Source of the DNA: Corallococcus sp. EGB
Lineage (GTDB): Bacteria > Myxococcota > Myxococcia > Myxococcales > Myxococcaceae
Direction of reading: 5' to 3'
Length of the DNA stretch: 64,000 nucleotides
NCBI RefSeq assembly: GCF_019968905.1
Contig: NZ_CP079946.1
Coordinates: 4,526,001 to 4,590,000, forward strand
The stretch's first letter is position 1, and each line of letters starts with the position of its first letter. Below the pieces are notes generated by a model that did no database searches, was not told the origin of the DNA, and worked only from the letters and a program-made list of their open reading frames with translations. This document shows positions 1 through 64,000 of this stretch, in pieces. A program made the translations under genes and the position numbers.

Positions 1-734
1 AGCCACGCCAGCCCCATGCCCGCGACCGCTGCGTCCAGGATGGCCTCCAGGTCGTCGAAGCGCAACCGCGACTGGGGCACGAGCTCCACGTTCGAGCCGT
101 CCTCCCGCGGAAAGAGCCACGAGCGGGTCGTCCCCGAGCGGACGTAGCGGATGGCCTCGTGCCCGGACAGCGCCTCCAGCGTGCGCGGCGTGCCGTGCTT
201 GCGGAGGTACGCCGGGGACGCATACACGCTCATGCGCTGGAAGCCGACACGGCGCGCGGTGAGGCCGTCGCCCGCGGCGAGTCCCTGGATGCCGGCATTG
301 CGGATGACCAGGTCGAAGCCGTCCTCAAGCAGGTCCACCAGGCGGTCGCTGAACGACAGGTCCAGCTCCAGCTTCGGGTGCGCGCGGGCAAGGTCGCGCA
401 GGATGGGCGCGACGCAGTGGCGGCCGTAGATGACGGGCATGCTGACGCGCAGGCGGCCCGCGACCTCCTGCTTGCCGGACTCGAGCAGGGCCTCGCCCGC
501 GCGAAGTTCGCCGAGAGCGCGCAGGCACCGTTCGTAGAAGACCTGTCCGTCCTGGGTCAGGCCCTGTGAGCGTGTGGTGCGGTGGAAGAGGCGCACGCCC
601 AGCCGTTCCTCCAGCCGTGCCACCGTCTTGCCCACGGCGGAGCGCGACAGGTTCAGCTTCGCCGCGGCGGCGGAGAAGCCTCCGGCCTCCACGGCCTCCA
701 CGAAGACGGCCACGCCTTGCAGGGGATCACTCAT
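1..734 (-). CDS. LysR-family transcriptional regulator (C-terminus cut by window edge)
   Basis: The N-terminal ~60 residues form a LysR winged helix-turn-helix: FVEAVEAGGFSAAAAKLNLS, then SAVGKTVARLEERLGVRLFH. An effector-binding domain with typical phrases (DLVIRNAGIQGL, AVAGMGLAWL) follows. The ATG at 734-732 gives a start exactly where LysR proteins normally begin. The 3' end lies beyond base 1, so about 245 of the usual ~300 residues are visible. The gene is divergent from the oxidoreductase at 861, the classic layout in which a LysR protein controls its neighbour from the shared intergenic region, and that region carries repeated TGTCGCC half-sites. The effector is unknown. Family assignment is firm; the regulated target is inferred. 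Confidence 0.93.
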   Translation of the reverse strand, partial: MSDPLQGVAVFVEAVEAGGFSAAAAKLNLSRSAVGKTVARLEERLGVRLFHRTTRSQGLTQDGQVFYERCLRALGELRAGEALLESGKQEVAGRLRVSMPVIYGRHCVAPILRDLARAHPKLELDLSFSDRLVDLLEDGFDLVIRNAGIQGLAAGDGLTARRVGFQRMSVYASPAYLRKHGTPRTLEALSGHEAIRYVRSGTTRSWLFPREDGSNVELVPQSRLRFDDLEAILDAAVAGMGLAW

Positions 735-745
735 GGTTCGTCCAT

Positions 746-785
746 TGTCGCCCTGGTGGCGACAGTGAAAGGAAATCTTGTCGCC
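746..785. promoter_or_regulatory. Candidate LysR operator: three TGTCGCC half-sites
   Basis: The 126-bp gap between the divergent LysR and oxidoreductase genes contains an inverted repeat, TGTCGCC (746-752) - CTGGT - GGCGACA (758-764), and a third direct copy of TGTCGCC at 779-785. A dyad plus an extra half-site about 1.5 helical turns away is the usual layout of LysR recognition and activation sites. Nothing else in the gap is repeated. Binding is inferred, not shown. Confidence 0.55.
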
Positions 786-860
786 ACCGGAGAAATTCCT
801 TCGCCAATACCTTCCCCCGCGAACCCGTTGCAAGGAGCCGTGCGCGTGGAGACTTCGACG

Positions 861-1874
861 ATGAAGCGGTGGGAGCTGGATGCGGTGGGACGTGATGGGC
901 CGCACCTGCGGACCGTGACGGTTCCGGAGCCCCGGCCGGGCGAGGTGCTGGTGAAGGTGGCGGCGGTGTCGCTGAACTACCGGGACCTGCTCGTCCTCGA
1001 GAGCGGGATGGGGCTGTCGCTGACGTTCCCGTTCACGCCGGGCTCGGACCTGGCGGGCGTGGTGACGGCGGTGGGCGCGGGCGTGACGCGGTTCGCGGTG
1101 GGAGAGAAGGTCCTCTCCACGTTCTCACCCGGGCGCCTGGACGGGCCGGCGCTGGGGACGGCGCGCGTGCCTCCGTACAAGACGCTGGGCGGTGCGTATC
1201 CGGGTGTCCTCGCGGAGTACGTCGCGTTTCCGGAGGACTGGTTCGTGAAGGCGCCGGCCACGCTGGACGCGGGCGAAGCCAGCACGCTGCCATGCGCGGG
1301 GCTGACCGCGTGGACCGCGCTGGTCGAGTACGGCCCGGTGCGGCCGGGTCAGACGGTGCTGGTGCAGGGCACGGGCGGCGTGGCGCTGTTCGGGTTGCAG
1401 CTCGCGCGGGCTCAGGGCGCGGACGTCATCGTGACGTCGGGGAGCGACGAGAAGCTGGCGCGTGCGAAGGCGCTGGGCGCGACGCATGTCATCCACCGCG
1501 AGCGCGAGGACTGGGTGGAGGCCGTCTACCGCATCACGGGAGACCGGGGCGTGGACCACATCCTGGAGCTGGCGGGCGGCACGAACCTGGGCCGCTCCAT
1601 CGAAGCGGTGGCGCTGCACGGGACCCTCTCCGTCATTGGCGTGTTCGAGGGCTTCACGGTGACGGGGCCGTCCGGGCCGCTCCTGCTCAAGGAGCCGACC
1701 ATTCGAGGCATCAACGTGGGCACCCGGAGGTCGCTGGAGTCGCTGGTGCGCGCGGTGGACGCCACCGGGCTCAAGCCGGTCATCGACAAGCGCTATCCAC
1801 TGGAGGCGCTGCCCGCCGCCCTGGAGCACCTGCGCCGGGGAGCGTTCGGGAAGATCGTGCTAGAGTCCCACTGA
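861..1874 (+). CDS. Zinc-independent MDR-family NAD(P)-dependent oxidoreductase (quinone-oxidoreductase-like)
   Basis: A 337-residue medium-chain dehydrogenase/reductase. The GroES-like N-terminal half (about 1-125) is followed by a Rossmann nucleotide fold with VLVQGTGGVALFGLQLARA near residue 165 and the C-terminal KRYPLEALPAALEHLRRG signature. Where zinc alcohol dehydrogenases carry the catalytic cysteine, this protein reads LNYRDLLVLESG. The cysteine-rich structural zinc lobe is also absent, so it belongs to the zinc-free quinone-oxidoreductase side of the family. The ATG at 861 is chosen because the fold starts at once; an in-frame GTG at 846 is possible. Probably controlled by the divergent LysR regulator. 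Substrate unknown. Confidence 0.88.
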   Translation: MKRWELDAVGRDGPHLRTVTVPEPRPGEVLVKVAAVSLNYRDLLVLESGMGLSLTFPFTPGSDLAGVVTAVGAGVTRFAVGEKVLSTFSPGRLDGPALGTARVPPYKTLGGAYPGVLAEYVAFPEDWFVKAPATLDAGEASTLPCAGLTAWTALVEYGPVRPGQTVLVQGTGGVALFGLQLARAQGADVIVTSGSDEKLARAKALGATHVIHREREDWVEAVYRITGDRGVDHILELAGGTNLGRSIEAVALHGTLSVIGVFEGFTVTGPSGPLLLKEPTIRGINVGTRRSLESLVRAVDATGLKPVIDKRYPLEALPAALEHLRRGAFGKIVLESH

Positions 1875-1885
1875 ATCCCACGGGG

Positions 1886-1891
1886 TAGGGT
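1886..1891 (+). promoter_or_regulatory. TAGGGT box 7 nt before the methyltransferase ATG
   Basis: TAGGGT is followed by exactly seven bases and then ATG (1899), with no good Shine-Dalgarno in between. This fits a -10 element whose transcript begins at the start codon (leaderless). The same TAnnnT arrangement occurs at 8019, 53425 and 55748 in this window. Confidence 0.35.
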
Positions 1892-1898
1892 GCGGCGC

Positions 1899-2837
1899 AT
1901 GTCACGCCGCTTCCACGCCGAGTCGTTGATCCTCGTGCTGCGCCACCTGGAGGCGCTGTTGCCCTCTGGCCCCGTCTCCATCGACGTGCCGGATCCGGAC
2001 CTGGGCCACGGCCGTTATCCAGGGGAGCGCGTGGACGGCGGGCTCGTGCACCGGCCGCTGCGGAGCTGGTGCGACCTGGCGGAGGGGCTGTCGTGCCGGC
2101 TGCGCACACCGCGCGCGGTGGATGCAACGCACGTGCGGCTCACGTTCGAGCCGCTGGGTCCGGAGGCTTCGTGGCACGCGGGCGGAGGGACGCGCACGGA
2201 GGCGCCGCAGGAGCGCTACGGCGCCGCGTCCGACTTCGCGCGCGTGCGGAAGTTCGAGGACGCGGGCTTCCTGGTGCCCTGGCTGGAGGCGGTGGGTCGG
2301 CTGGCGTTGCCACCCGGCGCGCGGCTGCTGGACCTGGGCATCAACCGGGGCGATGAGCTGGCCGCGTTCGCGGAGGTGGAGGGCATCCGCTTCGTCGGAG
2401 TGGATCACAGCGCGAGCGCGTTGGCGGAGGCTCGGGCGGCGTTCCCGGATCCGCGCCATGCGTTCATTCAAGCGGACCTGAACGCGCTGCCCGCGGACCT
2501 GGGCCGCTTCGATGCGGTGGTGTCGGTGGGCACGTTGCAGAGCCCGGGCGTGGATGACCGGGCGCTGCTGCGCAAGCTGGTGCAGGAGCACCTGGAGCCC
2601 AAGGCCTCGCTGGTGCTGGGCTTCCCCAACTCACGCTTCCGCGACGGCGAGGTCGTGTACGGCGCCCGCGTGCGCAACCTTCGCGAGCCGGACCTGTCGC
2701 TGCTGGTGAAGGACCTGTCCTTCTACCGCCGCTACCTGCACCAGCACGGCTTCCGCACGTTCCTGGGCGGCAAGTACGACCTGCTGCTCACGGCGGTCCG
2801 AGGTCAGGCGTTCGGTTCGAGTGACGAAGACGCCTGA
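1899..2837 (+). CDS. Class I SAM-dependent methyltransferase
   Basis: A protein of 312 residues. The C-terminal half has a Rossmann methyltransferase fold: motif I ARLLDLGINRGDELAAF near residue 143, an acidic loop FVGVDHSASALAEARAAFPD, HAFIQADLNALP, and FDAVVSVGTLQSPGVDDRAL in the motif IV/post-IV region. The first ~120 residues match no family I can name. A GTG nine bases upstream (1890) is an alternative start; the ATG is preferred because a TAGGGT box lies seven bases before it. The gene lies 24 bp after the oxidoreductase but has its own candidate promoter. Substrate unknown. Confidence 0.82.
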   Translation: MSRRFHAESLILVLRHLEALLPSGPVSIDVPDPDLGHGRYPGERVDGGLVHRPLRSWCDLAEGLSCRLRTPRAVDATHVRLTFEPLGPEASWHAGGGTRTEAPQERYGAASDFARVRKFEDAGFLVPWLEAVGRLALPPGARLLDLGINRGDELAAFAEVEGIRFVGVDHSASALAEARAAFPDPRHAFIQADLNALPADLGRFDAVVSVGTLQSPGVDDRALLRKLVQEHLEPKASLVLGFPNSRFRDGEVVYGARVRNLREPDLSLLVKDLSFYRRYLHQHGFRTFLGGKYDLLLTAVRGQAFGSSDEDA

Positions 2838-3010
2838 GCCGTGGACGCTGCTTCGCGCCCCAGAAGGTGCCACGCAGTAACCGGAACCAACAGCAGGCTG
2901 GCCATCCCCCGGCGCGCGGGTTCGTGTTGAACACCGTCATCGCGGGCGTCGCGCAGGCGAGCACGAAGAGCACGGCACGCCACGCCCTCGAGTCCCATGC
3001 CTTCGGACAC
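2804..3010 (-). pseudogene. Frameshifted remnant of a small two-helix membrane protein
   Basis: Read on the minus strand, one frame gives a hydrophobic stretch AVLFVLACATPAMTVFNTNP ending at a run of five G (C on plus, 2906-2910). A second frame continues with RGMASLLLVPVTAWHLLGRE and stops at 2804, antisense to the last 34 bases of the methyltransferase. Joined across the G run, the two halves read as a plausible two-transmembrane segment with local codon bias; neither half is convincing alone. No clear start codon or ribosome site precedes it, so it may also be truncated at its 5' end. It could be a decayed gene, a single-base sequence error in the homopolymer, or chance. Confidence 0.35.
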
Positions 3011-3035
3011 CTCCGAGCTGGTGCGTGCTCCGGGC

Positions 3036-3494
3036 CTACTTCGCCGCCTTTTCGCGCAGCTTGTCCAGCGTCTGCGCCAGGCGGCGCGCGCGGGTCTCCT
3101 CTTTCTTCGCTTCGGTGAGCGCCTTCACGAACTCCTTGCGGTGCGTGAACGCGAGCTTCGTGAACACGTCCCGCAGCGCGGGCTCCGCGTCCAGCGCGCG
3201 CTGGAGATCGTCCGGCACCTCGACTTCTCGCGGGGCCGTGTCCTTCTCCAGCGTGATGCTCAGCATCGCGCCGTCCTCGATGCCCGCGGCCTCGCGCACC
3301 TCCTTGGTGAAGCCCAGGTAGGTGATGCCGCCGTACACCATCAACCGGCTCCGGAAGGGCTGCCCGTTGACGGTGCCGACCACGGCGGGCCGCGCCTCAC
3401 CGTAGGCCTCGCGGCTATCGAACGGACAGCGCACGAACCGGCCTCCCACGTCGTTGGCGACTTCGAGCTTCGCCTTGAACTTGCGCGCGGCCAT
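3036..3494 (-). CDS. YdeI/OmpD-associated family protein with DUF1905-like N-terminal domain
   Basis: A protein of 152 residues. Residues ~5-85 resemble the DUF1905 fold (GRFVRCPFDSREAYG, PFRSRLMVYGGITYLGFTKE). The C-terminal segment is a YdeI/OmpD-associated helical tail (PDDLQRALDAEPALRDVFTK, HRKEFVKALTEAKKEETRAR). Such proteins are small soluble bacterial proteins of undefined biochemical role. It starts 15 bp after the stop of the upstream methyltransferase lipoprotein on the same strand, so the two are probably co-transcribed. No signal peptide or membrane helix. Confidence 0.8.
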   Translation of the reverse strand: MAARKFKAKLEVANDVGGRFVRCPFDSREAYGEARPAVVGTVNGQPFRSRLMVYGGITYLGFTKEVREAAGIEDGAMLSITLEKDTAPREVEVPDDLQRALDAEPALRDVFTKLAFTHRKEFVKALTEAKKEETRARRLAQTLDKLREKAAK

Positions 3495-3509
3495 GGTCGT
3501 GGAGCCGTC

Positions 3510-4292
3510 CTACGGCTTGACGAACTTCAGCGCGAACCGGTCGCTCGTGCCCCGCCGCTCGCCCGCGGCGCCCGGGCTGGAGCTCCAGTCGCGCGTGTCC
3601 TCGGGGTTACGCCAGGTGTTGCTCTCCTCCTGGAGCTTGAAGCCCGCGGCCTCGACCTCCTCGCGCACCAGCTTCTCGTCGATGCGGTGCAGCGTCTGGC
3701 CTTCCGTGATGCCCGTGCCCGGCTTCGCGCTGGAGTCGAAGATGACGTAAACGCCGCCGGGCTTGAGCGCCTGGAACACCGCCGCGTTCATCTTCGCCCG
3801 GTCCACGCCCAGCCATCCCGTGTCGTGGTAGATGATGTGGCTCACCACCGCGTCCAGCGTGCCGTTGAGCTCGGGCGGGAAGGGCGCGTCCAGCTCACGG
3901 TCCAGGCGCACCACGTTCTGGTTCACCGGCCGCGCCAGCCGCTCCTGCCACGGCTTCTCCGCGAACCGCTCCAGCACGACCTTCGGGTTCTCGCCGTACA
4001 CCTTGCCCGTGGGGCCCACCGCGCGCGCGAGCAGCTCCGTGGTGTAGCCGCCGCCCGCCATCAACTCGGCGACGTGCATGCCGGGCTTCACGCCCACGAA
4101 CTCCAGCAGGGCGGCAGGATGCCGGCCCGCGTCCAGCTTGCGATCCGCCTCCGTGCGGTCCGGCGCGTCCACCAGCGCCTGCGCGGACTGGGCCGGCGCC
4201 TGCGCCTGGGTGGAGGACGCCGGAGCCGTGGGCGTCGAGTGGGAACAGCCCGCGAGGGCCAGGAACGATGCCGCCATCAGTGCATTGCGCAT
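3510..4292 (-). CDS. Lipoprotein with class I SAM-dependent methyltransferase fold
   Basis: A protein of 260 residues. It begins with a lipoprotein signal, MRNALMAASFLALAGC, with the lipobox cysteine at 16, then an Ala/Ser/Thr/Gln-rich tether to about residue 45. The rest is a methyltransferase fold: GMHVAELMAGGGYTTELLAR (SAM-binding motif I), VVSHIIYHDTGWLG and ALKPGGVYVIFDSSAKPG (post-motif). Family members with this layout are exported, which is odd for a SAM enzyme because SAM is cytoplasmic. It may therefore bind something other than SAM. It is followed at 15 bp by the YdeI-like gene. Family confident; function open. Confidence 0.82.
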   Translation of the reverse strand: MRNALMAASFLALAGCSHSTPTAPASSTQAQAPAQSAQALVDAPDRTEADRKLDAGRHPAALLEFVGVKPGMHVAELMAGGGYTTELLARAVGPTGKVYGENPKVVLERFAEKPWQERLARPVNQNVVRLDRELDAPFPPELNGTLDAVVSHIIYHDTGWLGVDRAKMNAAVFQALKPGGVYVIFDSSAKPGTGITEGQTLHRIDEKLVREEVEAAGFKLQEESNTWRNPEDTRDWSSSPGAAGERRGTSDRFALKFVKP

Positions 4293-4337
4293 GGGCGATC
4301 CATATCGCTGGCGCCGGGCCGCTGCCTTCCGAAAAGC

Positions 4338-4364
4338 AGGCCGCGGTCCGCTTGCGCGCGGCCT
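4338..4364 (-). terminator. Rho-independent terminator of the initiator-like gene
   Basis: An 8-bp perfect stem, AGGCCGCG / CGCGGCCT, with an 11-nt loop lies 26 bp beyond the stop of the gene at 4390-5715. On the minus strand the stem is followed at once by GCTTTTC. A GC-rich hairpin plus a short U run in this position fits intrinsic termination. Confidence 0.5.
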
Positions 4365-4389
4365 CGTGAGGATGCACCGCGGCGACGGC

Positions 4390-5715
4390 TCACGCGACCT
4401 CGTGCACGGTCCGGGCCCAGCGCACCCCCTGCAGCCCCAGGCTCCGCACCTCGGCCTCCATCAGCGCGCCGTATTGCTCCTCCACCCATTGTGGGAAGGA
4501 GGTGTCCGGCGCCGCGAGTACCAGGTACCCGTCCTCCAGTCCCACCGCTCGGGCCTTGCCCAGCCACGACAGCGCGTACCGCTTGCCCTGCCCGCGCACG
4601 CGCTCCGGGCAGGAACTCCAGACGCGAGCGGCTTCCGTGGACTCGCCCTGATCCGTGGCCTGTCCGCCGGATGCGTCCGCGTCCACGCCCACGTCCGTAC
4701 CGGCCCCCAGGGGAGGGACGTAGCGCGTCCACACTCGCGGCGAGCAGAACGCGACCACGGTGCCCGGAGGCTGCCGGGTCCGGCCCCAGTCGGACTGGAG
4801 GTAGCCCTGGCAGGCCGCATGGAGCCGGGCCTCGTCGCCGTCCACGCCGCGCAGTGCCTGGGCATACCAGTCCGCCCAGCCGGTGGGCGGCTTCTCCCGG
4901 GGGACGCCCCGGAAGGCCCGGGTCCGGGCGTCCTGGAAGGCCTCGAAGTAGGCCTCCGCGCGGGCGGGGACGGGACGTCCGGCGTCGGGCGACGGCGCGG
5001 GAGTATCCGCGCGGGGCGGGGTGGCAGGGACGAGGTGTGTGCCGGGCAGGGAGAGCTGGACGGGGTCCTGCTCCGCGTCCGGGGGCGTGTCCTCGATGGG
5101 CATGAGCGCCACCGGAGCCAGGTGGGCGGGGAGCGCGGTGACGGTTTCCTGTTCATCCAGGCCCGCGGCAGCAGATGACGAACTCTTGTTCTCCTTCTCC
5201 CTTCTCTTTCTGGGAGAGGACGTCCCGGACATGTCCCGAGGACGTCCCGCGGACACGTCATGTCCCCTCGATGCGGCCCGTTCGCGCCGTTTGCGCTCGG
5301 CCTCCTTCTTCCGCTTGTCGAGCACCCCGACGTAGCGCTCGCACAGGGTGAGGCGCACGCCGTCGTCTTCGCGGATCAGGATGCGGGCGCGGAGGAGGGC
5401 GGACCAGAATGCGCCGGGGGTGCCCGTCCAGCGGACGGCGGACTCCAGCGCTTCGATCCACACGGCTTCGTCCGCGGACGCGGCCCACGCCTGTCCGCCG
5501 GACATGTCCGCGGACAGTCCGAAGGACACGAAGCGCCCTTCGGGCAGGGCCTGGACGGCCCAGATCTGCAGTTCCACCATGGCACCCAGGAACGCGCGCC
5601 GCTCCATGCCCAGGGCCCGCGCGGCGCCGATCACCGCGAGGCTCATGGGGAAGCCCACGTCCACCTGCACCCAGTCCAGACCCGCCACGTCCACGCCTCC
5701 CGACCCGGACGCCAC
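4390..5715 (-). CDS. Orphan replication-initiator-like protein with C-terminal DnaA domain-I-like module
   Basis: A protein of 441 residues from a GTG start. Residues ~12-135 are laid out like the N-terminal winged-helix domain of phage replisome organizers (GLDWVQVDVGFPMSLAVIG; GAFWSALLRARILIREDDGV; LTLCERYVGVLDKRK). A basic and Ser/Pro-rich linker follows (~136-290). Residues ~364-441 resemble DnaA domain I: a helix with a conserved Trp, LSWLGKARAVGLEDG, then YLVLAAPDTSFPQWVEEQY, comparable to DnaA's L.L.AP..F..WV...Y. DnaA domain I contacts the replicative helicase and regulators, so helicase recruitment is a natural inference. No AAA+ motor is present. No phage genes are nearby. The gene carries repeated palindromes in its own coding sequence and paired CTGTAGC repeats upstream. 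Domain matches come from motif reading only. Confidence 0.65.
   Translation of the reverse strand: MASGSGGVDVAGLDWVQVDVGFPMSLAVIGAARALGMERRAFLGAMVELQIWAVQALPEGRFVSFGLSADMSGGQAWAASADEAVWIEALESAVRWTGTPGAFWSALLRARILIREDDGVRLTLCERYVGVLDKRKKEAERKRRERAASRGHDVSAGRPRDMSGTSSPRKRREKENKSSSSAAAGLDEQETVTALPAHLAPVALMPIEDTPPDAEQDPVQLSLPGTHLVPATPPRADTPAPSPDAGRPVPARAEAYFEAFQDARTRAFRGVPREKPPTGWADWYAQALRGVDGDEARLHAACQGYLQSDWGRTRQPPGTVVAFCSPRVWTRYVPPLGAGTDVGVDADASGGQATDQGESTEAARVWSSCPERVRGQGKRYALSWLGKARAVGLEDGYLVLAAPDTSFPQWVEEQYGALMEAEVRSLGLQGVRWARTVHEVA
5183..5265. repeat. Phased palindrome array beside a pyrimidine tract inside the initiator-like gene
   Basis: Within the linker-coding part of the gene lie palindromes GGACGTCC (5218-5225), GGACATGTCC (5227-5236), GGACGTCC (5240-5247) and a degenerate GGACACGTCATGTCC (5251-5265). 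The 12-mer GAGGACGTCCCG is repeated exactly at 5216-5227 and 5238-5249, a 22-bp period (two helical turns). Directly adjacent, 5189-5211 is an unbroken 23-nt pyrimidine run at about half the local G+C content. Iterons next to a strand-biased, easily melted tract resemble lambda ori within gene O. Coding constraint (RPRDMSG, KRREKENK) could also have produced it. Confidence 0.5.
5491..5517. repeat. Near-perfect 27-nt palindrome containing GGACATGTCC
   Basis: CTGTCCG (5491-5497), one extra C, the 12-bp palindrome CGGACATGTCCG (5499-5510), then CGGACAG (5511-5517): a palindrome broken by a single base. Its core GGACATGTCC is identical to the 10-mer at 5227-5236 in the same gene, about 270 bp away. 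It encodes LSADMSGGQ. Possibly a second binding site of the same DNA-binding protein. Confidence 0.45.
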
Positions 5716-5770
5716 CGCGCGCCCGGCCCTGTGTGCCCTGGTGCCCGCTATGGACGCCCGTTCCCTGGAC

Positions 5771-5788
5771 GCTACAGCGGGCTACAGG
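5771..5788 (-). promoter_or_regulatory. Direct repeat CTGTAGC-N3-CTGTAGC upstream of the initiator-like gene
   Basis: On the minus strand this reads CCTGTAGCCCGCTGTAGC: two 7-bp half-sites ten bases apart, on one face of the helix, 56-73 bp upstream of the GTG start at 5715. The same pair, with a different 3-nt spacer, lies 65-82 bp upstream of the clp start at 23394 in the same orientation. Two matches of 15 fixed bases in 64 kb are unlikely by chance, so a shared regulator is inferred. Confidence 0.55.
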
Positions 5789-5811
5789 GTGAAACGGGCC
5801 GCCGCACCAGG

Positions 5812-8010
5812 TCAGGGGGTGGCGCAGCCTCCCGTGGCGGGCGGGCTGATCACATGGCCGACAGCCAAGGAGCAGGACTGGACACTGCGCAGGTGGATGT
5901 AGCCCGCAGCGCCGCCGCCACCTCCGCCCCCGCCCTCCGTGGAGAAGGCGTCCTTGGTTCCTTCAATGCCTTTGCCCGGGCCGGTTGTGCCCGCGCCTCC
6001 ATCTCCTCCGTCTCCTCCCGTGGTGGCTCCTCCCGTACCGCCAGCCGCGGGGCTCGCTGACTCCGTGCTGCCATCGCTCGCATTCCTTCCATCGTTGTTG
6101 GCGCTGCTGCCTCCCTCGCCACCGCCTCCACCATTGGCGGTGACGCGGGCTGCCGGGGTGAGCGTCAGTTGGAAGGCTTCGAGCACCACACGGCCGCCGC
6201 TACCACCGCCGCCGCCGCCCGCCCCCTTGTTGCCGGCACCCTTGCCGCCGTCACCACCCGTGCCGCTCGCGGAGATGGTCTTCGCCACGGTCAGGTTGCG
6301 CGCGACGGACAGTTGGAAGGCACCGCCACCCGCTCCGCCCTTGCCTCCCGTGGCTGAACCCGAACCTCCACCATTGCCACCCGGGCAGCCTCCCAGAAGG
6401 GGTTCGGCTCCGGCAGGCCGGACGATGCCCGCGACGCCAGGGCTCGCGCCGGTGCTGTTTCCCTTGCCGCCGTCCACTCCCGTGGTGCCATTGCCCGCGC
6501 CGCCACCGCCACCGCCCGTCTTTCCCCCGAAGGCGCCGTCGCGTCCCTGAGACGCACCGCAGGCCGCGTTGGGGTTCGCGATGCTGCCGGTGGCCAGGAT
6601 GGACTGGTCCACGTTCGCGTCTCCGTACACGGCCAGGATGACGGGAGAAGGACCCTTGAGGGTCAGGCTCCCCTTCAACTCCAGGGTCCGCACCGGAATG
6701 AGCAGGACCGGCGGATTGCCGCCCGACTGGGAAATCGACAAGACCTTCGGCGTGGATGCCATCGCGCCCGAAGGGGCCCAGGTCGAACTCGCGGTGTCGA
6801 ACGTCACGTTCCCGGTGGTCTTCAACTCACCAATGTCCGCGGCCGCGATGTCCTTCGGATCAAAGTTGTAGGGCCGGTAGGGGAACGGAGTGCAGGTGGC
6901 GTCCGCCTGGCACACGCCAGGGACTCCACTGGCGGTCGTGCACACCCCATTGAGGTCCAACTCGTAGTCGCACTCAGTGCTCGCAGTGCACTGCTGCTTG
7001 ACGCGATAGCACGGCGGCGGAGTGCAGGTCCCGGGCGTGGCCACGCAGTTCCCGGTCCCATCACAGTGGTCGTCCGTGGTGCACGTCCTCGCGTCCTGAC
7101 ACGAGGTGGTGGGCGGCAGCGGAGCGAAGACACATTTGCCAGTGGCCGGGATGCACGTCCCCACACTTGCCAGACACTGATCCGTCGAGTTGGTGCACGA
7201 GACCGCGATGCCTGTGCACTTCCCATCCGCTCCGCAAATGTCGCCTGCCGTGCACTCGTCGCGGTCATCACAGCTCTTGCCGACCATGGACCCCACGGCC
7301 TCGCAGCGCCCGGAGGTGGGGTTGCACTCCTGACGCGCGTCGCAGGCGCCCGTGGGCTGGGTGCACGTGGTCGTCTGCGCCGGTACGCACCTCGCCTCCA
7401 GGCCCACGCCCTCGCAGTGGTCCCCCGTCGTGCAGGCGTTGCCGTCGTCGCACGGGTTGCCCCCGCAGCCCTCCTCCTGGCAGCCCACCCGCTGGTTGCA
7501 GTTGAGGTCCTTGGTGGAGCCGCAGGACTCCACGGCGCCCGGATGCACGGCCGGGTTCGAGTCATCGCAGTCCGCGGGCTCGTCCCACATGGCGTCCGCG
7601 AGGTGGCCGTCGCCGTCCGCGTCCGTCGCCTTCAACGTCACGTCGAAGCTCGTGAACTTCTTCGCGACGATGGCAAGCGGCCCATCGCTCTCGTACTTCT
7701 CCACGAAGGCCCCGTCACAGCCGGCGGCCGTCGCGGCCGCGTACGACGACGCCGTCACGCTCAGCGCCGCGTCCCAGTCCGCCTTCCGGCGCACCGCGAC
7801 CCGGACCTCTTTCTTGTCGGCGTTCTTGAACTGACTGGAGAGGATGTCCGTGCGGTCCCCATGGCCGCTCGCGTCCTTCACCTCCACCCGCACGCACGCG
7901 GGCTGGAAGGAGCCGTACTTCACGGACACGCGGATGGCGCCCTCGTCGGGAGCCTTCTCCCCACAAGCGGCCAGCAACATCACACATCCCAACAGGCAGA
8001 GCCGAAACAT
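5812..8010 (-). CDS. Surface lipoprotein: metal-binding-motif, Cys-rich and Gly-rich regions
   Basis: A protein of 732 residues. The signal MFRLCLLGCVMLLAAC has its lipobox cysteine at 16. Residues ~130-170 hold the myxobacterial putative metal-binding motif (DADGDGHL, DCDDSNPAVHPGAVESC). Residues ~170-370 are a chain of Cys-rich repeats of the type C.DG..CT..D.C.......C. The C-terminal third is a glycine-rich beta-solenoid-like region (GGGGGGGAGNGTTGVDGG and similar) ending GYIHLRSV. Proteins of this make-up are common in myxobacteria and are presumed cell-surface or extracellular-matrix components; ligand and role are unknown. A TACAGT box 8 nt before the ATG suggests a leaderless transcript. 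Confidence 0.8.
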   Translation of the reverse strand: MFRLCLLGCVMLLAACGEKAPDEGAIRVSVKYGSFQPACVRVEVKDASGHGDRTDILSSQFKNADKKEVRVAVRRKADWDAALSVTASSYAAATAAGCDGAFVEKYESDGPLAIVAKKFTSFDVTLKATDADGDGHLADAMWDEPADCDDSNPAVHPGAVESCGSTKDLNCNQRVGCQEEGCGGNPCDDGNACTTGDHCEGVGLEARCVPAQTTTCTQPTGACDARQECNPTSGRCEAVGSMVGKSCDDRDECTAGDICGADGKCTGIAVSCTNSTDQCLASVGTCIPATGKCVFAPLPPTTSCQDARTCTTDDHCDGTGNCVATPGTCTPPPCYRVKQQCTASTECDYELDLNGVCTTASGVPGVCQADATCTPFPYRPYNFDPKDIAAADIGELKTTGNVTFDTASSTWAPSGAMASTPKVLSISQSGGNPPVLLIPVRTLELKGSLTLKGPSPVILAVYGDANVDQSILATGSIANPNAACGASQGRDGAFGGKTGGGGGGAGNGTTGVDGGKGNSTGASPGVAGIVRPAGAEPLLGGCPGGNGGGSGSATGGKGGAGGGAFQLSVARNLTVAKTISASGTGGDGGKGAGNKGAGGGGGGSGGRVVLEAFQLTLTPAARVTANGGGGGEGGSSANNDGRNASDGSTESASPAAGGTGGATTGGDGGDGGAGTTGPGKGIEGTKDAFSTEGGGGGGGGAAGYIHLRSVQSCSLAVGHVISPPATGGCATP

Positions 8011-8018
8011 GGCCCCGC

Positions 8019-8024
8019 ACTGTA
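8019..8024 (-). promoter_or_regulatory. TACAGT box 8 nt before the lipoprotein ATG
   Basis: On the minus strand TACAGT is followed by eight bases (GCGGGGCC) and then ATG at 8010. There is no Shine-Dalgarno. It is read as a -10 element for a leaderless or nearly leaderless message. Confidence 0.3.
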
Positions 8025-8051
8025 GCCAACACTGCGCGGGGCAGGGGAGCG

Positions 8052-8066
8052 GGGTCTTCGAGACCC
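8052..8066 (-). terminator. Small hairpin after mutS2
   Basis: GGGTCT-TCG-AGACCC forms a 6-bp perfect stem 22 bp past the mutS2 stop and 41 bp before the next gene on the same strand. It lacks a U run, so it may be a weak terminator or an mRNA 3'-end stabiliser. Confidence 0.3.
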
Positions 8067-8088
8067 TGGCCCCCTGTCACACACCGGC

Positions 8089-10503
8089 TCAGCCGCGCAG
8101 GGACACCACCGTCACGCCGTCTCCGCCCTCGTGGCTCTCGCCCGGGCGGAACATGCGGATGTACGGCGACGCGGCCAGATGGTCGCGGATGGCCTGCTTC
8201 AGCGCTCCGGTGCCGTGGCCGTGGATGATGAGCGCGGCCTCCTCACCCTTGCGCAGGCCCTGGTCCAGGAACGTCTCCAGCTCCGCCAGCGCGTCGTCGG
8301 CGCGCATGCCTCGCACGTCGCAGCGGAAGTTCGTGGCCTCCACCTGCGACGGCGCCGCGGAGGCCGCGCGCTTCAGGGCCGCTTCGCCCTTCTGACGCTC
8401 CGGGAACTTCGTCTGCTGCGGCTTGCGGCCACGCGAACCGGACAGCTCCGTCGTGGGCACCCGCATCTTCAGCGCGCCCCCCGCGGACACCACCGCCTGG
8501 CCGTCCGTCAGCTCCAGGATCTCCACGTCCCGGCCCAGGCCGGAGTGATGCACCCACGCGCCCACCTTGAGGTTCGCGGGCCCCGGGGCCTCCACCTGGA
8601 ACAGCTCCGCCTTCGCCGCCGCCGCGCGCTTCTGTGCCTCCTCCGCGCGCTGCTGCAACTGCAGCCGCGCCTCCGACAGCGCCTTCTCGTTCTGCTCCGC
8701 GCGCAGCTTCGCCAGCAGGTCGCGGACCTCCTGCGCGGCGTGCTCGCTGGCCGCGTGCACGTCCTCGTTGAACTGCATCATGCGGCCCTTGCGCTCGCGT
8801 TCGAAGGCGACCTTCTGCTTCTCCAGCTCCGCCCTGAGCGCCTCCGCCTCCTTCGCCGCGATGCGCGCCTTCTCCAGCTCCTCGCTGAGCTTGCGCCGCT
8901 CCTCTTCCGCCGCCGCCAGCGCCTTGCTGAGTGGGCCGCCCGCGTTGAGCGACAGCTCCCGCGCGCGCTCGCACACCGAAGCGGGCAGGCCCACGCGCGC
9001 CGCCACGTCGATGGCGGACGACTGACCGGACGCGCCCATCTGCAGCCGGAACGTGGGCGCCATCCGCTTCGCGTCGAAGCCCACGCGCGCGTTGAGGAAG
9101 CGCGGATCCATGTGCGCCAGCGCCTTGAGCTCCTCCAGGTGCGTCGTCACCAGGACGTACGCGCCCTTGCCCAGCAGCTCCTCCAGCACCGCGATGGCGA
9201 TGGCCGCGCCCTCGCGCGGATCCGTGTCCGAGGCGATCTCGTCGATGAGCACCAGCGAGTCCGTCGCCACCGCCGACAGGATGTCGCGCAGCAGGGTGAC
9301 GTGGCCGCTGAACGAGGACAGGCCCTGGCTCAGGTCCTGCGTGTCACCCACGGTCGAGTGCACGGAGCGGTACAGCGGCATCCGCGACCCTTCGCCCACC
9401 GGGATGGGCAGGCCCGCGCGCAGCATCAGCGCGCACAGCCCCACGCCCGTCAGCGTCACCGTCTTGCCGCCCGCGTTGGGGCCGGACACCACCAGCGCCC
9501 GGGCCGCTTCGGTGAGCGTCACATCGTTGGACACCACCTCCGTGCCCTTGAGCACCAGGCGCGGGTGGCGCAGCGAGCGCAGCTGCAACTCCTTCACGTC
9601 CACGAAGGTGGGCGTCGTGGCGTCCAGGTCCGAGGACAGGACGGCGATGGCCTCCACCTCGTCCAGCTCCGCCACCGCCTCCAGCCCCTCCAGGATGCGC
9701 GCGGACTCGCGGCCCACGAGCTTGCTCAGCTCCTGCAGGACCTTGAGCTCCTCCTCTGCGACCTCCGACTGCGCGATGGCCAGGTCGTTGCCCAGGCCCA
9801 CCATCGCCTGGGGCTCCATGAAGAGCGTCTGCCCCGTCTGGCTGGCGTTGTGGACGATGCCGTCCACCTCCGCGCGGTAGTTCGACACCACCGGCACCAC
9901 GTACCGCCCGTTGCGCAGCGTGTAGTAGTTCTCGCGCAGCTTGCTGGTGAACGTCAGGTCGTGGAGCATCTCGTCCAGGCGCGTCTTGATGCGCCGGTGC
10001 AGGCCGCGCGCCCTGTCCCTCGCTTCCTTCAGCTCGGGGCTCGCGCGGTCGGAGAGGGTTCCGTCCGGTTCGAAACATTGATCCAACCGGCGCGCCATGG
10101 CCTCCAGGAAGGGCAGGCGCTTGGAGATCTCCGCCAGGCGGGGGACGCGCTCCTTGCGCTCGTCCAGGGCCTCCCGGGTGCGCGCGAAGGCGAAGAGCAG
10201 CTGGGCCGCGTCGATGAGCTGGCGGGGCTCCAGCACGCCGCCCTTCTCCGCATGGCCTACGGCGTTGCGCAGGTCCGACACGCCGCCCAGCGGCAGGGAG
10301 AACTGCTGCTGGGAGAGGAAGCGGGCCTCGTCGACGAGCGCCAGCGCTTCGGTCACTTCGGCCTCGGTGTCCAGGAATGGACGGGCGAGCACCCGCTCCC
10401 TTCCCGGCTCGGTGCGGCAGCGCTGCGTCAGCGCGCGGAGCACTTCCGAGAAACCGAGGTCTTCCAATGTCCTTTGGGAAATCTGCACGGTCATGGGTTT
10501 CAT
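8089..10503 (-). CDS. mutS2: Endonuclease MutS2 with C-terminal Smr domain
   Basis: A protein of 804 residues, the normal length for the family. After the MutS core/clamp region it has the ABC-type ATPase: Walker A VVSGPNAGGKTVTLTG at about 337-352, Walker B LVLIDEIASDTDPREG near 415 and the downstream TTHLEELKALA. A charged coiled coil (about 505-640) leads to the Smr nuclease domain with DVRGMRADDALAELETFLDQ near 728 and LIIHGHGTGALK near 760. MutS2 lacks the mismatch-reading domain of MutS; in other bacteria it suppresses recombination or splits collided ribosomes. The ATG at 10503 is taken as start; a second ATG three codons later is equally possible. Divergent from the TPR gene at 10570. 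Confidence 0.96.
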   Translation of the reverse strand: MKPMTVQISQRTLEDLGFSEVLRALTQRCRTEPGRERVLARPFLDTEAEVTEALALVDEARFLSQQQFSLPLGGVSDLRNAVGHAEKGGVLEPRQLIDAAQLLFAFARTREALDERKERVPRLAEISKRLPFLEAMARRLDQCFEPDGTLSDRASPELKEARDRARGLHRRIKTRLDEMLHDLTFTSKLRENYYTLRNGRYVVPVVSNYRAEVDGIVHNASQTGQTLFMEPQAMVGLGNDLAIAQSEVAEEELKVLQELSKLVGRESARILEGLEAVAELDEVEAIAVLSSDLDATTPTFVDVKELQLRSLRHPRLVLKGTEVVSNDVTLTEAARALVVSGPNAGGKTVTLTGVGLCALMLRAGLPIPVGEGSRMPLYRSVHSTVGDTQDLSQGLSSFSGHVTLLRDILSAVATDSLVLIDEIASDTDPREGAAIAIAVLEELLGKGAYVLVTTHLEELKALAHMDPRFLNARVGFDAKRMAPTFRLQMGASGQSSAIDVAARVGLPASVCERARELSLNAGGPLSKALAAAEEERRKLSEELEKARIAAKEAEALRAELEKQKVAFERERKGRMMQFNEDVHAASEHAAQEVRDLLAKLRAEQNEKALSEARLQLQQRAEEAQKRAAAAKAELFQVEAPGPANLKVGAWVHHSGLGRDVEILELTDGQAVVSAGGALKMRVPTTELSGSRGRKPQQTKFPERQKGEAALKRAASAAPSQVEATNFRCDVRGMRADDALAELETFLDQGLRKGEEAALIIHGHGTGALKQAIRDHLAASPYIRMFRPGESHEGGDGVTVVSLRG

Positions 10504-10533
10504 GCGAGGCCGGGTGTCCGTCAAGGGGAAGTA

Positions 10534-10562
10534 TTGAGGTGGCCCACCGGGACCTGCTATCT
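10534..10562 (+). promoter_or_regulatory. Putative sigma-70 promoter, probably leaderless, for the TPR gene
   Basis: TTGAGG (10534-10539), a 17-bp spacer, then CTATCT (10557-10562) preceded by TG. The hexamer ends seven bases before the ATG at 10570, putting the expected transcription start at or next to the start codon. No Shine-Dalgarno is present. Confidence 0.4.
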
Positions 10563-10569
10563 GCCAACC

Positions 10570-11304
10570 ATGATGTGGGTTCTCGTGGCGGCGCTGCTTG
10601 CGGGCGCGTCCGACGCACCGGCCTCTCCGGGCCTGACGGCGCAAGCGACTCCGGCCTCCAGTCCGCTGGCGGACGCGCTGGCGTTGGAGACCACGGGCAA
10701 CGACGCGGGAGCCCTCGCCGCCTTGGAGCGGCTCATTGCCAACCAGCCCCGCTGGGAGTTGCCCCGCCTGGAGGCCGCGCGGCTGCTCCTCAAGGGAGGC
10801 AGCGACCCGGAGCTGGAGCGCGCCGGCGTCCACCTGGAGGCCGCGCAGCGCGAGGCCCCGGACAACCCCCGCGTGTACTTCCTCCAGGGCCAGCTCCAGG
10901 AGGAGAAGGGCGCCACCTTCGACGCCATCCGGGCCTACGAGAAGGCCGTCACCCTGCGCCCGTCGTACGACGACGCGCGCTTCCGGCTCGCGGGCCTCTG
11001 GGCGCAGGCGGGGGACTGGCTCAAGGCGGAGCTGCACTACCGCCCCCTGTCCAAGTCCCGCCCCGCGTGGGTGCAGGTGCGCATGCAGCTGGCGGCGGTG
11101 CTGGAGAAGCAGGGCCGCACGCTGGACGCGGAGCGGGAGTTCCTGGCCGCGCGCGACGCCCAGCCAGACAACCCGGGCGTCCTGAGGACGCTGGCGGCCT
11201 TCTATGAGCGGACGGACAGGCCCCAACTCGCCGCGAAGGTGCGCGCGCAGCTGACGGCGCCGCCGAAGCGCAACATGCGGGTGCTCAAACCTTCAAAGCG
11301 CTGA
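10570..11304 (+). CDS. TPR-repeat protein, probably exported
   Basis: A protein of 244 residues. The N-terminus MMWVLVAALLAGASDAPASP reads as a short secretion signal without a lipobox. The rest is helical tetratricopeptide repeats, with recognisable units LERAGVHLEAAQREAPDNPR, AYEKAVTLRPSYDDARFRLA and LAARDAQPDNPGVLRTLAAF. TPR proteins of this kind are scaffolds for protein contacts; nothing indicates the partner. The tail is basic (PPKRNMRVLKPSKR). Divergent from mutS2 with a 66-bp gap; the next gene on the strand starts 67 bp later. Confidence 0.82.
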   Translation: MMWVLVAALLAGASDAPASPGLTAQATPASSPLADALALETTGNDAGALAALERLIANQPRWELPRLEAARLLLKGGSDPELERAGVHLEAAQREAPDNPRVYFLQGQLQEEKGATFDAIRAYEKAVTLRPSYDDARFRLAGLWAQAGDWLKAELHYRPLSKSRPAWVQVRMQLAAVLEKQGRTLDAEREFLAARDAQPDNPGVLRTLAAFYERTDRPQLAAKVRAQLTAPPKRNMRVLKPSKR

Positions 11305-11371
11305 CAGCAGGCGGCGGAGCGCGCTCCGTGGCGATTGCTTCGCGCGACGCGCTGCATACACTGCCCCCGCT

Positions 11372-12706
11372 TTGAAGACCGCCAACCTCGCCATCGTCTT
11401 CACCGACATCAAGGGCTTCACCGAACGCACCAGTCGCCAGACGCTGGAGGAGAATCAGCAGCTCCTCCAGGTGCATGAGGCGTTGCTCGCGCCGCTGTTC
11501 AAGGCGTTCGGTGGGCGCATCATCAAGTCCATTGGCGACGCGTTCCTCGTCACCTTCGAGTCCCCCACGCAGGCGGTGCTGAGCGGCATCGCCATCCAGG
11601 ACCGGCTCTGGCATCACAACCGGCAGCTGTTGGAGGACGACCAGATCCACGTGCGCGTCGCGGTGAACGTGGGCGAGGTGCGGGTGGAGAACAACGACAT
11701 CTTCGGCGAGCCCGTGAACATCGCCGCTCGCGTGGAGGGCATCACCGAGGCGGACGAGGTCTACTTCACGGAGGCCGTCTACCTCTCCATGAACAAGGCG
11801 GAGGTGCCGTCGCAGGAGGTGGGCGCCTTCGAGTTGAAGGGCATCCCCGGGAAGATCCGCGTCTTCCGCGTGCCGCGCGCGCCCTACCGGGTGCTGGCGC
11901 CCACTCCGGACGCGGTGCTGCCCTCGCCGGAGGAGGCGGCCTCGATGCCGCCCTACGGCAACCTGGCCCTGTCGCGCGTGGATTCGAGCCTGGACATGGG
12001 CCAGCGCGCGGCGGCGGGCGCGGTGCTGGTGGGGCAGGGCGCGGTGGCCGTGGGCCAGCGCGCGGCGGCGGGCGCGGCGCTGGTGGGGCAGCGGGCCTCG
12101 GTGCTGGGCAAACAGGCACGCACCGCGACGGATGCGCTCTGGGCGCGCGTGTACGCGAGGCTGCCGCCCGCCATCACCTCGAAGGTGTCGTCCACCGTGG
12201 CCGGGTGGGGCGTGTGCGCGGTGCTGCTGGTGGGGGCGGTGCTGGGCGGAGGAATGCTCGTCAGCAGCGGCGGCCCCGCGATGCGGGCCATCCGCGACGT
12301 GGAGGGCGCCAGCGGCGCGGAGAAGGCGCAGCGGGTGAACGAGGCGAAGAGGCTCATCAAGCTCGAGGAGCCGGAGCAGCGCGGCTACCTCAGCGGGCGG
12401 CTGGAGGAGGCGCAGGGCAATCTGGGCGCCGCGGTGGTCTATTACGCGCAGGCGGTGCGCAAGGACGGCAACGACCGCGCGGAGTCCCGGCTCATCTCGC
12501 TGTTGAAGCACGAGCAGTGCGGCGTGCGCTCCAGCGCCGCGGAGGCCGTGGCCAACCTGCGGCTCGAGTCCGCTCGGGGCGCGCTGGAGACGCTGGCGGA
12601 CGACGGCGGCCCGAATGACGGAGCCGCTGGAGGCTTCCTCGGGCTGGGCACCTGTGACTCGAAGAAGGCCGCGCAGAGCGCGCTCAAGCGCCTGGCGGCG
12701 AACTGA
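11372..12706 (+). CDS. Class III adenylate/guanylate cyclase with transmembrane and HEAT/TPR-like C-terminus
   Basis: A protein of 444 residues. A catalytic class III cyclase domain occupies ~1-165: first metal Asp in IVFTDIKGFT (D12), second metal Asp and base-selecting Lys in IIKSIGDAFLVTF (K52, D56), and the catalytic VNIAARVEG. So the enzyme should be active. A linker with 18-residue Ala/Gly-rich repeats (~205-250) precedes a single transmembrane helix (AGWGVCAVLLVGAVLGGGML, ~275-295). About 145 helical residues follow with TPR/HEAT character (GAAVVYYAQAVRKDGND; VRSSAAEAVANLRLES). The TTG start is forced because the catalytic Asp is at residue 12; TTGCTT (11335) and TACACT (11357) may be its promoter. 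Confidence 0.85.
   Translation: MKTANLAIVFTDIKGFTERTSRQTLEENQQLLQVHEALLAPLFKAFGGRIIKSIGDAFLVTFESPTQAVLSGIAIQDRLWHHNRQLLEDDQIHVRVAVNVGEVRVENNDIFGEPVNIAARVEGITEADEVYFTEAVYLSMNKAEVPSQEVGAFELKGIPGKIRVFRVPRAPYRVLAPTPDAVLPSPEEAASMPPYGNLALSRVDSSLDMGQRAAAGAVLVGQGAVAVGQRAAAGAALVGQRASVLGKQARTATDALWARVYARLPPAITSKVSSTVAGWGVCAVLLVGAVLGGGMLVSSGGPAMRAIRDVEGASGAEKAQRVNEAKRLIKLEEPEQRGYLSGRLEEAQGNLGAAVVYYAQAVRKDGNDRAESRLISLLKHEQCGVRSSAAEAVANLRLESARGALETLADDGGPNDGAAGGFLGLGTCDSKKAAQSALKRLAAN
11997..12104 (+). repeat. Two tandem 54-bp in-frame repeats in the cyclase linker
   Basis: The block starting TGGGCCAGCGCGCGGCGGCG at 11997 recurs at 12051 with few changes, encoding GQRAAAGAVLVGQGAVAV and then GQRAAAGAALVGQRASVL. 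A third, diverged unit (GKQARTATDALWAR) follows. Eighteen residues equal five helical turns, so the region is probably a long helical spacer that can vary in length by slippage. Confidence 0.7.
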
Positions 12707-12756
12707 CCATTCCACGCCCGCGTGAGACCGGTGGCGACGGGACGAGGCGACTGAAC

Positions 12757-13947
12757 GTGACGAAGGTGAAGACGGGATTGGATGTGTGGGCCACGCAGGG
12801 CTTCACCGCGCTCAAGGGCAAGCGCGTGGGTGCCATCGTCAATCCCACGAGCGTGGACTCGCGCTTCCGCCACCTGGCGGACCTGCTGGCCGGTACGGAC
12901 GGCGTGACGCTGGCGGCGCTCTTCGGGCCGGAGCACGGCATCCGCGGCGAGGCCCAATACATGGTGGCCGTGGACGAGGCGCGCGACCGCAAGACGGGCG
13001 TCCCGGTGCACAGCCTCTACGGCTCCACCTTCGAGTCGCTTTCCCCTCGCCCGGAGTGGCTGAAGGGCCTGGACGCGCTGGTGTTCGACATCCAGGACGT
13101 GGGCGCCCGCTATTACACCTACGTCTACACCATGGCCCTGGCGATGAAGGTCGCGGCCCAGGCCCGCGTGCCCTTCTACGTGCTGGACCGGCCCAACCCG
13201 CTGAACGGGGTGACGCTGGAGGGCAACCTCGTGGGGGACAAGTTCCGCTCCTTCGTGGGGTTGTACGCGCTGCCCAACCGTCACGGCATGACGGCGGGGG
13301 AGCTGGCGCGCCTGTTCAACGCGCAGGAGGGCTTCGGCTGCGACCTCACGGTGGTGCCGTGCGAGGGCTGGACTCGCGACATGTACTGGAGCGACACGGG
13401 CCTGCCGTTCCTGCCGCCGTCGCCCAACATGCCCACCGCGGACACGGCGCTGGTGTACCCGGGCATGTGCCAGCTCGAGGGCACCAACGTGTCCGAGGGC
13501 CGCGGCACCTGCCGCCCCTTCGAGCAGTTCGGCGCGCCATGGGTGGACACGGATCAGCTGATGGCGCGGCTGGACCAGGAGCGGCTGCCGGGCGTGGCCT
13601 TCCGTCCGGTGGGCTTCACCCCCACGTTCGACAAGTACCAGGGCCAGTCGTGCAACGGGGCGTTCATCCACGTCACGGACCGGAACGCGTTCCAGCCGCT
13701 GCGCACGGGCATCGCCATCGTCCAGGCGCTGCATGACATCGGCCCGGGCCATTTCGACTGGCGGGCGGACGCGTACGAGTTCGTGGAGGACGTGCCCGCG
13801 TTCGACCTGCTGTGCGGCACCGACCAGGTGCGCCGCGGCATCGAGGAGGGGTGGAGCCTGGACCGGATGCTGGAGGGCTTCGAGCTGCAGACGGAGGCCT
13901 TCCGCAAGCACCGCGAGCCCGCTCTGCTGTACGCTGCGTCGCGGTGA
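12757..13947 (+). CDS. namZ: Exo-beta-N-acetylmuramidase NamZ-type (DUF1343) protein
   Basis: A protein of 396 residues across the full DUF1343 fold. Signatures: GKRVGAIVNPTSVDSRFRHL, LFGPEHGIRGEAQ, the aspartate-rich LDALVFDIQDVGARYYTY, YVLDRPNPLNGVTLEG, LPNRHGMTAGELARLFN, and LVYPGMCQLEGTNVSEGRGT. The family's founding member is a muramidase that removes MurNAc from muropeptides. No signal peptide is visible, which suggests cytoplasmic muropeptide recycling here. The GTG at 12757 is preceded by GAGG at good spacing. The next gene starts 7 bp after the stop, and nadD follows, so a three-gene operon is likely. Confidence 0.9.
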   Translation: MTKVKTGLDVWATQGFTALKGKRVGAIVNPTSVDSRFRHLADLLAGTDGVTLAALFGPEHGIRGEAQYMVAVDEARDRKTGVPVHSLYGSTFESLSPRPEWLKGLDALVFDIQDVGARYYTYVYTMALAMKVAAQARVPFYVLDRPNPLNGVTLEGNLVGDKFRSFVGLYALPNRHGMTAGELARLFNAQEGFGCDLTVVPCEGWTRDMYWSDTGLPFLPPSPNMPTADTALVYPGMCQLEGTNVSEGRGTCRPFEQFGAPWVDTDQLMARLDQERLPGVAFRPVGFTPTFDKYQGQSCNGAFIHVTDRNAFQPLRTGIAIVQALHDIGPGHFDWRADAYEFVEDVPAFDLLCGTDQVRRGIEEGWSLDRMLEGFELQTEAFRKHREPALLYAASR

Positions 13948-13954
13948 CCCCCAC

Positions 13955-14629
13955 GTGATTGGCGTCTTCTCGGATACGCACGGTGACCTGGACGCCTTCG
14001 ACGCGGCGTATGAACTGCTGCGGTCGAAGGGCGCCCGGCGCTTCCTCTTCACCGGCGCGCGCTACACGGACCTGGATGAGTGGGTGCTGTGGCGCCGCAA
14101 GAAGAGCCGGGGTGGGCGCGAGTACTCGGACGCGGACTTCCTGGCGGACGTGACGCAGTGGCTGGTGGCGCCCCAGGATGGCCTGACGCGCACGGCCGCT
14201 TCCCGCGAGGCCCCCGCGGACCTCGCCAACGAGGACGACCGGCGCCTGGTGATGGAGCGCTTCGTGCGCGTCCCGGAGCGCGACTCGCTGGCGTACCGGG
14301 ATCCGACCGTGGCCAACAAGGCCATGGACCTGGTGGGGGACACGCTCTGCTGCGTGGTGCATGACAAGAACGACCTGGTGCGCGACGACCTGCTCAACGC
14401 GCTGGTGTTCATCCACGGCAAGGAGCCGGAGCCCGCGGTGGTGCAGATCGGCCCGCGCTTCTTCGTGACGCCGGGCCGGCTGGTGGGGGCCGCGGAGCAG
14501 ACGTGCGGCCTCCTGGAGAAGGCGGAGCGCAACCTGAGCTTCTCCGCGTTCCGGTTGGATGGACACCTGGTGTTGCCGCCCCGGGTGCTGCAGGTCGATT
14601 CGTGCTCGACGAAGCTCACCGTCAAGTAA
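13955..14629 (+). CDS. Divergent metallophosphoesterase-like protein
   Basis: A protein of 224 residues from GTG. It opens with the first metallophosphoesterase motif, VIGVFSDTHGDLDAF. The usual second and third motifs (GD.VDRG, GNHD/E) are not recognisable, and the final GHTH motif is represented only by LVFIHGKEPEPAVVQ followed by FVTPGRLVGA. This is laid out like YfcE/MJ0936-type phosphodiesterases, but several metal ligands seem replaced, so activity is doubtful. It starts 7 bp after namZ and ends 10 bp before nadD, so it belongs to that operon. Substrate unknown. Confidence 0.65.
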   Translation: MIGVFSDTHGDLDAFDAAYELLRSKGARRFLFTGARYTDLDEWVLWRRKKSRGGREYSDADFLADVTQWLVAPQDGLTRTAASREAPADLANEDDRRLVMERFVRVPERDSLAYRDPTVANKAMDLVGDTLCCVVHDKNDLVRDDLLNALVFIHGKEPEPAVVQIGPRFFVTPGRLVGAAEQTCGLLEKAERNLSFSAFRLDGHLVLPPRVLQVDSCSTKLTVK

Positions 14630-14639
14630 GGGGCCCGCC

Positions 14640-15206
14640 GTGAAGGTCGCGCTGCTCGGAGGCTCGTTCAACCCGCCGCACGTGGGCCACCTGATGGCGG
14701 CCTCCTACGTCCATGCGACGCAGGGCGTGGACGCGGTGTGGCTGATGCCCACGTTCCACCATCCGTTCGGCAAGCAGCTGGAGTCGTTCGACGCGCGCGT
14801 GCGCATGTGCGACGCGCTCTGCCGCGAGACGTCCGGCTGGCTCCAGACGAGCCTGGTGGAGCGCGAGGTGGGCGGCGGCGGGCGCACGGTGGACACGCTC
14901 GCGTTCCTGGTGGAGCGGTACCCGGACACGCAGTTCTCGCTGATCATCGGCAGCGACATCCTGAGGGACCTGCCGCACTGGAAGGACTTCGAGCGCATCC
15001 AGCGGATGGCGCGCGTGCTGGTGCTCTACCGCGCCGGCTACCCGGCGCCGGACACGGTGGGGCCGCCACTGGCGGAGGTGTCCTCCACGCTGGTGCGCGA
15101 CCAGCTTGCGCGCGGCATCGAGCCTGGGGAACTGGTGCCCTCGGCGGTGCTCGCGGTGGCGCGCGAGGAGGGCCTGTACGGCCTGCGTGTGGCGCGCGCT
15201 CCGTAG
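14640..15206 (+). CDS. nadD: Nicotinate-nucleotide adenylyltransferase
   Basis: A protein of 188 residues that joins nicotinate mononucleotide and ATP to deamido-NAD in NAD synthesis. It starts with VKVALLGGSFNPPHVGHLMA, the nucleotidyltransferase GxFNPxHxGH motif. It contains FSLIIGSDILRDLPHWKDF and the late EVSSTLVRDQLARGI (SST..R) motif. Length matches the family. The GTG at 14640 is chosen for AAGGGG ten bases upstream and because the fold begins immediately. Last gene of the namZ operon; convergent with the next gene, 8 bp away. Confidence 0.95.
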   Translation: MKVALLGGSFNPPHVGHLMAASYVHATQGVDAVWLMPTFHHPFGKQLESFDARVRMCDALCRETSGWLQTSLVEREVGGGGRTVDTLAFLVERYPDTQFSLIIGSDILRDLPHWKDFERIQRMARVLVLYRAGYPAPDTVGPPLAEVSSTLVRDQLARGIEPGELVPSAVLAVAREEGLYGLRVARAP

Positions 15207-15214
15207 GGCCTTCG

Positions 15215-18200
15215 CTAGAACGTCACGCCAATCAGGTGCAGGTCGCCGAAGCCGTCCTCGAAGCGGTGGGCGTACTGGTAGAAGAAGGCGAAGTTGTAGG
15301 CCTGGCCCATGTTGAGCCGCAGCGTGGCGGTGCCGCCCACCGCCGTGTGGTTGTTCCGGTTGTCCGTGCGCGCGAAGGCCCCGAAGCCCTCCAGCTCCAC
15401 CTGGCTGATGAAGAGCGACGGCAGCACCCACAGCGTGGACGCCCAGCCGTAGTCGATGATGAAGCGGTAGCGGTAGCGCGCGTTGGCGAGCAGCACGTTG
15501 CGCGCGCGGAAGGTGTGGTCCTCGTAGCCGCGCAGGTATTCGCTGAAGGCGATGCCCGGCTGGAGTTGGAGCGGCAGGCCGCCGTCACTGGTGCTGTCGC
15601 GGTTGAGGAAGAAGGCCTGGCCCGGGAGGATGCCGCCCACCTCCAGCAGGCCGTCCGGCGCGCCGGGCAAGGCGCGGCCCGCGACGGAGAGCTGGAGGTT
15701 GTCCTTGCCGGTGAAGGGCAGGCCGCCCAGGTAGCCGTCCACGCCCAGGCGCACGTCGCCCACGGTGGAGTTGCGCGTGAAGGCCTTCGGGAAGACGCCG
15801 CCGCTCATGGACAGGCCCAGGCCGCGCTGCGTGCCGCCGTAGGACGTGCCCTCGCCGGCGAAGTATGACGCGGCGACCTCTGGCCCGATGAGTCGGGTGG
15901 TGATGGCCGGCCGGCGCTCCGTGGCGTCGAAGCGGCGCTCGAGTGCGAGCACGCCGAAGCTCACCGGCGTCGTCCAGAACGTGCGCGACGCGAACGCGGT
16001 GGCCTGCAGGTCCGTGCGGTTGTCCTCGCGCAGGTACGCACCGGAGATCTGGATGTAGAACGGCGACAAGAGGGCGTTGCCGTACGCGAACGACACGCCC
16101 GGCTGCTTGACCTTCGTGTCGTAGGTGAGCGTGAGCGCGTACGCGTTGAAGCCCAGCCGGTCCTGGCCCGCGATGGAGATGCCGCCCCCGATGAACGGGG
16201 CGTTCGCATCGACGTCGTTGGGGACCGTGTAGAAGTAGGGGACGCGGTAGTTCGGGACGAAGAAGCCCTCGAGTGGCGAGTAGGGCTCGTCCGTCAGCAC
16301 GTCCACCGCGTGACCCACGACGGGCGGAGGCGTCACGGGCGCGTCCACGTCATTCGCGGGGTCCACTGGCGGCGGGGGAGGCAGCGCCACCGGTGCCACC
16401 GCTGCCGGTGACACGTCGGGAGGGGGCTGGGTGGGGGCGTCCGTTGGGAGGGGGGATTGACCTGGAAAGGCGGCGAAGCCGTCGTGCGCGTCCGTGCCCT
16501 GGGCGAGGGGGCTGGAGGGAGCCGTGCCTTCTGGAGCGACGCCTGTGTCCGGCGCGAGCGCGACGCTTTCAGGCGGAGGCTCCGGCGCCGCACCCAGCTC
16601 GGCCAGGGCCTGGGTGAGGGGCGCGCGGTCCACCGTGAAGTTGACGCCGTCGCGGTTGAGGAACACCACGGCGTCCCCGCCCACGGGCGCGGCGTCGAGC
16701 ACGAGCAGCGGCGCGTCGGTGACGCGGGCGATGCGCCGCGTGGACACCGTCATCACGTGCGCCTGGAGGCGCCCTTCGACTTCGCGCAGGAAGACGAGGT
16801 GGTCATCATCCAGCCACCGGGGCGAGTAGTTGAACAGCCCGTCCCGCGTGAGCCAGCGCAGCGACCCGTCCGGCTCGCGCAGCACCAGGTCCCAACCCTC
16901 CGCGCCGAACATGGGGAACACGTACCGCCCGCCGTCCGGAGAGGTCACGGGCGTGCCCAGCGCGGTGTGCGCTTGGAAGTCCGTCAGCCGCTCGCGCTGG
17001 CCGCTCTCCAGGTCCAGCCGCACGAGGTTCGCCGCGTCGCCACTCACCTCCACGAACACGTAGGACCGGCCGTCCGCCGTGAGGTCGCCGCCCATGCCCA
17101 CCACGTCGTGCCACAGCCGCACCACGTCACCCGTGCGCGCGTCCACCCGCCACAGCTTCCCCGTGTAGCTGCCCACCGAGTCGATGTCCGCGCTGACCAG
17201 GTACAGCCACCGGCCGTCGCGGCTGAACGTCATGCCGCTGACCAGCGTCGGGCTGGCCACCACCCACCGGCGCCCCGGCAGCAACTGCACCAGCGCGCGG
17301 CTGAAGCGCTCGCGGCCATCGCGCTCGCGCACGGTGAGGCGGGTGATCTCCTCCCGGCCCACGCTCATCAGCGCCGTGCTGCCGTCGGCCGGGTTCGCGA
17401 CGAGCCGCGAGAAGTAGCCCGCCTCCCGCACCAGCACCTGCTGCGTGGCGGGGCGCTCGCGCCGCGGGAGGTCCTTCTGGAGGCTCGCCTCGAACTCGCC
17501 GAACAGCGACCCGATGTCCTTGCCGTACACCCGCTTGAACCGCAGCGTCACCGCGATGGGCGGGAACAGCGAGTTGCCCTGCTCCTCCACCAGCTTCCAC
17601 AGGCGCTTCTCGCCGTACGTCCGCGCCAGATACGCCACGAAGTTCGAACCGGTCAGGTAGTTGCCGCCGAACGGCTCCAGCGCGCGGTTCCCCGGGGACA
17701 GGTAGCCCGCGTTGAGCTCGCCCCCCCTGGCCTGCACCGCGCCCTCCCACCAGCCGCTCCACACCGGGCTGCTGGGGCGCCCCGTGTCCTTGCCCAGCCG
17801 GCCCTCGTAGTAGGTGGCCAGGCCTTCCAGGAACCAGGACTCGGTGAAGATGTTGGGCTGGAAGAGGCCGCCCGTCACCTGGTTGAGCACGTTCCAGATG
17901 CCGCCCACCTGCTGCATCTGCACGTAGTGCACGGACTCGTGACAGGCCACGTCGCCGATGTTCGTCTCCCCCAGGCCCAGCAGGTTGAACTGCTCCAGCG
18001 TCATGTGCTGGGGCAGCACCATCTGCTGCGGGGTGCTGGCGAACTCGGACTGGACGTACGCGTTGTTGAAGTCCGCGCTCGTCAGATAGACGAGGACCCG
18101 CTTGCGCTCCCTCTTGCTCCACGCGTCCCCGCGCAGCCGCTCCACGCACCCTTCCATCCGGGCGGCCACCCGCAGCGCCGTCCCGCGCAGGGGCGCCGGG

Positions 18201-18367
18201 TAGTACAACTCCAGCGACCGCGTGGTCAGCTTGTGCATCTCGTCCCGCGCGAACGACGCCTGGACGTTCTGCGGAAAACGGGGTGCGACGAAGGCACACC
18301 CCGATGTCAGCAGCAGGAGACAAGCGAGGATGGCGGGCTGGCGGGCAGGCCCGCGGGAAGCTGACAT
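15215..18367 (-). CDS. Outer-membrane lipoprotein: gluzincin protease, beta-propeller and beta-barrel fusion
   Basis: A protein of 1050 residues from the ATG at 18367. The lipoprotein signal ends LLLLTSGC (C24). Residues ~45-330 are a zinc peptidase domain: HESVH at 143-147 (HExxH) and FLEGLATYYEG with the third ligand Glu near 181, a gluzincin pattern. Residues ~340-600 hold repeated TolB/WD-like blades (SRDGRWLYLVSADIDSVG, SPDGGRYVFPMFGAEG). A Pro-rich linker (~620-710) follows, then ~320 residues of alternating amphipathic strands ending in LHLIGVTF; a terminal Phe is the usual outer-membrane barrel assembly signal. The protease presumably acts at the cell surface or in the periplasm next to its own barrel. 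Convergent with nadD. Confidence 0.8.
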   Translation of the reverse strand: MSASRGPARQPAILACLLLLTSGCAFVAPRFPQNVQASFARDEMHKLTTRSLELYYPAPLRGTALRVAARMEGCVERLRGDAWSKRERKRVLVYLTSADFNNAYVQSEFASTPQQMVLPQHMTLEQFNLLGLGETNIGDVACHESVHYVQMQQVGGIWNVLNQVTGGLFQPNIFTESWFLEGLATYYEGRLGKDTGRPSSPVWSGWWEGAVQARGGELNAGYLSPGNRALEPFGGNYLTGSNFVAYLARTYGEKRLWKLVEEQGNSLFPPIAVTLRFKRVYGKDIGSLFGEFEASLQKDLPRRERPATQQVLVREAGYFSRLVANPADGSTALMSVGREEITRLTVRERDGRERFSRALVQLLPGRRWVVASPTLVSGMTFSRDGRWLYLVSADIDSVGSYTGKLWRVDARTGDVVRLWHDVVGMGGDLTADGRSYVFVEVSGDAANLVRLDLESGQRERLTDFQAHTALGTPVTSPDGGRYVFPMFGAEGWDLVLREPDGSLRWLTRDGLFNYSPRWLDDDHLVFLREVEGRLQAHVMTVSTRRIARVTDAPLLVLDAAPVGGDAVVFLNRDGVNFTVDRAPLTQALAELGAAPEPPPESVALAPDTGVAPEGTAPSSPLAQGTDAHDGFAAFPGQSPLPTDAPTQPPPDVSPAAVAPVALPPPPPVDPANDVDAPVTPPPVVGHAVDVLTDEPYSPLEGFFVPNYRVPYFYTVPNDVDANAPFIGGGISIAGQDRLGFNAYALTLTYDTKVKQPGVSFAYGNALLSPFYIQISGAYLREDNRTDLQATAFASRTFWTTPVSFGVLALERRFDATERRPAITTRLIGPEVAASYFAGEGTSYGGTQRGLGLSMSGGVFPKAFTRNSTVGDVRLGVDGYLGGLPFTGKDNLQLSVAGRALPGAPDGLLEVGGILPGQAFFLNRDSTSDGGLPLQLQPGIAFSEYLRGYEDHTFRARNVLLANARYRYRFIIDYGWASTLWVLPSLFISQVELEGFGAFARTDNRNNHTAVGGTATLRLNMGQAYNFAFFYQYAHRFEDGFGDLHLIGVTF

Positions 18368-18402
18368 GGCTGCGCATCCTACCGACCACAATTCGTAGTC
18401 AC

Positions 18403-18432
18403 GAACGCGTTTTTCACGGTAAGGGAACGCGT
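18403..18432. promoter_or_regulatory. Direct repeat GAACGCGT, 22-bp period, in a divergent promoter region
   Basis: GAACGCGT occurs at 18403-18410 and 18425-18432, exactly two helical turns apart, in the 89-bp gap between the protease fusion and the next gene. A small dyad TTCGT-AGTC-ACGAA (18392-18405) overlaps the first copy. This may be an operator for one or both genes. Confidence 0.3.
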
Positions 18433-18456
18433 CGCTTTCGCACAGGAACCTTTTCC

Positions 18457-19782
18457 ATGACCGAACCCGCCGAGCCCCAGGGGCTCCCCGTTCCGCAGCA
18501 CGTCCACAATGCGCAGCTCCAGCTCTCCGCCGCGTTGGAGAAGGCCGGCGGCGCGCCGGTCGACCTGACGAAGGCGCCGTGGGCGGACGTGGAGAAGTCG
18601 GTCATCCAGCTGCTCGGCGGCCGGTTCGACCCCAACAACCCGAACCACCAGGGCGCGGCGCTGGGCCTGGCGGGCGGCTTCGCCCTGCGCCTCATCGCCG
18701 AGCACCAGGCCTTCTGGTTCCCCAACCGCGACTCGCCCGAGGGCGCCTCGCTGGGCTTCCCCGAGGCCATCATCATGCTGTCCCCGTTCGGGGCGGTGAT
18801 GGACGCGCTGGCCCAGGGCAAGTTGACGCGGCTGGACGACCTGGCCGGCGACATCCGCCGTTCGCTGGGGCAGGTGCGCTTCGGCGCCAACCCGGCGCAG
18901 GCCCTGGGCGGCGGTCAGCCCCAGCGGCTGGGCCCGCAGGACTACCAGCGCCTGTTCGACCCGGGCTTCCTGCAGTTCATCGTGGTGGACCCGGCCAAGG
19001 CGAAGCAGGCCCTGGAGGCGAAGACGGACGCGCTGGCGCGCGACGTGCGTGACGCGCTGGGCCGCACCCAGCCGCCGCTGCCGCCGGAGGCCCGCCAGCA
19101 GTTCGAAGGACAGATCGTCACGTCGCTCCAGCGCATGGAGCAGGGCAAGACGCTGGCGGATCAGGCCGAGCGCGCCCCGCGGCTCGCGGAGCTGATGACG
19201 CACCTGGTGGCGACGGTGGGCGGCACGGGCTCGGCGCCGGAGGAGTTCTGGCACGACGTGGTGCTGCCGCTGCTGTTCATCGGCACGCCGGCGAGCTTCC
19301 CGCCGCTGGATGAGGACGAGCTGGAGGCGTTCAAGCAGGGCGCGGATCCGCTGGCGCTCTTCGTGGACGTGGTGCCGCACTCGCACCGCGCTCCGGACGA
19401 GGGCCTGCTGGGCGCTTTCGAGATGTCGGAGATCGGCCTGGTGCACCCGGCCTTCCAGAAGGTCACCGCGCTGCGCCTCATCCGCGTCAAGCCGGACCGG
19501 CTGAAGCCGCTGCTGGACAAGTACGACCCGAACGCGACCATGGACGCCGTGCAGCGCTTCACGGAGCACGTGTCCAAGGCGGCGGGCAAGCCGGCCGCGG
19601 AGTCTCCGCAGGGCAAGGAGATGCTGCAGGCGGCGCTGACGCTGCTGGCGGACCTGAAGCGCTCGGTGGCGGTGGGCGGCGACGTCTGCCTGCGCCGCCT
19701 CACGGAGGCCGAGGCCGCCTCCGAGCAGGCGCTGGCCATCGTGCGCCGCGCGCTGCAGAGCCCGCGCATCATCCTCACCTAG
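18457..19782 (+). CDS. Conserved hypothetical protein, soluble, 441 residues
   Basis: I do not recognise the family. The ATG at 18457 follows AGGAAC at good spacing. No signal peptide or membrane helix. The sequence is mostly helical, with a hydrophobic patch (AALGLAGGFALRLIAEHQAF), a Gly/Gln stretch (~150) and a C-terminal region LDKYDPNATMDAVQRFTEHV followed by a helical tail rich in Glu/Arg. HDVVLPLLFIGTPASFPPLD and FVDVVPHSHRAPDEG are possible active-site-like patches with His/Asp, but no known motif is visible. Third-position G/C is very high, so coding is secure. It stands alone, with a strong terminator after it. Confidence 0.75.
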   Translation: MTEPAEPQGLPVPQHVHNAQLQLSAALEKAGGAPVDLTKAPWADVEKSVIQLLGGRFDPNNPNHQGAALGLAGGFALRLIAEHQAFWFPNRDSPEGASLGFPEAIIMLSPFGAVMDALAQGKLTRLDDLAGDIRRSLGQVRFGANPAQALGGGQPQRLGPQDYQRLFDPGFLQFIVVDPAKAKQALEAKTDALARDVRDALGRTQPPLPPEARQQFEGQIVTSLQRMEQGKTLADQAERAPRLAELMTHLVATVGGTGSAPEEFWHDVVLPLLFIGTPASFPPLDEDELEAFKQGADPLALFVDVVPHSHRAPDEGLLGAFEMSEIGLVHPAFQKVTALRLIRVKPDRLKPLLDKYDPNATMDAVQRFTEHVSKAAGKPAAESPQGKEMLQAALTLLADLKRSVAVGGDVCLRRLTEAEAASEQALAIVRRALQSPRIILT

Positions 19783-19798
19783 TCACGGTGGGAAAGAC

Positions 19799-19824
19799 GC
19801 GCGTCCCGGGACACCGGGACGCGC
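19799..19824. terminator. Bidirectional terminator hairpin
   Basis: A perfect 11-bp stem, GCGCGTCCCGG-GACA-CCGGGACGCGC, sits in the 46-bp gap between two convergent genes (stops at 19782 and 19829). Plus-strand flanks have no strong U run. The length, perfection and convergent position make a shared terminator the best reading. Confidence 0.7.
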
Positions 19825-19828
19825 GCGG

Positions 19829-20812
19829 TCACTTCTTCGCGAGCAGGGCCTCCAGCGCCGCACGTGGCTCTGGCTTGAGCCGCTCCGACGCCAGCCGCAG
19901 GGCCCGCCGCGAGAGCTGCGCGTAGAGCGGGGCGATGTCCGCGGGAAGCGCCGCGAGGTGCGCCGCGACGACACCCGCGTCCCCCCGGACGATGGGGCCG
20001 GTGAGTCCACCCGCAAGGCCGCGCGCTTCGATGCCTCGCAGCGCCGAGCGCATCAGCGGCAGCAGGGCCTTCAGCGCGGCCTCCGGTTCGATGCCCGCGG
20101 CGCCCAGCGCGCCCACCGCCGCGTCCGCCAGGGCCACGAGTCCGCCCGCGCTCAACACGGCGCCAGCGTGGTAGGCGGCCCGGTGCGCCTCCGGCACGTC
20201 GAACATCGCGAAGCCCACGTCCTCCGCCATGCGCTGGAGCACGGCGCGCAGGGCGGGGGAGCGCGTGCTGATGGCCGCCGTATGGCCCGCGAGCGAGTCA
20301 CGCGCGGAGGACACGGCGCACAGCGGATGGAACGAGCCCACCGCGCGGCCCCGCTGCGTCCCCAGCGCGGAGAGGGGCAGGGCGCCCGCGGTGTGCACCA
20401 GCGCCACCGTGCGCGGCAGCTCACGGGAGAGGGCCTCGGACACGGAGGGCACCGCCGCGTCCGGAACGCACAGCACGCAGACGCGCGCCTTTCTCAGGTC
20501 CGCTGAGGTCGCGGGCTTGAGGCCCAGGGCTCGCGCGCGCTCGCGACCCGCGTCGTCGCGTGAGTGCACGCGCACGGGCCATCGCTTTGCCTGCAGCGCC
20601 AACGCGAGCGCGCCACCGAGCCGGCCCGCCCCGACGATGACCACGGGGACCCGCTGCGCCTTCGCCGTTCCGCGAGCCTTCGTGCCCGTCGAGGGACGCC
20701 CGCGGGCGCTCTCGGTGGTGCGGCCTTTCGCTTGTGCCGGGCGAGGGCCCGCCGGGCTCACGAGCCCGGCGCGAACGGCGCCGCTCCGCGTGCTCCCGCC
20801 TCGCCGCGCCAC
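19829..20812 (-). CDS. DUF2520 / Rossmann-like NAD(P)-binding protein
   Basis: A protein of 327 residues. The first ~55 are a basic, low-complexity extension (RPAQAKGRTTESARGRPSTG). Then a Rossmann dinucleotide-binding domain: VPVVIVGAGRLGGALALALQ, KARVCVLCVPDAAVPSVSEA, VALVHTAGALPLSAL. The C-terminal helical DUF2520 domain follows (GSFHPLCAVSSARDSLAGHT; HRAAYHAGAVLSAGGLVALA; GGLTGPIVRGDAGVVAAHL). The fold resembles ketopantoate reductase and 6-phosphogluconate dehydrogenase, but the substrate is not known. It begins with GTG 2 bp after the clp stop, so it is translated from the same message. The start at 20812 is chosen for that junction. Confidence 0.85.
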   Translation of the reverse strand: MARRGGSTRSGAVRAGLVSPAGPRPAQAKGRTTESARGRPSTGTKARGTAKAQRVPVVIVGAGRLGGALALALQAKRWPVRVHSRDDAGRERARALGLKPATSADLRKARVCVLCVPDAAVPSVSEALSRELPRTVALVHTAGALPLSALGTQRGRAVGSFHPLCAVSSARDSLAGHTAAISTRSPALRAVLQRMAEDVGFAMFDVPEAHRAAYHAGAVLSAGGLVALADAAVGALGAAGIEPEAALKALLPLMRSALRGIEARGLAGGLTGPIVRGDAGVVAAHLAALPADIAPLYAQLSRRALRLASERLKPEPRAALEALLAKK

Positions 20813-20814
20813 CG

Positions 20815-23394
20815 TCAGGCGGCGTCCCGCGCGAACTGGAGCTGACCGGCCTGCACGGCCACGCGCACGCGGTCGCCCGCGCCGAACTCGCCGGACAGGA
20901 TGCGCTCCGCCAGGGGGCCTTCCACCAGCCGCTGCACCACCTGGCGCATCGGACGCGCGCCCAGCATCGGGTCGAAGCCGCCGGACTTGAGCAGGTGCCC
21001 CACCACGTCCGTGCCCGCCGTGTAGACGATGCCGCGCTCCGTCGCGAGCCGCTTGCTGCTCTCCGCCAGGATGAGCGTGGCGATCTTCGCCACCTCCTGC
21101 TCCGCCAGCGGACGGAACGGCAGCCGCTCGTCGATGCGGTTCCACAGCTCGGGAGGCAGCGCCTTGCGCGCCGTGTCCGACGCCATGTCGAGCGCGCTGG
21201 CCGCCGCCGCGTCCGCCGCGCCGAAGCCCACCGCGCGGCCCGTGCGGTTGAACGCCTCCGCGCCCAGGTTCGTGGTCATCACGATGACCGTGTTCGAGAA
21301 GTCGATGTGCCGGCCCTTGCCGTCCGTCAGCCGCCCCTCCTCCAGCACCTGGAGCAGCAGCATCTGCACCTCGCGGTGCGCCTTCTCGATCTCGTCCAGC
21401 ACCACCACCGACGACGGCCGCCGGCGCACCGGCTCCGTGAGCTGCCCGCCCTCGCCGAAGCCCACGTAGCCCGCGGGCGAACCGATGAGGCGCGACACGC
21501 CGTGGGACTCGGACATCTCGCTCATGTCCAGGCGCACCAGCGCGTCCCGGTTGCCGAAGAGCACCTCCGCCAGCGCCCGCGCCATCTCCGTCTTGCCCAC
21601 GCCCGTGGGGCCCAGGAAGAGGAAGCTGCCCATGGGCCGACGTGACGCGAAGCCCGCGTAGTTGCGGCGGATGACCCTCGCGATGCGCACCACCGGGTCG
21701 CTGTGGCCAATCACGCGCTCCGCCAGGTCGTTCTCCAACCGGAGCAGCCGCGCGGAGTCGTTCATCAACAGCCGCTCTTCCGGCACGCCCGCCAGCTTCG
21801 CCACCACGCGCGCCACGTCCGCCGCGTCCACCCGGTGCTTGCCCTCGCGGTGGCAGCGGCTGCCCGCCAGGTCCACCACGCTGATGGCCTTGTCCGGCAT
21901 GAACCGGTCCGTCACGTAGCGGCTCGCCAGCGACGCGGCCGCCTCCAGCGCCTCCGGCAGGTAGCGCAGCGCGTGGTGCTCCTCGTAGCGTCCGATGATG
22001 CCCTGGAGGATCTGCACCGTCTCCGGAACCGACGGCTCGTGCACCACCACCGGCGTGAAGCGGCGCTCCAGCGCCGGGTCCGCCGCGATGAACTTGCGGT
22101 ACTCGTCGTGCGTCGTCGCCCCGATGCAGGGGAACTCGCCGCGCGCCATCGCCGTCTTCAGCTCGTTGGCCGCGTCCTGCGGGCCCTCGCCCGTGGAGCC
22201 CGCGCCCACCAGCGTGTGGATCTCGTCAATGAAGACGACCACGCGCCCCTCGGCCCGCCGCACCTCTTCCTTGAGGGCGTTGAGCTTCTCGGAGAACGAG
22301 CCGCGCAGCTGCGTGCCCGCCACCAGCGTGGCCATGTCCAGCTCGACGAGGATCTTCTCCGCCAGCGTGCCACGCAGGCCCAACAGGCGCTGCGCCACGC
22401 CCTCCACCACCGCCGTCTTGCCCACGCCGGGCTCGCCCAGCAGGCACGGGTTGTTGGTGCGGCGCTTGCCCAGGATGTCGATGACCTCCTCGACCTCGCG
22501 CGCGCGGCCCACCACCGGATCCAGCTTCCCCTCGCGGGCTGCCTGGCTCAGGTTGCGGCCCAGCGACGTGAGCATCGGGAAGGCCTTGGCATCCAGCGTC
22601 AGCGGCTGACCCTTGGCCTGCGCGGGCGGCGGCGTGGACGGGCGGGCAACCGGAGCAGGGGACGCGGGAGGCGAGGCGGGCGGCGCCGCGCGAGCCACCG
22701 GGGCCGACGGCGCGGGAGGCGCCATGCGCGGCATCGGCGGCACGGGCTCCGCGGTGTCCTGCGTCACGTCGTCCTCGTCCACGTCGATGAGGTCGCGCGG
22801 CGACAGCGCGGGCGTCGAGCGCGTGACCGGCGGCGTCGTCACCGGGGGCGTCATGACCGGCGCCGGTGCCGGCGCCGGGCGCGGCACGCTCAGCGCGAAC
22901 GTGGAGGAGGGAAGGGGGGACGGCGGCGCGCCCACCGGACGGCCCACCGGGGCGCGCGCGGCCAGCGCCTGGCCGTAGCCCGGCTGGAGGCGGCGCGGCA
23001 GCCCGCCGCTCGTGGAGTACGCGAGCGCCGTGTTGGACAGGGAGATGAGGTCCAGCCCCGTCCGCCCCAGGAGGTCGCTCGCCGCGCAGCGCTTGCGGAT
23101 GATGGCGATGAGCAGGTGCAGACAGTCCGCCTCGCCCGCGCGGAAGGTGCTGGCCAACTCGCGGGCGCGCGCGGTCAGCTCCTGCACCACGTTGCCCGTC
23201 TCCGCCGGGGCCTCCGTGATGAGCTGCAGGAGCGCGTCCTCGTCCACGCCCTTCTCCTTCAGGAGGAGCTGCGCGCGGTTCTCCACCGTGAACAGCGCCA
23301 GCAACACGTGGGCGGACGTGGGCTTCTGGGCGACGCTGCGGGCGATGTCATGCGCCTCATGGAGAACCTGGGCGAGATCCGTGCTGTCGACCAT
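20815..23394 (-). CDS. ClpA/ClpC-type AAA+ unfoldase with proline-rich linker
   Basis: A protein of 859 residues. Two Clp_N repeats (about 1-125: SAHVLLALFTVENRAQLLLK; CLHLLIAIIRKRCAASDLLG) are joined by a long Pro/Ala linker (~135-262) to AAA domain D1 (GEPGVGKTAVVEGVAQRLLG near 320; VVVFIDEIHTLVGAG) and D2 (GPTGVGKTEMARALAEVLFG near 594; VVVLDEIEKAH; ELWNRIDERLPF). The ClpB middle domain is missing, and a VGF tripeptide sits near 720 where ClpA/ClpC carry the ClpP-binding loop. It is therefore more likely a protease partner than a disaggregase. Followed at 2 bp by the DUF2520 gene. CTGTAGC direct repeats upstream suggest specific control. Confidence 0.88.
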   Translation of the reverse strand: MVDSTDLAQVLHEAHDIARSVAQKPTSAHVLLALFTVENRAQLLLKEKGVDEDALLQLITEAPAETGNVVQELTARARELASTFRAGEADCLHLLIAIIRKRCAASDLLGRTGLDLISLSNTALAYSTSGGLPRRLQPGYGQALAARAPVGRPVGAPPSPLPSSTFALSVPRPAPAPAPVMTPPVTTPPVTRSTPALSPRDLIDVDEDDVTQDTAEPVPPMPRMAPPAPSAPVARAAPPASPPASPAPVARPSTPPPAQAKGQPLTLDAKAFPMLTSLGRNLSQAAREGKLDPVVGRAREVEEVIDILGKRRTNNPCLLGEPGVGKTAVVEGVAQRLLGLRGTLAEKILVELDMATLVAGTQLRGSFSEKLNALKEEVRRAEGRVVVFIDEIHTLVGAGSTGEGPQDAANELKTAMARGEFPCIGATTHDEYRKFIAADPALERRFTPVVVHEPSVPETVQILQGIIGRYEEHHALRYLPEALEAAASLASRYVTDRFMPDKAISVVDLAGSRCHREGKHRVDAADVARVVAKLAGVPEERLLMNDSARLLRLENDLAERVIGHSDPVVRIARVIRRNYAGFASRRPMGSFLFLGPTGVGKTEMARALAEVLFGNRDALVRLDMSEMSESHGVSRLIGSPAGYVGFGEGGQLTEPVRRRPSSVVVLDEIEKAHREVQMLLLQVLEEGRLTDGKGRHIDFSNTVIVMTTNLGAEAFNRTGRAVGFGAADAAAASALDMASDTARKALPPELWNRIDERLPFRPLAEQEVAKIATLILAESSKRLATERGIVYTAGTDVVGHLLKSGGFDPMLGARPMRQVVQRLVEGPLAERILSGEFGAGDRVRVAVQAGQLQFARDAA

Positions 23395-23458
23395 TCATGC
23401 TCCGGCAAGCGTCCGGCCGAGCGGAATACACCGTCCGCCGCCCCGCCGCAAAATTTAG

Positions 23459-23476
23459 GCTACAGACCGCTACAGG
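23459..23476 (-). promoter_or_regulatory. Direct repeat CTGTAGC-N3-CTGTAGC upstream of clp
   Basis: The minus strand reads CCTGTAGCGGTCTGTAGCC, followed at once by TAAATTTTG, an AT-rich patch suited to a -10 element. Half-sites are ten bases apart, 65-82 bp upstream of the clp ATG. The arrangement matches 5771-5788 in sequence, spacing and orientation. Confidence 0.6.
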
Positions 23477-23610
23477 ATGGATGCAAGGCAGGATAAACCA
23501 TGGGCCGCGGCCGGATTTCGTTTGGCTGCCCGCCCGTTTCCCGACTCAATTCAAGGGACCGGGCAATCACTCCGGGAGGGCTGCGTAATTCGCCCTGAGA
23601 CCCCATCCCT

Positions 23611-24309
23611 ATGACCTCCCTTGTTCAACCGGCCCGCGTCTTCATGGACCCCATTGGGGGCACGCGCGCAGCCGTCGAGGCCCGGCGCTGGCTGTGGCCC
23701 CTCCTCATCCTCGCCGTCTGCGTCGCCATCTCCGGCACCGTCTACGCACTGCGCTGGGACGCCGCCGCCTCCGTGGTGAGCGCCCTGCCCACCGACTCCA
23801 CCGCGTCCACCGTGTCCGAGTCAGACATCGCCGAGCAGATCCAGACGGCGTCGCGCAAGGCGCTGGTGGGCGGCATCGCGAAGGGGCTCATCGTGATGCC
23901 CCTGATGGTGCTGCTGCTCGCGTGCATCCTCTGGATTGCCGCGTGGCTCTTCAACAAGCCCGCGTCGTTCGGGCAGTTGATGGCGGCCGCCGCGGTGGCG
24001 CTCCTGCCCATCGCGCTCTACCACCTCATCTACGCGGTGTGCGCGGGCTATCAGCACTCGCTCACGGACTTGCGCGCGGAGCGGCTCGTGCCCTCCAGCC
24101 TGGCCCTGCTGGACGGCCTGTCGCCGAAGATGCAGCGCGTCCTCAAGGGCGTGGACTTCTTCAATCTCTGGAGCGTGGGGCTGTTGGGCGTGGGCTTCTC
24201 CACCGCCACCGGCATGCGGCTGGGCCGCGCGATGGCGCTCATCGGGGTGATGTATCTCATGTACGCGGGTGTCTTCTTCATCGGCCTGCCGGCGGGAGGT
24301 GCGCAGTGA
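23611..24309 (+). CDS. YIP1-family integral membrane protein
   Basis: A protein of 232 residues with five hydrophobic segments: PLLILAVCVAISGTVYAL, GLIVMPLMVLLLACILWIAA, AAAAVALLPIALYHLIYAV, NLWSVGLLGVGFSTATGM and AMALIGVMYLMYAGVFFI. The N-terminal VFMDPIGGTRAAVEARRWLW is typical of Yip1-domain proteins in bacteria, whose role is unknown. It is the first gene of an exporter operon; the next gene starts inside its stop (GTGA overlap). No clear ribosome site precedes the ATG. Confidence 0.82.
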   Translation: MTSLVQPARVFMDPIGGTRAAVEARRWLWPLLILAVCVAISGTVYALRWDAAASVVSALPTDSTASTVSESDIAEQIQTASRKALVGGIAKGLIVMPLMVLLLACILWIAAWLFNKPASFGQLMAAAAVALLPIALYHLIYAVCAGYQHSLTDLRAERLVPSSLALLDGLSPKMQRVLKGVDFFNLWSVGLLGVGFSTATGMRLGRAMALIGVMYLMYAGVFFIGLPAGGAQ

Positions 24310-25631
24310 GTGCCTTCCTCGTCGTCGCCACGCTGCTCACCGCCACGCCCATCACATTGGAGGAGACGCGCCAGCTGGGCCGCAAGAACACCCAGGCGCT
24401 CCAGGCCGCGCTGGACGTCGCCGTGGCCCAGCAGGACCAGCGCGTCGCGCGCTCCAACCTCCTGCCGCAGGTGCAGCTCAACCTGGGCCCCAGCCTGGAC
24501 TACCTGGGCCGGCGCCGGCAGGTCTACTCCGTCCCCATCAGCGAGACGGAGACCATCACGCGCGAGGTGGTGAGCTCCTCCAACACGGCGGACAGCTACA
24601 CCGCGTCCCTGGGCCTGTCGCAGGTCATCTACAACCGCAGCCTCTGGAAGCAGCTGGAGCAGGCGGGCGTCAACGTGGACGCCACGCGCAACCAGTCCAT
24701 CGAAGAGGCGGACACCTCTGAGATGGAGGCCATCCGCCGCTTCTACGCGCTCTTCCTGTCGCAGGCCACGCTGGACGTGCTCACCGCCACCGCGCAGCGC
24801 AGCGAGGAGCAGCTGGAGCGCGCCCGCGCCCTCTTCAATGCGGGCCGCGTGGGCAAGGCCGAGGAGATCTCCGCCCAGGTCAACCTGGGCAACGACCGCA
24901 TCAACATCGTGCAGCGCCAGAACCAACTGGTCGCGGACCAGGTGCAGCTGGCCGTGTGGCTGGCGCGCCCCGGCACGGAGCCGCTCCAGGCGGCGGACCC
25001 CGGCGTGCTCCAGCAGGAGCCCGCGCCGGCGCCCGCCCTGGATGACGCCCTCAAGCAGGCCCGCGAGCACCGCGCCCTGCTCAAGGCGCTCCAGCAGCGC
25101 GTGCGCGTAGCGGAGCTGCAGCGCGCCATCGTGCAGGGGGACTACATCCCCCGCGTGGGCCTGTCCGCGCGCTACTCGCACAACGCCCAGGCCCCGGGCC
25201 CGTTCTTCACCGAGCCCGGCTACGGCAACATCTTCAGCGGCGGCATCACCGCGACGTGGGACCTGTTCAACGGCTTCGTCACGGACGCCCAGTCCGCGCG
25301 CGCCCAGGTCAACATCCGCAAGGCGGAGCTGACCTTCGCGCAGACGGCGCGGGAGTTGGAGGCGGAGGTGCGCCGCGCCCACCAGGTGCTGGAGGGACAG
25401 ATTGCCTCCGCGAAGCTCGCGACGGCCAACCGCGCGGTCGCCCAGCAGGGGCTGGCGCTGGCGGACGAGCGCTTCCGCGCGGGCGCTGGCTCCACGCTCG
25501 ACGTGCGAGACGCGCAGCTCAAGTTGACCCAGGCGGAGCTGGTGTTGCTCCAGAGCCGCATCGATGTCGAAATCGCCCGCTATGCCCTGTTCCGGGCCAT
25601 GGGCACGCTGAACCCGGGAGACGCACAATGA
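24306..25631 (+). CDS. TolC-family outer-membrane efflux protein
   Basis: A protein of 441 residues. The GTG start overlaps the preceding stop by 4 bp and leads into a short signal (VSAFLVVATLLTATPITLEE). Two repeated helical hairpins typical of outer-membrane efflux proteins are visible: QAALDVAVAQQDQRVARSNL ... SLGLSQVIYNRSLWKQL, and ALLKALQQRVRVAELQRAIV ... ATWDLFNGFVTDAQSARAQV. Long coiled-coil segments (ARALFNAGRVGKAEEISAQV; ADERFRAGAGSTLDVRDAQL) follow each. It should form the trimeric exit duct for the ABC pump encoded downstream. The next gene's ATG overlaps its stop (ATGA). Confidence 0.92.
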   Translation: MSAFLVVATLLTATPITLEETRQLGRKNTQALQAALDVAVAQQDQRVARSNLLPQVQLNLGPSLDYLGRRRQVYSVPISETETITREVVSSSNTADSYTASLGLSQVIYNRSLWKQLEQAGVNVDATRNQSIEEADTSEMEAIRRFYALFLSQATLDVLTATAQRSEEQLERARALFNAGRVGKAEEISAQVNLGNDRINIVQRQNQLVADQVQLAVWLARPGTEPLQAADPGVLQQEPAPAPALDDALKQAREHRALLKALQQRVRVAELQRAIVQGDYIPRVGLSARYSHNAQAPGPFFTEPGYGNIFSGGITATWDLFNGFVTDAQSARAQVNIRKAELTFAQTARELEAEVRRAHQVLEGQIASAKLATANRAVAQQGLALADERFRAGAGSTLDVRDAQLKLTQAELVLLQSRIDVEIARYALFRAMGTLNPGDAQ

Positions 25632-26877
25632 CGTGGTGGAAGGCGGCAATCGCCGGCGCGCTTTTGCTTGGAGCGGTGGGCATCACCGTGGGCGGCCTGC
25701 GCGACCGGCCGCCCCCGACGCAGGAAGTCCAGATGGCCAAGGCCCGCAAGGGCACCATCACCCGCACCATCACCGGCGCGGGCAAGGTGCAGGCGGCCAC
25801 CACCGTGAAGATCTCCTCCAACCTGTCCGGAGACCTCGTCTCCCTCCAGGTGAAGGACGGCGACGCGGTCAAGAAGGGCCAGGTGCTGGGGCAGATCGAC
25901 AAGCGCTACTACGAGGCGGCCGTGAAGCAGGCCACCGCGTCCCGTGACGCGGCCCGGTCCGAGGTGCAGGTGTCCGAGGTGGACGCCGCGCGCCAGCGCG
26001 CGGAGCTGGCCCGTGTGCAGGGGCTGGCGCAGAAGGGGCTCGCGTCCGCCGCGGAGGTGGAGCAGGCCAAGGCCGTGACGGATACGGCGGAGGCGCGCCT
26101 CGCCGCGGCCAAGCAGCGCGTGGCCCAGAGCTCCGCCGTGCTGGAGCAGGCCTCCACGGACCTGGCGCGCACCACGCTCCTGTCACCCATCGACGGCAAC
26201 GTGATTGAGATGTCGCGCGAGGTCGGTGAGCGCGTGCGCGGCTCCGACTTCTCCGAGGACGTGGTGATGACCATCGCCGCGCTCAACCAGATGGAGGTGA
26301 AGTTCGAGGTGGGTGAGCACGAGGTCGTCCACCTGAAGTACGGCCAGCCCGCGGAGGTGACGCTGGACGCGCTGGAGGGCCAGTCCTTCACCGGCACCGT
26401 GGTGGAGATCGCCCAGAAGGCCACCATCAAGAACCCGGGCACGGAGGCCGAGGTGACGAGCTTCCCCATCACCGTCGCCCTGGACGCGCGTCCGCCGGGT
26501 GTGCTCCCCGGCATGAGCGCCGAGGCCCGCATCAGCGCGGAGACCCACGACGACGCGGTGCTCGTGCCCATCCAGGCCGTGACGGTGCGCGCCGAGCGCT
26601 CGCTGCCGGACTACCAGGCGCCGGTGGAGGGCACCTCGCTCACCGCCAAGCGCCGCACGGAGTCGCTGGCCAAGGTGGTGTTCGTGGTGGACGGCGACAA
26701 CAAGGCGCAGGTGCGCCGCGTGCGCACCGGCATCGCGTCCGACACGGAGCTGGAGGTGCTGGAGGGCCTGCAGGCCGGGGACCGCGTGGTGGAGGGCCCC
26801 TACCGCACGCTGTCCAAGGAGCTGTCCAACGGGGACGCGGTGCGCGAGCCGGAGAAGGCCGCGTCGAAGGGCAAGTC

Positions 26878-26881
<4 letters not shown>
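25628..26881 (+). CDS. Periplasmic adaptor (membrane fusion) protein of an ABC exporter
   Basis: A protein of 417 residues of the HlyD/MacA type. An N-terminal membrane anchor ([20 protein letters not shown]) precedes the first half of a lipoyl domain ([40 protein letters not shown]), an alpha-helical hairpin ([20 protein letters not shown]), the second lipoyl half ([20 protein letters not shown]) and beta-barrel/membrane-proximal domains ([20 protein letters not shown]). It links the ABC permeases in the inner membrane to the TolC-like duct. Overlaps its neighbours by 4 bp on both sides. Confidence 0.93.
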
Positions 26882-27635
<754 letters not shown>

Positions 27636-27639
<4 letters not shown>

Positions 27640-28874
27640 GCTTCCGGCGGGGCTTCCGCGTGGATGTCCTGGAGGGGGCCCGCATCGCGGTGTTCTCCCT
27701 CCAGGCGAACGGGATGCGCACGGTGCTCACGACGCTGGGCATCGGCATCGGCGTGGCCACGCTGCTCGCCATCGTCGGCATCATCCAGGGGCTCAACTCC
27801 TCGTTCGAGAAGCAGCTGGCCACCCTGGGGGCGAACACCGTCTTCATTTCCAAGTACCCCTGGATGATCAAGGGTAACTGGTGGATGTACCGCAACCGGA
27901 AGAACTTCACGCTGGAGCAGGTGGCGCAGCTGCGCGCCCAGGCGGACTTCATCACCGCCATCTCCCCGGCGGTGATGCGCACGTCCGACGTGGCGCACGG
28001 CGCCCTCCAGGTCTCCAACGTGCGCATCAACGGCGTGTGGAACGACTACCTGTCCATTGGCAACTACGAGGTGGTGTCCGGACGGTTCATCACCCGCGCG
28101 GACGAAGAGGTGAACCGGGCGGTGACGGTGCTGGGCGCGGACGTGGCCGCCTCGCTCTTTCCCAGCATCAGCCCGCTGGGGCAGACGGTGCGCATCGACG
28201 GGCGGCCGTTCCAGGTGGTGGGCACGCTGGGGCGCAAGGGGAAGGTCGTGGCGGAGAACATGGACATGTCCGTGTTCATGCCCTTCAAGACCTTCAACTC
28301 CAGCTTCGGCAAGGGACGGCCCATGCAGATCGCCATCGCCGTGGCGGACGCGGGTCAGATGTCGAAGGTGGAGGACCAGCTGGTGGGCATCATGCGGCGC
28401 GTGCGCGCGACGCCGCCGGGCCAGCCGGACGACTTCAACGTCAACCGGACGGACTCGCTCGCGGCGACCTACGAGCAGCTCACCGGCGCGCTCTACGCGG
28501 TGGCCACGGGCGTGGGGCTGATCACCCTGCTGGTGGGCGGCATCGGCATCATGAACATCATGCTGGTGTCGGTGCGTGAGCGGACGCGGGAGATTGGTGT
28601 TCGCCGGGCGCTCGGCGCGCGTCAGCGCACCATCGTGCTCCAGTTCCTGATGGAGGCCTCCAGCGTGTCCGCGGTGGGGGGGCTGCTGGGGACGATGGTG
28701 GGCCTGGGCACGGCGAAGATCGTGTCGCTGGTGACGCCGTTGGCGGCGGACGTGCGGCCGAGCACGGTGGTGGGCGGGGTGGCGTTCGCGGCGCTGGTGG
28801 GCCTGCTGTTCGGCATCTGGCCGGCCGCGCGGGCGGCGAAGCTGGACCCGGTGGAAGCGCTCCGCTACGAATAG
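27636..28874 (+). CDS. MacB-like ABC transporter permease (first)
   Basis: A protein of 412 residues with the MacB/FtsX plan: one N-terminal transmembrane helix ([20 protein letters not shown]), a ~230-residue periplasmic MacB_PCD domain and three C-terminal helices. The FtsX signature [20 protein letters not shown] leads to [20 protein letters not shown] and the final [16 protein letters not shown]. The ATPase is a separate gene, unlike E. coli MacB. It probably pairs with the next permease as a heterodimer. Confidence 0.93.
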
Positions 28875-28880
28875 GCACTG

Positions 28881-30110
28881 ATGCGTGCCTTCCTGGACAA
28901 TCTGCGGCTGGCGCTGGGCACGTTCCTGGGCAACCCGCTGCGCTCGCTCTTGACGCTGGTGGGCATCGTCATCGGCGTGGCCACCGTCATCACGATGATG
29001 GCCCTCATCGAGGGACTGCGCGAGCAGGTGAACAAGAACCTGGGCAGCCTGGGCGCGCACACCTTCGAGGTGACGAAGTGGCCCTCGGGCTTCGGCCGCA
29101 TCAACTGGGCGAAGTACGCCAAGCGCAAGGACCTGCTTGGGGACGACGTGCGCGCCATCGTGGAGTCCTGTCCCTCGGTGGGCGCGGCCACGCCCATGGC
29201 CCAGGAGTGGGGCAAGAAGCTGACCACGGCGTTCCGGGAGACGCCCCCTTCGGTGAGCGTCCTGGGCACGGAGCCCACGTACCTGGAGACGAGCGGCGTC
29301 GTCGTGTCGACCGGCCGCTTCTTCAACGAGACGGAGACGCTGGACGGCCGCCCGGTGATGGTCATTGGCGTGGAGCTGGCGGACACGCTCTTCCCGGGCA
29401 TGAATCCGGTGGGCTCCGAGGTGCGGCTGCAGGGCCGGCCGTTCCAGGTGATTGGCGTGCTGCAGAAGCGCGGCAGCGTCATGGGGATGGCCAGCCAGGA
29501 CAACCAGGCCATCGTCCCGATGCGCGCCTTCCAGCAGTTCTATGGCAAGAACCGCTCGGTGGAGATCGACATCCAGGCGCGCGACGGGGCGTCGTTCCAG
29601 AAGGCGCAGGACGAGGTGGTGAACCTGATGCGCCGCCGCCGGAACCTCACGCCGCAGGACGCGAACGACTTCGAGGTCCACACCAACGAGTCCATGACCG
29701 CGTCCTTCAACGAGCTGTCCCAGGTCATCGCGTTCGCGGGCGTGGGCGTGTGCCTGCTGTCGCTGGTGGTGGGCGGCATCGGCATCCTGAACATCATGCT
29801 GATGTCGGTGACGGAGCGGACGCGCGAGATTGGCATCCGCAAGGCGCTGGGCGCGCGTCGCCGCCGCATCCTGGGGCAGTTCGCCACGGAGGCGGTGATG
29901 TTGTCGCTGGTGGGCGGGGTGCTGGGGCTGGGGCTGGGCTTCGGGTGCGTGTTCCTGGGCAAGTGGGTGCTGCTGTTCCCCATGAGCGTGCCCCTGTGGG
30001 CCGTGCTGCTGTCGCTGGGGATGAGTTGCGGCGTGGGGCTGGTGTTCGGCATCTACCCGGCGTCGCGCGCGGCGCGGCTGGATCCCGTGGAGGCGATGCG
30101 CGCGGAGTAG
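28881..30110 (+). CDS. MacB-like ABC transporter permease (second)
   Basis: A protein of 409 residues, paralogous to the gene before it: LRSLLTLVGIVIGVATVITM at the N-terminus, a periplasmic domain, GGIGILNIMLMSVTERTREI, then GIRKALGARRRRILGQFATE and PASRAARLDPVEAMRAE. Six bases separate it from the first permease. The two periplasmic domains have diverged considerably, as expected of a heterodimeric exporter. Substrate unknown; relatives export peptides, lipopeptides or antibiotics. Confidence 0.93.
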   Translation: MRAFLDNLRLALGTFLGNPLRSLLTLVGIVIGVATVITMMALIEGLREQVNKNLGSLGAHTFEVTKWPSGFGRINWAKYAKRKDLLGDDVRAIVESCPSVGAATPMAQEWGKKLTTAFRETPPSVSVLGTEPTYLETSGVVVSTGRFFNETETLDGRPVMVIGVELADTLFPGMNPVGSEVRLQGRPFQVIGVLQKRGSVMGMASQDNQAIVPMRAFQQFYGKNRSVEIDIQARDGASFQKAQDEVVNLMRRRRNLTPQDANDFEVHTNESMTASFNELSQVIAFAGVGVCLLSLVVGGIGILNIMLMSVTERTREIGIRKALGARRRRILGQFATEAVMLSLVGGVLGLGLGFGCVFLGKWVLLFPMSVPLWAVLLSLGMSCGVGLVFGIYPASRAARLDPVEAMRAE

Positions 30111-30123
30111 GGAGCCGGAATGG

Positions 30124-30276
30124 GTGCCGCACCTCACCTGGACGCGCACGCCCGACGCGGCGCTGGCCTTCCTCCACCGGGCGAGGGTGGGCGAGGTACT
30201 GCCCTGGGCCCGGGGCGAGTGGGGGCCACTCGGCGGCGTCCTGCGCGAGCGCCGCCGACTGCGGGTGGAAGAGTGA
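30124..30276 (+). CDS. Possible 50-residue protein at the end of the exporter operon
   Basis: From GTG 30124, preceded by GGAG nine bases upstream, the frame gives a 50-residue protein (PHLTWTRTPDAALAFLHRAR then VGEVLPWARGEWGPLGGVLR). Nearly all codons end in G or C, matching local genes. Start is 13 bp after the permease stop. There are no hydrophobic segments and no recognised family. A GC-rich sequence can give such a frame by chance, so the call is tentative. It could instead be the tail of a decayed gene. Confidence 0.4.
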   Translation: MPHLTWTRTPDAALAFLHRARVGEVLPWARGEWGPLGGVLRERRRLRVEE

Positions 30277-30310
30277 TCACGCAAGTGCCATGGCGGTGAT
30301 GGCGATCACC

Positions 30311-30335
30311 CGGTAGGGTGCTCCTGTCCCTACCG
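30311..30335. terminator. Hairpin between the exporter operon and the GNAT gene
   Basis: CGGTAGGG (30311-30318), a 9-nt loop, then CCCTACCG (30328-30335): a perfect 8-bp dyad ending 17 nt before the GNAT start. It may end the exporter message or act as an operator or leader hairpin for the GNAT gene. There is no U run. Confidence 0.35.
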
Positions 30336-30352
30336 CAGGGGGCCTGCTCCGC

Positions 30353-30931
30353 ATGTCCATGTCCTACGTCACGCTGCCGCTGCCCGTCGTTCCCCCGCCG
30401 TTCCGGGTGCGCGTCCTCACCCCCGAGGACATGGACGGAGTGATCGCGCTGTACTCGAACCCGGACGTGGCGCGGAGCCTCAACTTCACGGTGCCCGTGC
30501 TCCGGGAGACGCTGGTCCAGAAGCTGACTGGCGACCTGGAGGCGATGCGCCAGGGCAAGGGCATCCGCTGGGTGCTGTCGCGGGATGACGATCCGGCTCC
30601 CGCGGGCTACCTGACGCTCTTCAACTGGAGCCAGAAGGACCGCCGCGCGGAGGTGGGCTACATGGTGGGGCGCGCGCTGTGGGGCCAGCGCGTGATGACG
30701 GGAGTCCTGCCCGCGCTGCTCCGCTTCGGCTTCGAGCACCTGAACCTGCACCGCATCGAGGGCATGGTGAACGTGCGCAACAGCGCGTCGTTCAAGGCGC
30801 TGACCCGCGCGGGTTTCCAGCAGGAGGGCGTGTTGCGCGGCTACCAGGTCGACGCGAACGGGGGCGGGTTCAACGACATCATCCTGCTCGCGCTGCTCGA
30901 AGACGCCTGGCGTGCTTCCCTCGCGACGTAG
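30353..30931 (+). CDS. GNAT-family N-acetyltransferase (RimJ/RimL type)
   Basis: A protein of 192 residues. The RimJ/RimL acetyltransferase pattern is clear: VRVLTPEDMDGVIALYSNPD at the start, AEVGYMVGRALWGQRVMTGV (acetyl-CoA-binding region), LLRFGFEHLNLHRIEGMVNV and RNSASFKALTRAGFQQEGVL, then the C-terminal strand with a YQVDANGGGFNDIILLALL tail. Members acetylate protein N-termini, small amines or antibiotics; the target cannot be told. A terminator-like hairpin lies just upstream. Convergent with the next gene. Confidence 0.92.
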   Translation: MSMSYVTLPLPVVPPPFRVRVLTPEDMDGVIALYSNPDVARSLNFTVPVLRETLVQKLTGDLEAMRQGKGIRWVLSRDDDPAPAGYLTLFNWSQKDRRAEVGYMVGRALWGQRVMTGVLPALLRFGFEHLNLHRIEGMVNVRNSASFKALTRAGFQQEGVLRGYQVDANGGGFNDIILLALLEDAWRASLAT

Positions 30932-30941
30932 GACGCGAGGC

Positions 30942-32720
30942 TCACGGAAGGTCGCGCGCGAACTGCTCGCGGTAGCGGACCTGGAGCGTCTTGAGCTGAC
31001 GGGTGCCCCGGTATTCGCGCGCGAGCAGGTGCCAGGCCTCCGTGCGCGATGGCTCCAGGGCGATGACCCGCTCCAGGTGCTTGCGTGCATTCGCATGCGC
31101 ACGGGTGTTCGTCGCCAGCACGCCCAGCAGCAGGTGGGCCTGCACCGCGTCCTCCCGGAAAGCGAGCACCTGCTCGCAGGCCTTGCGCGCGGAGCCCAGG
31201 TGCCCCTGGAGCAGGTGCAGCTCGCATTGAAGGAGCGTGACGGACGGGCTCCCCGGGAACGCCTGCGCCAGCTCGGTGATGCGTTCACGCGCGGGCCCCG
31301 AGGAGCCGGCATGCAACAGCGCCTCGACGTCCGACACCGCGCGCACCAGGACTGCTTCTCTCGCGGGAGCCACTTCGGACACGGCCGGTAGCGCCACCTG
31401 CCTCCGGAGCCGGGCCGCCTGTTCCAGCACCGCCGCGGACGCCGCAAGTCCCGGAGCACGGGCCGCGGTCTGCTCCGCCCACGTCACGCAGTGGGCACGC
31501 AGGAAGAGGCCCGCCAGGTCCGCCCATTGCGCGGGCTCCACCTCCGCCCGGGCCTCCAGGTTCTGCCTCGCCGCCACCAGGCTGGCCCTCGCTTCGTCGA
31601 TGCGGCCCGCGTGAAGGTGGAGCAGCGCGACGTTCATTCGCAGCGAGGGCTCTCGCGGAAACCGCTCGATGGCCCGCTCGCAGCGCTCACGCGTGGCGTC
31701 CAACCCCGGGGTGAGGTGCACCGCGAGGTAGCACGCCAGCAACTGCACGCGCTCGTCCCTCGGATGCCGCACCGCCAGCGGCTCCAGGAGCTCCGCGGCC
31801 AGCTCCGGCCGGCCCGCCTTGTCCAGGGCGATGACCTCCGCCAGCCGCTGCCGTTCCAACGGCGTCAGTGAGCGTGGAGTGCCCTCCGGCCCCAGCACGA
31901 CGCTGGAGGTGCGCACGCGCTCCGTCCATTCGAGCAGGAAGTCCCGCTCGGGGCCCTCCCATGCGGGGCCGACCATGGTCTCCACCGCCGCGCGCAGCTC
32001 CCGGGCCCACGCCTTCTGGGGCTCCAGCTCCACGCGCGCTCCGGGCAGATGACGGAGCCCCGCGGCCAGCAGTCCGAGCGTCCGCGCATCGAACCCCGTC
32101 TGGCCCGCGTCGTACTTCGGCGACATCCATCCGCGCCCGTCGCGCACGTGCGGCGCGCCCAGGGTGTGGGCCCACTCGTGCAGCAGGACCGCGACCTCCA
32201 GCCGCTGCCGAGCCTCCACCGGCAACTCGCCGCCCAGGCCGCGCAGCACGCAGTGACGCCCCAGCACGCGCGCGAAGCCCAGCTCGTGCTGCGCGCCGCT
32301 GAAGGACGTGGGCGCAGCCACCAGGCCGATGACGAGGTCCACGTCCTCGCCCGCGTCCACCGACTCCAGCGCCTCCAGCACCGGCTCCAGCGGGCCGTCT
32401 GAACCGCGCCGGTCCCACGCCCTCGCGGATTCCAGCTCGAATGATACGGCAAGGGGCCCGCGCACCGCGTCGCTCGCGCGCTCGAGCCACGCCGCGAAGC
32501 CGCGCTCCCAATGGAGGCTCCGGGCACGGTGGTCCATGTCCGCGTACACGCGCACCCGCACCCCCCGCGCGGTGGGGGCAGGGGAGGAGGTCGCTGAGGG
32601 GGAGGTCCTCGTCACGGAACGGTGACGTGGCGGCGAGGCGCACCGCAAACCCAGCACTCCGACGAGGAGGATCAGGACCGCCCTGCACCAGCCTGGCGTC
32701 CGCGGGGACCCGGGAATCAC
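30942..32720 (-). CDS. Exported metzincin-type zinc metalloprotease with TPR repeats
   Basis: A protein of 592 residues from GTG. The N-terminus has a hydrophobic signal (AVLILLVGVLGLRCASPP), possibly with an atypical lipobox. Residues ~55-260 form the protease domain: VAVLLHEWAHTLGAPHVRDG contains HExxHxxGxxH (H181, H185, H191), and WMSPKYDAGQ shortly after supplies a Met-turn-like methionine. From ~285 the protein is TPR-like: IALDKAGRPELAAELLEPLA, ERFPREPSLRMNVALLHLHA and HLGSARKACEQVLAFREDAV. A metzincin fused to a TPR scaffold is not a common architecture. Convergent with the GNAT gene (10 bp). Confidence 0.75.
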   Translation of the reverse strand: MIPGSPRTPGWCRAVLILLVGVLGLRCASPPRHRSVTRTSPSATSSPAPTARGVRVRVYADMDHRARSLHWERGFAAWLERASDAVRGPLAVSFELESARAWDRRGSDGPLEPVLEALESVDAGEDVDLVIGLVAAPTSFSGAQHELGFARVLGRHCVLRGLGGELPVEARQRLEVAVLLHEWAHTLGAPHVRDGRGWMSPKYDAGQTGFDARTLGLLAAGLRHLPGARVELEPQKAWARELRAAVETMVGPAWEGPERDFLLEWTERVRTSSVVLGPEGTPRSLTPLERQRLAEVIALDKAGRPELAAELLEPLAVRHPRDERVQLLACYLAVHLTPGLDATRERCERAIERFPREPSLRMNVALLHLHAGRIDEARASLVAARQNLEARAEVEPAQWADLAGLFLRAHCVTWAEQTAARAPGLAASAAVLEQAARLRRQVALPAVSEVAPAREAVLVRAVSDVEALLHAGSSGPARERITELAQAFPGSPSVTLLQCELHLLQGHLGSARKACEQVLAFREDAVQAHLLLGVLATNTRAHANARKHLERVIALEPSRTEAWHLLAREYRGTRQLKTLQVRYREQFARDLP

Positions 32721-32822
32721 GGACAGGACCTGGAGGGTAGCGGGGGAGACAGCGTGCCCGACCGGGCAGGGGAGGCGGTGGGCCCTTCACGAGGGGCCAC
32801 CGCCTTCACCCAGGTGGAGCGC

Positions 32823-33236
32823 TCAGGCCGCCGCGTCCTCTTCCTTCGAAGGCTCGGTCCCGTTGACGACCCAGTCGATCGCCTTGTGCTCCCAGTCCGC
32901 CTCCTTCGACGCGTCGATGTAGCGCTCGTATTCGTAGACGCCGCTCGCCTTGGACATGCGCACCATCATCAGCCGCGCCACCGTGCTGTCGAGCACCACC
33001 GCGGAGCGCACCATGCCGTTCTGCCGCAGCCACACCATTGCCTGCTTGATGACGTCCTGGGTCTCCGGCGGATTCGCGCGCTGGCTGCGGATGTCCACCA
33101 CCAACCCGAAGGGGCGACCCCGCTTCACCGAGACCTTCGCCTTCAGGTCATTGAACCACGCGGTGATCTCAGGAAGCTGGATGTAGCCAGGTGCATTGAT
33201 CCGGAAGCCGTACTCCGTCCGCAGATTCTCGATCAT
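32823..33236 (-). CDS. STAS/SEC14 (SpoIIAA-like) domain protein
   Basis: A protein of 137 residues. The central stretch has the SpoIIAA-like alternating strand/helix pattern: PFGLVVDIRSQRANPPETQD, VIKQAMVWLRQNGMVRSAVV, LDSTVARLMMVRMSKASGVY, and EADWEHKAIDWVVNG at the end. The fold is used for phospho-dependent partner binding or lipid binding; the function here is unknown. The ATG at 33236 is preferred over the GTG four codons upstream because GGGGGT lies just before the ATG. Not obviously in an operon. Confidence 0.7.
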   Translation of the reverse strand: MIENLRTEYGFRINAPGYIQLPEITAWFNDLKAKVSVKRGRPFGLVVDIRSQRANPPETQDVIKQAMVWLRQNGMVRSAVVLDSTVARLMMVRMSKASGVYEYERYIDASKEADWEHKAIDWVVNGTEPSKEEDAAA

Positions 33237-33248
33237 GACAACCCCCAC

Positions 33249-33627
33249 GTTGATTCGTCGGACGCGGGCGCCTCCTCTGGAACAAGGGAGCGCGGGCGCA
33301 CCTCCAGCCTAGCCCAACTCAGAGGGGCCGTGGATCCACGGTAGGTGCATCACCGCACGCGCGCGCGAAACCTGCCCTCCCAGTGAAACTTGTAAGACAG
33401 AAGTATCCGGGCGGGGTTGTCTGTCCTGAACTGTGAGAATACAGCGGGGTACGAAAATTCCGCTAAATTTTACTTCACACCGCTCTCCTGCTCGGGTAGG
33501 AAGTAACTGCATTTGTGCACTTGGCTCACAAGACTGTGTGGGCGCCGGAGGTGACCCCGACCCGGTGCCTGTGACTCGAAGTGGAGTTCGAGTCGGCCAG
33601 GACCCGGGGCACCTGGAGAAGCTTCCG
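33249..33627. promoter_or_regulatory. 379-bp AT-richer promoter region before the ThDP-enzyme operon
   Basis: The 33360-33540 stretch is clearly lower in G+C than its surroundings. It holds a GACAGA ... TCTGTC dyad (33396-33425), an AAAATT-N6-AATTTT dyad (33454-33471) and, nearer the gene, a perfect 8-bp dyad GACTCGAA-GTGGAG-TTCGAGTC (33573-33594) ending 33 nt before the ATG. No coding frame looks real. The region probably contains the promoter and one or more operators for the operon at 33628. Confidence 0.45.
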
Positions 33628-35547
33628 ATGTCGACCTCGTCTCTCGCCGAGCTCCACCTGGCCGCTTCGACCTCGGGACTCCCGGAGCTGCCCGTCAACG
33701 TCATCCGCGGCGACGCGGTGACTCCGGCGGAGGGGCTCGACGGCAGGGAGGCGCGCCAGGGGGACCCCATCCCCATGTACGGGGACACCAGCGCCCGGGG
33801 CTTCAAGACGGTGGAGGACCTGACGGTCGCCGACTGCGTGCTCGAGCACCTGGAGGCCGAGGAGGTCGAAGCGGTGTTCGGCATCCCCGGCGGCAACCTG
33901 GCGCCCTTCCAGCAGGCGCTGCGCAAGCACCGGAGCATCCGCTTCATCATTGCGTCGCACGAGGGCGGCGCGGCCTTCATGGCGGACGGCTACGCCCGCG
34001 CCACCGGCAAGCTGGGCGTGTGCATGGTGACGGCGGGCCCGGGCGCGACGAACGCGCTGACGGGCGTCGCCTCCGCGCACCTGGACGGCGTGCCCCTGCT
34101 CACCATCAGCGGCAACGTGTCCACGGAGCGCATCGGCCTGTTCGCGATGCAGGAGAGCAACAGTACGCACGGCGTGAACACGGTGGAGATGTTCCGCCAG
34201 TGCACGTCCCTGTCCTCCGCGGTGGTGGACGCGCAGAGCCTGCCGCGCCTGCTCCAGCGCGCGATGCGCACCTCCCAGGGACTGCCCGGCTGCGCCACCC
34301 ACCTGAGCATCCCCACCAACGTGGCCCGCACGCCCATCAAGCGCGCCTCGGTGCCCACCCGGCGCGGCGCCTTCCAGGCCCGTCCGTCCAACGCGCCCTT
34401 CGAGGACCTGCGCGCGGCCTTCGCCTTGCTGCGCACCGCGCGCCGCCCGCTCATCCTGCTGGGCGCGGGCGCCCGCGGCGCGCTGGAGAAGCACGCGGAG
34501 GAGTTCAACGCCTTCGTCACCCAGCACGGCATCCCGGTGACGACCAGCCTGCGCGGCAAGGGCCTGTACTCCGAGCGCGAGCCCCTGTGCCTGGGCGTGG
34601 TGGGCCTGGGCGGCAGCCGGCGCGTGGAGGCGTACCTGCGCGAGGGCGTGGACGTGCTGCTGGTGCTGGGCAGCCGCCTGGGCGAGTGGGCCAGCCGCAG
34701 CTTCAGCAAGTACTTCCAGTCCATCCACCACGTCATCCAGGTGGACGCGGACGCAGCGAACGTGGGCCAGCTGTTCCCGGTGCGCCTGCCCATCGTGGCG
34801 GACGCGGCGTCGGTGGTGGTGGGCCTGGCGGAGCTGGGACAGATGATTGGCCCGTCCAGCGGCGCGCGCGTGCGTGAGCGCTGGGCCCAGGTGCTGGCGC
34901 TCCAGGAGCCCGCGCCCCACGTGAGCGCGCCCGAGGCCGAGGGCATGGTCAAGCCGCAGCAGCTGCTGGCGGAGCTGGACAAGCACCTGTCCGCGGACAT
35001 GGACCTGTACATCGACATCGGCAACTGCACGGGGTGGTCCTCCCACCTGCTTCACGTGGCGCCGCCCGCCCGCATCTTCTACCCGACGGGGCTGACGTCC
35101 ATGGGCTGGTCCTGTGGCGCCGTCATCGGCGGCAAGCTGGGCCGTCCGGAGCGCGCGGCGGTGGCGCTGGTGGGCGACGGCGCGTTCGTGATGAACGGCG
35201 TGGAGATGCTGACCGCGGCGCGCCACCGCGTGGGCACCGTGACGATCGTGCTCAACGACAACGCGCTGGGCATGGTGAACCACGCCGAGCACATGCAGGA
35301 TCGCACCTGCCCGCTGGAGGACGAGTTCTACGGCCTGGGCAACCCGGACCTGGAGCGCTTCGCGGAGTCCATGGGCGCGCGCGCCTACACGGTGAACGGC
35401 CCGGGTCAGCTGGACGCGCTGTTGCCGGAGGTGCTCCGCCGCGCGGACGAGACGGGCCAGCCGCAGGTCATCGTGGCGCACATCGACTACCGGGAAGTGC
35501 CCCCGTACGGCGACCGCTTCGCGGCGGTGGCGTCCGACGGCAAGTAG
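33628..35547 (+). CDS. Thiamine-diphosphate-dependent enzyme of the acetolactate-synthase family
   Basis: A protein of 639 residues. After an unusual ~60-residue N-terminal extension, the standard ThDP order appears: Pyr domain (VLEHLEAEEVEAVFGIPGGN; catalytic Glu in ASHEGGAAFMADGYAR, E112), central domain (RPLILLGAGARGALEKHAEE) and PP domain with the GDG-NN cofactor motif (VALVGDGAFVMNGVEM ... IVLNDNALGMV, ~516-545). It joins or decarboxylates 2-oxo acids; whether pyruvate is the substrate cannot be told. GGAGA precedes the ATG well. The next gene follows after 11 bp and encodes a ketoacyl-synthase-like protein, so this is unlikely to be the housekeeping valine/isoleucine enzyme. Confidence 0.88.
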   Translation: MSTSSLAELHLAASTSGLPELPVNVIRGDAVTPAEGLDGREARQGDPIPMYGDTSARGFKTVEDLTVADCVLEHLEAEEVEAVFGIPGGNLAPFQQALRKHRSIRFIIASHEGGAAFMADGYARATGKLGVCMVTAGPGATNALTGVASAHLDGVPLLTISGNVSTERIGLFAMQESNSTHGVNTVEMFRQCTSLSSAVVDAQSLPRLLQRAMRTSQGLPGCATHLSIPTNVARTPIKRASVPTRRGAFQARPSNAPFEDLRAAFALLRTARRPLILLGAGARGALEKHAEEFNAFVTQHGIPVTTSLRGKGLYSEREPLCLGVVGLGGSRRVEAYLREGVDVLLVLGSRLGEWASRSFSKYFQSIHHVIQVDADAANVGQLFPVRLPIVADAASVVVGLAELGQMIGPSSGARVRERWAQVLALQEPAPHVSAPEAEGMVKPQQLLAELDKHLSADMDLYIDIGNCTGWSSHLLHVAPPARIFYPTGLTSMGWSCGAVIGGKLGRPERAAVALVGDGAFVMNGVEMLTAARHRVGTVTIVLNDNALGMVNHAEHMQDRTCPLEDEFYGLGNPDLERFAESMGARAYTVNGPGQLDALLPEVLRRADETGQPQVIVAHIDYREVPPYGDRFAAVASDGK

Positions 35548-35558
35548 TCGCACGCCCC

Positions 35559-36527
35559 ATGTCTCACGCATCCTTCGCGTTGCTGGGGGCGGGTGCCGCG
35601 GTGCCCGCCCGCGTCCGGGGCAACGACCATCCGCTCTTCGAACCGCTGCGCCGCGCCGCCCGTGAAGGGGGAGGCGAGATCGCCCTCTTCTACGGCAACC
35701 GCGAGCGCCGTGAGATGGAGCCCGGCGAGTCCCTGGCGTCGCTCACCGCGAAGGCGGGGCAGGCGGCGCTCCAGGACGCGGGGTTGACCGCCGCGGACGT
35801 GGACCGGCTCTACGGCTACCTCTCCGTGTCGGAGTACATCACGCCCAACGCGCTGTACGCGGTGCACCAGGAGCTGGGCCTGTCACAGGGTGCGCTGGTG
35901 GTTCCGGTGCAGGCGGACTTCGTGAACTTCCTGATGGGCGTGGTGCTGGCGTGGGAGGCGCTGCGCGCGGGCAGCATCCGGCACGCGCTGGTGACAGTGG
36001 GCGCGGCGTGGACGCGCAACATGGACTACACGCAGGGCCACGCCATTGGCATCGGGGACGGCGCGGGGGCGGCGGTGGTGGGCCCGGGCGACACGCTCGT
36101 GCTGGTGGACTGGGCGGCGGACACGTTCAGCGACGAGTACGGCGCGATGACGATGCGCTCCCGTCCGGAGGCGGGGGTGGATCACCCGACGTACTGCCTG
36201 GCGCCCGGCTCGGGCGTGAAGGCGTTCCTGTCCTCCGGGATGAACGGGCCGCCGAGGCTGGTGGAGCGGCTGCTCGCGAAGAACGGCGTGTCGCGCGAGG
36301 ACGTGACGCTGATCTCGCACCAGGCCACGCGCAAGCTGATGGACCACTGGGCCGAGGCCATCCGTCCGCGCGAGTACGTGGATACGTTCGCGGACTACGG
36401 AAACATGGTGCACGCGTCCATCCCGGTGACGCTGGCGCGGTTCCACCGGCAGCTGCGCACGAAGTACCTGGTGATGGTCGGCCTGGGCATCGGCGCGCAC
36501 CAGATGGCGGTCCTGGTGCGCGTCTGA
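35559..36527 (+). CDS. Ketoacyl-ACP synthase III-like protein lacking the catalytic cysteine
   Basis: A protein of 322 residues with the FabH thiolase fold. The His and Asn of the catalytic triad are kept: LISHQATRKL (H254, cf. HQAN) and FADYGNMVHASIPVTL (N282). GIGDGAGAAVVG and the C-terminal VMVGLGIGAHQMAVLV are also typical. The position of the nucleophilic Cys (AACSGF in FabH) reads VVPVQADFVNFLMG, and the only cysteine is C213, outside the active-site loop. It may use another nucleophile, act as a non-covalent acyl transferase or decarboxylase, or be a binding protein. It starts 11 bp after the ThDP enzyme, so they should act together on an acyl or 2-oxo substrate. Confidence 0.85.
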   Translation: MSHASFALLGAGAAVPARVRGNDHPLFEPLRRAAREGGGEIALFYGNRERREMEPGESLASLTAKAGQAALQDAGLTAADVDRLYGYLSVSEYITPNALYAVHQELGLSQGALVVPVQADFVNFLMGVVLAWEALRAGSIRHALVTVGAAWTRNMDYTQGHAIGIGDGAGAAVVGPGDTLVLVDWAADTFSDEYGAMTMRSRPEAGVDHPTYCLAPGSGVKAFLSSGMNGPPRLVERLLAKNGVSREDVTLISHQATRKLMDHWAEAIRPREYVDTFADYGNMVHASIPVTLARFHRQLRTKYLVMVGLGIGAHQMAVLVRV

Positions 36528-36537
36528 GGGACGCGGG

Positions 36538-37359
36538 CTACTGGTCGTCGCAGGGCGTGCCCAGCCGGATGCCCGTGTAGACGCCCAGCTCGTTGTAGAT
36601 GAGGGGCAGGTTCTGCTCCACCGGGACGTTGCGCAGCTCCACCTCCTTGCGCGCCTTCTCGATCCACATGGGCTTCTGCGCGCGGTCGATGACGAGCCGC
36701 AGCTGGCCCAGCTTGGTGGTGAAGATCTCGCCCTCGGAGTCCGACACCACGTTGGTCATCTTCTGGGGCTTCAGGTTGCCCCGGGGCCCGATGAACACAC
36801 GGAAGTTGCGTGCGTCCGCGGGCGTGAAGCCCTTGTCCACGTAGTAGTACGTGCCCTCCGAGTCGCGCAGCAGCGCGTGGGGGACGAACTTCTGCGGGTT
36901 GGGCACGAAGGTGGCCTTGCGCAACAGCTCGCGCGCCTCCGTGCCAGGGAGCATCTCCAGCGCCGCCTTGCGCTCGCCGCAGCGCAGCGAACAGGTGCGC
37001 TCCTTCGTGTCCACGTTCAGCTGCGAGTGCACGCGCAGGTCCACGCCGTCGTAGTCCGCGATGGCGGTGGGGTTGAAGAAGCGTGGGTCCAGGAACGTGG
37101 TGGCGGGCAGGCCGCGGCCCTTGGGCCGGGGCACCTCCACCAGGGACTTGCCGTCGCCGTAGTAGAGCTGGTCATCCCGTTCGTCGGTGTCCTCGCGGGG
37201 CACGGAGACGACGTAGTGCCCCCGGCCGTCGGTGCAGACGGCGGTGGCCTCCAGGAGCATGCGCTGGCCCAGGTTCTCCGCCTTGCCCCACGGCGGTTCG
37301 ACGGCGGCGGGGCTGGCGGTCAGAAGCATGGCCACGGGGAGGATGTGTTGGATGAGCAT
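36538..37359 (-). CDS. Secreted hypothetical protein
   Basis: A protein of 273 residues with a signal peptide (MLIQHILPVAMLLTASPAAV). I do not recognise the family. Residues ~35-260 are predicted mainly beta: VCTDGRGHYVVSVPREDTDE, LLRDSEGTYYYVDKGFTPAD, VVSDSEGEIFTTKLGQLRLV. The two Cys in CSLRCGERK may form a disulfide. It starts 11 bp after the stop of a second secreted protein on the same strand and has a similar size, so the two probably work together. Convergent with the ketoacyl-synthase-like gene. Confidence 0.72.
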   Translation of the reverse strand: MLIQHILPVAMLLTASPAAVEPPWGKAENLGQRMLLEATAVCTDGRGHYVVSVPREDTDERDDQLYYGDGKSLVEVPRPKGRGLPATTFLDPRFFNPTAIADYDGVDLRVHSQLNVDTKERTCSLRCGERKAALEMLPGTEARELLRKATFVPNPQKFVPHALLRDSEGTYYYVDKGFTPADARNFRVFIGPRGNLKPQKMTNVVSDSEGEIFTTKLGQLRLVIDRAQKPMWIEKARKEVELRNVPVEQNLPLIYNELGVYTGIRLGTPCDDQ

Positions 37360-37370
37360 GGTGCGCGGGC

Positions 37371-38192
37371 CTAGAGGTGCTTCTTGAAGTAGCGGGTGGC
37401 GGCCTTCTGCTGGTTGGAGGCCTCCGGGGTCGTGGTCCACACGAAGCGCTCGCCCTGCAGCGCGGGCTCCAGTGCGTCGCCGAAGCGGCAGTCCATGCGC
37501 TGGATGCGGGCCTTCACGGTGCGGCGGGCCTCCTCGGAGTCGCCACACATGGCCTTCAGGGCCGCGAGGGGGAAGGCGCAGTAGCGCTTGATGTCCTGGG
37601 CCTTGAGGAAGGGCTCGGTGACGGTGGTCCAGTCGATGGCGCCCGCCACGGAGGTGCCGCAGGTGGTGTTCAGCGCCTGGAGCGCTTCCGTGTAGGCGGT
37701 GTCGTGGATGGCCTCCTCCGCCTTGCGGTCGAAGGCCATCAGCTTCGCGAGCTGGCCGCTCTGGGTCTGCTGCTGGTGCTGGGCGTAGACCTCCTCCGGC
37801 TTGAGCTTCTGGGAGCGCGCCTCGTCGTACTCGACCACGATGCCGTTTCCGGAGCGGCCGGGGAAGTACAGCTCCGTGCGCGTGCCCACGACGACGAGCG
37901 GCGAGTAGTCCTTGCCGTGCCACTGGGTGGTGTAGTTCTGGCGCAGGGTGCCGATGCTGCTCCAGTCCTTCACCACGTAGGGGAGGACCAGGTTGTCCAG
38001 CACGGAGCCCGTGCCCTGGATGCGCAGGAGGAACTTGTTCTGCTCGCGGGGCACGAGCGGCACGACCGCGACCAGCTCTCCCTGAGGGCCTACGAAGACC
38101 TTGCCGGCTTCGACGGGAACGGGCGGCGCGGCATGGGCGGGCAGGGTGCCCAGGACGGTGGCCAGCACGGCCACGGCGACGATGCATTTCAT
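37371..38192 (-). CDS. Secreted hypothetical protein, partner of the preceding entry
   Basis: A protein of 273 residues. A clean signal peptide, MKCIVAVAVLATVLGTLPAHA, ends at AHA-AP. The mature part starts with beta-rich sequence (VFVGPQGELVAVVPLVPREQ; LVVVGTRTELYFPGRSGNG) and ends helical (AFPLAALKAMCGDSEEARRT). No known domain. It lies 53 bp after the Ser/Thr kinase stop and 11 bp before the next secreted protein, all on one strand, so kinase and secreted pair may share a transcript. Confidence 0.72.
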   Translation of the reverse strand: MKCIVAVAVLATVLGTLPAHAAPPVPVEAGKVFVGPQGELVAVVPLVPREQNKFLLRIQGTGSVLDNLVLPYVVKDWSSIGTLRQNYTTQWHGKDYSPLVVVGTRTELYFPGRSGNGIVVEYDEARSQKLKPEEVYAQHQQQTQSGQLAKLMAFDRKAEEAIHDTAYTEALQALNTTCGTSVAGAIDWTTVTEPFLKAQDIKRYCAFPLAALKAMCGDSEEARRTVKARIQRMDCRFGDALEPALQGERFVWTTTPEASNQQKAATRYFKKHL

Positions 38193-38245
38193 GTTGGATG
38201 TATCCCCCTCACCCGGCCGAGGTCATTCGGCCGGGCGGTGTCTGC

Positions 38246-40240
<1,995 letters not shown>

Positions 40241-40324
40241 GGAAGAAGGCGTGTCCTGATGACAAATGGGTGCGAAGCACCACCGTGAAACACGGCGCAA
40301 CGCTACCACGCCCCATCCGCCAGG

Positions 40325-40345
40325 GCGCGAGCCCGGCCCTCGCGC
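40325..40345 (-). terminator. Possible terminator hairpin after the RNA helicase
   Basis: GCGCGAG-CCCGGCC-CTCGCGC, a 7-bp perfect stem extendable to 9 bp with one G-U pair, lies 124 bp past the helicase stop and 84 bp before the kinase start. No U run follows. Confidence 0.3.
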
Positions 40346-40469
40346 TCCAGACCCCGGACGGTCGAACGCCCGGACCCTCGAAGGAGGACCCGGGCGTCAT
40401 GAACCTCAGCCCTGCTCACCCGGAAGAGGCGCGGCGCGCACAGCCGCGATCACCCCGGAATGACGGCCT

Positions 40470-41927
40470 TCAGCCCCACTTGGACATCTGACGCCGGGGC
40501 GGAGGCGAGCTCGGCGCCGCCGCGGGCGAGGCCACCGCGGGCCGGGCCTGCTGCGGGCGCCCCTGGCCACCGCCGCGCGGCGCCTGGGCATTGCCGCCGC
40601 CGCTGGCCTGACGCGGCGGGCCACCGTTCGCACGGCCCTGACCGCCGCCACCACCACCACCACCACGGCCTCCGCGTCCACCGCGGCGCTGACCACCACC
40701 ACCGCCGCCGTTGCCGCGCGACGGGCCCCGGCCACCGCGGTTCATCGGAGGACGGCTCTCCTCCACGTCACCAGGCAGGGGAGGGGGCAGCTGCGAGCGG
40801 AACGCGGCGTCCGCCACCACCGGCACGCTGCGGCGGATGGTGCGCTCGATGTCGCGCAGGTACGCGCGCTCCTCGGAGTCGCAGAAGGACACGGCCTGGC
40901 CGCTGGCGCCCGCGCGGCCCGTGCGACCGATGCGGTGCACGTACTGCTCCGGCACGTTGGGCAGGTCGTAGTTGAACACGTGCGACAGCCCGTCGATGTC
41001 GATGCCGCGCGCCGCGATGTCCGTGGCCACCAGCACGCGCAGGGTGCCGGCGCGGAACTCGTCCAGCGCGCGCTCGCGGGCGTTCTGGCTCTTGTTGCCG
41101 TGGATGGCGTCCGCGCGCACGCCCGCCGCCGTGAGCTGCTTGGCCACGCGGTTGGCGCCGTGCTTCGTGCGCGTGAACACCAGCGCACGGGGGATCGCTG
41201 TCGCGTCCTTCAGGAGGTGTGTGAGCAGCGCGCGCTTCTCCTCGCGCTCCACGAAGTACACCTGCTGGCTCACCGTCTCCGCGGTGCTGGACGCGGGCGT
41301 CACCTCCACGCGCACCGGCTCCTTCAGGATGTTGCGCGCCAGGTCCATGATGTCCGGCGGCAGCGTCGCGCTGAAGAACAGCGTCTGGCGCACCTGCGGC
41401 AGCACCTTGATGACCCGCCGCACGTCGTGGATGAACCCCATGTCCAGCATGCGGTCCGCCTCATCCAGCACGAACACTTCCAGCGCGCGCAGCGTCACGA
41501 AGCCCTGGTCGATGAGGTCCAACAGGCGCCCCGGCGTCGCCACCAGGATGTCCACGCCCTGGCGCAGCGCCTGGACCTGCGGGTTCTGCCCCACGCCGCC
41601 AAACACCACCGCGTGGCGCAAGGGCAAATGCTTGCCATAGGTGGCGAAGCTGTCACTCACCTGGCTGGCCAGCTCGCGCGTGGGCGTCAACACCAGGCAG
41701 CGCACCGGACGCGCACCGCCCGCGGGGGCCTTCGCGGACAGCCGCTGGAGGATGGGCAGCGCGAACGCCGCCGTCTTGCCCGTGCCCGTCTGGGCCACGC
41801 CCAACACGTCCTTGCCCAGCAGGGCATGGGGAATCGCCTTCGCCTGGATGGGCGTCGGCGTGGTGTAGCCCTCCGCCTTGACGGCCTTGAGGAGCGAATC
41901 GGTCAACTGCAGATCGTCGAAAGTCAT
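40470..41927 (-). CDS. DEAD-box ATP-dependent RNA helicase, RhlE-like, with RGG tail
   Basis: A protein of 485 residues. Motifs in order: Q motif [20 protein letters not shown], Walker A AQTGTGKT (~44), [13 protein letters not shown] in [15 protein letters not shown] (~151), SAT in [10 protein letters not shown], then helicase C motifs [22 protein letters not shown] and [10 protein letters not shown]. The last ~90 residues are RGG/GGG-rich low complexity ([20 protein letters not shown]), an RNA-binding tail that favours condensate formation. Such enzymes remodel rRNA and mRNA, notably in the cold. The long upstream region has a strong hairpin, consistent with 5'-leader control. Confidence 0.95.
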
Positions 41928-42072
41928 GAAATCCCGAATGAGAGGGTCGGCGCACTCCCCCTCCGGCGGGGGACCGACCGCGCAGCGCGCCCTCCCGCGA
42001 TATGACGGGGGCGCCTGGCGGTACGCGGTCAGGCCAAGAAACAGCCCGAGGCACCTGCGAACGAATTGGAAC

Positions 42073-42110
42073 CCCTGGGTCGCCGGGCGGATTCCCGGCG
42101 CCCCCCAGGG
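42073..42110 (-). promoter_or_regulatory. Stable two-segment hairpin in the presumed helicase leader
   Basis: CCCTGGG (42073-42079) pairs with CCCAGGG (42104-42110), and inside it CGCCGGG (42081-42087) pairs with CCCGGCG (42094-42100) around a 6-nt loop. That is 14 base pairs with one small internal loop, 146-183 nt upstream of the helicase ATG. It may be a cold-labile or autoregulatory leader structure. Whether the transcript starts above it is not known. Confidence 0.4.
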
Positions 42111-42192
42111 CCCGGCCACACTGCCTGCAATGGGGGCCAATGTCCCGGGAAATCCTCCCCGCCTGCCTGCCCCTCGCCGCTGTGGAGATTTC

Positions 42193-42217
42193 GGACAGGG
42201 CTGTTGGCCGCCTGTCC
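42193..42217. promoter_or_regulatory. Candidate enhancer dyad GGACAGG-N11-CCTGTCC for opg
   Basis: A 7-bp perfect inverted repeat with an 11-bp spacer, centred about 180 bp upstream of the -12 element of the sigma-54 promoter. This is the usual distance for the binding site of a sigma-54 enhancer-binding activator. Which activator is unknown. Confidence 0.4.
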
Positions 42218-42370
42218 CCATCGTCCACAACCCCCCAATCCAGGTCCTGCTAGCCCCCTCTCTGGGCGCCCTCTCAAGCCATCTAAATCATTGGTGTCGC
42301 AACAATCTGCGCCGCGCCTGCCTTGGGTAGCCTGTTGGAATAATTGGGAAAATTCCCGGCCACTGCCGCT

Positions 42371-42386
42371 TGGCACAACCGTTGCT
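42371..42386 (+). promoter_or_regulatory. Sigma-54 (-24/-12) promoter of the opg operon
   Basis: TGGCACAACCGTTGCT matches the sigma-54 consensus TGGCACRNNNNTTGCW at every fixed position, including the invariant GG and GC ten bases apart. The predicted transcription start is near 42397, about 50 nt upstream of the opgG start. It is the only such match I found outside coding sequence in the window. Confidence 0.8.
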
Positions 42387-42445
42387 AGCCTTTGCCGCGT
42401 CGCGCCGTTCTGGCGCGGGCGGTGGGCCCCTGGACGGAGCGGGAC

Positions 42446-43978
42446 TTGAAGCGGTGGCAGCGACAGACGGTGGGGATGGCCTGGGGGTTCGGGCTGTGCG
42501 TGGCGGCGCTGGCGTGTGCCCAGCAGCCCAAGGCGGGGACCGTGTCAAAGGCCTCCGGGTTCTCCGCGGCGACGGTGGAGGAGAAGGCGCGCGCGCTGGC
42601 GGCGAAGCCGTACCAGGAGCCGCCCATCGGCGTGCCCCCGTCCTTCGAGAAGATCACCTACGACCAGTACCGGGACATCCGCTTCCGTGACGCCGCGTCG
42701 CTGTGGCGCGCGGAGGGGCTGCCCTTCCGCGCGCAGTTCTTCCACCCGGGCTTCTATTACACGCGTCCGGTAGGCGTGAACGTGGTGGAGGGCGGCAAGG
42801 CGCGCCCGGTGCCTTTCTCCACGGAGCAGTTCACCTACGGCCCCCTGGTGGGCACGCCGCCCAAGGGCAAGGTGAACGGCTTCGCGGGCTTCCGCATCAA
42901 CGCGCCGCTCAACACGCCGGACTACTACGACGAGCTGGCGGTGTTCCTGGGCGCCAGCTACTTCCGCGCGCTCGGCAAGGGCAACCTGTACGGTCTGTCC
43001 GCGCGCGGGCTCGCCATCGACACGGCGCAGCCGGGGGGGGAGGAGTTCCCCACGTTCCGCGAGTTCTGGCTGGAGACGCCGGCCAGGGGCTCCGACGCGG
43101 TGGTGGTGCACGCGCTGATGGACAGCCCCAGCGTCACGGGCGCGTACCGCTTCGCCATCCACCCGGGTGAGCGGACGGTGATGGACGTGGACGCGACGGT
43201 GTTCGCGCGCAAGGCGGTGCGGCAGCTGGGCATCGCGCCGCTGACCAGCATGTTCCTCTTCGGGGAGAACGACCCGGGCGACTTCGACGACTTCCGCCCG
43301 GAGGTGCACGACTCCGACGGCATCTCCGTGTGGATGAAGAACGGCGAGAAGCTGTGGCGCCCCCTGAAGAACCCGAAGCAGCTGGAGATGAGCAGCTTCC
43401 ACACGGATGGGCTGTCCGGCTTCGGCCTGCTGCAGCGCGACCAGGCGTTCACCAGCTACGAGGACCTGGAGGCGCGCTACGAGCGCCGTCCGGGCGCCTG
43501 GGTGGAGCCGGTGGGGGACTGGGGCGCGGGCTCCGTGCGGCTCGTGGAGATTCCGACCCGCGAGGAGATCCACGACAACATCGTGGCCTTCTGGGTTCCG
43601 GATGCACCGGTGCAGGCGGGTGCGCAGCTTCGCTTCTCCTACCGGCTGTCCTGGGGCTTTTCCCCCGAGGGCGTGAAGGCCGGAGGTTCCACCGTCGCGG
43701 CGACGCGCATCGCGGCGGGCAGCAAGCCGGGGGCGCGCCGCTTCGTCCTCGACTTCACGAAGGCCAGCAGCGAGGGCGCGGGCCCGGTGGAGGCGGTCGT
43801 CACCGCTTCTCGCGGGCAGGTGCTGCACCCGCGCGCGGAGGTCCACGCGGTCTCCGGTGGCTTCCGCGCGGCCTTCGAGCTCATGCCCGACGGAGAAGGC
43901 CCCGTCGAGCTGCGCTGCTTCCTGAAACGCGGTTCCGAGACCCTCACCGAAACCTGGAGTTATCTGTGGATTCCGTAA
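42446..43978 (+). CDS. opgG: Periplasmic glucan biosynthesis protein OpgG
   Basis: A protein of 510 residues, the same length as E. coli OpgG (MdoG). A signal peptide (GMAWGFGLCVAALACAQQP) leads to the OpgG/OpgD two-domain fold. Characteristic stretches: KPYQEPPIGVPPSFEKITYD, YRDIRFRDAASLWRAEGLPF, FAGFRINAPLNTPDYYDELA, FLGASYFRALGKGNLYGLSA and MFLFGENDPGDFDDFRPEVH. It acts in the periplasm on nascent beta-glucan made by OpgH. The TTG at 42446 follows GGAG at 6 nt; ATG 42476 is the alternative. Transcribed from the sigma-54 promoter at 42371, an unusual control for this pathway. Confidence 0.92.
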   Translation: MKRWQRQTVGMAWGFGLCVAALACAQQPKAGTVSKASGFSAATVEEKARALAAKPYQEPPIGVPPSFEKITYDQYRDIRFRDAASLWRAEGLPFRAQFFHPGFYYTRPVGVNVVEGGKARPVPFSTEQFTYGPLVGTPPKGKVNGFAGFRINAPLNTPDYYDELAVFLGASYFRALGKGNLYGLSARGLAIDTAQPGGEEFPTFREFWLETPARGSDAVVVHALMDSPSVTGAYRFAIHPGERTVMDVDATVFARKAVRQLGIAPLTSMFLFGENDPGDFDDFRPEVHDSDGISVWMKNGEKLWRPLKNPKQLEMSSFHTDGLSGFGLLQRDQAFTSYEDLEARYERRPGAWVEPVGDWGAGSVRLVEIPTREEIHDNIVAFWVPDAPVQAGAQLRFSYRLSWGFSPEGVKAGGSTVAATRIAAGSKPGARRFVLDFTKASSEGAGPVEAVVTASRGQVLHPRAEVHAVSGGFRAAFELMPDGEGPVELRCFLKRGSETLTETWSYLWIP

Positions 43979-44481
43979 CCACGCACCCGTTCATCTCCTT
44001 CGCCCCGGCGATGCCCCAGGAGCCCCGCGCGGACACCCGCGCCGCGCTGGTGGGCTTCTTCCAGGACTTCGGCTTCACCGGCCGCGCCGACCTGGAGAAG
44101 CTGGCGGGCTGGGTCCTGGGCACGCGCGAGATGTCCCTGTCTCCGGAGGCGGCGCTGGCGCTCGCGCGGTGGCGGGTGGAGGGGTGGCTGGCGGAGGTGC
44201 TGGGTCCGGCGCACGTGGGGCCGTCCCTGCTGGTGCGGGGCCGGGCCGCGTTCGTGCTGGTGGGCGGCGCGCGCTGGGGCTCGGACGTGCTGATGCGCGC
44301 TCCGTCGTCGCTGCCGGAGGCCTGGCGCCGGGCGGTGTGTGAAGCAGTGCCCATGTCCGCCCCGGCGGAGGTGCCCTGCCAGATGCGCGAGCAGCAGCTC
44401 GTGCTCAATCCCTTCATGGACATGCTGCGCCGCTGGCTGCGTCCCGCCACCAGCCAGGCTGGCGTGTCGCCGTCGCGCTAG
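43966..44481 (+). CDS. Small hypothetical protein between opgG and opgH
   Basis: A protein of 171 residues. The GTG start overlaps the end of opgG by 13 bp, indicating translational coupling. I recognise no family. The sequence is helical with no signal or membrane segment: AALVGFFQDFGFTGRADLEK, SLSPEAALALARWRVEGWLA, and a C-terminal LVLNPFMDMLRRWLRPATSQ. Its position strictly inside the opg operon suggests a role in glucan synthesis or its control, perhaps cytoplasmic regulation of OpgH. That is inference from position only. An ATG at 44011 would give a shorter protein. Confidence 0.7.
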   Translation: MDSVTTHPFISFAPAMPQEPRADTRAALVGFFQDFGFTGRADLEKLAGWVLGTREMSLSPEAALALARWRVEGWLAEVLGPAHVGPSLLVRGRAAFVLVGGARWGSDVLMRAPSSLPEAWRRAVCEAVPMSAPAEVPCQMREQQLVLNPFMDMLRRWLRPATSQAGVSPSR

Positions 44482-44529
44482 GCGCGGCGCCACGCACACA
44501 GCGAAGCCGCACGGGAGCCCGGAGTCCGC

Positions 44530-46554
44530 ATGAACGCCCAACCCTACACTCCGGCCCTGGCGCGTCCCCGCCGCGTCATGGTGCTGGGACTGGCGGCCCT
44601 GTCCACCGGGTTCGCCTCGGTGGAGATGTACCGGTTGCTCGCGGCGCACGGCACCACGGTGCCGGAGTTGTTCGTGCTGGGCCTGTTCGCGCTGTGCTTC
44701 GCGTGGATCGCCCTGTCGTTCTGGAGCGGCGTCGCGGGCTTCCTCCAACGGGTGTCGAACCAGCGCGTGCCGGGGCTGCGCTGGCCCACGGCGGAAGAGG
44801 CCCGGCAGCCCCTCACGCGCCGCACCGCCGTGGTGATGCCCGTCTACAACGAGGACCCGGCCGCCGTGTTCGCGCACGTGCAGGCCACCTATGAGTCCAT
44901 CGCCGCGACGGGGCAGCTGGACGCGTTCGACTTCTACGTCCTGAGCGACTCCACGCGAGCGGAGTCGTGGGTGGCGGAGGAGCTGGCGTGGTCGGAGCTG
45001 TGCCGCCGGGTGGGCGGACAGGGCCGCATCTTCTACCGCCGCCGCTCCGACAACACGGCGAAGAAGGCGGGCAACCTGGCGGAGTTCTGCGAGCGCTGGG
45101 GCCGCCGCTACGACTTCCTCCTGGTGCTGGACGCCGACAGCCTGATGGCCGGCGACAGCGTGGTTCAGATGGCGCGGCTGATGGAGCTGAACCCGGGCGC
45201 GGGCATCCTCCAGGTGCCGCCGCAGAACGTGGGCCGCTCCACGCTGTTCGCGCGGCTGCAGCAGTTCGCGGGGCGCGTGTACGGCCCCATCGTGGCAGCG
45301 GGCGCGGCGGCGTGGCAGTTGGGGGACTCCAACTACTGGGGCCACAACGCCATCCTGCGCATGGCGCCCTTCATCGAGCACTGCGGCCTGCCGGTGCTGC
45401 CGGGCCAGCAGCCCTTCGGCGGCCACATCCTCAGCCACGACTTCGTGGAGGCCGCGCTGATGCGCCGCGCCGGTTACACGGTGTGGCTGGTGCCGGAGCT
45501 GGGGGGCAGCTACGAGCAGCCGCCGCCGGACCTGCTCGCGTACGCGCAGCGCGACCGCCGCTGGTGCCAGGGCAACCTCCAGCACCTGGGCCTGGTGATG
45601 GCGGGCGGCCTGCACCCCATGAGCCGGATGCACTTCCTCATGGGCGTGATGTCCTACGTGGCGTCGCCCCTGTGGCTCATCTTCCTGGTGGCGGGCCTGT
45701 TCGCCGCGCTGCACGAGTGGTTCTTCTCGCCCGCGACGCTGGTGGGCTTCCAGTCCACGCTGCCGGGCGGGGACGCGTTCGACACGGTGGGCGCGCTGCG
45801 GCTGATGGGCCTGTCGCTGGCGCTGCTGTGGATTCCCCGGCTGCTGGGCATGGGGCTGGTGCTGGCCAACCGCGAGGAGGCCGCGCGGATGGGCGGCCGC
45901 TTCAAGCTGGTGCTGAGCGTGATGCTGGAGGGCTTCGTCTCCACGCTGATGGCGCCGGTGATGATGCTCTTCCAGTCGCACTTCGTGTTCGGGACGCTGC
46001 TTGGGTACAAGGTGAACTGGTCCAGCCAGCAGCGCGAGGACACGGACCTGCCGTGGTCGGAGGCGCTGCGGCGGCACAAGTGGCACATGGCGATCGGCGT
46101 GGTGCTCGCGGCGCTCGCGGTCGCGGTGGCGCCGGGGATGCTGGCGTGGCTGTCGCCGGTCATCCTGGGGCTGTGGCTGTCCCCGGCCATCTCCGTCTTC
46201 ACCGCGCGCGCGTCGCTGGGCCTGTGGTTGCAGCGGAAGGGCCTGCTCCTCATCCCCGAGGAGGTCCAGCCGCCCACCGTGCTGGTGCGCGCGCAGGAGC
46301 TGGCGGAGGAGGGGATGGAGCCGGTGGACGACGCGTTGGACCATGTGCTCACCGACCCTCGCGCGCACGCGCTGCACCTGGCGCTGCTGGAGGCCCACCC
46401 GACGGCCACCGTCCCCGTGGCGCTGGCCTCCGCGCGTCGCAAGCTGCTCGCGGGCGGCGTGGAGCCCCTGTCCCCGCAGGAGAAGTCCGCGGTGCTGCTG
46501 GACGCGCGCACGCTGTCGGAGCTGCGCGGTCGGCGGCTGGGCGCGCAGGCGTGA
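44530..46554 (+). CDS. opgH: Glucan glucosyltransferase OpgH
   Basis: A protein of 674 residues, an inner-membrane family-2 glycosyltransferase that polymerises beta-1,2-glucose from UDP-glucose. Two N-terminal helices precede the catalytic domain: VVMPVYNEDP (~102), VLSDSTRAES (~138), DxD in FLLVLDADSLM (201-203), HILSHDFVEAALMRRAGY (~300) and QRDRRWCQGN (QxxRW, ~340). Several C-terminal helices follow (FLMGVMSYVASPLWLIFLVA). E. coli OpgH has 847 residues; the missing part is largely the N-terminal cytoplasmic region that links OpgH to FtsZ, so nutrient-dependent division control of that type is unlikely here. Confidence 0.94.
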   Translation: MNAQPYTPALARPRRVMVLGLAALSTGFASVEMYRLLAAHGTTVPELFVLGLFALCFAWIALSFWSGVAGFLQRVSNQRVPGLRWPTAEEARQPLTRRTAVVMPVYNEDPAAVFAHVQATYESIAATGQLDAFDFYVLSDSTRAESWVAEELAWSELCRRVGGQGRIFYRRRSDNTAKKAGNLAEFCERWGRRYDFLLVLDADSLMAGDSVVQMARLMELNPGAGILQVPPQNVGRSTLFARLQQFAGRVYGPIVAAGAAAWQLGDSNYWGHNAILRMAPFIEHCGLPVLPGQQPFGGHILSHDFVEAALMRRAGYTVWLVPELGGSYEQPPPDLLAYAQRDRRWCQGNLQHLGLVMAGGLHPMSRMHFLMGVMSYVASPLWLIFLVAGLFAALHEWFFSPATLVGFQSTLPGGDAFDTVGALRLMGLSLALLWIPRLLGMGLVLANREEAARMGGRFKLVLSVMLEGFVSTLMAPVMMLFQSHFVFGTLLGYKVNWSSQQREDTDLPWSEALRRHKWHMAIGVVLAALAVAVAPGMLAWLSPVILGLWLSPAISVFTARASLGLWLQRKGLLLIPEEVQPPTVLVRAQELAEEGMEPVDDALDHVLTDPRAHALHLALLEAHPTATVPVALASARRKLLAGGVEPLSPQEKSAVLLDARTLSELRGRRLGAQA

Positions 46555-46596
46555 ACGCGGTTGCATGACCCGGCGGCGCCCTGGATGCTCCGGGAC

Positions 46597-48213
46597 ATGA
46601 ACCGGTTCTCCTCCGCCGCCGCGCTCGCGCTGTTCGTCTCCTCCGGGGCTTTCGCCGCGGAGGCCCCCGCATCCAAGGCCGATGAGGACCGCTGGTGGAA
46701 GCACGTGGAGGTGCTGGCCAGTGACGCGATGGAGGGGCGCGACACGGGCAGCAAGGGCTACGCGACGGCCGCGGGGTATGTGTCCAAGGAGCTGGCCGCG
46801 CTGGGCGTGAAGCCGATGCTGAAGACGGGCTTCCTGCAGCCCATGGCATTGCAGTCGCGCCGCCTCATCGAGTCGAAGTCCAGCGTCGCGCTGGTGAAGG
46901 ACGGCAAGGCGGTGCCGCTGGTGCAGGGCGAGGACGTCGTGCTGTCCTCGCGGCAGGGTGACAACGGCGCCGTGGACGCGCCGCTGGTGTTCGTGGGCTA
47001 CGGCCTGTCCATCCCCGAGCTGGGCCACGACGACTACGCGGGCCTGGACCTGAAGGGCAAGGTGGTGGTGCTGCTCCAGGGCGGGCCGGGGAACATCCCC
47101 GGGCCGGTGAAGTCGCACTTCTCCTCGTGGGAGGAGCGGATGAAGGTGCTCAAGGCGGCGGGGGCCGTGGGGGTCGTGTACCTCCAGAACCCGAAGCTGC
47201 TGGAGCTGCCGTGGGAGCGCATCGTGGGCTCCAGCAGGAGCCCCACCGTCGTGTTCGCGGATCCATCGCTCAACGGCTCGCGCGGGATGAAGGTGCTGGT
47301 GGTGGCGAACGTCTCTCAGTCCCAGAAGTGGCTGGAGGGCGCGCCGCATACCTACGAGGAGTTGGTCGCGCTGGCCAACGCGGACCAGCCATTGCCGAAG
47401 TTCGACATCCCGCTGCGCATGAAGGCGAAGCTGGCGTTCGACGTGAAGCCGCTCAAGTCCATGAACGTGGTGGGCGTGATGCCGGGGGCGGATCCGGTGC
47501 TCGCGGAGGAGTACGTGGTGCTCAGCGCGCACCTGGACCACGTGGGCATTGGCGAGCCGGTGAAGGGGGACCGCATCTACAACGGCGCCATGGACAACGC
47601 GTCCGGCGTGGCGGCGGTGCTGGAGGTCGCGCGGCGGCTGCATGAGCAGCAGGAGAAGCCGAAGCGCTCGGTGGTGTTCGCGCTGGTGACGGGAGAGGAG
47701 AAGGGGCTGCTCGGGTCGAAGTACTTCGCTTCACGGCCGCCGGTGCCCATCACCTCCGTCGTGGCGGACTTCAACCTGGACATGTTCATGCCCCACTGGC
47801 CGTTCACGTCGGTGGTGGCGCATGGCAAGGACGAGTCCTCGCTCGCGGTGCCGCTGGCGGAGGTGGCGGCGAAGATGGACGTGCAGGTGCTCCCGGATCC
47901 GGAGCCGGACCGCAACCTGTTCGTGCGCAGCGATCAGTACTCGTTCATCCGCGAGGGCGTGCCCGCGCTGTTCTTCAAGTTCGGCTACACGCCGGGCTCC
48001 GAGGAGCAGAAGATCTTCAAGCAGTGGCTGGCCGAGCGCTACCACGCGCCGTCGGATGACCTGGCGCAGCAGCCCGTGGACCACGCGGGCGCCGCGCGCT
48101 TCATCACCTTCCTGACCGCGCTGACGAACGCGGTGGCGGACGCCCCCGGCCGGCCGTACTGGAACGACGACAGCTTCTTCCGCCGCTTCGCGAAGCCCGC
48201 GCCGGCACCGTGA
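46597..48213 (+). CDS. Secreted M28-family zinc metallopeptidase
   Basis: A protein of 538 residues. The signal MNRFSSAAALALFVSSGAFA is followed by an inserted PA-like domain (~75-220: LVFVGYGLSIPELGHDDYAG; GKVVVLLQGGPGNIPGPVKS). The M28 catalytic domain then has the ligands in order: SAHLDHVG (H, ~311), GAMDNASGVAAVLE (D, ~331), TGEEKGLLGS (catalytic and metal Glu, ~367), VADFNLDMF (D) and ERYHAPSDD (H, ~483). Probable aminopeptidase acting outside the cytoplasm. The ATG at 46597 is chosen for the signal peptide; upstream in-frame starts exist. It lies 42 bp after opgH and may be read from the same promoter. Confidence 0.9.
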   Translation: MNRFSSAAALALFVSSGAFAAEAPASKADEDRWWKHVEVLASDAMEGRDTGSKGYATAAGYVSKELAALGVKPMLKTGFLQPMALQSRRLIESKSSVALVKDGKAVPLVQGEDVVLSSRQGDNGAVDAPLVFVGYGLSIPELGHDDYAGLDLKGKVVVLLQGGPGNIPGPVKSHFSSWEERMKVLKAAGAVGVVYLQNPKLLELPWERIVGSSRSPTVVFADPSLNGSRGMKVLVVANVSQSQKWLEGAPHTYEELVALANADQPLPKFDIPLRMKAKLAFDVKPLKSMNVVGVMPGADPVLAEEYVVLSAHLDHVGIGEPVKGDRIYNGAMDNASGVAAVLEVARRLHEQQEKPKRSVVFALVTGEEKGLLGSKYFASRPPVPITSVVADFNLDMFMPHWPFTSVVAHGKDESSLAVPLAEVAAKMDVQVLPDPEPDRNLFVRSDQYSFIREGVPALFFKFGYTPGSEEQKIFKQWLAERYHAPSDDLAQQPVDHAGAARFITFLTALTNAVADAPGRPYWNDDSFFRRFAKPAPAP

Positions 48214-48225
48214 GCCGCCGCGCCT

Positions 48226-51200
48226 TCACGCGTCCACGCGCGGGTCGGTGACGCCGGGGCGCGCCTCCAGGAAGCGGAGGGCGCCGCGGAGGTCGGACGA
48301 CACGATCTCTCGCGGGGCGTTCCGGGCGGCTTCGATGCGGCGGCGCGCGGCGGCCCGCGCCCGGGTGCCTTCGGCGCTTTGCACGGGCGCGGCGTCGGCT
48401 TCGGCCAGGTCGAGCGCGGCGCGGAGCAGGTCCACCAGTTGGAAGAGGGAGGGGTCCTCGCGCAGCTCCGGCGCGCCCTCCAGCGTGGCGAAGCCCTCGC
48501 GCGCGGCCCACAGCTCTCCGCATGCGGCTTCCAGCGCGGCCCGGTGCGCGATGAAGCGCAGGGCCTGCCAGCGGGACGCACGGCCCAGGATGGAGATCGC
48601 CTCCGCCAGCGCCTCGCGCGCCTGCTTCCAGTCCCCCCGCGCGAGCAGGGCGCGCCCCAGCTCACCCAGCGCCGTGCCCTCCATGAGCCGCTGGCCCAAG
48701 AGCCGCGACAGGCGCACCGCGGCCTCCAGGTGCTCGCACGCATCGGAGAGGCCGCCCGCGTCCATCAGGTAGCAGCCCAGGTTGAGCCGCGCGAGCGCCT
48801 GTCCCGAGCGGTCCTCCACGCTCAGCGCCCGGCCCAGCGCCTCGCCCAGCATCATCACCGCCTCGCCGCTGTCGCCCGCCTCGCCGATGGCGACCGCGCA
48901 GTTGGTGAGGAAGCCCACCTCGAACGTCACGTCGCCTACCTCGTGGAACAGCGCCAGCGACGCGCGCAGGTGCGGGATGGCCGCCTCCGGGCCGTGGCGC
49001 AGCTGTTCGAGCAGGCCCAGGTTGCCCACCGCGTAGGCCTCCAGCCAGCGGTCGCTTCCGGAGGGCAGCGCCTGCGCGTCGCGCATCAGCGTCCACGCGG
49101 CGGTCCCGTCTCCGGCGTGACGGGCGACGATGGACAGGTCCACGAGCACGCGCTTCTCCGACGCCGTCTCGCCCAGCGTGTGGAAGACGCCGCGCGCCTC
49201 ATCCAGGGCCTGGCGCGCGAACTCCGCCTGCCCCGCGTCCAGGTACGCGCGGCCCAGCACCGCGAGCGCCTCCGCGCGCTTCAGCGGCGCCACGGCCACG
49301 TACGCTGACGCCTCCAGCGCGCGCTCCAGCGGTCCCACGAGCAGCCCCACCGGCCCGCGCGTGCGCGCATCCGGCTCCAGCACCACCAGCGTCTCCAGCG
49401 CGCGGCCCAGGGACTCGGGGGTGGCGGGGCGGACGGCCATCGCGTTCTCGCACGCGGCCAGCAGGTTCTCGCGCTCCAGGGCCAGCCGCCGCAGCGCCGT
49501 GGCGCCTCCCGTCTTCTGCACGCGCTCGCTCAGCCGGCCCGCGACCTGGAGGTACGTGTCCGCGTGCCGGGCCTCGCACGCCGCCACGTCTCCCAGCTCC
49601 CGCAGCCGCATCGCCGCGTACTCGCGGATGCTCTCGTACAGGCCCAGCCGCAGGAAGCAGCCCGGGGCGTCCACCTCGCGCGCGCAGATCAGCGACTGGG
49701 AGCGCAGCGAGTGAATCACCTCCAGCACGTCCGGCGCCCCCTCCGGCAGCACCAGCACGGCCTCCGCGGCCTCCAGCGTGAAGCCGCCCCGGAACACCGA
49801 GCACTGCGCCAGCGCGGCGCGCTCGGCCGGCTCCAGCAGGTTCCAGGACCAGTCGATGGTGCCTTGCAGCGTCGCCTGCCGCGCGGGCGCGTCCCGCCTT
49901 CCCATGCGCAGCAGGTCGAAGCGCTTCGACAGGCGCTCGCGCAGCTGCTCCACGCCCAGCACGCTCACGCGCGCGGCGGCCAGCTCGATGGCCAGCGCGA
50001 TGCCGTCCAACTGCCGCACGATGTCCGCGACGCGCGGGGCCTCCGCGTCGCTCAGGATGAAGTCGCCGCGCGCCTCGCAGGCGCGCTGCACGAACAGGCG
50101 CACCGCGTCCGAGCGCAGGATGACGTCCCAGCGGGTCTCGTCCGGATCCGGCAGGCCCAGCGGGGCCAGGTCCAGCACGCGCTCGCCGGGCAGTCGCAGG
50201 GCCTCGCGCGTGGTGACGAGGAACCGCGCGCGTGGCGCCAGCACCCGCCAGCGCCCCAGCGTCCCGGGCACGTGCCGCACCACCTGCTCCACGTTGTCCA
50301 GGATGACCAGCACGTCCCCACACCCCGCGAGCGCGCAGCCCAGCCGCTCCGCGGGCATGCTGCCGTCTCCATCCGCCGTCAGCGGCACGCCCAGGGCCCG
50401 GCCCACCGCGTGGCAGAGGTCGCCCTCCGTCCGCGCCTCCTCCAGGTCACACCGCCAGACGCCGCCCTCCCACGTGCCCGCGTCGGACTCCTGCGCGCCG
50501 AAGTGCGTGGCCAGCCGGGTCTTGCCCATGCCTCCGGGCCCCAGGATGGTGATCAGCCGGGCGCCCTCGGACATCCATTGCCGGAGGGTGTCCAGCTCCT
50601 CGGCGCGCCCCACCAGGTCCTGCCGCAGCGTGGGCACGTTGCCGGGCCGCTCGCGCGGGGCGCGCAGGGGACCGAAGCTGCGGTGCGCGAGCGACGCGGG
50701 CACCAGCTCCACCAGGGGCACGCTTTCACTCACGCCGCGCAGGCGGTAGGTCCCCAGCGTGCGCGCGGTGGGCATTCCCAGCGCCGCCAGCTCCGGCTGG
50801 ATGCGGGCCCACGCCGCGCCGCTGAGCAGCACCTGGCCGCCGTGGCCCGCGGCCGTGACCCTCGCCGCGATGTTCACCGGAGGCCCCAGGTAGTCCAGCC
50901 GGTGCGTGGACGGATCCAGGCGGCAGTCGGGTTCGCCCACGTGCACGCCCATGCGCACGCGCAGGCCCCGGTGGGTCAGGCCTTCCGGCGCGTGCTCCTC
51001 CGCCGCGTCCGGCTCCTCGAGGAGCGCCTCCGGCCAGCTCGCGTGCAGCAGCGCCTCCTGCGCGCGCAGACACCAGTGCACCGCCTCCACCGGCGACGCG
51101 AACGCGACCATCAGGGCATCGCCCTGAGACTTCACCTCGTAGCCGCCGGTGCCCTGGAGCAGCGCGCGCAGCACGCCGTCGTGCAGCTCCAAGGCGTCGC

Positions 51201-51375
51201 GCATGGCCTGCCCGCAGCGCTCCCACAGCCGCGTGGACCCCTGGATGTCGGTGAAGACGAGCGCCACCGAACCGGTGGGGGGCAGGTGCCGGGCGGACGG
51301 CGTCGGGGCAGGAGCGGAGGCGCCTTCGTCGGCCGGAGGCGCGACGACCGTGAGTCTTAGGAAGGCCTCTCCCAT
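48226..51375 (-). CDS. Adenylate cyclase-STAND ATPase-TPR signalling protein
   Basis: A protein of 1049 residues. The N-terminal class III cyclase domain (~32-240) has both metal aspartates (LVFTDIQGSTRLWE, D43; EVKSQGDALMVAF, D86) and PPVNIAARVTAAGHG. The signal-transduction NTPase core (~270-560) has P-loop ITILGPGGMGKTRLATHFG, DVLVILDNVEQVV (Walker B) and LDGIALAIELAAARVSVLG. About 400 residues of TPR-like helices follow (LGRAYLDAGQAEFARQALDE; AIPHLRASLALFHEVGDVTF). An oligomerising switch driven by the NTPase/TPR part probably controls cyclic-nucleotide output. The ATG at 51375 is chosen because a GGAGAG box precedes it. Convergent with the M28 gene. Confidence 0.9.
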   Translation of the reverse strand: MGEAFLRLTVVAPPADEGASAPAPTPSARHLPPTGSVALVFTDIQGSTRLWERCGQAMRDALELHDGVLRALLQGTGGYEVKSQGDALMVAFASPVEAVHWCLRAQEALLHASWPEALLEEPDAAEEHAPEGLTHRGLRVRMGVHVGEPDCRLDPSTHRLDYLGPPVNIAARVTAAGHGGQVLLSGAAWARIQPELAALGMPTARTLGTYRLRGVSESVPLVELVPASLAHRSFGPLRAPRERPGNVPTLRQDLVGRAEELDTLRQWMSEGARLITILGPGGMGKTRLATHFGAQESDAGTWEGGVWRCDLEEARTEGDLCHAVGRALGVPLTADGDGSMPAERLGCALAGCGDVLVILDNVEQVVRHVPGTLGRWRVLAPRARFLVTTREALRLPGERVLDLAPLGLPDPDETRWDVILRSDAVRLFVQRACEARGDFILSDAEAPRVADIVRQLDGIALAIELAAARVSVLGVEQLRERLSKRFDLLRMGRRDAPARQATLQGTIDWSWNLLEPAERAALAQCSVFRGGFTLEAAEAVLVLPEGAPDVLEVIHSLRSQSLICAREVDAPGCFLRLGLYESIREYAAMRLRELGDVAACEARHADTYLQVAGRLSERVQKTGGATALRRLALERENLLAACENAMAVRPATPESLGRALETLVVLEPDARTRGPVGLLVGPLERALEASAYVAVAPLKRAEALAVLGRAYLDAGQAEFARQALDEARGVFHTLGETASEKRVLVDLSIVARHAGDGTAAWTLMRDAQALPSGSDRWLEAYAVGNLGLLEQLRHGPEAAIPHLRASLALFHEVGDVTFEVGFLTNCAVAIGEAGDSGEAVMMLGEALGRALSVEDRSGQALARLNLGCYLMDAGGLSDACEHLEAAVRLSRLLGQRLMEGTALGELGRALLARGDWKQAREALAEAISILGRASRWQALRFIAHRAALEAACGELWAAREGFATLEGAPELREDPSLFQLVDLLRAALDLAEADAAPVQSAEGTRARAAARRRIEAARNAPREIVSSDLRGALRFLEARPGVTDPRVDA

Positions 51376-51732
51376 CTCCCGCTCTCCCCGATGCCTGGAC
51401 CCCCACCCGCTCCCACCCATCCCGTTGCCCGTGAGGGTGACGCCCATGCCGCTGGCGCTTCACATGGAAAGCAGTACGGGCCGGAACGGCAACGCGCACC
51501 TGCCGGGCAGGGCGGTGTGCCGCTAGTGAGCATTTGTCATCGCGCTGAGCACGCATCCATCCAGGGACGACACCTGCATTGCCCCGCGGGGCCTGTCGGC
51601 GCCATGCGCCGTGGGCCTCCGGGGTCTGGCGAGCCCCAGTCCAAGGAAGGCGGGAAGCCGTGTTAGGACGGAGACACGTCCCGTCCCCGCGGCAGGAGCG
51701 CGAGGGCGCGGCGCCTCTTCCTGGAAGGACTC
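51376..51732. other. 357-bp intergenic region, no gene seen
   Basis: Divergent spacer between the cyclase-STAND gene and the lipoprotein at 51733. Open frames across it have no ribosome site and poor codon bias. GACACCTGCATTGC (51569-51582) resembles a sigma-54 site but lacks the essential GG. The only clear signal is GGAAGGA just before the lipoprotein ATG. Confidence 0.5.
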
Positions 51733-52578
51733 ATGCGTTCGACTTCGGCACTGGCGTTGATGATGGCTTCCCTCGCGGTGGGCGCGCTGTCGGCCTGCGG
51801 CGACGACGACACGAAGAACACCCCGGACTCGGGCACGAGCACGGATGCGGGCTCGGGGACGGACGCGGGTACCAACACGGACGCCGGCACGGGCAACGGC
51901 AAGTGCCCGGCCTCCGCCTACATCTGTGACAACTTCGACCAGGGGCAGGGCACCTGGAGGCAGCCGGACGAGAAGCACAACGCCACCATCGCCGTGGACG
52001 GTACGCGCACCCGGTCCGGCAGCGGCGCGGTGCACGTGAAGACGAACCCGGGCTTCAACGAGGATGACCACAGCCAGCCGGACCCGCAGGCCATCGCGCA
52101 CCTGCGCAAGGACATCCCGGCGTTCGGCACGAAGCTCTACACGCGTGCGTACGTGTACCTGGACCGGGCTTCTCCGGAGGGCGTGATGGGGACGTACTTC
52201 ATCCTCTTCTCCCCGAAGGACACCGACTTCGGTGGCATCGAGCTGCAGGGGATGCACAACGGCGCCTTCGCGCTGGATGACTGGAGCGGCATCAAGGGCA
52301 CGGGCTGGAACCTCCAGGAGGACACCAACGTCACGGTGTCGCCCAACAAGTGGACGTGCATCGAGTGGGGCGTGGAGCGCGCGAACACCTCCGCGACCAC
52401 GGGCCACGCGCTGGTGTGGGTGGATGGGAAGCAGGCCTACGACTTCCCGAACGTGGGCATCCGGCCGTTCACCAACTTCGGAGTGGGCTACGGCTTCGTG
52501 CACCCGAAGGGCGACTCCGCGTCGGAGACGTGGATCGACGACCTCGCGGTGGCGCCCGAGCGCATCGGCTGCGAGTGA
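51733..52578 (+). CDS. Lipoprotein with concanavalin/polysaccharide-lyase-like beta-sandwich
   Basis: A protein of 281 residues. The signal ends LAVGALSAC (lipobox Cys 22), followed by a DAG/GTNTDAGTG surface tether to ~55. The remaining ~225 residues look like a jelly-roll: CDNFDQGQGTWRQPDEKHNA, SGSGAVHVKTNPGFNEDDHS, LYTRAYVYLDRASPEGVMGT, WTCIEWGVERANTS, HALVWVDGKQAYDFPNVGIR and SASETWIDDLAVAPERIGC. This is the pattern of carbohydrate-binding or lyase-type beta-sandwiches (LamG/alginate-lyase-like). No catalytic residues can be named. The PARG gene follows after 4 bp on the same strand. Confidence 0.78.
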   Translation: MRSTSALALMMASLAVGALSACGDDDTKNTPDSGTSTDAGSGTDAGTNTDAGTGNGKCPASAYICDNFDQGQGTWRQPDEKHNATIAVDGTRTRSGSGAVHVKTNPGFNEDDHSQPDPQAIAHLRKDIPAFGTKLYTRAYVYLDRASPEGVMGTYFILFSPKDTDFGGIELQGMHNGAFALDDWSGIKGTGWNLQEDTNVTVSPNKWTCIEWGVERANTSATTGHALVWVDGKQAYDFPNVGIRPFTNFGVGYGFVHPKGDSASETWIDDLAVAPERIGCE

Positions 52579-52582
52579 CGCC

Positions 52583-53395
52583 ATGGCATTGAACCGCGTC
52601 GCGGACGAGACGCTTCACATCCTGGAGCAGGGCACCTACGTGCCGCTGTCCGGGCACGAGGTCTCCATCCGCGACGCGATGGCGCGCGCCGTCGGGGGCA
52701 CCGTGCTGGTGCGCCCCGGTGACTTCGAACACCTCACGCGGCCCGCGCCGGTACCGGGCTTCACCGTCGAGGTGACGCCGGAGAAGACGGGCGACGCCGC
52801 GCGCCGGCTGGTGGAGCAGGAAGGGGAAGCGCGCGTGCTGGCGCTCAACTTCGCGTCGGCGACGAACCCGGGCGGCGGCTTCCTCACGGGCGCGAAGGCG
52901 CAGGAGGAGGACCTGGCGCGGTGCTCGGCGCTGTATCCGTGCCTGCTGAAGTGGCCGGAGTACTACGACGTGAACCGCAAGCTGCGGTCGCCGCTGTACA
53001 CGGACCACTTCATCTATTCGCCCGACGTGCCGTTCTTCCGCAACGAGCGCTACGACCTGTTGGAACGGCCCTTCCTCGTGTCGCTGCTGACGGCGCCCGC
53101 ACCCAACGCGAGGCAGTTGCCGGCGAGCGATCCGGAGGTCGCGCGGAAGCTGCGCGAGGTGTTGTTCGCGCGGGCGCTCAAGGTGTTGCAGGTGGCGGCG
53201 CACCACGGGCACCGCACGATCATCCTGGGGGCCTGGGGCTGTGGCGCGTTCCGCAACAACCCGCACGACGCGGCGGAGGCCTTCGCGCGAGGCCTGACCA
53301 CGATGGCGGGCGCGTTCCGCCGCGTGGTGTTCGCCGTGTACGAGCGCGATGGAAAGGGGCCCAACCTGAGCACCTTCCGCGAACGCTTCGGCTGA
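52583..53395 (+). CDS. Bacterial poly(ADP-ribose) glycohydrolase (TIGR02452 type)
   Basis: A protein of 270 residues. It carries the PARG signature GGG-X7-QEE: NFASATNPGGGFLTGAKAQE then EDLARCSALYPCL (GGG near 96-98, catalytic Glu pair ~107). The macrodomain-like core has HRTIILGAWGCGAFRNNPHD near 215 and ends VVFAVYERDGKGPNLSTF. Members of this family hydrolyse ADP-ribose polymers in some bacteria and fungi. It has no signal peptide, so it is cytoplasmic, although the gene 4 bp upstream encodes a surface lipoprotein. No ADP-ribosyltransferase gene is visible in the window. Confidence 0.9.
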   Translation: MALNRVADETLHILEQGTYVPLSGHEVSIRDAMARAVGGTVLVRPGDFEHLTRPAPVPGFTVEVTPEKTGDAARRLVEQEGEARVLALNFASATNPGGGFLTGAKAQEEDLARCSALYPCLLKWPEYYDVNRKLRSPLYTDHFIYSPDVPFFRNERYDLLERPFLVSLLTAPAPNARQLPASDPEVARKLREVLFARALKVLQVAAHHGHRTIILGAWGCGAFRNNPHDAAEAFARGLTTMAGAFRRVVFAVYERDGKGPNLSTFRERFG

Positions 53396-53424
53396 GGGGC
53401 TGTCTGTCGTTGGGGGGCGCCTGT

Positions 53425-53430
53425 TAGCCT
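53425..53430 (+). promoter_or_regulatory. TAGCCT box 7 nt before the lipoprotein ATG
   Basis: Part of CCTGTTAGCCTT (53420-53431). TAGCCT is followed by seven bases and ATG. The same box (CCTGTTAACCTT) sits at the same distance before the tandem paralogue at 55761, so it was duplicated with the gene or is under selection. Read as a leaderless -10 element. Confidence 0.4.
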
Positions 53431-53437
53431 TGCGCGC

Positions 53438-55720
53438 ATGCGATGGAGCTGGGTGGGGATCGTGGTGGGGGTGCTCGCGTGCGCGGGCACGTCGAACCCG
53501 AAGCCGGTGGCGACGTCCGAAGTGGTGCGCACCGAGTCGGCGCCCGCGTCCGTGCTGCTCACGGTGGTGGCGAAGGACGCGGCGGGCCAGCCGCTCCCCG
53601 AAATCGAGTTCCGGATCCGCAACGCGATGGCGACGCCTCTCAATGGCGCCTGGGGCACGACGGCCGATGGGGGACGGGGCCAGCTGTGGCTGACGCCCGG
53701 GTGGTACGTGCTCACGGCCCAGGCCTCGGGCTACCAGGGCTTCGTGGATCCGGATGTCCGGCTCGGGCGTGATCATCCGGCGACCGTGACAATGACGCTG
53801 CGGCCCTCCGTTCCGGTCGCGGGGCGCGTGGTGGACAGTGCGGGCAAGCCTCTGCGGGCCGTGTCGTTGTCGTGGATTCCCTCGGATACGACGGCGCCCC
53901 GATTGGACGTCGTGGGGAACCCGGATGGGACCTACCTGTTCGAAGGCATGGGGCCGGGCCCGGGGGTGTTGCTCGCGCGTCGCAAGGGTTACAGCGATGA
54001 GCGCCGGGAGTTCAACGCGCCCCCGGCGGACCTGACGCTCGTCATGCGCGAGCAGGGCGCGCTGCGGGTGACGGCGTTCGCTCGAGATGGGCGTCGGGTG
54101 GACTCGCCGGAGGTGAAGGTCAAGGCGCTCGATCCCGTGGCGAAGGACCGGGCGTGGATCGACGACCACGTGAAGGACGCCCGGATGTACCGGGGCCTGG
54201 AGGCGGGACGTTACCGGGTGACGTTCACTCATTCGATAGAGGGGAATGCGGAGTGGACGACCTCTGCGGAGGTGGAGGTCGCGGCGGGGCAGACCCGCGA
54301 GCTGGCGCTTCGCTTCGACGGTGCGGGGCTGCGAGCACCGCTTCGGGGCCGGGTCGTTGGCGGCGACGGACGGCCCCTGGAAGACGTGTGGGTGAATGCC
54401 TCGGTGGGAGCTCCGGAGCAGGACGTCTTCGCGAGCCGGAACGCCACCAGGTCGGATGCGGACGGCCGGTTCACGTTCGAGCAACTGCCGCGGGGGCCCG
54501 TGCGCGTGTCGACCGTGCGCGGGCGCGGCGCGAAGGTCGAGCTCGAGCCAGATGCGAAGGACGTGTCGGTGGAGTGCCATCCCGATACGTTCGTGGAAGG
54601 GCGTGTGCTGGGGCCGGGTGGAAAGCCCCTGACCCGCTTCAAGGTGAACTCAGAGGACTACGAGGATCCGGAAGGGCGATATCGGTACGTGCTGGAGGAC
54701 GCCTGGCCCCAAGGGTTGGCCTTCGCGGCGGAAGGGCTTGCGCTCACGCGCAGGCGGGTGGAACCCCGGGAGGGAGGGACCGTCCACCTTCCGGACGTGA
54801 TCCTGAAGGAGAGCCGCACCGTGCGCGTCCGGCTCATGCGGGAAGACGGGCAGCCGGCCCTGTCGAAGGGACGGGTAGGCCTGCGACCGCCGCCCGGGCG
54901 GGAGTCGACGTTCGCCTGGTCCCAGTCGTTCCTGAAAGTGGATGCGGACGGCCGATATGTGCTGGACGACGTGCCGCGCGAACCGTTCATCCTCAAGGCA
55001 GAGACGCAAGAAGAGGGAACGGCCTCACAGCCGGTGGACGTGGACGTGGAGGAGGTGACGATGCCGCTCGTCCCGGATGCCTTCGTGGCAGGCACGGTGG
55101 CGGATGAAGCGGGGCGTCCGTTGCAGGGCTTCAGCTTGATGACCGGGTGCGAGGTCTATCCCGACCGGATGCCGGAAACCGACGCGGAAGGCCGGTTCAG
55201 ACTGCCCGTCGTCCCGGGGCGTGAGTGCATCTTGCGCATCGTCCGCAATGGAGGCCCCGCTGGTTGGCCTTCACCGCCGCTGCGCGTCTTCTGGCCCCAG
55301 CGCTTCAGCAGTGGCCGTCCAGGAGGGACGGTCCGCGTGGATCTGAGGCCGCGCAATGGACCGGCTGCCGTGGAGGTGTCGTTTCCCGGCGCGGGCGAAT
55401 GGGACTGGGTCTTCCTCGTCCCAGGCGACGTTCCGATGCCGCCGACAGCCGACGCCATGAGTGCGTTGATGGATGCCGCCGTCGAGCAGGATTCAGCACC
55501 CGCGGACCAGCGGCCGGAGCGCCAGGTCGAGAACTGGGAGGCTCGCTCCTGGAGTAAGCCCCGATTCAGCCAGTTGCCCCTGGGGCGCTACACGGTGTTC
55601 GTGCTCGAAGGCCGTTTCGACCCCGTCGTGCTCCGCTACCCCGTGAACCTGACGGAGCCCGGCGTCCTCCGGTTCGAGACAAAGCGCCCCGAAGTGGGCG
55701 GCGTTCACTTCGTTCACTGA
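53438..55720 (+). CDS. Lipoprotein with repeated carboxypeptidase-regulatory-like (CarboxypepD_reg) domains
   Basis: A protein of 760 residues. The signal MRWSWVGIVVGVLAC has its lipobox Cys at 15. The rest is a string of ~90-residue beta-sandwich domains of the CarboxypepD_reg/Cna-B kind, each with a V.G.V.D..GKPL...V core: VAGRVVDSAGKPLRAVSLSW, LRGRVVGGDGRPLEDVWVNA, VEGRVLGPGGKPLTRFKVNS and VAGTVADEAGRPLQGFSLMT, with DG.Y.FE.... strands between. No catalytic motif. Such proteins are surface stalks or adhesins. A broken paralogue begins 40 bp downstream. Confidence 0.85.
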   Translation: MRWSWVGIVVGVLACAGTSNPKPVATSEVVRTESAPASVLLTVVAKDAAGQPLPEIEFRIRNAMATPLNGAWGTTADGGRGQLWLTPGWYVLTAQASGYQGFVDPDVRLGRDHPATVTMTLRPSVPVAGRVVDSAGKPLRAVSLSWIPSDTTAPRLDVVGNPDGTYLFEGMGPGPGVLLARRKGYSDERREFNAPPADLTLVMREQGALRVTAFARDGRRVDSPEVKVKALDPVAKDRAWIDDHVKDARMYRGLEAGRYRVTFTHSIEGNAEWTTSAEVEVAAGQTRELALRFDGAGLRAPLRGRVVGGDGRPLEDVWVNASVGAPEQDVFASRNATRSDADGRFTFEQLPRGPVRVSTVRGRGAKVELEPDAKDVSVECHPDTFVEGRVLGPGGKPLTRFKVNSEDYEDPEGRYRYVLEDAWPQGLAFAAEGLALTRRRVEPREGGTVHLPDVILKESRTVRVRLMREDGQPALSKGRVGLRPPPGRESTFAWSQSFLKVDADGRYVLDDVPREPFILKAETQEEGTASQPVDVDVEEVTMPLVPDAFVAGTVADEAGRPLQGFSLMTGCEVYPDRMPETDAEGRFRLPVVPGRECILRIVRNGGPAGWPSPPLRVFWPQRFSSGRPGGTVRVDLRPRNGPAAVEVSFPGAGEWDWVFLVPGDVPMPPTADAMSALMDAAVEQDSAPADQRPERQVENWEARSWSKPRFSQLPLGRYTVFVLEGRFDPVVLRYPVNLTEPGVLRFETKRPEVGGVHFVH

Positions 55721-55747
55721 CAGTGACAGCGCTGCGTCAGGCCCTGT

Positions 55748-55753
55748 TAACCT
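55748..55753 (+). promoter_or_regulatory. TAACCT box 7 nt before the pseudogene GTG
   Basis: Part of CCTGTTAACCTT (55743-55754), positioned exactly as at 53425 relative to the start codon. The promoter is preserved although the gene behind it is broken. Confidence 0.35.
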
Positions 55754-55760
55754 TCGGGGC

Positions 55761-56616
55761 GTGCGTTGGAACTGGGTGGGGCTCTTGGCCATGGTGGTCG
55801 CGTGCGCGGGAGCGCCGCTTCCAGTGATGGAGAATCAGGGCCCGGCGAAGGACGTGACGTGGGTGTTCCGGGTCGTGGATCCGCAAGGGCATCCTGTCAC
55901 GGGCGCACGGGTGAATGTCTGGCGCGCGGATCAGACGCCTGCATCCGAGCAGCCCGGCACGACGGACGCGCAGGGGACAGGACGCCTTCACCTGAAGCCG
56001 GGCCAGTACAGCGCGAAGGTCCAGGCGCCTGGCTTCGTGACTGCATTCCACGAAGACATCCGGATTCCACCGGAATCAACTCCGCGGCTCGATCTGCCGC
56101 TGGTTCGCTCCGTGCCCCCTCTGGAAGGGTGGTGGATGGGGAAGGGAAGCCCGTGCCGGGCGTCCGGATCCGGTTCGCTTCTGCCAACCCCTCGGTCCCC
56201 TTTGTTCAAGCCGTCAGCGGCGCGCAGGGCCAGTTCACCTTCGAGGATGGGACCGGAACTGCTTCGTGCACTTCCCAGAGGACCGGCGCTGGATCTACTC
56301 GTGGCCCCGGCCCGCGCCGCCCGTCTTCTCTCTCCAGCCTGTGTCCCTCGCTCCCAGCCAACATGAACGCAGGGACTTCGTCCCAAGGCAGGGAGACGCC
56401 GCTCTCCAGGTCCACTTCCCGACGACTCGCGAGCGCTTGGAGACGTTCCTCGTTCCAGACACCGTCGGGACGCGCTACACGCTCTTCGCCATCGAGCCTC
56501 AACAGGACGGAGCGACCTCGGTCCTGCGCGTGCCCGTGGAGCTGAAGCAAGGCGAGACGAAGTCTCTCCAGCTCAGCTTCCCCACCGAGAGCGGAGGCAC
56601 ATGGCTCGTTCCCTGA
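55761..56616 (+). pseudogene. Frameshifted tandem paralogue of the lipoprotein at 53438
   Basis: The GTG start and first residues (MRWNWVGLLAMVVACAG) mirror the preceding gene (MRWSWVGIVVGVLACAG). The first frame covers a complete first domain (VFRVVDPQGHPVTGARVNVW ... LPLVRSVPPLE). At about 56115-56124, next to a run of five C, the homology moves to a second frame (GRVVDGEGKPVPGVRIRF). At about 56250-56265 it moves to a third (HFPEDRRWIYSWPRPAPPVF to TESGGTWLVP), which ends at 56616. Both shifts behave as single-base losses. Intact, it would encode roughly 285 residues. Decay after tandem duplication is likeliest; sequencing error in C runs is possible for the first shift. Confidence 0.75.
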
Positions 56617-56625
56617 AGCCCGCGC

Positions 56626-58221
56626 CTACGTCCCCGCCACTGGCAGCGTCACCATGAACGCCGCGCCGCCGCCGGGCGCGTCCTCCACCCAGACGCGGCC
56701 GCCGTGCGCTTCGAGAATCTGCTGCACGATGTAGAGCCCCAGTCCCAGGCCCCCCGTGCGCGCGGAGCCCTGCACCTGGGCGAAGCGCTGGAAGATGCGC
56801 TCGCGTTCGGCCACGGGGACCCCGGGACCTCCGTCCCGCACCGTCAGCCGCAGCTGACCGTCCTGCTGGCGCAGCGTCACGTGCACCGGTGTGCCCTGGC
56901 CGTAGCGCAGGGCATTGGACAGGAGGTTGCTCACCACCTGCTCCATCCGGATGCGGTCGAACCGGCACGGCGCCGGCCCCTCCACGCGCGCGTCCAGCTC
57001 CACCGCGGCCTGCTTCGCCTCGTCGCTGAAGCGCGCCACCAGGTCCTGCACCAGCGGCGCCAGGTCTCCGCTCTCCAACTCGAAGTCCAGCTTGCCCGTG
57101 CGGATGCGGCTCACGTCCAGCAGGTTGTCCAGGAGCGACGCCAGCCGCTTGAGCTGCCGGTCCGCCGCGTCCAGCCGCACCTTCACCTTGTCCGAGCCCA
57201 CGGGCTCCGGGCCCTTTCCCTCGGACATGCGACGCAGCAGGTCCACCTGCAGCCGCAGCGACGTGAGCGGTGTGCGCAGCTCGTGGCTCGCCACCGACAG
57301 GAAGTCGTCGCGCGTGCGCACCGCCTCCTGCAACGCCTCCTCGGTCTCCTTCAGCGCGGTGATGTCCAGGATGGCCCCGCGCACCACCATCACCTTGCCC
57401 TGCGCGTCGCGGATGACGCGCGAGCGGCTGTTGAGCCAGTGCCACGTGCCGTCCGGCCAGTGCGTGCGGAACGTGGACGCGTACGACAGCACGTCGTTGT
57501 GGAAGATGGACGACACCTGCGCTTCCACCGCAGGCCGGTCATCCGGATGCAGCGACGCCAGGAACCGCTCGTGCGTCCACTCCGCCAGCGGCTGCGGGTA
57601 GCCGTAGAGCCGGTCGTGCCCCTCCGAGCGGAACACCTGCCCGGTGACGAGGTTCGTCTCCCAGACCGCCATCTGCGCGGACTCCAGCGCCACCTGGAAG
57701 CGCTCGCCCAGCTGGCGGAAGCGCTCCTCGGTGCGCGCGACCTCGGACTCCGCGCGCTGACGGCGGGTGATGTCCGTGGCCAGCACCCACGTCTCCCCGC
57801 CCACCGGCCGGACGGACAGCTCCAGCCACACGCCCGACGGCAGCTCCGCCAGGAACCGCGCCGGCTCGCGCGTGGTGAGCGCGTCCAGGATGCGCTCGTG
57901 CAACGTCGTGCCGGCCAGCATCGGCTGCGCCGCCCACGGCGTCATGCCCTCGCAGGAGCCATACGGCAGGCCCAGGAGCGACGCGGCACGGTGGTTGAGC
58001 TCATGGATGGTTCCCTGCGCATCGAGCGCGAGGAACGCCTCGGCCATCATCTCCCGCAACACCTGCAGGCGGGTCTGCGCGGACATGCTGGCCTCGTCGG
58101 CCGGAGCGGCGGGCTGGTTCGCGTCCTTCGGCGTGCGCGAGGCCGCCGGGCCCGGTGAGGACGCATCGTCCTGGGACGCGTGACGAACAGGTTCGAATGG
58201 ACCACCGGGGAGGGGACTCAT
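56626..58221 (-). CDS. PAS-domain sensor histidine kinase, soluble
   Basis: A protein of 531 residues with no membrane helix. Two PAS domains: ~50-155 (EMMAEAFLALDAQGTIHELN ... WVLATDITRRQRAE) and ~165-290 (MAVWETNLVTGQVFRSEGHD, with the PAC part GKVMVVRGAILDITALKETE). The kinase core has the H box FLSVASHELRTPLTSLRLQV (His ~311), N box MEQVVSNLLSNALRYG, G1 VRDGGPGVPVAERE and G2 TGGLGLGLYIVQQI. No receiver domain or adjacent response regulator, so it is an orphan kinase signalling to an unlinked partner. The start at 58221 is preferred because the next upstream in-frame start adds only low-complexity residues. Confidence 0.93.
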   Translation of the reverse strand: MSPLPGGPFEPVRHASQDDASSPGPAASRTPKDANQPAAPADEASMSAQTRLQVLREMMAEAFLALDAQGTIHELNHRAASLLGLPYGSCEGMTPWAAQPMLAGTTLHERILDALTTREPARFLAELPSGVWLELSVRPVGGETWVLATDITRRQRAESEVARTEERFRQLGERFQVALESAQMAVWETNLVTGQVFRSEGHDRLYGYPQPLAEWTHERFLASLHPDDRPAVEAQVSSIFHNDVLSYASTFRTHWPDGTWHWLNSRSRVIRDAQGKVMVVRGAILDITALKETEEALQEAVRTRDDFLSVASHELRTPLTSLRLQVDLLRRMSEGKGPEPVGSDKVKVRLDAADRQLKRLASLLDNLLDVSRIRTGKLDFELESGDLAPLVQDLVARFSDEAKQAAVELDARVEGPAPCRFDRIRMEQVVSNLLSNALRYGQGTPVHVTLRQQDGQLRLTVRDGGPGVPVAERERIFQRFAQVQGSARTGGLGLGLYIVQQILEAHGGRVWVEDAPGGGAAFMVTLPVAGT

Positions 58222-58289
58222 CGGGTTTACACGCTCCCGCACGGCCCCCGCGCCCGTCAAGCGAGCACACAGGCCGCCCAGGCCGTCTG

Positions 58290-59543
58290 TCAGCCCAGCG
58301 GATCCGTGAGGGGTTCAGGCATGACCCACAGCTCCGTGGGACGCGCGTAGGCCTGGTCGAACGCGAAGAGGATGCCGTTCCACCGGTCCCAGAAGTCCGC
58401 CCAGCTGTACTCGGTCGGAGGGGAGGTGAGCGGGTTGCCGTCACGGTCTGGCTGGGCATACGCAAAGTCCGCGTAGGTCCACCGCACCGTGCCGAAGTCC
58501 GTCATCAGGAACGGCGTGAGCGCCTGGAGGACGGCCGCGCGGGAGATCTCGTCGGCGGGCGCGCCCGCGGGCGTGAAGACGGCCTGGGCCTGATCAAACT
58601 GTTCGCGCCACGCGACGAAGTTGGTGCCCATGGCGATGAGCGCGTCGCGCCGCGCGGGCGTGGGCGCGAGCCGGGCGTCCTCGTAGAGCGCGAACGCGGC
58701 GATGAGCAGGCTCTTCCAGTGCATGCCGGGGAAGAGCACGTCCATGCGCGTGGGGCGCGGCGAGTCCTCCGCGTGCGCGACGGCCCAGGCATACGCCTGC
58801 TGCGCCTCCGCGTTGTATGCGTCCACGAGGGTGAACTCGGAGAGCACGCGCGCGGGAGTGATGGGCCCGGTGGCGCCGGCGCGCCAGCCCAGGTACAGGC
58901 GCGCCGAACCACCGATGTCGTTGAAGATGGCGAGGTTGCCCTCGTGGAGCGTGCGCTCCAGCGTGATGACGATGGTCTCCACCTTGTCGAGCGGCGTCGC
59001 GCCCGGGGCGCTCCAGTACATCGCGCCCATGCGCGACGCGGTGGTCGTCAGCGTGCGCGGATCGCCGAGGGCCGCGACGTTGAGCGAGCTGGTCAGCACG
59101 CTGAGCGCCGCGGCCGCGTCCACGGTCAGGCCCTGCGCGATGAGCTGGAGGGACAGGTCCTGCACCCGCAGCCGCACCACGTCGCCCAGCCCCAGCCGGT
59201 TCAGCGCGCCCGTCAGCGACACCGAGGGCTGCCCCCGAGCGGCGTTGATGAAGTGCCGGGCGAGCGCCGCGCAGTACATGCCCTTGCCGCCGGCCTGGGA
59301 CGCGTGCGGCGCGAAGGTGAACCAGTTGGGACGCGCACTGCTGGTGCTACCGGGTTGCAACGTGGGGTCGATGATGCCGCCCAGCTCATACGCGATGTCG
59401 ATGTAACCCAGCGTGATGGTGCGGTTGTCCTCCAGCGGTGTGGGCGCGGACTGCGCTCGGGCGGAGGCGGAGGTCAGGACAAGGAACGCGCCGAGCAGCG
59501 CGACGGTGAAATGGCGCACGTCGGTGCGAGCAGGAATCTCCAC
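58290..59543 (-). CDS. Secreted hypothetical protein
   Basis: A protein of 417 residues from GTG 59543; a second GTG at 59519 would give MRHFTVALLGAFLVLTSASA directly. The signal peptide ends ASARAQ. I recognise no family. The mature part is largely helical: GMYCAALARHFINAARGQPS, RLGLGDVVRLRVQDLSLQLI, KVETIVITLERTLHEGNLAI and VEDSPRPT-type turns before MDVLFPGMHWKSLLIAAFAL. A late aromatic stretch reads TEYSWADFWDRWNGILFAFD. Single Cys, so no disulfide. Stands alone on its strand with 68 bp to the histidine kinase start and 141 bp to the YfhO gene. Confidence 0.7.
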   Translation of the reverse strand: MEIPARTDVRHFTVALLGAFLVLTSASARAQSAPTPLEDNRTITLGYIDIAYELGGIIDPTLQPGSTSSARPNWFTFAPHASQAGGKGMYCAALARHFINAARGQPSVSLTGALNRLGLGDVVRLRVQDLSLQLIAQGLTVDAAAALSVLTSSLNVAALGDPRTLTTTASRMGAMYWSAPGATPLDKVETIVITLERTLHEGNLAIFNDIGGSARLYLGWRAGATGPITPARVLSEFTLVDAYNAEAQQAYAWAVAHAEDSPRPTRMDVLFPGMHWKSLLIAAFALYEDARLAPTPARRDALIAMGTNFVAWREQFDQAQAVFTPAGAPADEISRAAVLQALTPFLMTDFGTVRWTYADFAYAQPDRDGNPLTSPPTEYSWADFWDRWNGILFAFDQAYARPTELWVMPEPLTDPLG

Positions 59544-59684
59544 GGTGAATGTCCAGGGTGTTGGGGGGATGCGCCAAGCTAGGCAGTGGTAGCGCCAGGC
59601 CAAACCCCAGGCCGCGTCGGAGAATTCATGCAACGTTGAATGGATGACCCTTGTGGATCCGCCGCGCATGACTGACGCGTGGGG

Positions 59685-62099
59685 TCAGCTTCCAACTCCC
59701 GCGAGTGTGCCGGTCTTCCGGGGAAGTCGTCGGCGGCGCAGGACTTCGGCCCCGGCGAGTCCCACGCAGGTCGCGGCGAAGAGCCAGAGGCCCGGGAGCA
59801 CGCCGGGGGCCCGGTAGCGCAGTTCGACGCGGTGGGGTCCCCGGGGCGTGGGCACGGCACGCACCGCCACGTTCGCGGGCAGCAGAGGCGTAAGCGCCCC
59901 GTCGAGGAACGCCGTCCAGCCGGGCTGCCACGCGTCGTTGATCAGCAGCACCGCGTCCTCGGAGGCCTCCACGTTCACGACGAGGTGTTCGGGCGCGTCC
60001 ACTTCCACGCGGAGCGGGCCTGCCAGGGGCGCGTCACTGGCGGGCGCGAGGGCCACGTCGCCACACTCCACCGCGGCTTTGCGAGCGCGCAAGGACGCGT
60101 CGCGCAGAAACCCGAGTGCCGCCACCGCGTCCGGGACGCATCGGGGCTTCGCCAACGACACGCGCGGGCGGGCGTCCGGGTGTTCCACCAGGAGCAACTC
60201 GAAGACGGAGTCCCTGGCCACGAGGGTGCCGGGCTTGTGCTTGAGGGCATCGTAGTCCGCCGGCGTGTAGACGCTGAAACGCACGCCGAAGACGGGCAAC
60301 AGCTCCGTGAAGAGGCCGGGGGTGTCGTCCTGGAGGTGCAGCAGCCGGGGGCTGGCCGCGGGGAGGTAGGCCTCCGCGGTGCCTACGCCCCACAGCGCGG
60401 GACTGTCCGGCGCCAGCATGGCCCGCGACATGAGCGCGACGCTGTCCTGGTACTCGAAGCCTTCGAAGCGCGGCAGGCGGTAGCGCTGGACGCGCGAGGT
60501 GACGCGAGGAACGGTGTCGCCGGTGCGAGCGGCCCAGGCCTTCACGGTCTCGATGAAGGGCGGTGGCGTATCGAGCAGCTCCTCGGAGCCGATGATGTAG
60601 AGCGGCTCATTCGCGGTGAACGCCGCGCCCAGCTGCAACGCCATCATCATGGCCATGCGCGCGCGGGACTCCGCGAGGCCTGGCAGCACGAGCGCGCAAC
60701 CGACCGCGATCCCCGCCGCGATGAAGCCCGCGGTGCTGAACGCATGGGAGACGGTGTCCAACGTCTCAGCGGGGACTTGAGGCCAGCGGGTGAGCACGAA
60801 CGCGTGCGACCACGCGCCCATCATGCGTTCGGCGATCGCCACGAGAGCGAGGAGCGCGGCCAGGACTCCGGCCGCGCGAGCCGTCCAGCGCAGACGCTCC
60901 GGTGAGGCCACGATGGCCTTCCACCCGAACCCCGCCAGCAGCGCGAGGCTCAGCGACAGATGCACGACGAGCTTCTCCGGATAGCGGAACGGCCGCCACA
61001 GCGGCAGCACGCGATAGAGCAGCGCGTAGAAGGGCAGGGCGGAACCCAGCGCCAGCGCGAGCAGCGCGGTCCACGCCGCTCCGAACGGAGCCCAGCGGCG
61101 GGAGGGAATGAAGCGCAGCCCCGCCACGGCGAGCACGAACACGGGCACGCCGATGAACAGCGACTCCGACCACAGCGTGGAGAAGCCGCCGGTGTGAAGC
61201 AGCGCTTTGACGAGCGCCTCCGGTGCGGCGCGCTCGACGGTGGGGTTCGCCAGGAACGGTCCGAGCAGTAGCTCCGGCAGTCGCAGCGGATCCACCGACC
61301 AGCGCAGCGCGTCCTCGACGGAGCTCGCGCCAGGCGCGCCGCCCGCGAACACGGCCACGCCCGCGAACAACTGCGGAGCGGCCATCCCCGCGCCCAGGGC
61401 CACGAGCACCAGCCCCCGTCGCACGAGCCCCGCGCGAGGTCCGGCCTCCGTCAGCGCAAGCAGCAGCACGAACGCGTTCGCGAACGCATAGGCCCAGGTA
61501 TCTCCGGCCAGGAGCACGCCGCCCAGGCCGAGCGCGGCGACGGCGGCACGCGCAGGCGTGGCGTCACGAAGGAAGCGGATCGCCGCCCAGAGACAGAAGG
61601 GCAGGGTGGCGCCCGCCATCAGGTACGCGAGGCTGCTGGTGAGGCTCACCATGTAGCCGCTGAACGCGAACGCGAGCCCCGCGAAGAACGCACCGGCCCG
61701 GGGGACCGCGTACAGGCGCAGCAGCGCATACGTGCCGAGCAGCGCGAGCGGCGGGCACAGCAGCACGGAGACCTTCATCGCCGCGCCGGTGGACAGCACC
61801 AGTCCCAGCCACTGCGATGGGTGGAACGCCGCGGACAGCATCATCCCGGGAAAGGACTGCCCCAGACCGTCGAAGGGATACCAGCCCGGGAACTCGCCAC
61901 CGGACACGCGCTGCGCCCAGTAGCGGCGCAGCGGGGCGTAGACGAGCAGCATGTCTCGTCCGGCGAAGACCTGCGCGCTGAAGACGGCCCGGTGGAAGAA
62001 CAGGCACGTGAGCGCGAGCGCCGCGCCCACGACGGTCCACGCCGCGCGCGGACCCGGGACTCGTGGCTCGGCGCGCTCGGAGGATGCAGGGGGCTCCAT
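59685..62099 (-). CDS. YfhO-family polytopic membrane protein
   Basis: A protein of 804 residues with about 12-14 hydrophobic segments and a C-terminal soluble beta domain. N-terminal loop: FAGRDMLLVYAPLRRYWAQR and FPGWYPFDGLGQSFPGMMLS, the YfhO-type acidic/aromatic pattern seen in GT-C-like enzymes. Membrane segments include TWAYAFANAFVLLLALTEAG and LVLVALGAGMAAPQLFAGVA. The final ~150 residues (VVNVEASEDAVLLINDAWQP, GWTAFLDGALTPLLPANVAV) are a periplasmic sandwich ending in one last helix. YfhO relatives in Gram-positives glycosylate lipoteichoic acid; the acceptor here is unknown. Confidence 0.88.
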   Translation of the reverse strand: MEPPASSERAEPRVPGPRAAWTVVGAALALTCLFFHRAVFSAQVFAGRDMLLVYAPLRRYWAQRVSGGEFPGWYPFDGLGQSFPGMMLSAAFHPSQWLGLVLSTGAAMKVSVLLCPPLALLGTYALLRLYAVPRAGAFFAGLAFAFSGYMVSLTSSLAYLMAGATLPFCLWAAIRFLRDATPARAAVAALGLGGVLLAGDTWAYAFANAFVLLLALTEAGPRAGLVRRGLVLVALGAGMAAPQLFAGVAVFAGGAPGASSVEDALRWSVDPLRLPELLLGPFLANPTVERAAPEALVKALLHTGGFSTLWSESLFIGVPVFVLAVAGLRFIPSRRWAPFGAAWTALLALALGSALPFYALLYRVLPLWRPFRYPEKLVVHLSLSLALLAGFGWKAIVASPERLRWTARAAGVLAALLALVAIAERMMGAWSHAFVLTRWPQVPAETLDTVSHAFSTAGFIAAGIAVGCALVLPGLAESRARMAMMMALQLGAAFTANEPLYIIGSEELLDTPPPFIETVKAWAARTGDTVPRVTSRVQRYRLPRFEGFEYQDSVALMSRAMLAPDSPALWGVGTAEAYLPAASPRLLHLQDDTPGLFTELLPVFGVRFSVYTPADYDALKHKPGTLVARDSVFELLLVEHPDARPRVSLAKPRCVPDAVAALGFLRDASLRARKAAVECGDVALAPASDAPLAGPLRVEVDAPEHLVVNVEASEDAVLLINDAWQPGWTAFLDGALTPLLPANVAVRAVPTPRGPHRVELRYRAPGVLPGLWLFAATCVGLAGAEVLRRRRLPRKTGTLAGVGS

Positions 62100-62125
62100 C
62101 GGGGCGCGGATTGTTCCCGGTCGCG

Positions 62126-62152
62126 GGTGTTCCCGTCCAGCGTGGGAACACC
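62126..62152 (-). terminator. Hairpin between the GNAT and YfhO genes
   Basis: GGTGTTCCC (62126-62134) and GGGAACACC (62144-62152) form a perfect 9-bp stem with a 9-nt loop. It lies 41 bp after the GNAT stop and 27 bp before the YfhO start (minus strand). It is probably a terminator or attenuator; there is no U run. Confidence 0.4.
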
Positions 62153-62192
62153 GCCGTGCGAGGGGGCGCTCCCGCGAGACAGGAACGACGCC

Positions 62193-62996
62193 TCATGCTC
62201 CCTTCGCGGGGGCGAAGTACGAGCAGAACGGCGCCACGTCCCGGTAGCCCATGCGGCGGTAGACGGGCGCGCCGGCCTCCGTGGCATGGAGCACCGTGCG
62301 CTCCAGGCCCCACGCGTGCTTCGCCTCCTCCAGCGCGCGCCGGAGCACCGTCTCCGCGGCGCTCTTGCGACGGTGCTCCGCGAGCGTCGCCACGAGCGCG
62401 ATGTATGCAATGCCGTCCACACGCAGCGCCACCGTGCTCGTCGACGGAACGCCGTCGTGGCAGCCGACGAAGGCCCGGCTCTCGGGGCCGAAGATGCCGG
62501 GAGCGGCCAGGGCTTCACGTCCCAGCGCCTGGGGCGTGTCGTAGCTGGCGGCGTTCACGTCCGCGACGGCGTTGTATCCCCAGGTGTCCCGCACCGGCCG
62601 GACGTCGAGCGGCGGCAGGGGGCGCACCGGCTCCAGCAGCCGGTCCGCCACCATGCCGGTCGTGGTCATCCCCGGCTTGAGCCCTCGCGTGGCGAGCAGT
62701 GCATCCGTGCGCTCCCGCAGCCCTGGTGCCAGCCACTCCGGCGTCAACGTGAAGGCCCACCCGTGGGGCCCCCGCGCGAAGTAGCTCGCGGCCGAGTCCA
62801 CCGCACGCATCAGCTCCGCCTCCGTCTCCGCCGGCCGGTTGAGGAACGCCATGTTCATCAGCGACCACGTCACGTGGCCCGCGGTGATGAACACGTCCGC
62901 CCGCTCCACGACCTCTCCATGGGGCAGGCCCAGCGTCATCAGCCTCCAGGCGCCACGGAACTGCGCATGCGACTCGTCGATCTCGGCTCGGGACAC
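62193..62996 (-). CDS. GNAT-family acetyltransferase
   Basis: A protein of 267 residues. The N-terminal half is a divergent GNAT-like region (HAQFRGAWRLMTLGLPHGEV; MNMAFLNRPAETEAELMRAV). The C-terminal half (~125-265) is a clear acetyltransferase: DVRPVRDTWGYNAVADVNAA, SRAFVGCHDGVPSTSTVALR, GIAYIALVATLAEHRRKSAA (acetyl-CoA loop) and LHATEAGAPVYRRMGYRDVA. The GTG at 62996 is chosen because GGAGG precedes it at 7-8 nt, the strongest ribosome site seen in this part of the window. Substrate unknown. Confidence 0.85.
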   Translation of the reverse strand: MSRAEIDESHAQFRGAWRLMTLGLPHGEVVERADVFITAGHVTWSLMNMAFLNRPAETEAELMRAVDSAASYFARGPHGWAFTLTPEWLAPGLRERTDALLATRGLKPGMTTTGMVADRLLEPVRPLPPLDVRPVRDTWGYNAVADVNAASYDTPQALGREALAAPGIFGPESRAFVGCHDGVPSTSTVALRVDGIAYIALVATLAEHRRKSAAETVLRRALEEAKHAWGLERTVLHATEAGAPVYRRMGYRDVAPFCSYFAPAKGA

Positions 62997-63121
62997 GGGC
63001 GTGCCTCCAGATGGGGTCAAGAAGTAGGATTCTCCGCAATCGCGGACGCTCGCGTCTATGTGCGAGCAGGGAGGGGGCCTGCTAAAGCGAGGGCTCGATC
63101 CGGGCGTGAGGAGCGGTCGCG

Positions 63122-63550
63122 ATGAATCCCATGGAAGGGCAGCCCTGGCAGACGACGTGCCGGGTATGTGGCAGGCAGACCTGCCCGAAACCGGAGGCGG
63201 TGGCCTCATGGATGCGGACGATGCTGGACCGCGTGCACGGCGCGCAGATGCGCGGCGCGGGCCGCCGCGGCCTGCGCGAAGCGCTCGCGATGGAGGGGGT
63301 GCTCATCACCACGCACCTGGAGGTGTGGTCGCGGGCGCTCGAGGGCGTGTGCCCGGACTGCATCGCGGAGGTGGCTCCGGAGACGGACGCGAAGCTCCAG
63401 GATCCAGAAGCCATGCACGAAGCGGCGCTGGAGCGCTGGCGCACCTCCGCGCCGGAGCTGGTCAGCGACGCGGTGGAGTCCGCGGTGGATGACGTGCTCC
63501 AGGCGGCGCGCGAAGCCGCCACGCGCAACAAGCCGCCGCCCTCCGAGTGA
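63122..63550 (+). CDS. Small hypothetical protein with two CxxC pairs
   Basis: A protein of 142 residues. TTCRVCGRQTC at ~12-21 and VCPDC at ~76-80 provide two cysteine pairs suited to one zinc ion (zinc-ribbon-like). The rest is helical and charged (AGRRGLREALAMEGVLITTH; SAPELVSDAVESAVDDVLQA). No known family. Possibly a small nucleic-acid-binding or adaptor protein. Divergent from the GNAT gene; the ATG at 63122 has no strong Shine-Dalgarno and a second ATG lies three codons on. Confidence 0.7.
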   Translation: MNPMEGQPWQTTCRVCGRQTCPKPEAVASWMRTMLDRVHGAQMRGAGRRGLREALAMEGVLITTHLEVWSRALEGVCPDCIAEVAPETDAKLQDPEAMHEAALERWRTSAPELVSDAVESAVDDVLQAAREAATRNKPPPSE

Positions 63551-63553
63551 CGT

Positions 63554-63834
63554 TCAGGCCCCGAGTTCCTGATCCAGAGCATCGAGCAACGCCGACGCCA
63601 CCTCGGGCGTGGGCATCCCCGCCTCCGTGACGAGCGTCGCGTAGGGCTGCACCGCGACCTCCGCGCGCAGCAGGGCCCCGCGCAGCGCATCCTGCTCCGT
63701 GGCGGACAGCCGCGCGCGCCCACTGGTCGATGTCCCACGACAGGCCCGCGTGGCGCGGCTTGTCCTCGGCGATGCGGACCTGGGACGCCGGTGTTCACGC
63801 GCGACTCCTGAGGTTCGCGCGCAATTTTCACCAA
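63554..63834 (-). pseudogene. Short gene broken by one or two frameshifts
   Basis: On the minus strand three consecutive frames look coding. First TTG/GTG 63834/63831 VKIAREPQESRVNTGVP; then from ~63790 QVRIAEDKPRHAGLSWDIDQ; then from ~63712 ARLSATEQDALRGALLRAEV, VAVQPYATLVTEAGMPTPEV and a stop at 63554. Third-position G/C is near 100% in the last two segments, and the joined product would be about 90 residues. No single frame covers it. It may be a decayed gene or contain sequence errors; no family recognised. Convergent with the CxxC protein (3-bp gap). Confidence 0.4.
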
Positions 63835-63905
63835 GTCGTTCGTCCGCCCCGGGCCCTATGAGTCTTCGCGTTTCGCGACCCGTCCGCGATGACAGGAGAC
63901 TTCCC

Positions 63906-64000
63906 GTGCAGCGAGTTCCATCCAGAATCCTCCGGTTCGGTGCGCCGATGGCCGTGGGAATGGCGTTGTCCCTGGGGGCGGGCAGCGCCTCCGCTTCGGA
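63906..64000 (+). CDS. Start of a secreted protein (cut by window edge)
   Basis: AGGAG (63894-63898) precedes GTG 63906 at 7 nt. The 31 visible residues form a signal peptide (RILRFGAPMAVGMALSLGAG, then SASAS as cleavage region). An in-frame ATG at 63858 would add 16 residues but has no ribosome site. The mature protein lies outside the window. Confidence 0.65.
   Translation, partial: MQRVPSRILRFGAPMAVGMALSLGAGSASAS

Follow-up and report, generated by a model that had tools for sequence, protein, structure and literature searches.

A chromosomal phage-initiator-like gene of Corallococcus with conserved GGAC/GTCC boxes in its own coding sequence and a C-terminal DnaA domain I

The window analyzed here, a stretch of 64,000 bp from the chromosome of Corallococcus sp. 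EGB, was found to contain a gene whose product is a mosaic of a phage-initiator-like N-terminal half, a disordered linker, a helical domain and a DnaA domain I, and whose coding sequence carries palindromic GGAC-GTCC boxes next to an A/T-richer tract (Table 1). A shuffle test, fixed codons and GGAC half-sites retained in a second box cluster (cluster B) show that the boxes and the tract are selected DNA elements. The gene itself is under purifying selection, with dN/dS values of 0.20–0.41 in all 11 gene-copy pairs computed. We consider it moderately probable that the gene is a one-gene replicator cassette of phage origin, consisting of an initiator and an intragenic origin, that has been retained in the chromosome.

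Table 1. Features of the initiator-like gene and its upstream region (positions in the window).
Feature	Position	Strand	Description
Initiator-like CDS	4390..5688	-	432 aa; GTG start at 5688 probable, GGGAGG ribosome-binding site; frame open from 5715
DnaA domain I, residues 350–425	4414..4641	-	Candidate DnaB-docking module
Window-only residues S397 and P399	4492..4500	-	Motif PD-x-(Y/H)-F-R-QW in 21 of 22 other A1 copies; the distant L087 is the exception
Middle helical domain, residues 240–323	4720..4971	-	Common to Mx4 p24 and to L002 and L003 (other loci, same genus)
Further GGACGTCC box	4973..4980		End of linker-coding part; additional to the preliminary description
Linker, residues 144–237	4978..5259	-	Predicted disordered
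A/T-richer pyrimidine tract	5180..5213		Adjoins cluster A; purine-rich on the coding strand; candidate DNA-unwinding element
Box cluster A	5216..5265		GGACGTCC at 5218, GGACATGTCC at 5227, GGACGTCC at 5240, GGAC...GTCC at 5251–5265; linker-coding part
N-terminal domain, residues 1–142	5263..5688	-	Resembles phage replication-initiation proteins; PHROG 9474, PHROG 2509
Box cluster B	5470..5527		Alternating GTCC/GGAC half-sites including GGACATGTCC at 5500; encodes disordered N-domain loop
Deletion junction	5747..5764		About 184 bp relative to L040; from comparison with the upstream DNA of other copies
Two CTACAG (CTGTAG) repeats	5772..5787		Outer end of upstream region

The preliminary description, made from the sequence of the window, had placed the start of the gene at 5715, and the GTG at 5688 is more likely since the ribosome-binding site is located there and homology starts at this position. 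No NCBIfam family was found to match the window protein. Its initiator-like character, as originally proposed, was supported by a match to the PHROG 9474 'replication initiation protein' (E 3.8e-12) and by relatives that include a gene of phage Mx4. AlphaFold models were of low confidence (mean pLDDT 55.1 for the full-length protein and 54.8 for the N-domain) and predicted the order helix-helix-strand-helix-helix-hairpin-long helix for the N-domain. Viral models matching this low-confidence N-domain model were those of a primosomal protein (E 1e-3) and a replisome organizer (E 0.073), and comparison of the same model (pLDDT ~55) with solved structures gave an unrelated protein as the best match (Z 5.5) and the DnaD N-domain (2vn2_A) at Z 3.0.

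At the other end of the protein, the C-terminal domain was shown to be a DnaA domain I and not a helicase-binding tail of the phage O/P type, both by Pfam (DnaA_N) and by structural comparison with 4tps_D (VIA Z 9.5, rmsd 2.9, 81 aligned). Of 23 members, 22 gave a DnaA_N match with E no higher than 1, the best value being 1.8e-9; the window copy alone gave E 0.0099, which is under Pfam's cut-off. Besides, the DnaA of the same genome matched the C-terminus with 33% identity (residues 361–426 of the 441-aa form). The Pfam scan of the window copy gave DnaA_N only, i.e., neither AAA+ nor the DnaA-box-binding domain IV, and a PF08299 search of 10 genomes found a single match in each of them, at positions other than this gene. 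DnaA domain I helps to recruit DnaB, including at oriC. One of the two residues found only in the window copy, S397, aligns with the Phe residue numbered 46 in domain I of the E. coli DnaA.

The elements of the array were recovered as first reported, i.e., GGACGTCC at 5218 and 5240, GGACATGTCC at 5227, the 12-mer GAGGACGTCCCG repeated exactly at 5216 and 5238 with a period of 22 bp, the 23-nt pyrimidine run at 5189–5211, and the location of the array within the linker-coding part. When the 441-codon ORF was subjected to 2000 synonymous codon shuffles, none reached the five palindromic GGAC-GTCC boxes observed (0.61 expected) or the 51 GGAC/GTCC half-sites (31.8 expected), and only three reached the maximum of 24 A/T positions in any 45 bp (19.4 expected). 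Perfect 8-bp palindromes overall were not in excess in this ORF (14 vs. 12.7 expected, P 0.38), and thus the palindrome signal is motif-specific. All 10 copies tested in this way contained 4–6 boxes compared to 0.24–1.02 expected, with at most 1 of 2000 shuffles having as many. The A/T excess was found in nine of them, being weaker in L075 (P 0.012) and not significant in L071 (P 0.11), and in one copy, L073, palindromes overall were also in excess (P 0.016). The tract at 5180–5216 has an A/T fraction of 0.51 in a window of about 71% GC, and 0.4% of the 37-bp windows in the 64 kb are equally A/T-rich.

Codon conservation was analyzed in 22 full-length copies from four genera, excluding the distant L087 (42% identity) and the contig-cut L052 and L090. 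All 22 copies use GGA for G157 (21.9% of the Gly codons in the set), CGT for R158 (10.1% usage in the set), GGG for G164 (18.4%) and AGA for R169 (4.5%), and rare codons in the purine tract, including AGA in 22/22 copies, were retained across genera. The linker array held 12 of the 14 top-ranked 12-codon synonymous windows listed for this set. In a genus-only set, in which the contig-cut L052 was included, the gene start ranked first and cluster B was absent from the top windows listed. In cluster B, GGAC was present in all 22 copies though the encoded residues vary (GRP, GQA, GQS, GHA, GHV, GRT, and GRS), and the half-sites were retained while the full palindromes were not. The near-palindrome originally described at 5491–5517 is present and is part of this conserved cluster, which is larger than first reported.

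The box at 5240 was perfect in 22/22 copies and that at 5227 in nine; the one at 5218 was perfect in 12 copies, with GGACATCC in the remaining 10. Loss of the palindromes through synonymous changes in orthologues had been put forward as a finding that would refute the proposed interpretation; the comparison of orthologues did not refute it, since the key codons were found to be fixed, although two of the three array palindromes were perfect only in some copies. This imperfection is a point against the cassette reading, and so is the linker of the distant L087, which is without the GTSS part. A genome-wide search for the two-box pattern with up to three mismatches gave 18 matches compared to five for the reversed control; the sole exact match and three others were located inside the gene and 14 elsewhere, and it is conceivable that these boxes also define a regulon outside the gene.

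Boxes were also in excess in relatives. L002 and L003 contain three each compared to 0.56 and 0.66 expected (8 and 10 of 1000 shuffles), those of L002 flanking a purine-rich tract, and L087 contains six compared to 0.54 expected (0/1000). Mx4 p24 has 15 GTCACG/CGTGAC sites compared to 5.4 expected (0/1000 shuffles). In L046, where two of 10 surrounding ORFs gave weak PHROG matches, the looser GTCAC/GTGAC was in excess (14 vs. 9.1 expected) and the GTCACG form was near expectation (5 vs. 4.4). Linker boxes are thus found also in relatives without the N-domain (Mx4 p24, L002, and L046), which argues against the cassette reading and makes it uncertain which part of the protein binds the boxes. 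In viral contigs, 15 pattern matches were obtained, none of which was a relative.

Carriers of the gene were found among 22 of 96 genomes, after exclusion of eight of 30 otherwise tallied (two remnants and six with distant relatives only). The gene was present together with a partly conserved upstream region at 7–8 chromosomal sites, and unrelated sites had only the gene in common among the pairs listed; for site S4, flank pieces mapped to several places and gave no single position on a complete chromosome. In all nine carriers whose assemblies comprise no more than three contigs, one copy was located at 0.42–0.49 of the chromosome from dnaA, and these copies occupied five to six different sites. 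The other 13 of the 22 carriers were too fragmented for placement, and a second copy in G063 at 0.25 from dnaA is a counter-example to a terminus bias. An intact or contig-cut copy was not found in nine of 16 congeners (several of these being drafts), so the gene is dispensable. Pfam assigned the six neighbors in the window to a methyltransferase, OmdA/DUF1905, a MopE-motif lipoprotein, MutS2 and a cyclase, with one without match. Pfam thus showed neither a phage family nor a phage replication module among these six ORFs, in agreement with the setting without other phage genes described before. An iteron plasmid Rep was rejected as an identity for the protein (no Rep Pfam match at E up to 10, and with a threshold of E 0.001 no match among 72,556 plasmid records), as was an anti-phage defence gene (no PADLOC match at E 0.01). 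An origin is expected to give a minimum in the cumulative GC skew; no such minimum was found within ±200 kb of the gene, where the curve shows a small local peak and, over 20 kb, a dip amounting to 272 of a total rise of 6288.

Comparison with other copies showed that the deletion upstream of the window copy removes a promoter-like element (GTAGACG-N17-CAGATCGCG), an upstream GGACGTCC box and a GATC cluster. Because of this deletion and the two unique changes in the helicase-docking motif, the window copy looks weakened, with some of its control or activity probably lost. The promoter-like element was found upstream in 17 of 25 loci. In a search for a regulon of this element, 27 of 92 genomes had some match; 17 matches, from 16 genomes, had the exact 17-nt spacing and each of these preceded a copy of the gene or a remnant, and the remaining matches had other spacing. 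The word CTGTAGC occurs in 14 of 15 loci of g1, g3, and g6 (L087 apart) but not in any of the nine g19 loci.

These upstream sequences bear on a rather unlikely alternative, in which the protein would be a self-binding regulator with no origin activity. The boxes would then control transcription of the gene itself, and the DnaA domain I would compete with the host DnaA for DnaB or DnaA regulators and thereby modulate replication. In five of six other g1 loci, an exact GGACGTCC was located close to the promoter-like element, the distance to the conserved start of the CDS downstream being 264–266 bp, which together with the restriction of the exactly spaced element to copies and remnants of the gene favors regulation. 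A precedent is the prophage protein YfdR, whose action is exerted via DnaA domain I (PMC5448010). However, the exact upstream GGACGTCC was missing in all g19 and g6 loci, yet the box at 5240 is invariant in the 22 copies, and the largest clusters of boxes are found well inside the coding sequence beside an A/T tract, an arrangement that repression does not need. Codon constraint at the level of RNA or translation, by mRNA hairpins or slow linker codons, is very unlikely: the palindromes can form hairpins and the linker contains rare codons, but in five g1 loci and one g3 locus the same box also precedes the promoter-like element, cluster B has kept GGAC half-sites without full palindromes, and the boxes that relatives have at the corresponding place differ in sequence.

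It is also improbable, though less so, that the gene is what is left of decaying prophages, a single gene of integrated phages with the boxes as a fossil origin. Gene remnants in G011 and G033, a possible 10–18 bp scar of the gene's end in G002 (compared by eye), the missing upstream DNA of the window copy and its two changed docking-motif residues are consistent with decay. The dN/dS values, the fixed box codons, the promoter-like element in most loci and the presence of the same lone gene at 7–8 places, with nothing else in common in the comparisons listed, argue against it.

In the replicator cassette that we favor, the GGAC/GTCC boxes of clusters A and B would be bound within the gene by the N-terminal domain of its own product or by the basic stretch that follows this domain, the adjacent A/T-richer purine tract would be opened, and the C-terminal DnaA domain I, on its long flexible linker, would bring the host DnaB to the opened strand, as at oriC; one ORF would thus be initiator, origin and helicase contact. 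We infer box binding, melting, helicase recruitment and firing by the cassette. Further points against this reading are the GC skew, the dispensability of the gene, the weakened window copy, the low confidence of the N-domain models and the ranking of cluster B in the genus-only set. Of the domesticated or cryptic replicator, or self-binding regulator, proposed in the preliminary description, the initiator-like character and the array in the linker stood; the C-terminal DnaA domain I, the larger second cluster and the recurrence of the gene at 7–8 chromosomal sites are changes or additions to it. It is doubtful whether the gene is, in addition, a self-contained, relocating origin that selection has kept as a conditional second one, with a preference for the vicinity of the terminus in large myxobacterial chromosomes. 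If the cassette fires, myxobacterial chromosomes of 9–13 Mb would possess an additional origin derived from a phage, in most cases far from oriC, and a replicator of the smallest conceivable size, one ORF, would be open to direct tests. If it does not, the gene remains a clear-cut example of dual coding, with a protein and a DNA element selected in the same bases.

Origins within initiator genes are known from phages, and repeats with an adjacent A/T-rich tract inside the gene, which characterize this class, were found here (boxes in 10/10 and A/T in 9/10 copies). A stand-alone chromosomal version with a fused DnaA domain I was not found described in the open-licence literature searched. In the lambda O gene, the iterons and an A/T-rich tract (ori-lambda) likewise lie in the linker-coding part, and O hands over to lambda P; O is without DnaA domain I, whereas the gene described here has one and carries GGAC-GTCC palindromes in two clusters. 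Bacillus phage SPP1 gp38 (G38P) binds oriL within gene 38, where repeats and an A/T-rich unwinding element are located in the coding sequence; there, in contrast to the DnaA domain I fused to the initiator and to a gene standing alone in the chromosome, the loader gp39 and the helicase gp40 are separate proteins of a phage genome (PMC6316719). For P1, also a phage replicon, oriL has been postulated to lie within the initiator gene repL, and synonymous substitutions in its A/T region are reported to impair oriL (PMC9948254). Compared to DnaA, the C-terminal 75 residues have the domain I fold, whereas the AAA+ and DnaA-box-binding domains are absent and the order is reversed, with the presumed DNA-binding part first and domain I last. 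The product of Myxococcus phage Mx4, p24 (UAW08023.1), has both the middle domain and the DnaA domain I in common with the window protein (33.7% over residues 240–420), and intragenic repeats precede its middle domain as well, but it differs in its N-terminus and box sequence (GTCACG), and its gene is located near phage RusA-like, MazG-like and methylase genes whereas the chromosomal gene stands alone. The presence of DnaA domain I in phage-type initiators, including that of Mx4, suggests host-helicase capture by myxophages without a dedicated loader.

The sequence features listed in the preliminary description were all found in the window as described. The open frame of the initiator-like gene was present over its whole length, but the start is most likely not at 5715 but at the GTG at 5688, giving 432 aa, because a GGGAGG ribosome site is found there and homology begins there. 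The A/T content of the tract beside box cluster A is equalled in 0.4% of 37-bp windows in the 64 kb, compared to approximately 71% GC for the window.

Positions of the initiator-like gene, its internal elements and its relatives (window positions unless residues or a locus are named)
Feature	Position	Strand	Remark
Open frame of the gene	4390-5715	minus	
Box cluster A	5216-5265		linker-coding
Box cluster B	5470-5527		codes for N-domain loop
Further GGACGTCC box	4973		outside clusters A and B
A/T-richer tract	5180-5216		adjoins cluster A; 51% A/T
Linker	residues 144-237		predicted disordered
Middle helical domain	residues 240-323		common to Mx4 p24 and relatives at other loci
Mx4 p24 gene	L149:5350-6651		Myxococcus phage Mx4
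Initiator-like relatives	L002:679-2319, L003:1000-2313		same chromosome as the window, at 2.48 and 2.89 Mb
L046 relative	L046:9107-10312		genome G003; GTGAC/GTCAC repeats in linker, weak DnaA_N match

When codons of the gene were shuffled among its own synonymous positions (2000 shuffles), neither the five GGAC-GTCC boxes of the window copy (mean 0.61) nor its 51 half-sites (mean 31.8) were reached, and its A/T maximum was equalled three times; 8-bp palindromes in general showed no excess in this copy. The box excess was repeated in nine further copies (at most 1 of 2000 shuffles each), of which only L071 showed no A/T excess (P 0.11). Among 22 full-length copies, 12 of the 14 top synonymously conserved windows listed fell in the linker array and the other two at residues 23-35, while the genus-only set ranked the gene start first and the linker array next. 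At positions required by the boxes, G157 (GGA; gene-wide share 21.9%), R158 (CGT; 10.1%), G164 (GGG; 18.4%) and S166 (TCC; 57.4%), numbered in the 441-aa form, were fixed in all 22 copies, as was R169 in the tract (AGA; 4.5%). In cluster B, the GGAC word was kept in all 22 although the encoded amino acids vary. Copies keeping the protein but losing the palindromes synonymously, which the preliminary description held to count against its reading, were thus not seen for the box codons; perfect palindromes, however, were found in 22 copies for box 5240 but in only 12 and 9 for boxes 5218 and 5227. Conservation concerns the half-sites as a set more than each full palindrome. Selected DNA elements are very probably present within this initiator-like gene.

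The N-terminal half and linker start matched two PHROG families annotated as replication initiation protein (9474, E 3.8e-12; 2509, E 0.0023). Low-confidence AlphaFold models of the N-domain showed helices and a beta hairpin in winged-helix-like order; among viral models, "primosomal protein" ranked second (E 1e-3) and "replisome organizer" fifth (E 0.073), and comparison of the N-domain model with solved structures was not informative. The C-terminus is almost certainly a DnaA domain I. With an E limit of 1, Pfam DnaA_N matched 22 of the 23 members of the family (best 1.8e-9; window copy 0.0099, under the cut-off), DnaA chains were the sole, weak matches in a PDB profile search (E 0.025 to 1.9), Foldseek matched 4tps_D (E 4e-3), and VIA gave Z 9.5, 8.2 and 7.6 against three DnaA domain I structures, followed by DciA with 7.0 and 6.6. 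Residue 397, which we take to be aligned with E. coli DnaA Phe46, was Tyr in 19, His in 2 and Phe in 1 of 23 copies and Ser in the window copy, which also has Pro two residues further on, compared to Arg in 21 of 23. In E. coli, DnaB is recruited with the help of DnaA domain I, and binding to DnaB depends on Phe46 (PMC5448010).

Relatives of this protein were found with boxes of their own. The hypothetical protein Mx4 p24 (33.7% match over residues 240-420), encoded near methylase, RusA-like resolvase and MazG-like genes, is probably a replication initiator with a DnaA domain I. Its gene holds 15 GTCACG/CGTGAC sites compared to 5.4 expected (0 of 1000 shuffles), flanking an inverted repeat on both sides, and this array is a candidate for the Mx4 origin. 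L002 and L003 have similar surroundings and boxes of GGGGACATGTCCCC type; each contains three GGAC-NN-GTCC boxes (0.56 and 0.66 expected; reached in 8 and 10 of 1000 shuffles), which in L002 surround an A/T tract rich in purines within the linker. GTCAC/GTGAC sites were in excess in L046 (14 compared to 9.1 expected) and in L089 from genome G060 (11 compared to 6.5; 1 of 1000 shuffles each), but the longer GTCACG form was not in excess in L046, whose box word is unlike that of the window and whose examined surroundings did not demonstrate a prophage. The N-domain profile matched none of these relatives, so that the boxes may be read by the N-domain or by another part of the protein.

Of 16 genomes from the window's genus, seven have the gene, full-length or contig-cut. 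In the family it was found in 22 of 96 genomes (4 of 26 genera), a count omitting eight genomes having remnants or distant relatives only (raw tally 30 of 96 at E<=1e-12). Across the phylum (195 genomes, 90 genera), an N-domain profile search detected 26 genomes in four genera; among them, G011 and G033 have remnants, and G014 and G018 gave weak matches. Carriers include Corallococcus interemptor, C. exercitus, Pyxidicoccus caerfyrddinensis, P. fallax, Archangium violaceum and a Myxococcus sp.; Corallococcus sp. CA053C has a remnant. Genomes G063 and G079 have two copies each, G020 has one plus the distant, 42%-identical L087, and G056 has one, with three pieces at contig ends in addition. Pieces at or near contig ends were seen in G056 (contigs C234, C557, C778) and G067 (C52, C54, C65, C74); these look multi-copy, and the copy counts may be underestimates. 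No match to the protein was found among 72,556 plasmids, and matches among 50,697 phage records were limited to the two from Mx4.

Within the window's genus the gene lies in one syntenic neighbourhood, from which it is missing in G014 and G002. Some absences are probably losses, since G011 has a remnant and G002 a possible 10-18 bp scar of the gene end (judged by eye). In the loci of other strains, the neighbouring MopE-motif lipoprotein gene (window 5812-8010; L040-L043) has two or three matches, as if locally duplicated. In other genera the gene lies at different places, and sites S2-S8 share, among the pairs listed, only the gene and part of the upstream DNA. In G000, G017, G021 and G063, which carry the gene elsewhere (compared by hand), the S5 flank is separated from it by 270 kb to 1.7 Mb. 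The S3 flank was found, lacking the gene, in all eight chosen congeners. Sites are counted as 7-8, because S2 and S6 have neighbours in common (a histidine kinase gene) in a different arrangement; on the tree, site labels changed nine times, the minimum possible for nine labels being eight. Distances calculated by hand from dnaA and gene positions on the main contig place a copy 0.424-0.491 of the chromosome from dnaA in all nine carriers of three contigs or fewer (G000 0.480, G003 0.464, G013 0.442, G022 0.440, G063 0.424, G068 0.435, G034 0.491, G017 0.471, G021 0.482), and the second G063 copy at 0.249. This position is a lead only, since several of the nine carriers share a site with one another, and regions near termini often accumulate mobile DNA.

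Upstream, a promoter-like GTAGAC...CAGATC pair was present in 17 of 25 loci. Of 92 genomes, 16 contain the exact GTAGACG-N17-CAGATCGCG, with 17 occurrences in total, each preceding a copy or remnant of the gene. The word CTGTAGC was found in 14 of 15 loci of groups g1, g3 and g6 (L087 apart) and in none of nine g19 loci. GATC occurred 3-8 times in the 400 bp upstream in 23 of 25 loci, whereas the 64-kb window averages 0.81 per 400 bp; at up to 400 bp before the coding sequence (e.g., L040, L043, L072) its density was approximately 4-10 times that of the window as a whole, unrelated sites included. Methylation or binding at these GATC sites is possible. The window copy and L087 have one GATC each. 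Compared to L040, an intact copy in G003, the window copy has lost approximately 184 bp upstream between similar GGACGTCC-like words; this deletion, the single GATC and S397/P399 suggest that it is weaker than most copies seen.

An origin inside the gene, served by its own product, would be the likeliest single mechanism, at slightly better than even chances. We do not class the protein as a phage replisome organizer, because the gene stands outside any phage module and box binding is putative. Its proposed working is nevertheless like that of SPP1 gp38/oriL and P1 repL/oriL (PMC6316719 and PMC9948254, respectively).
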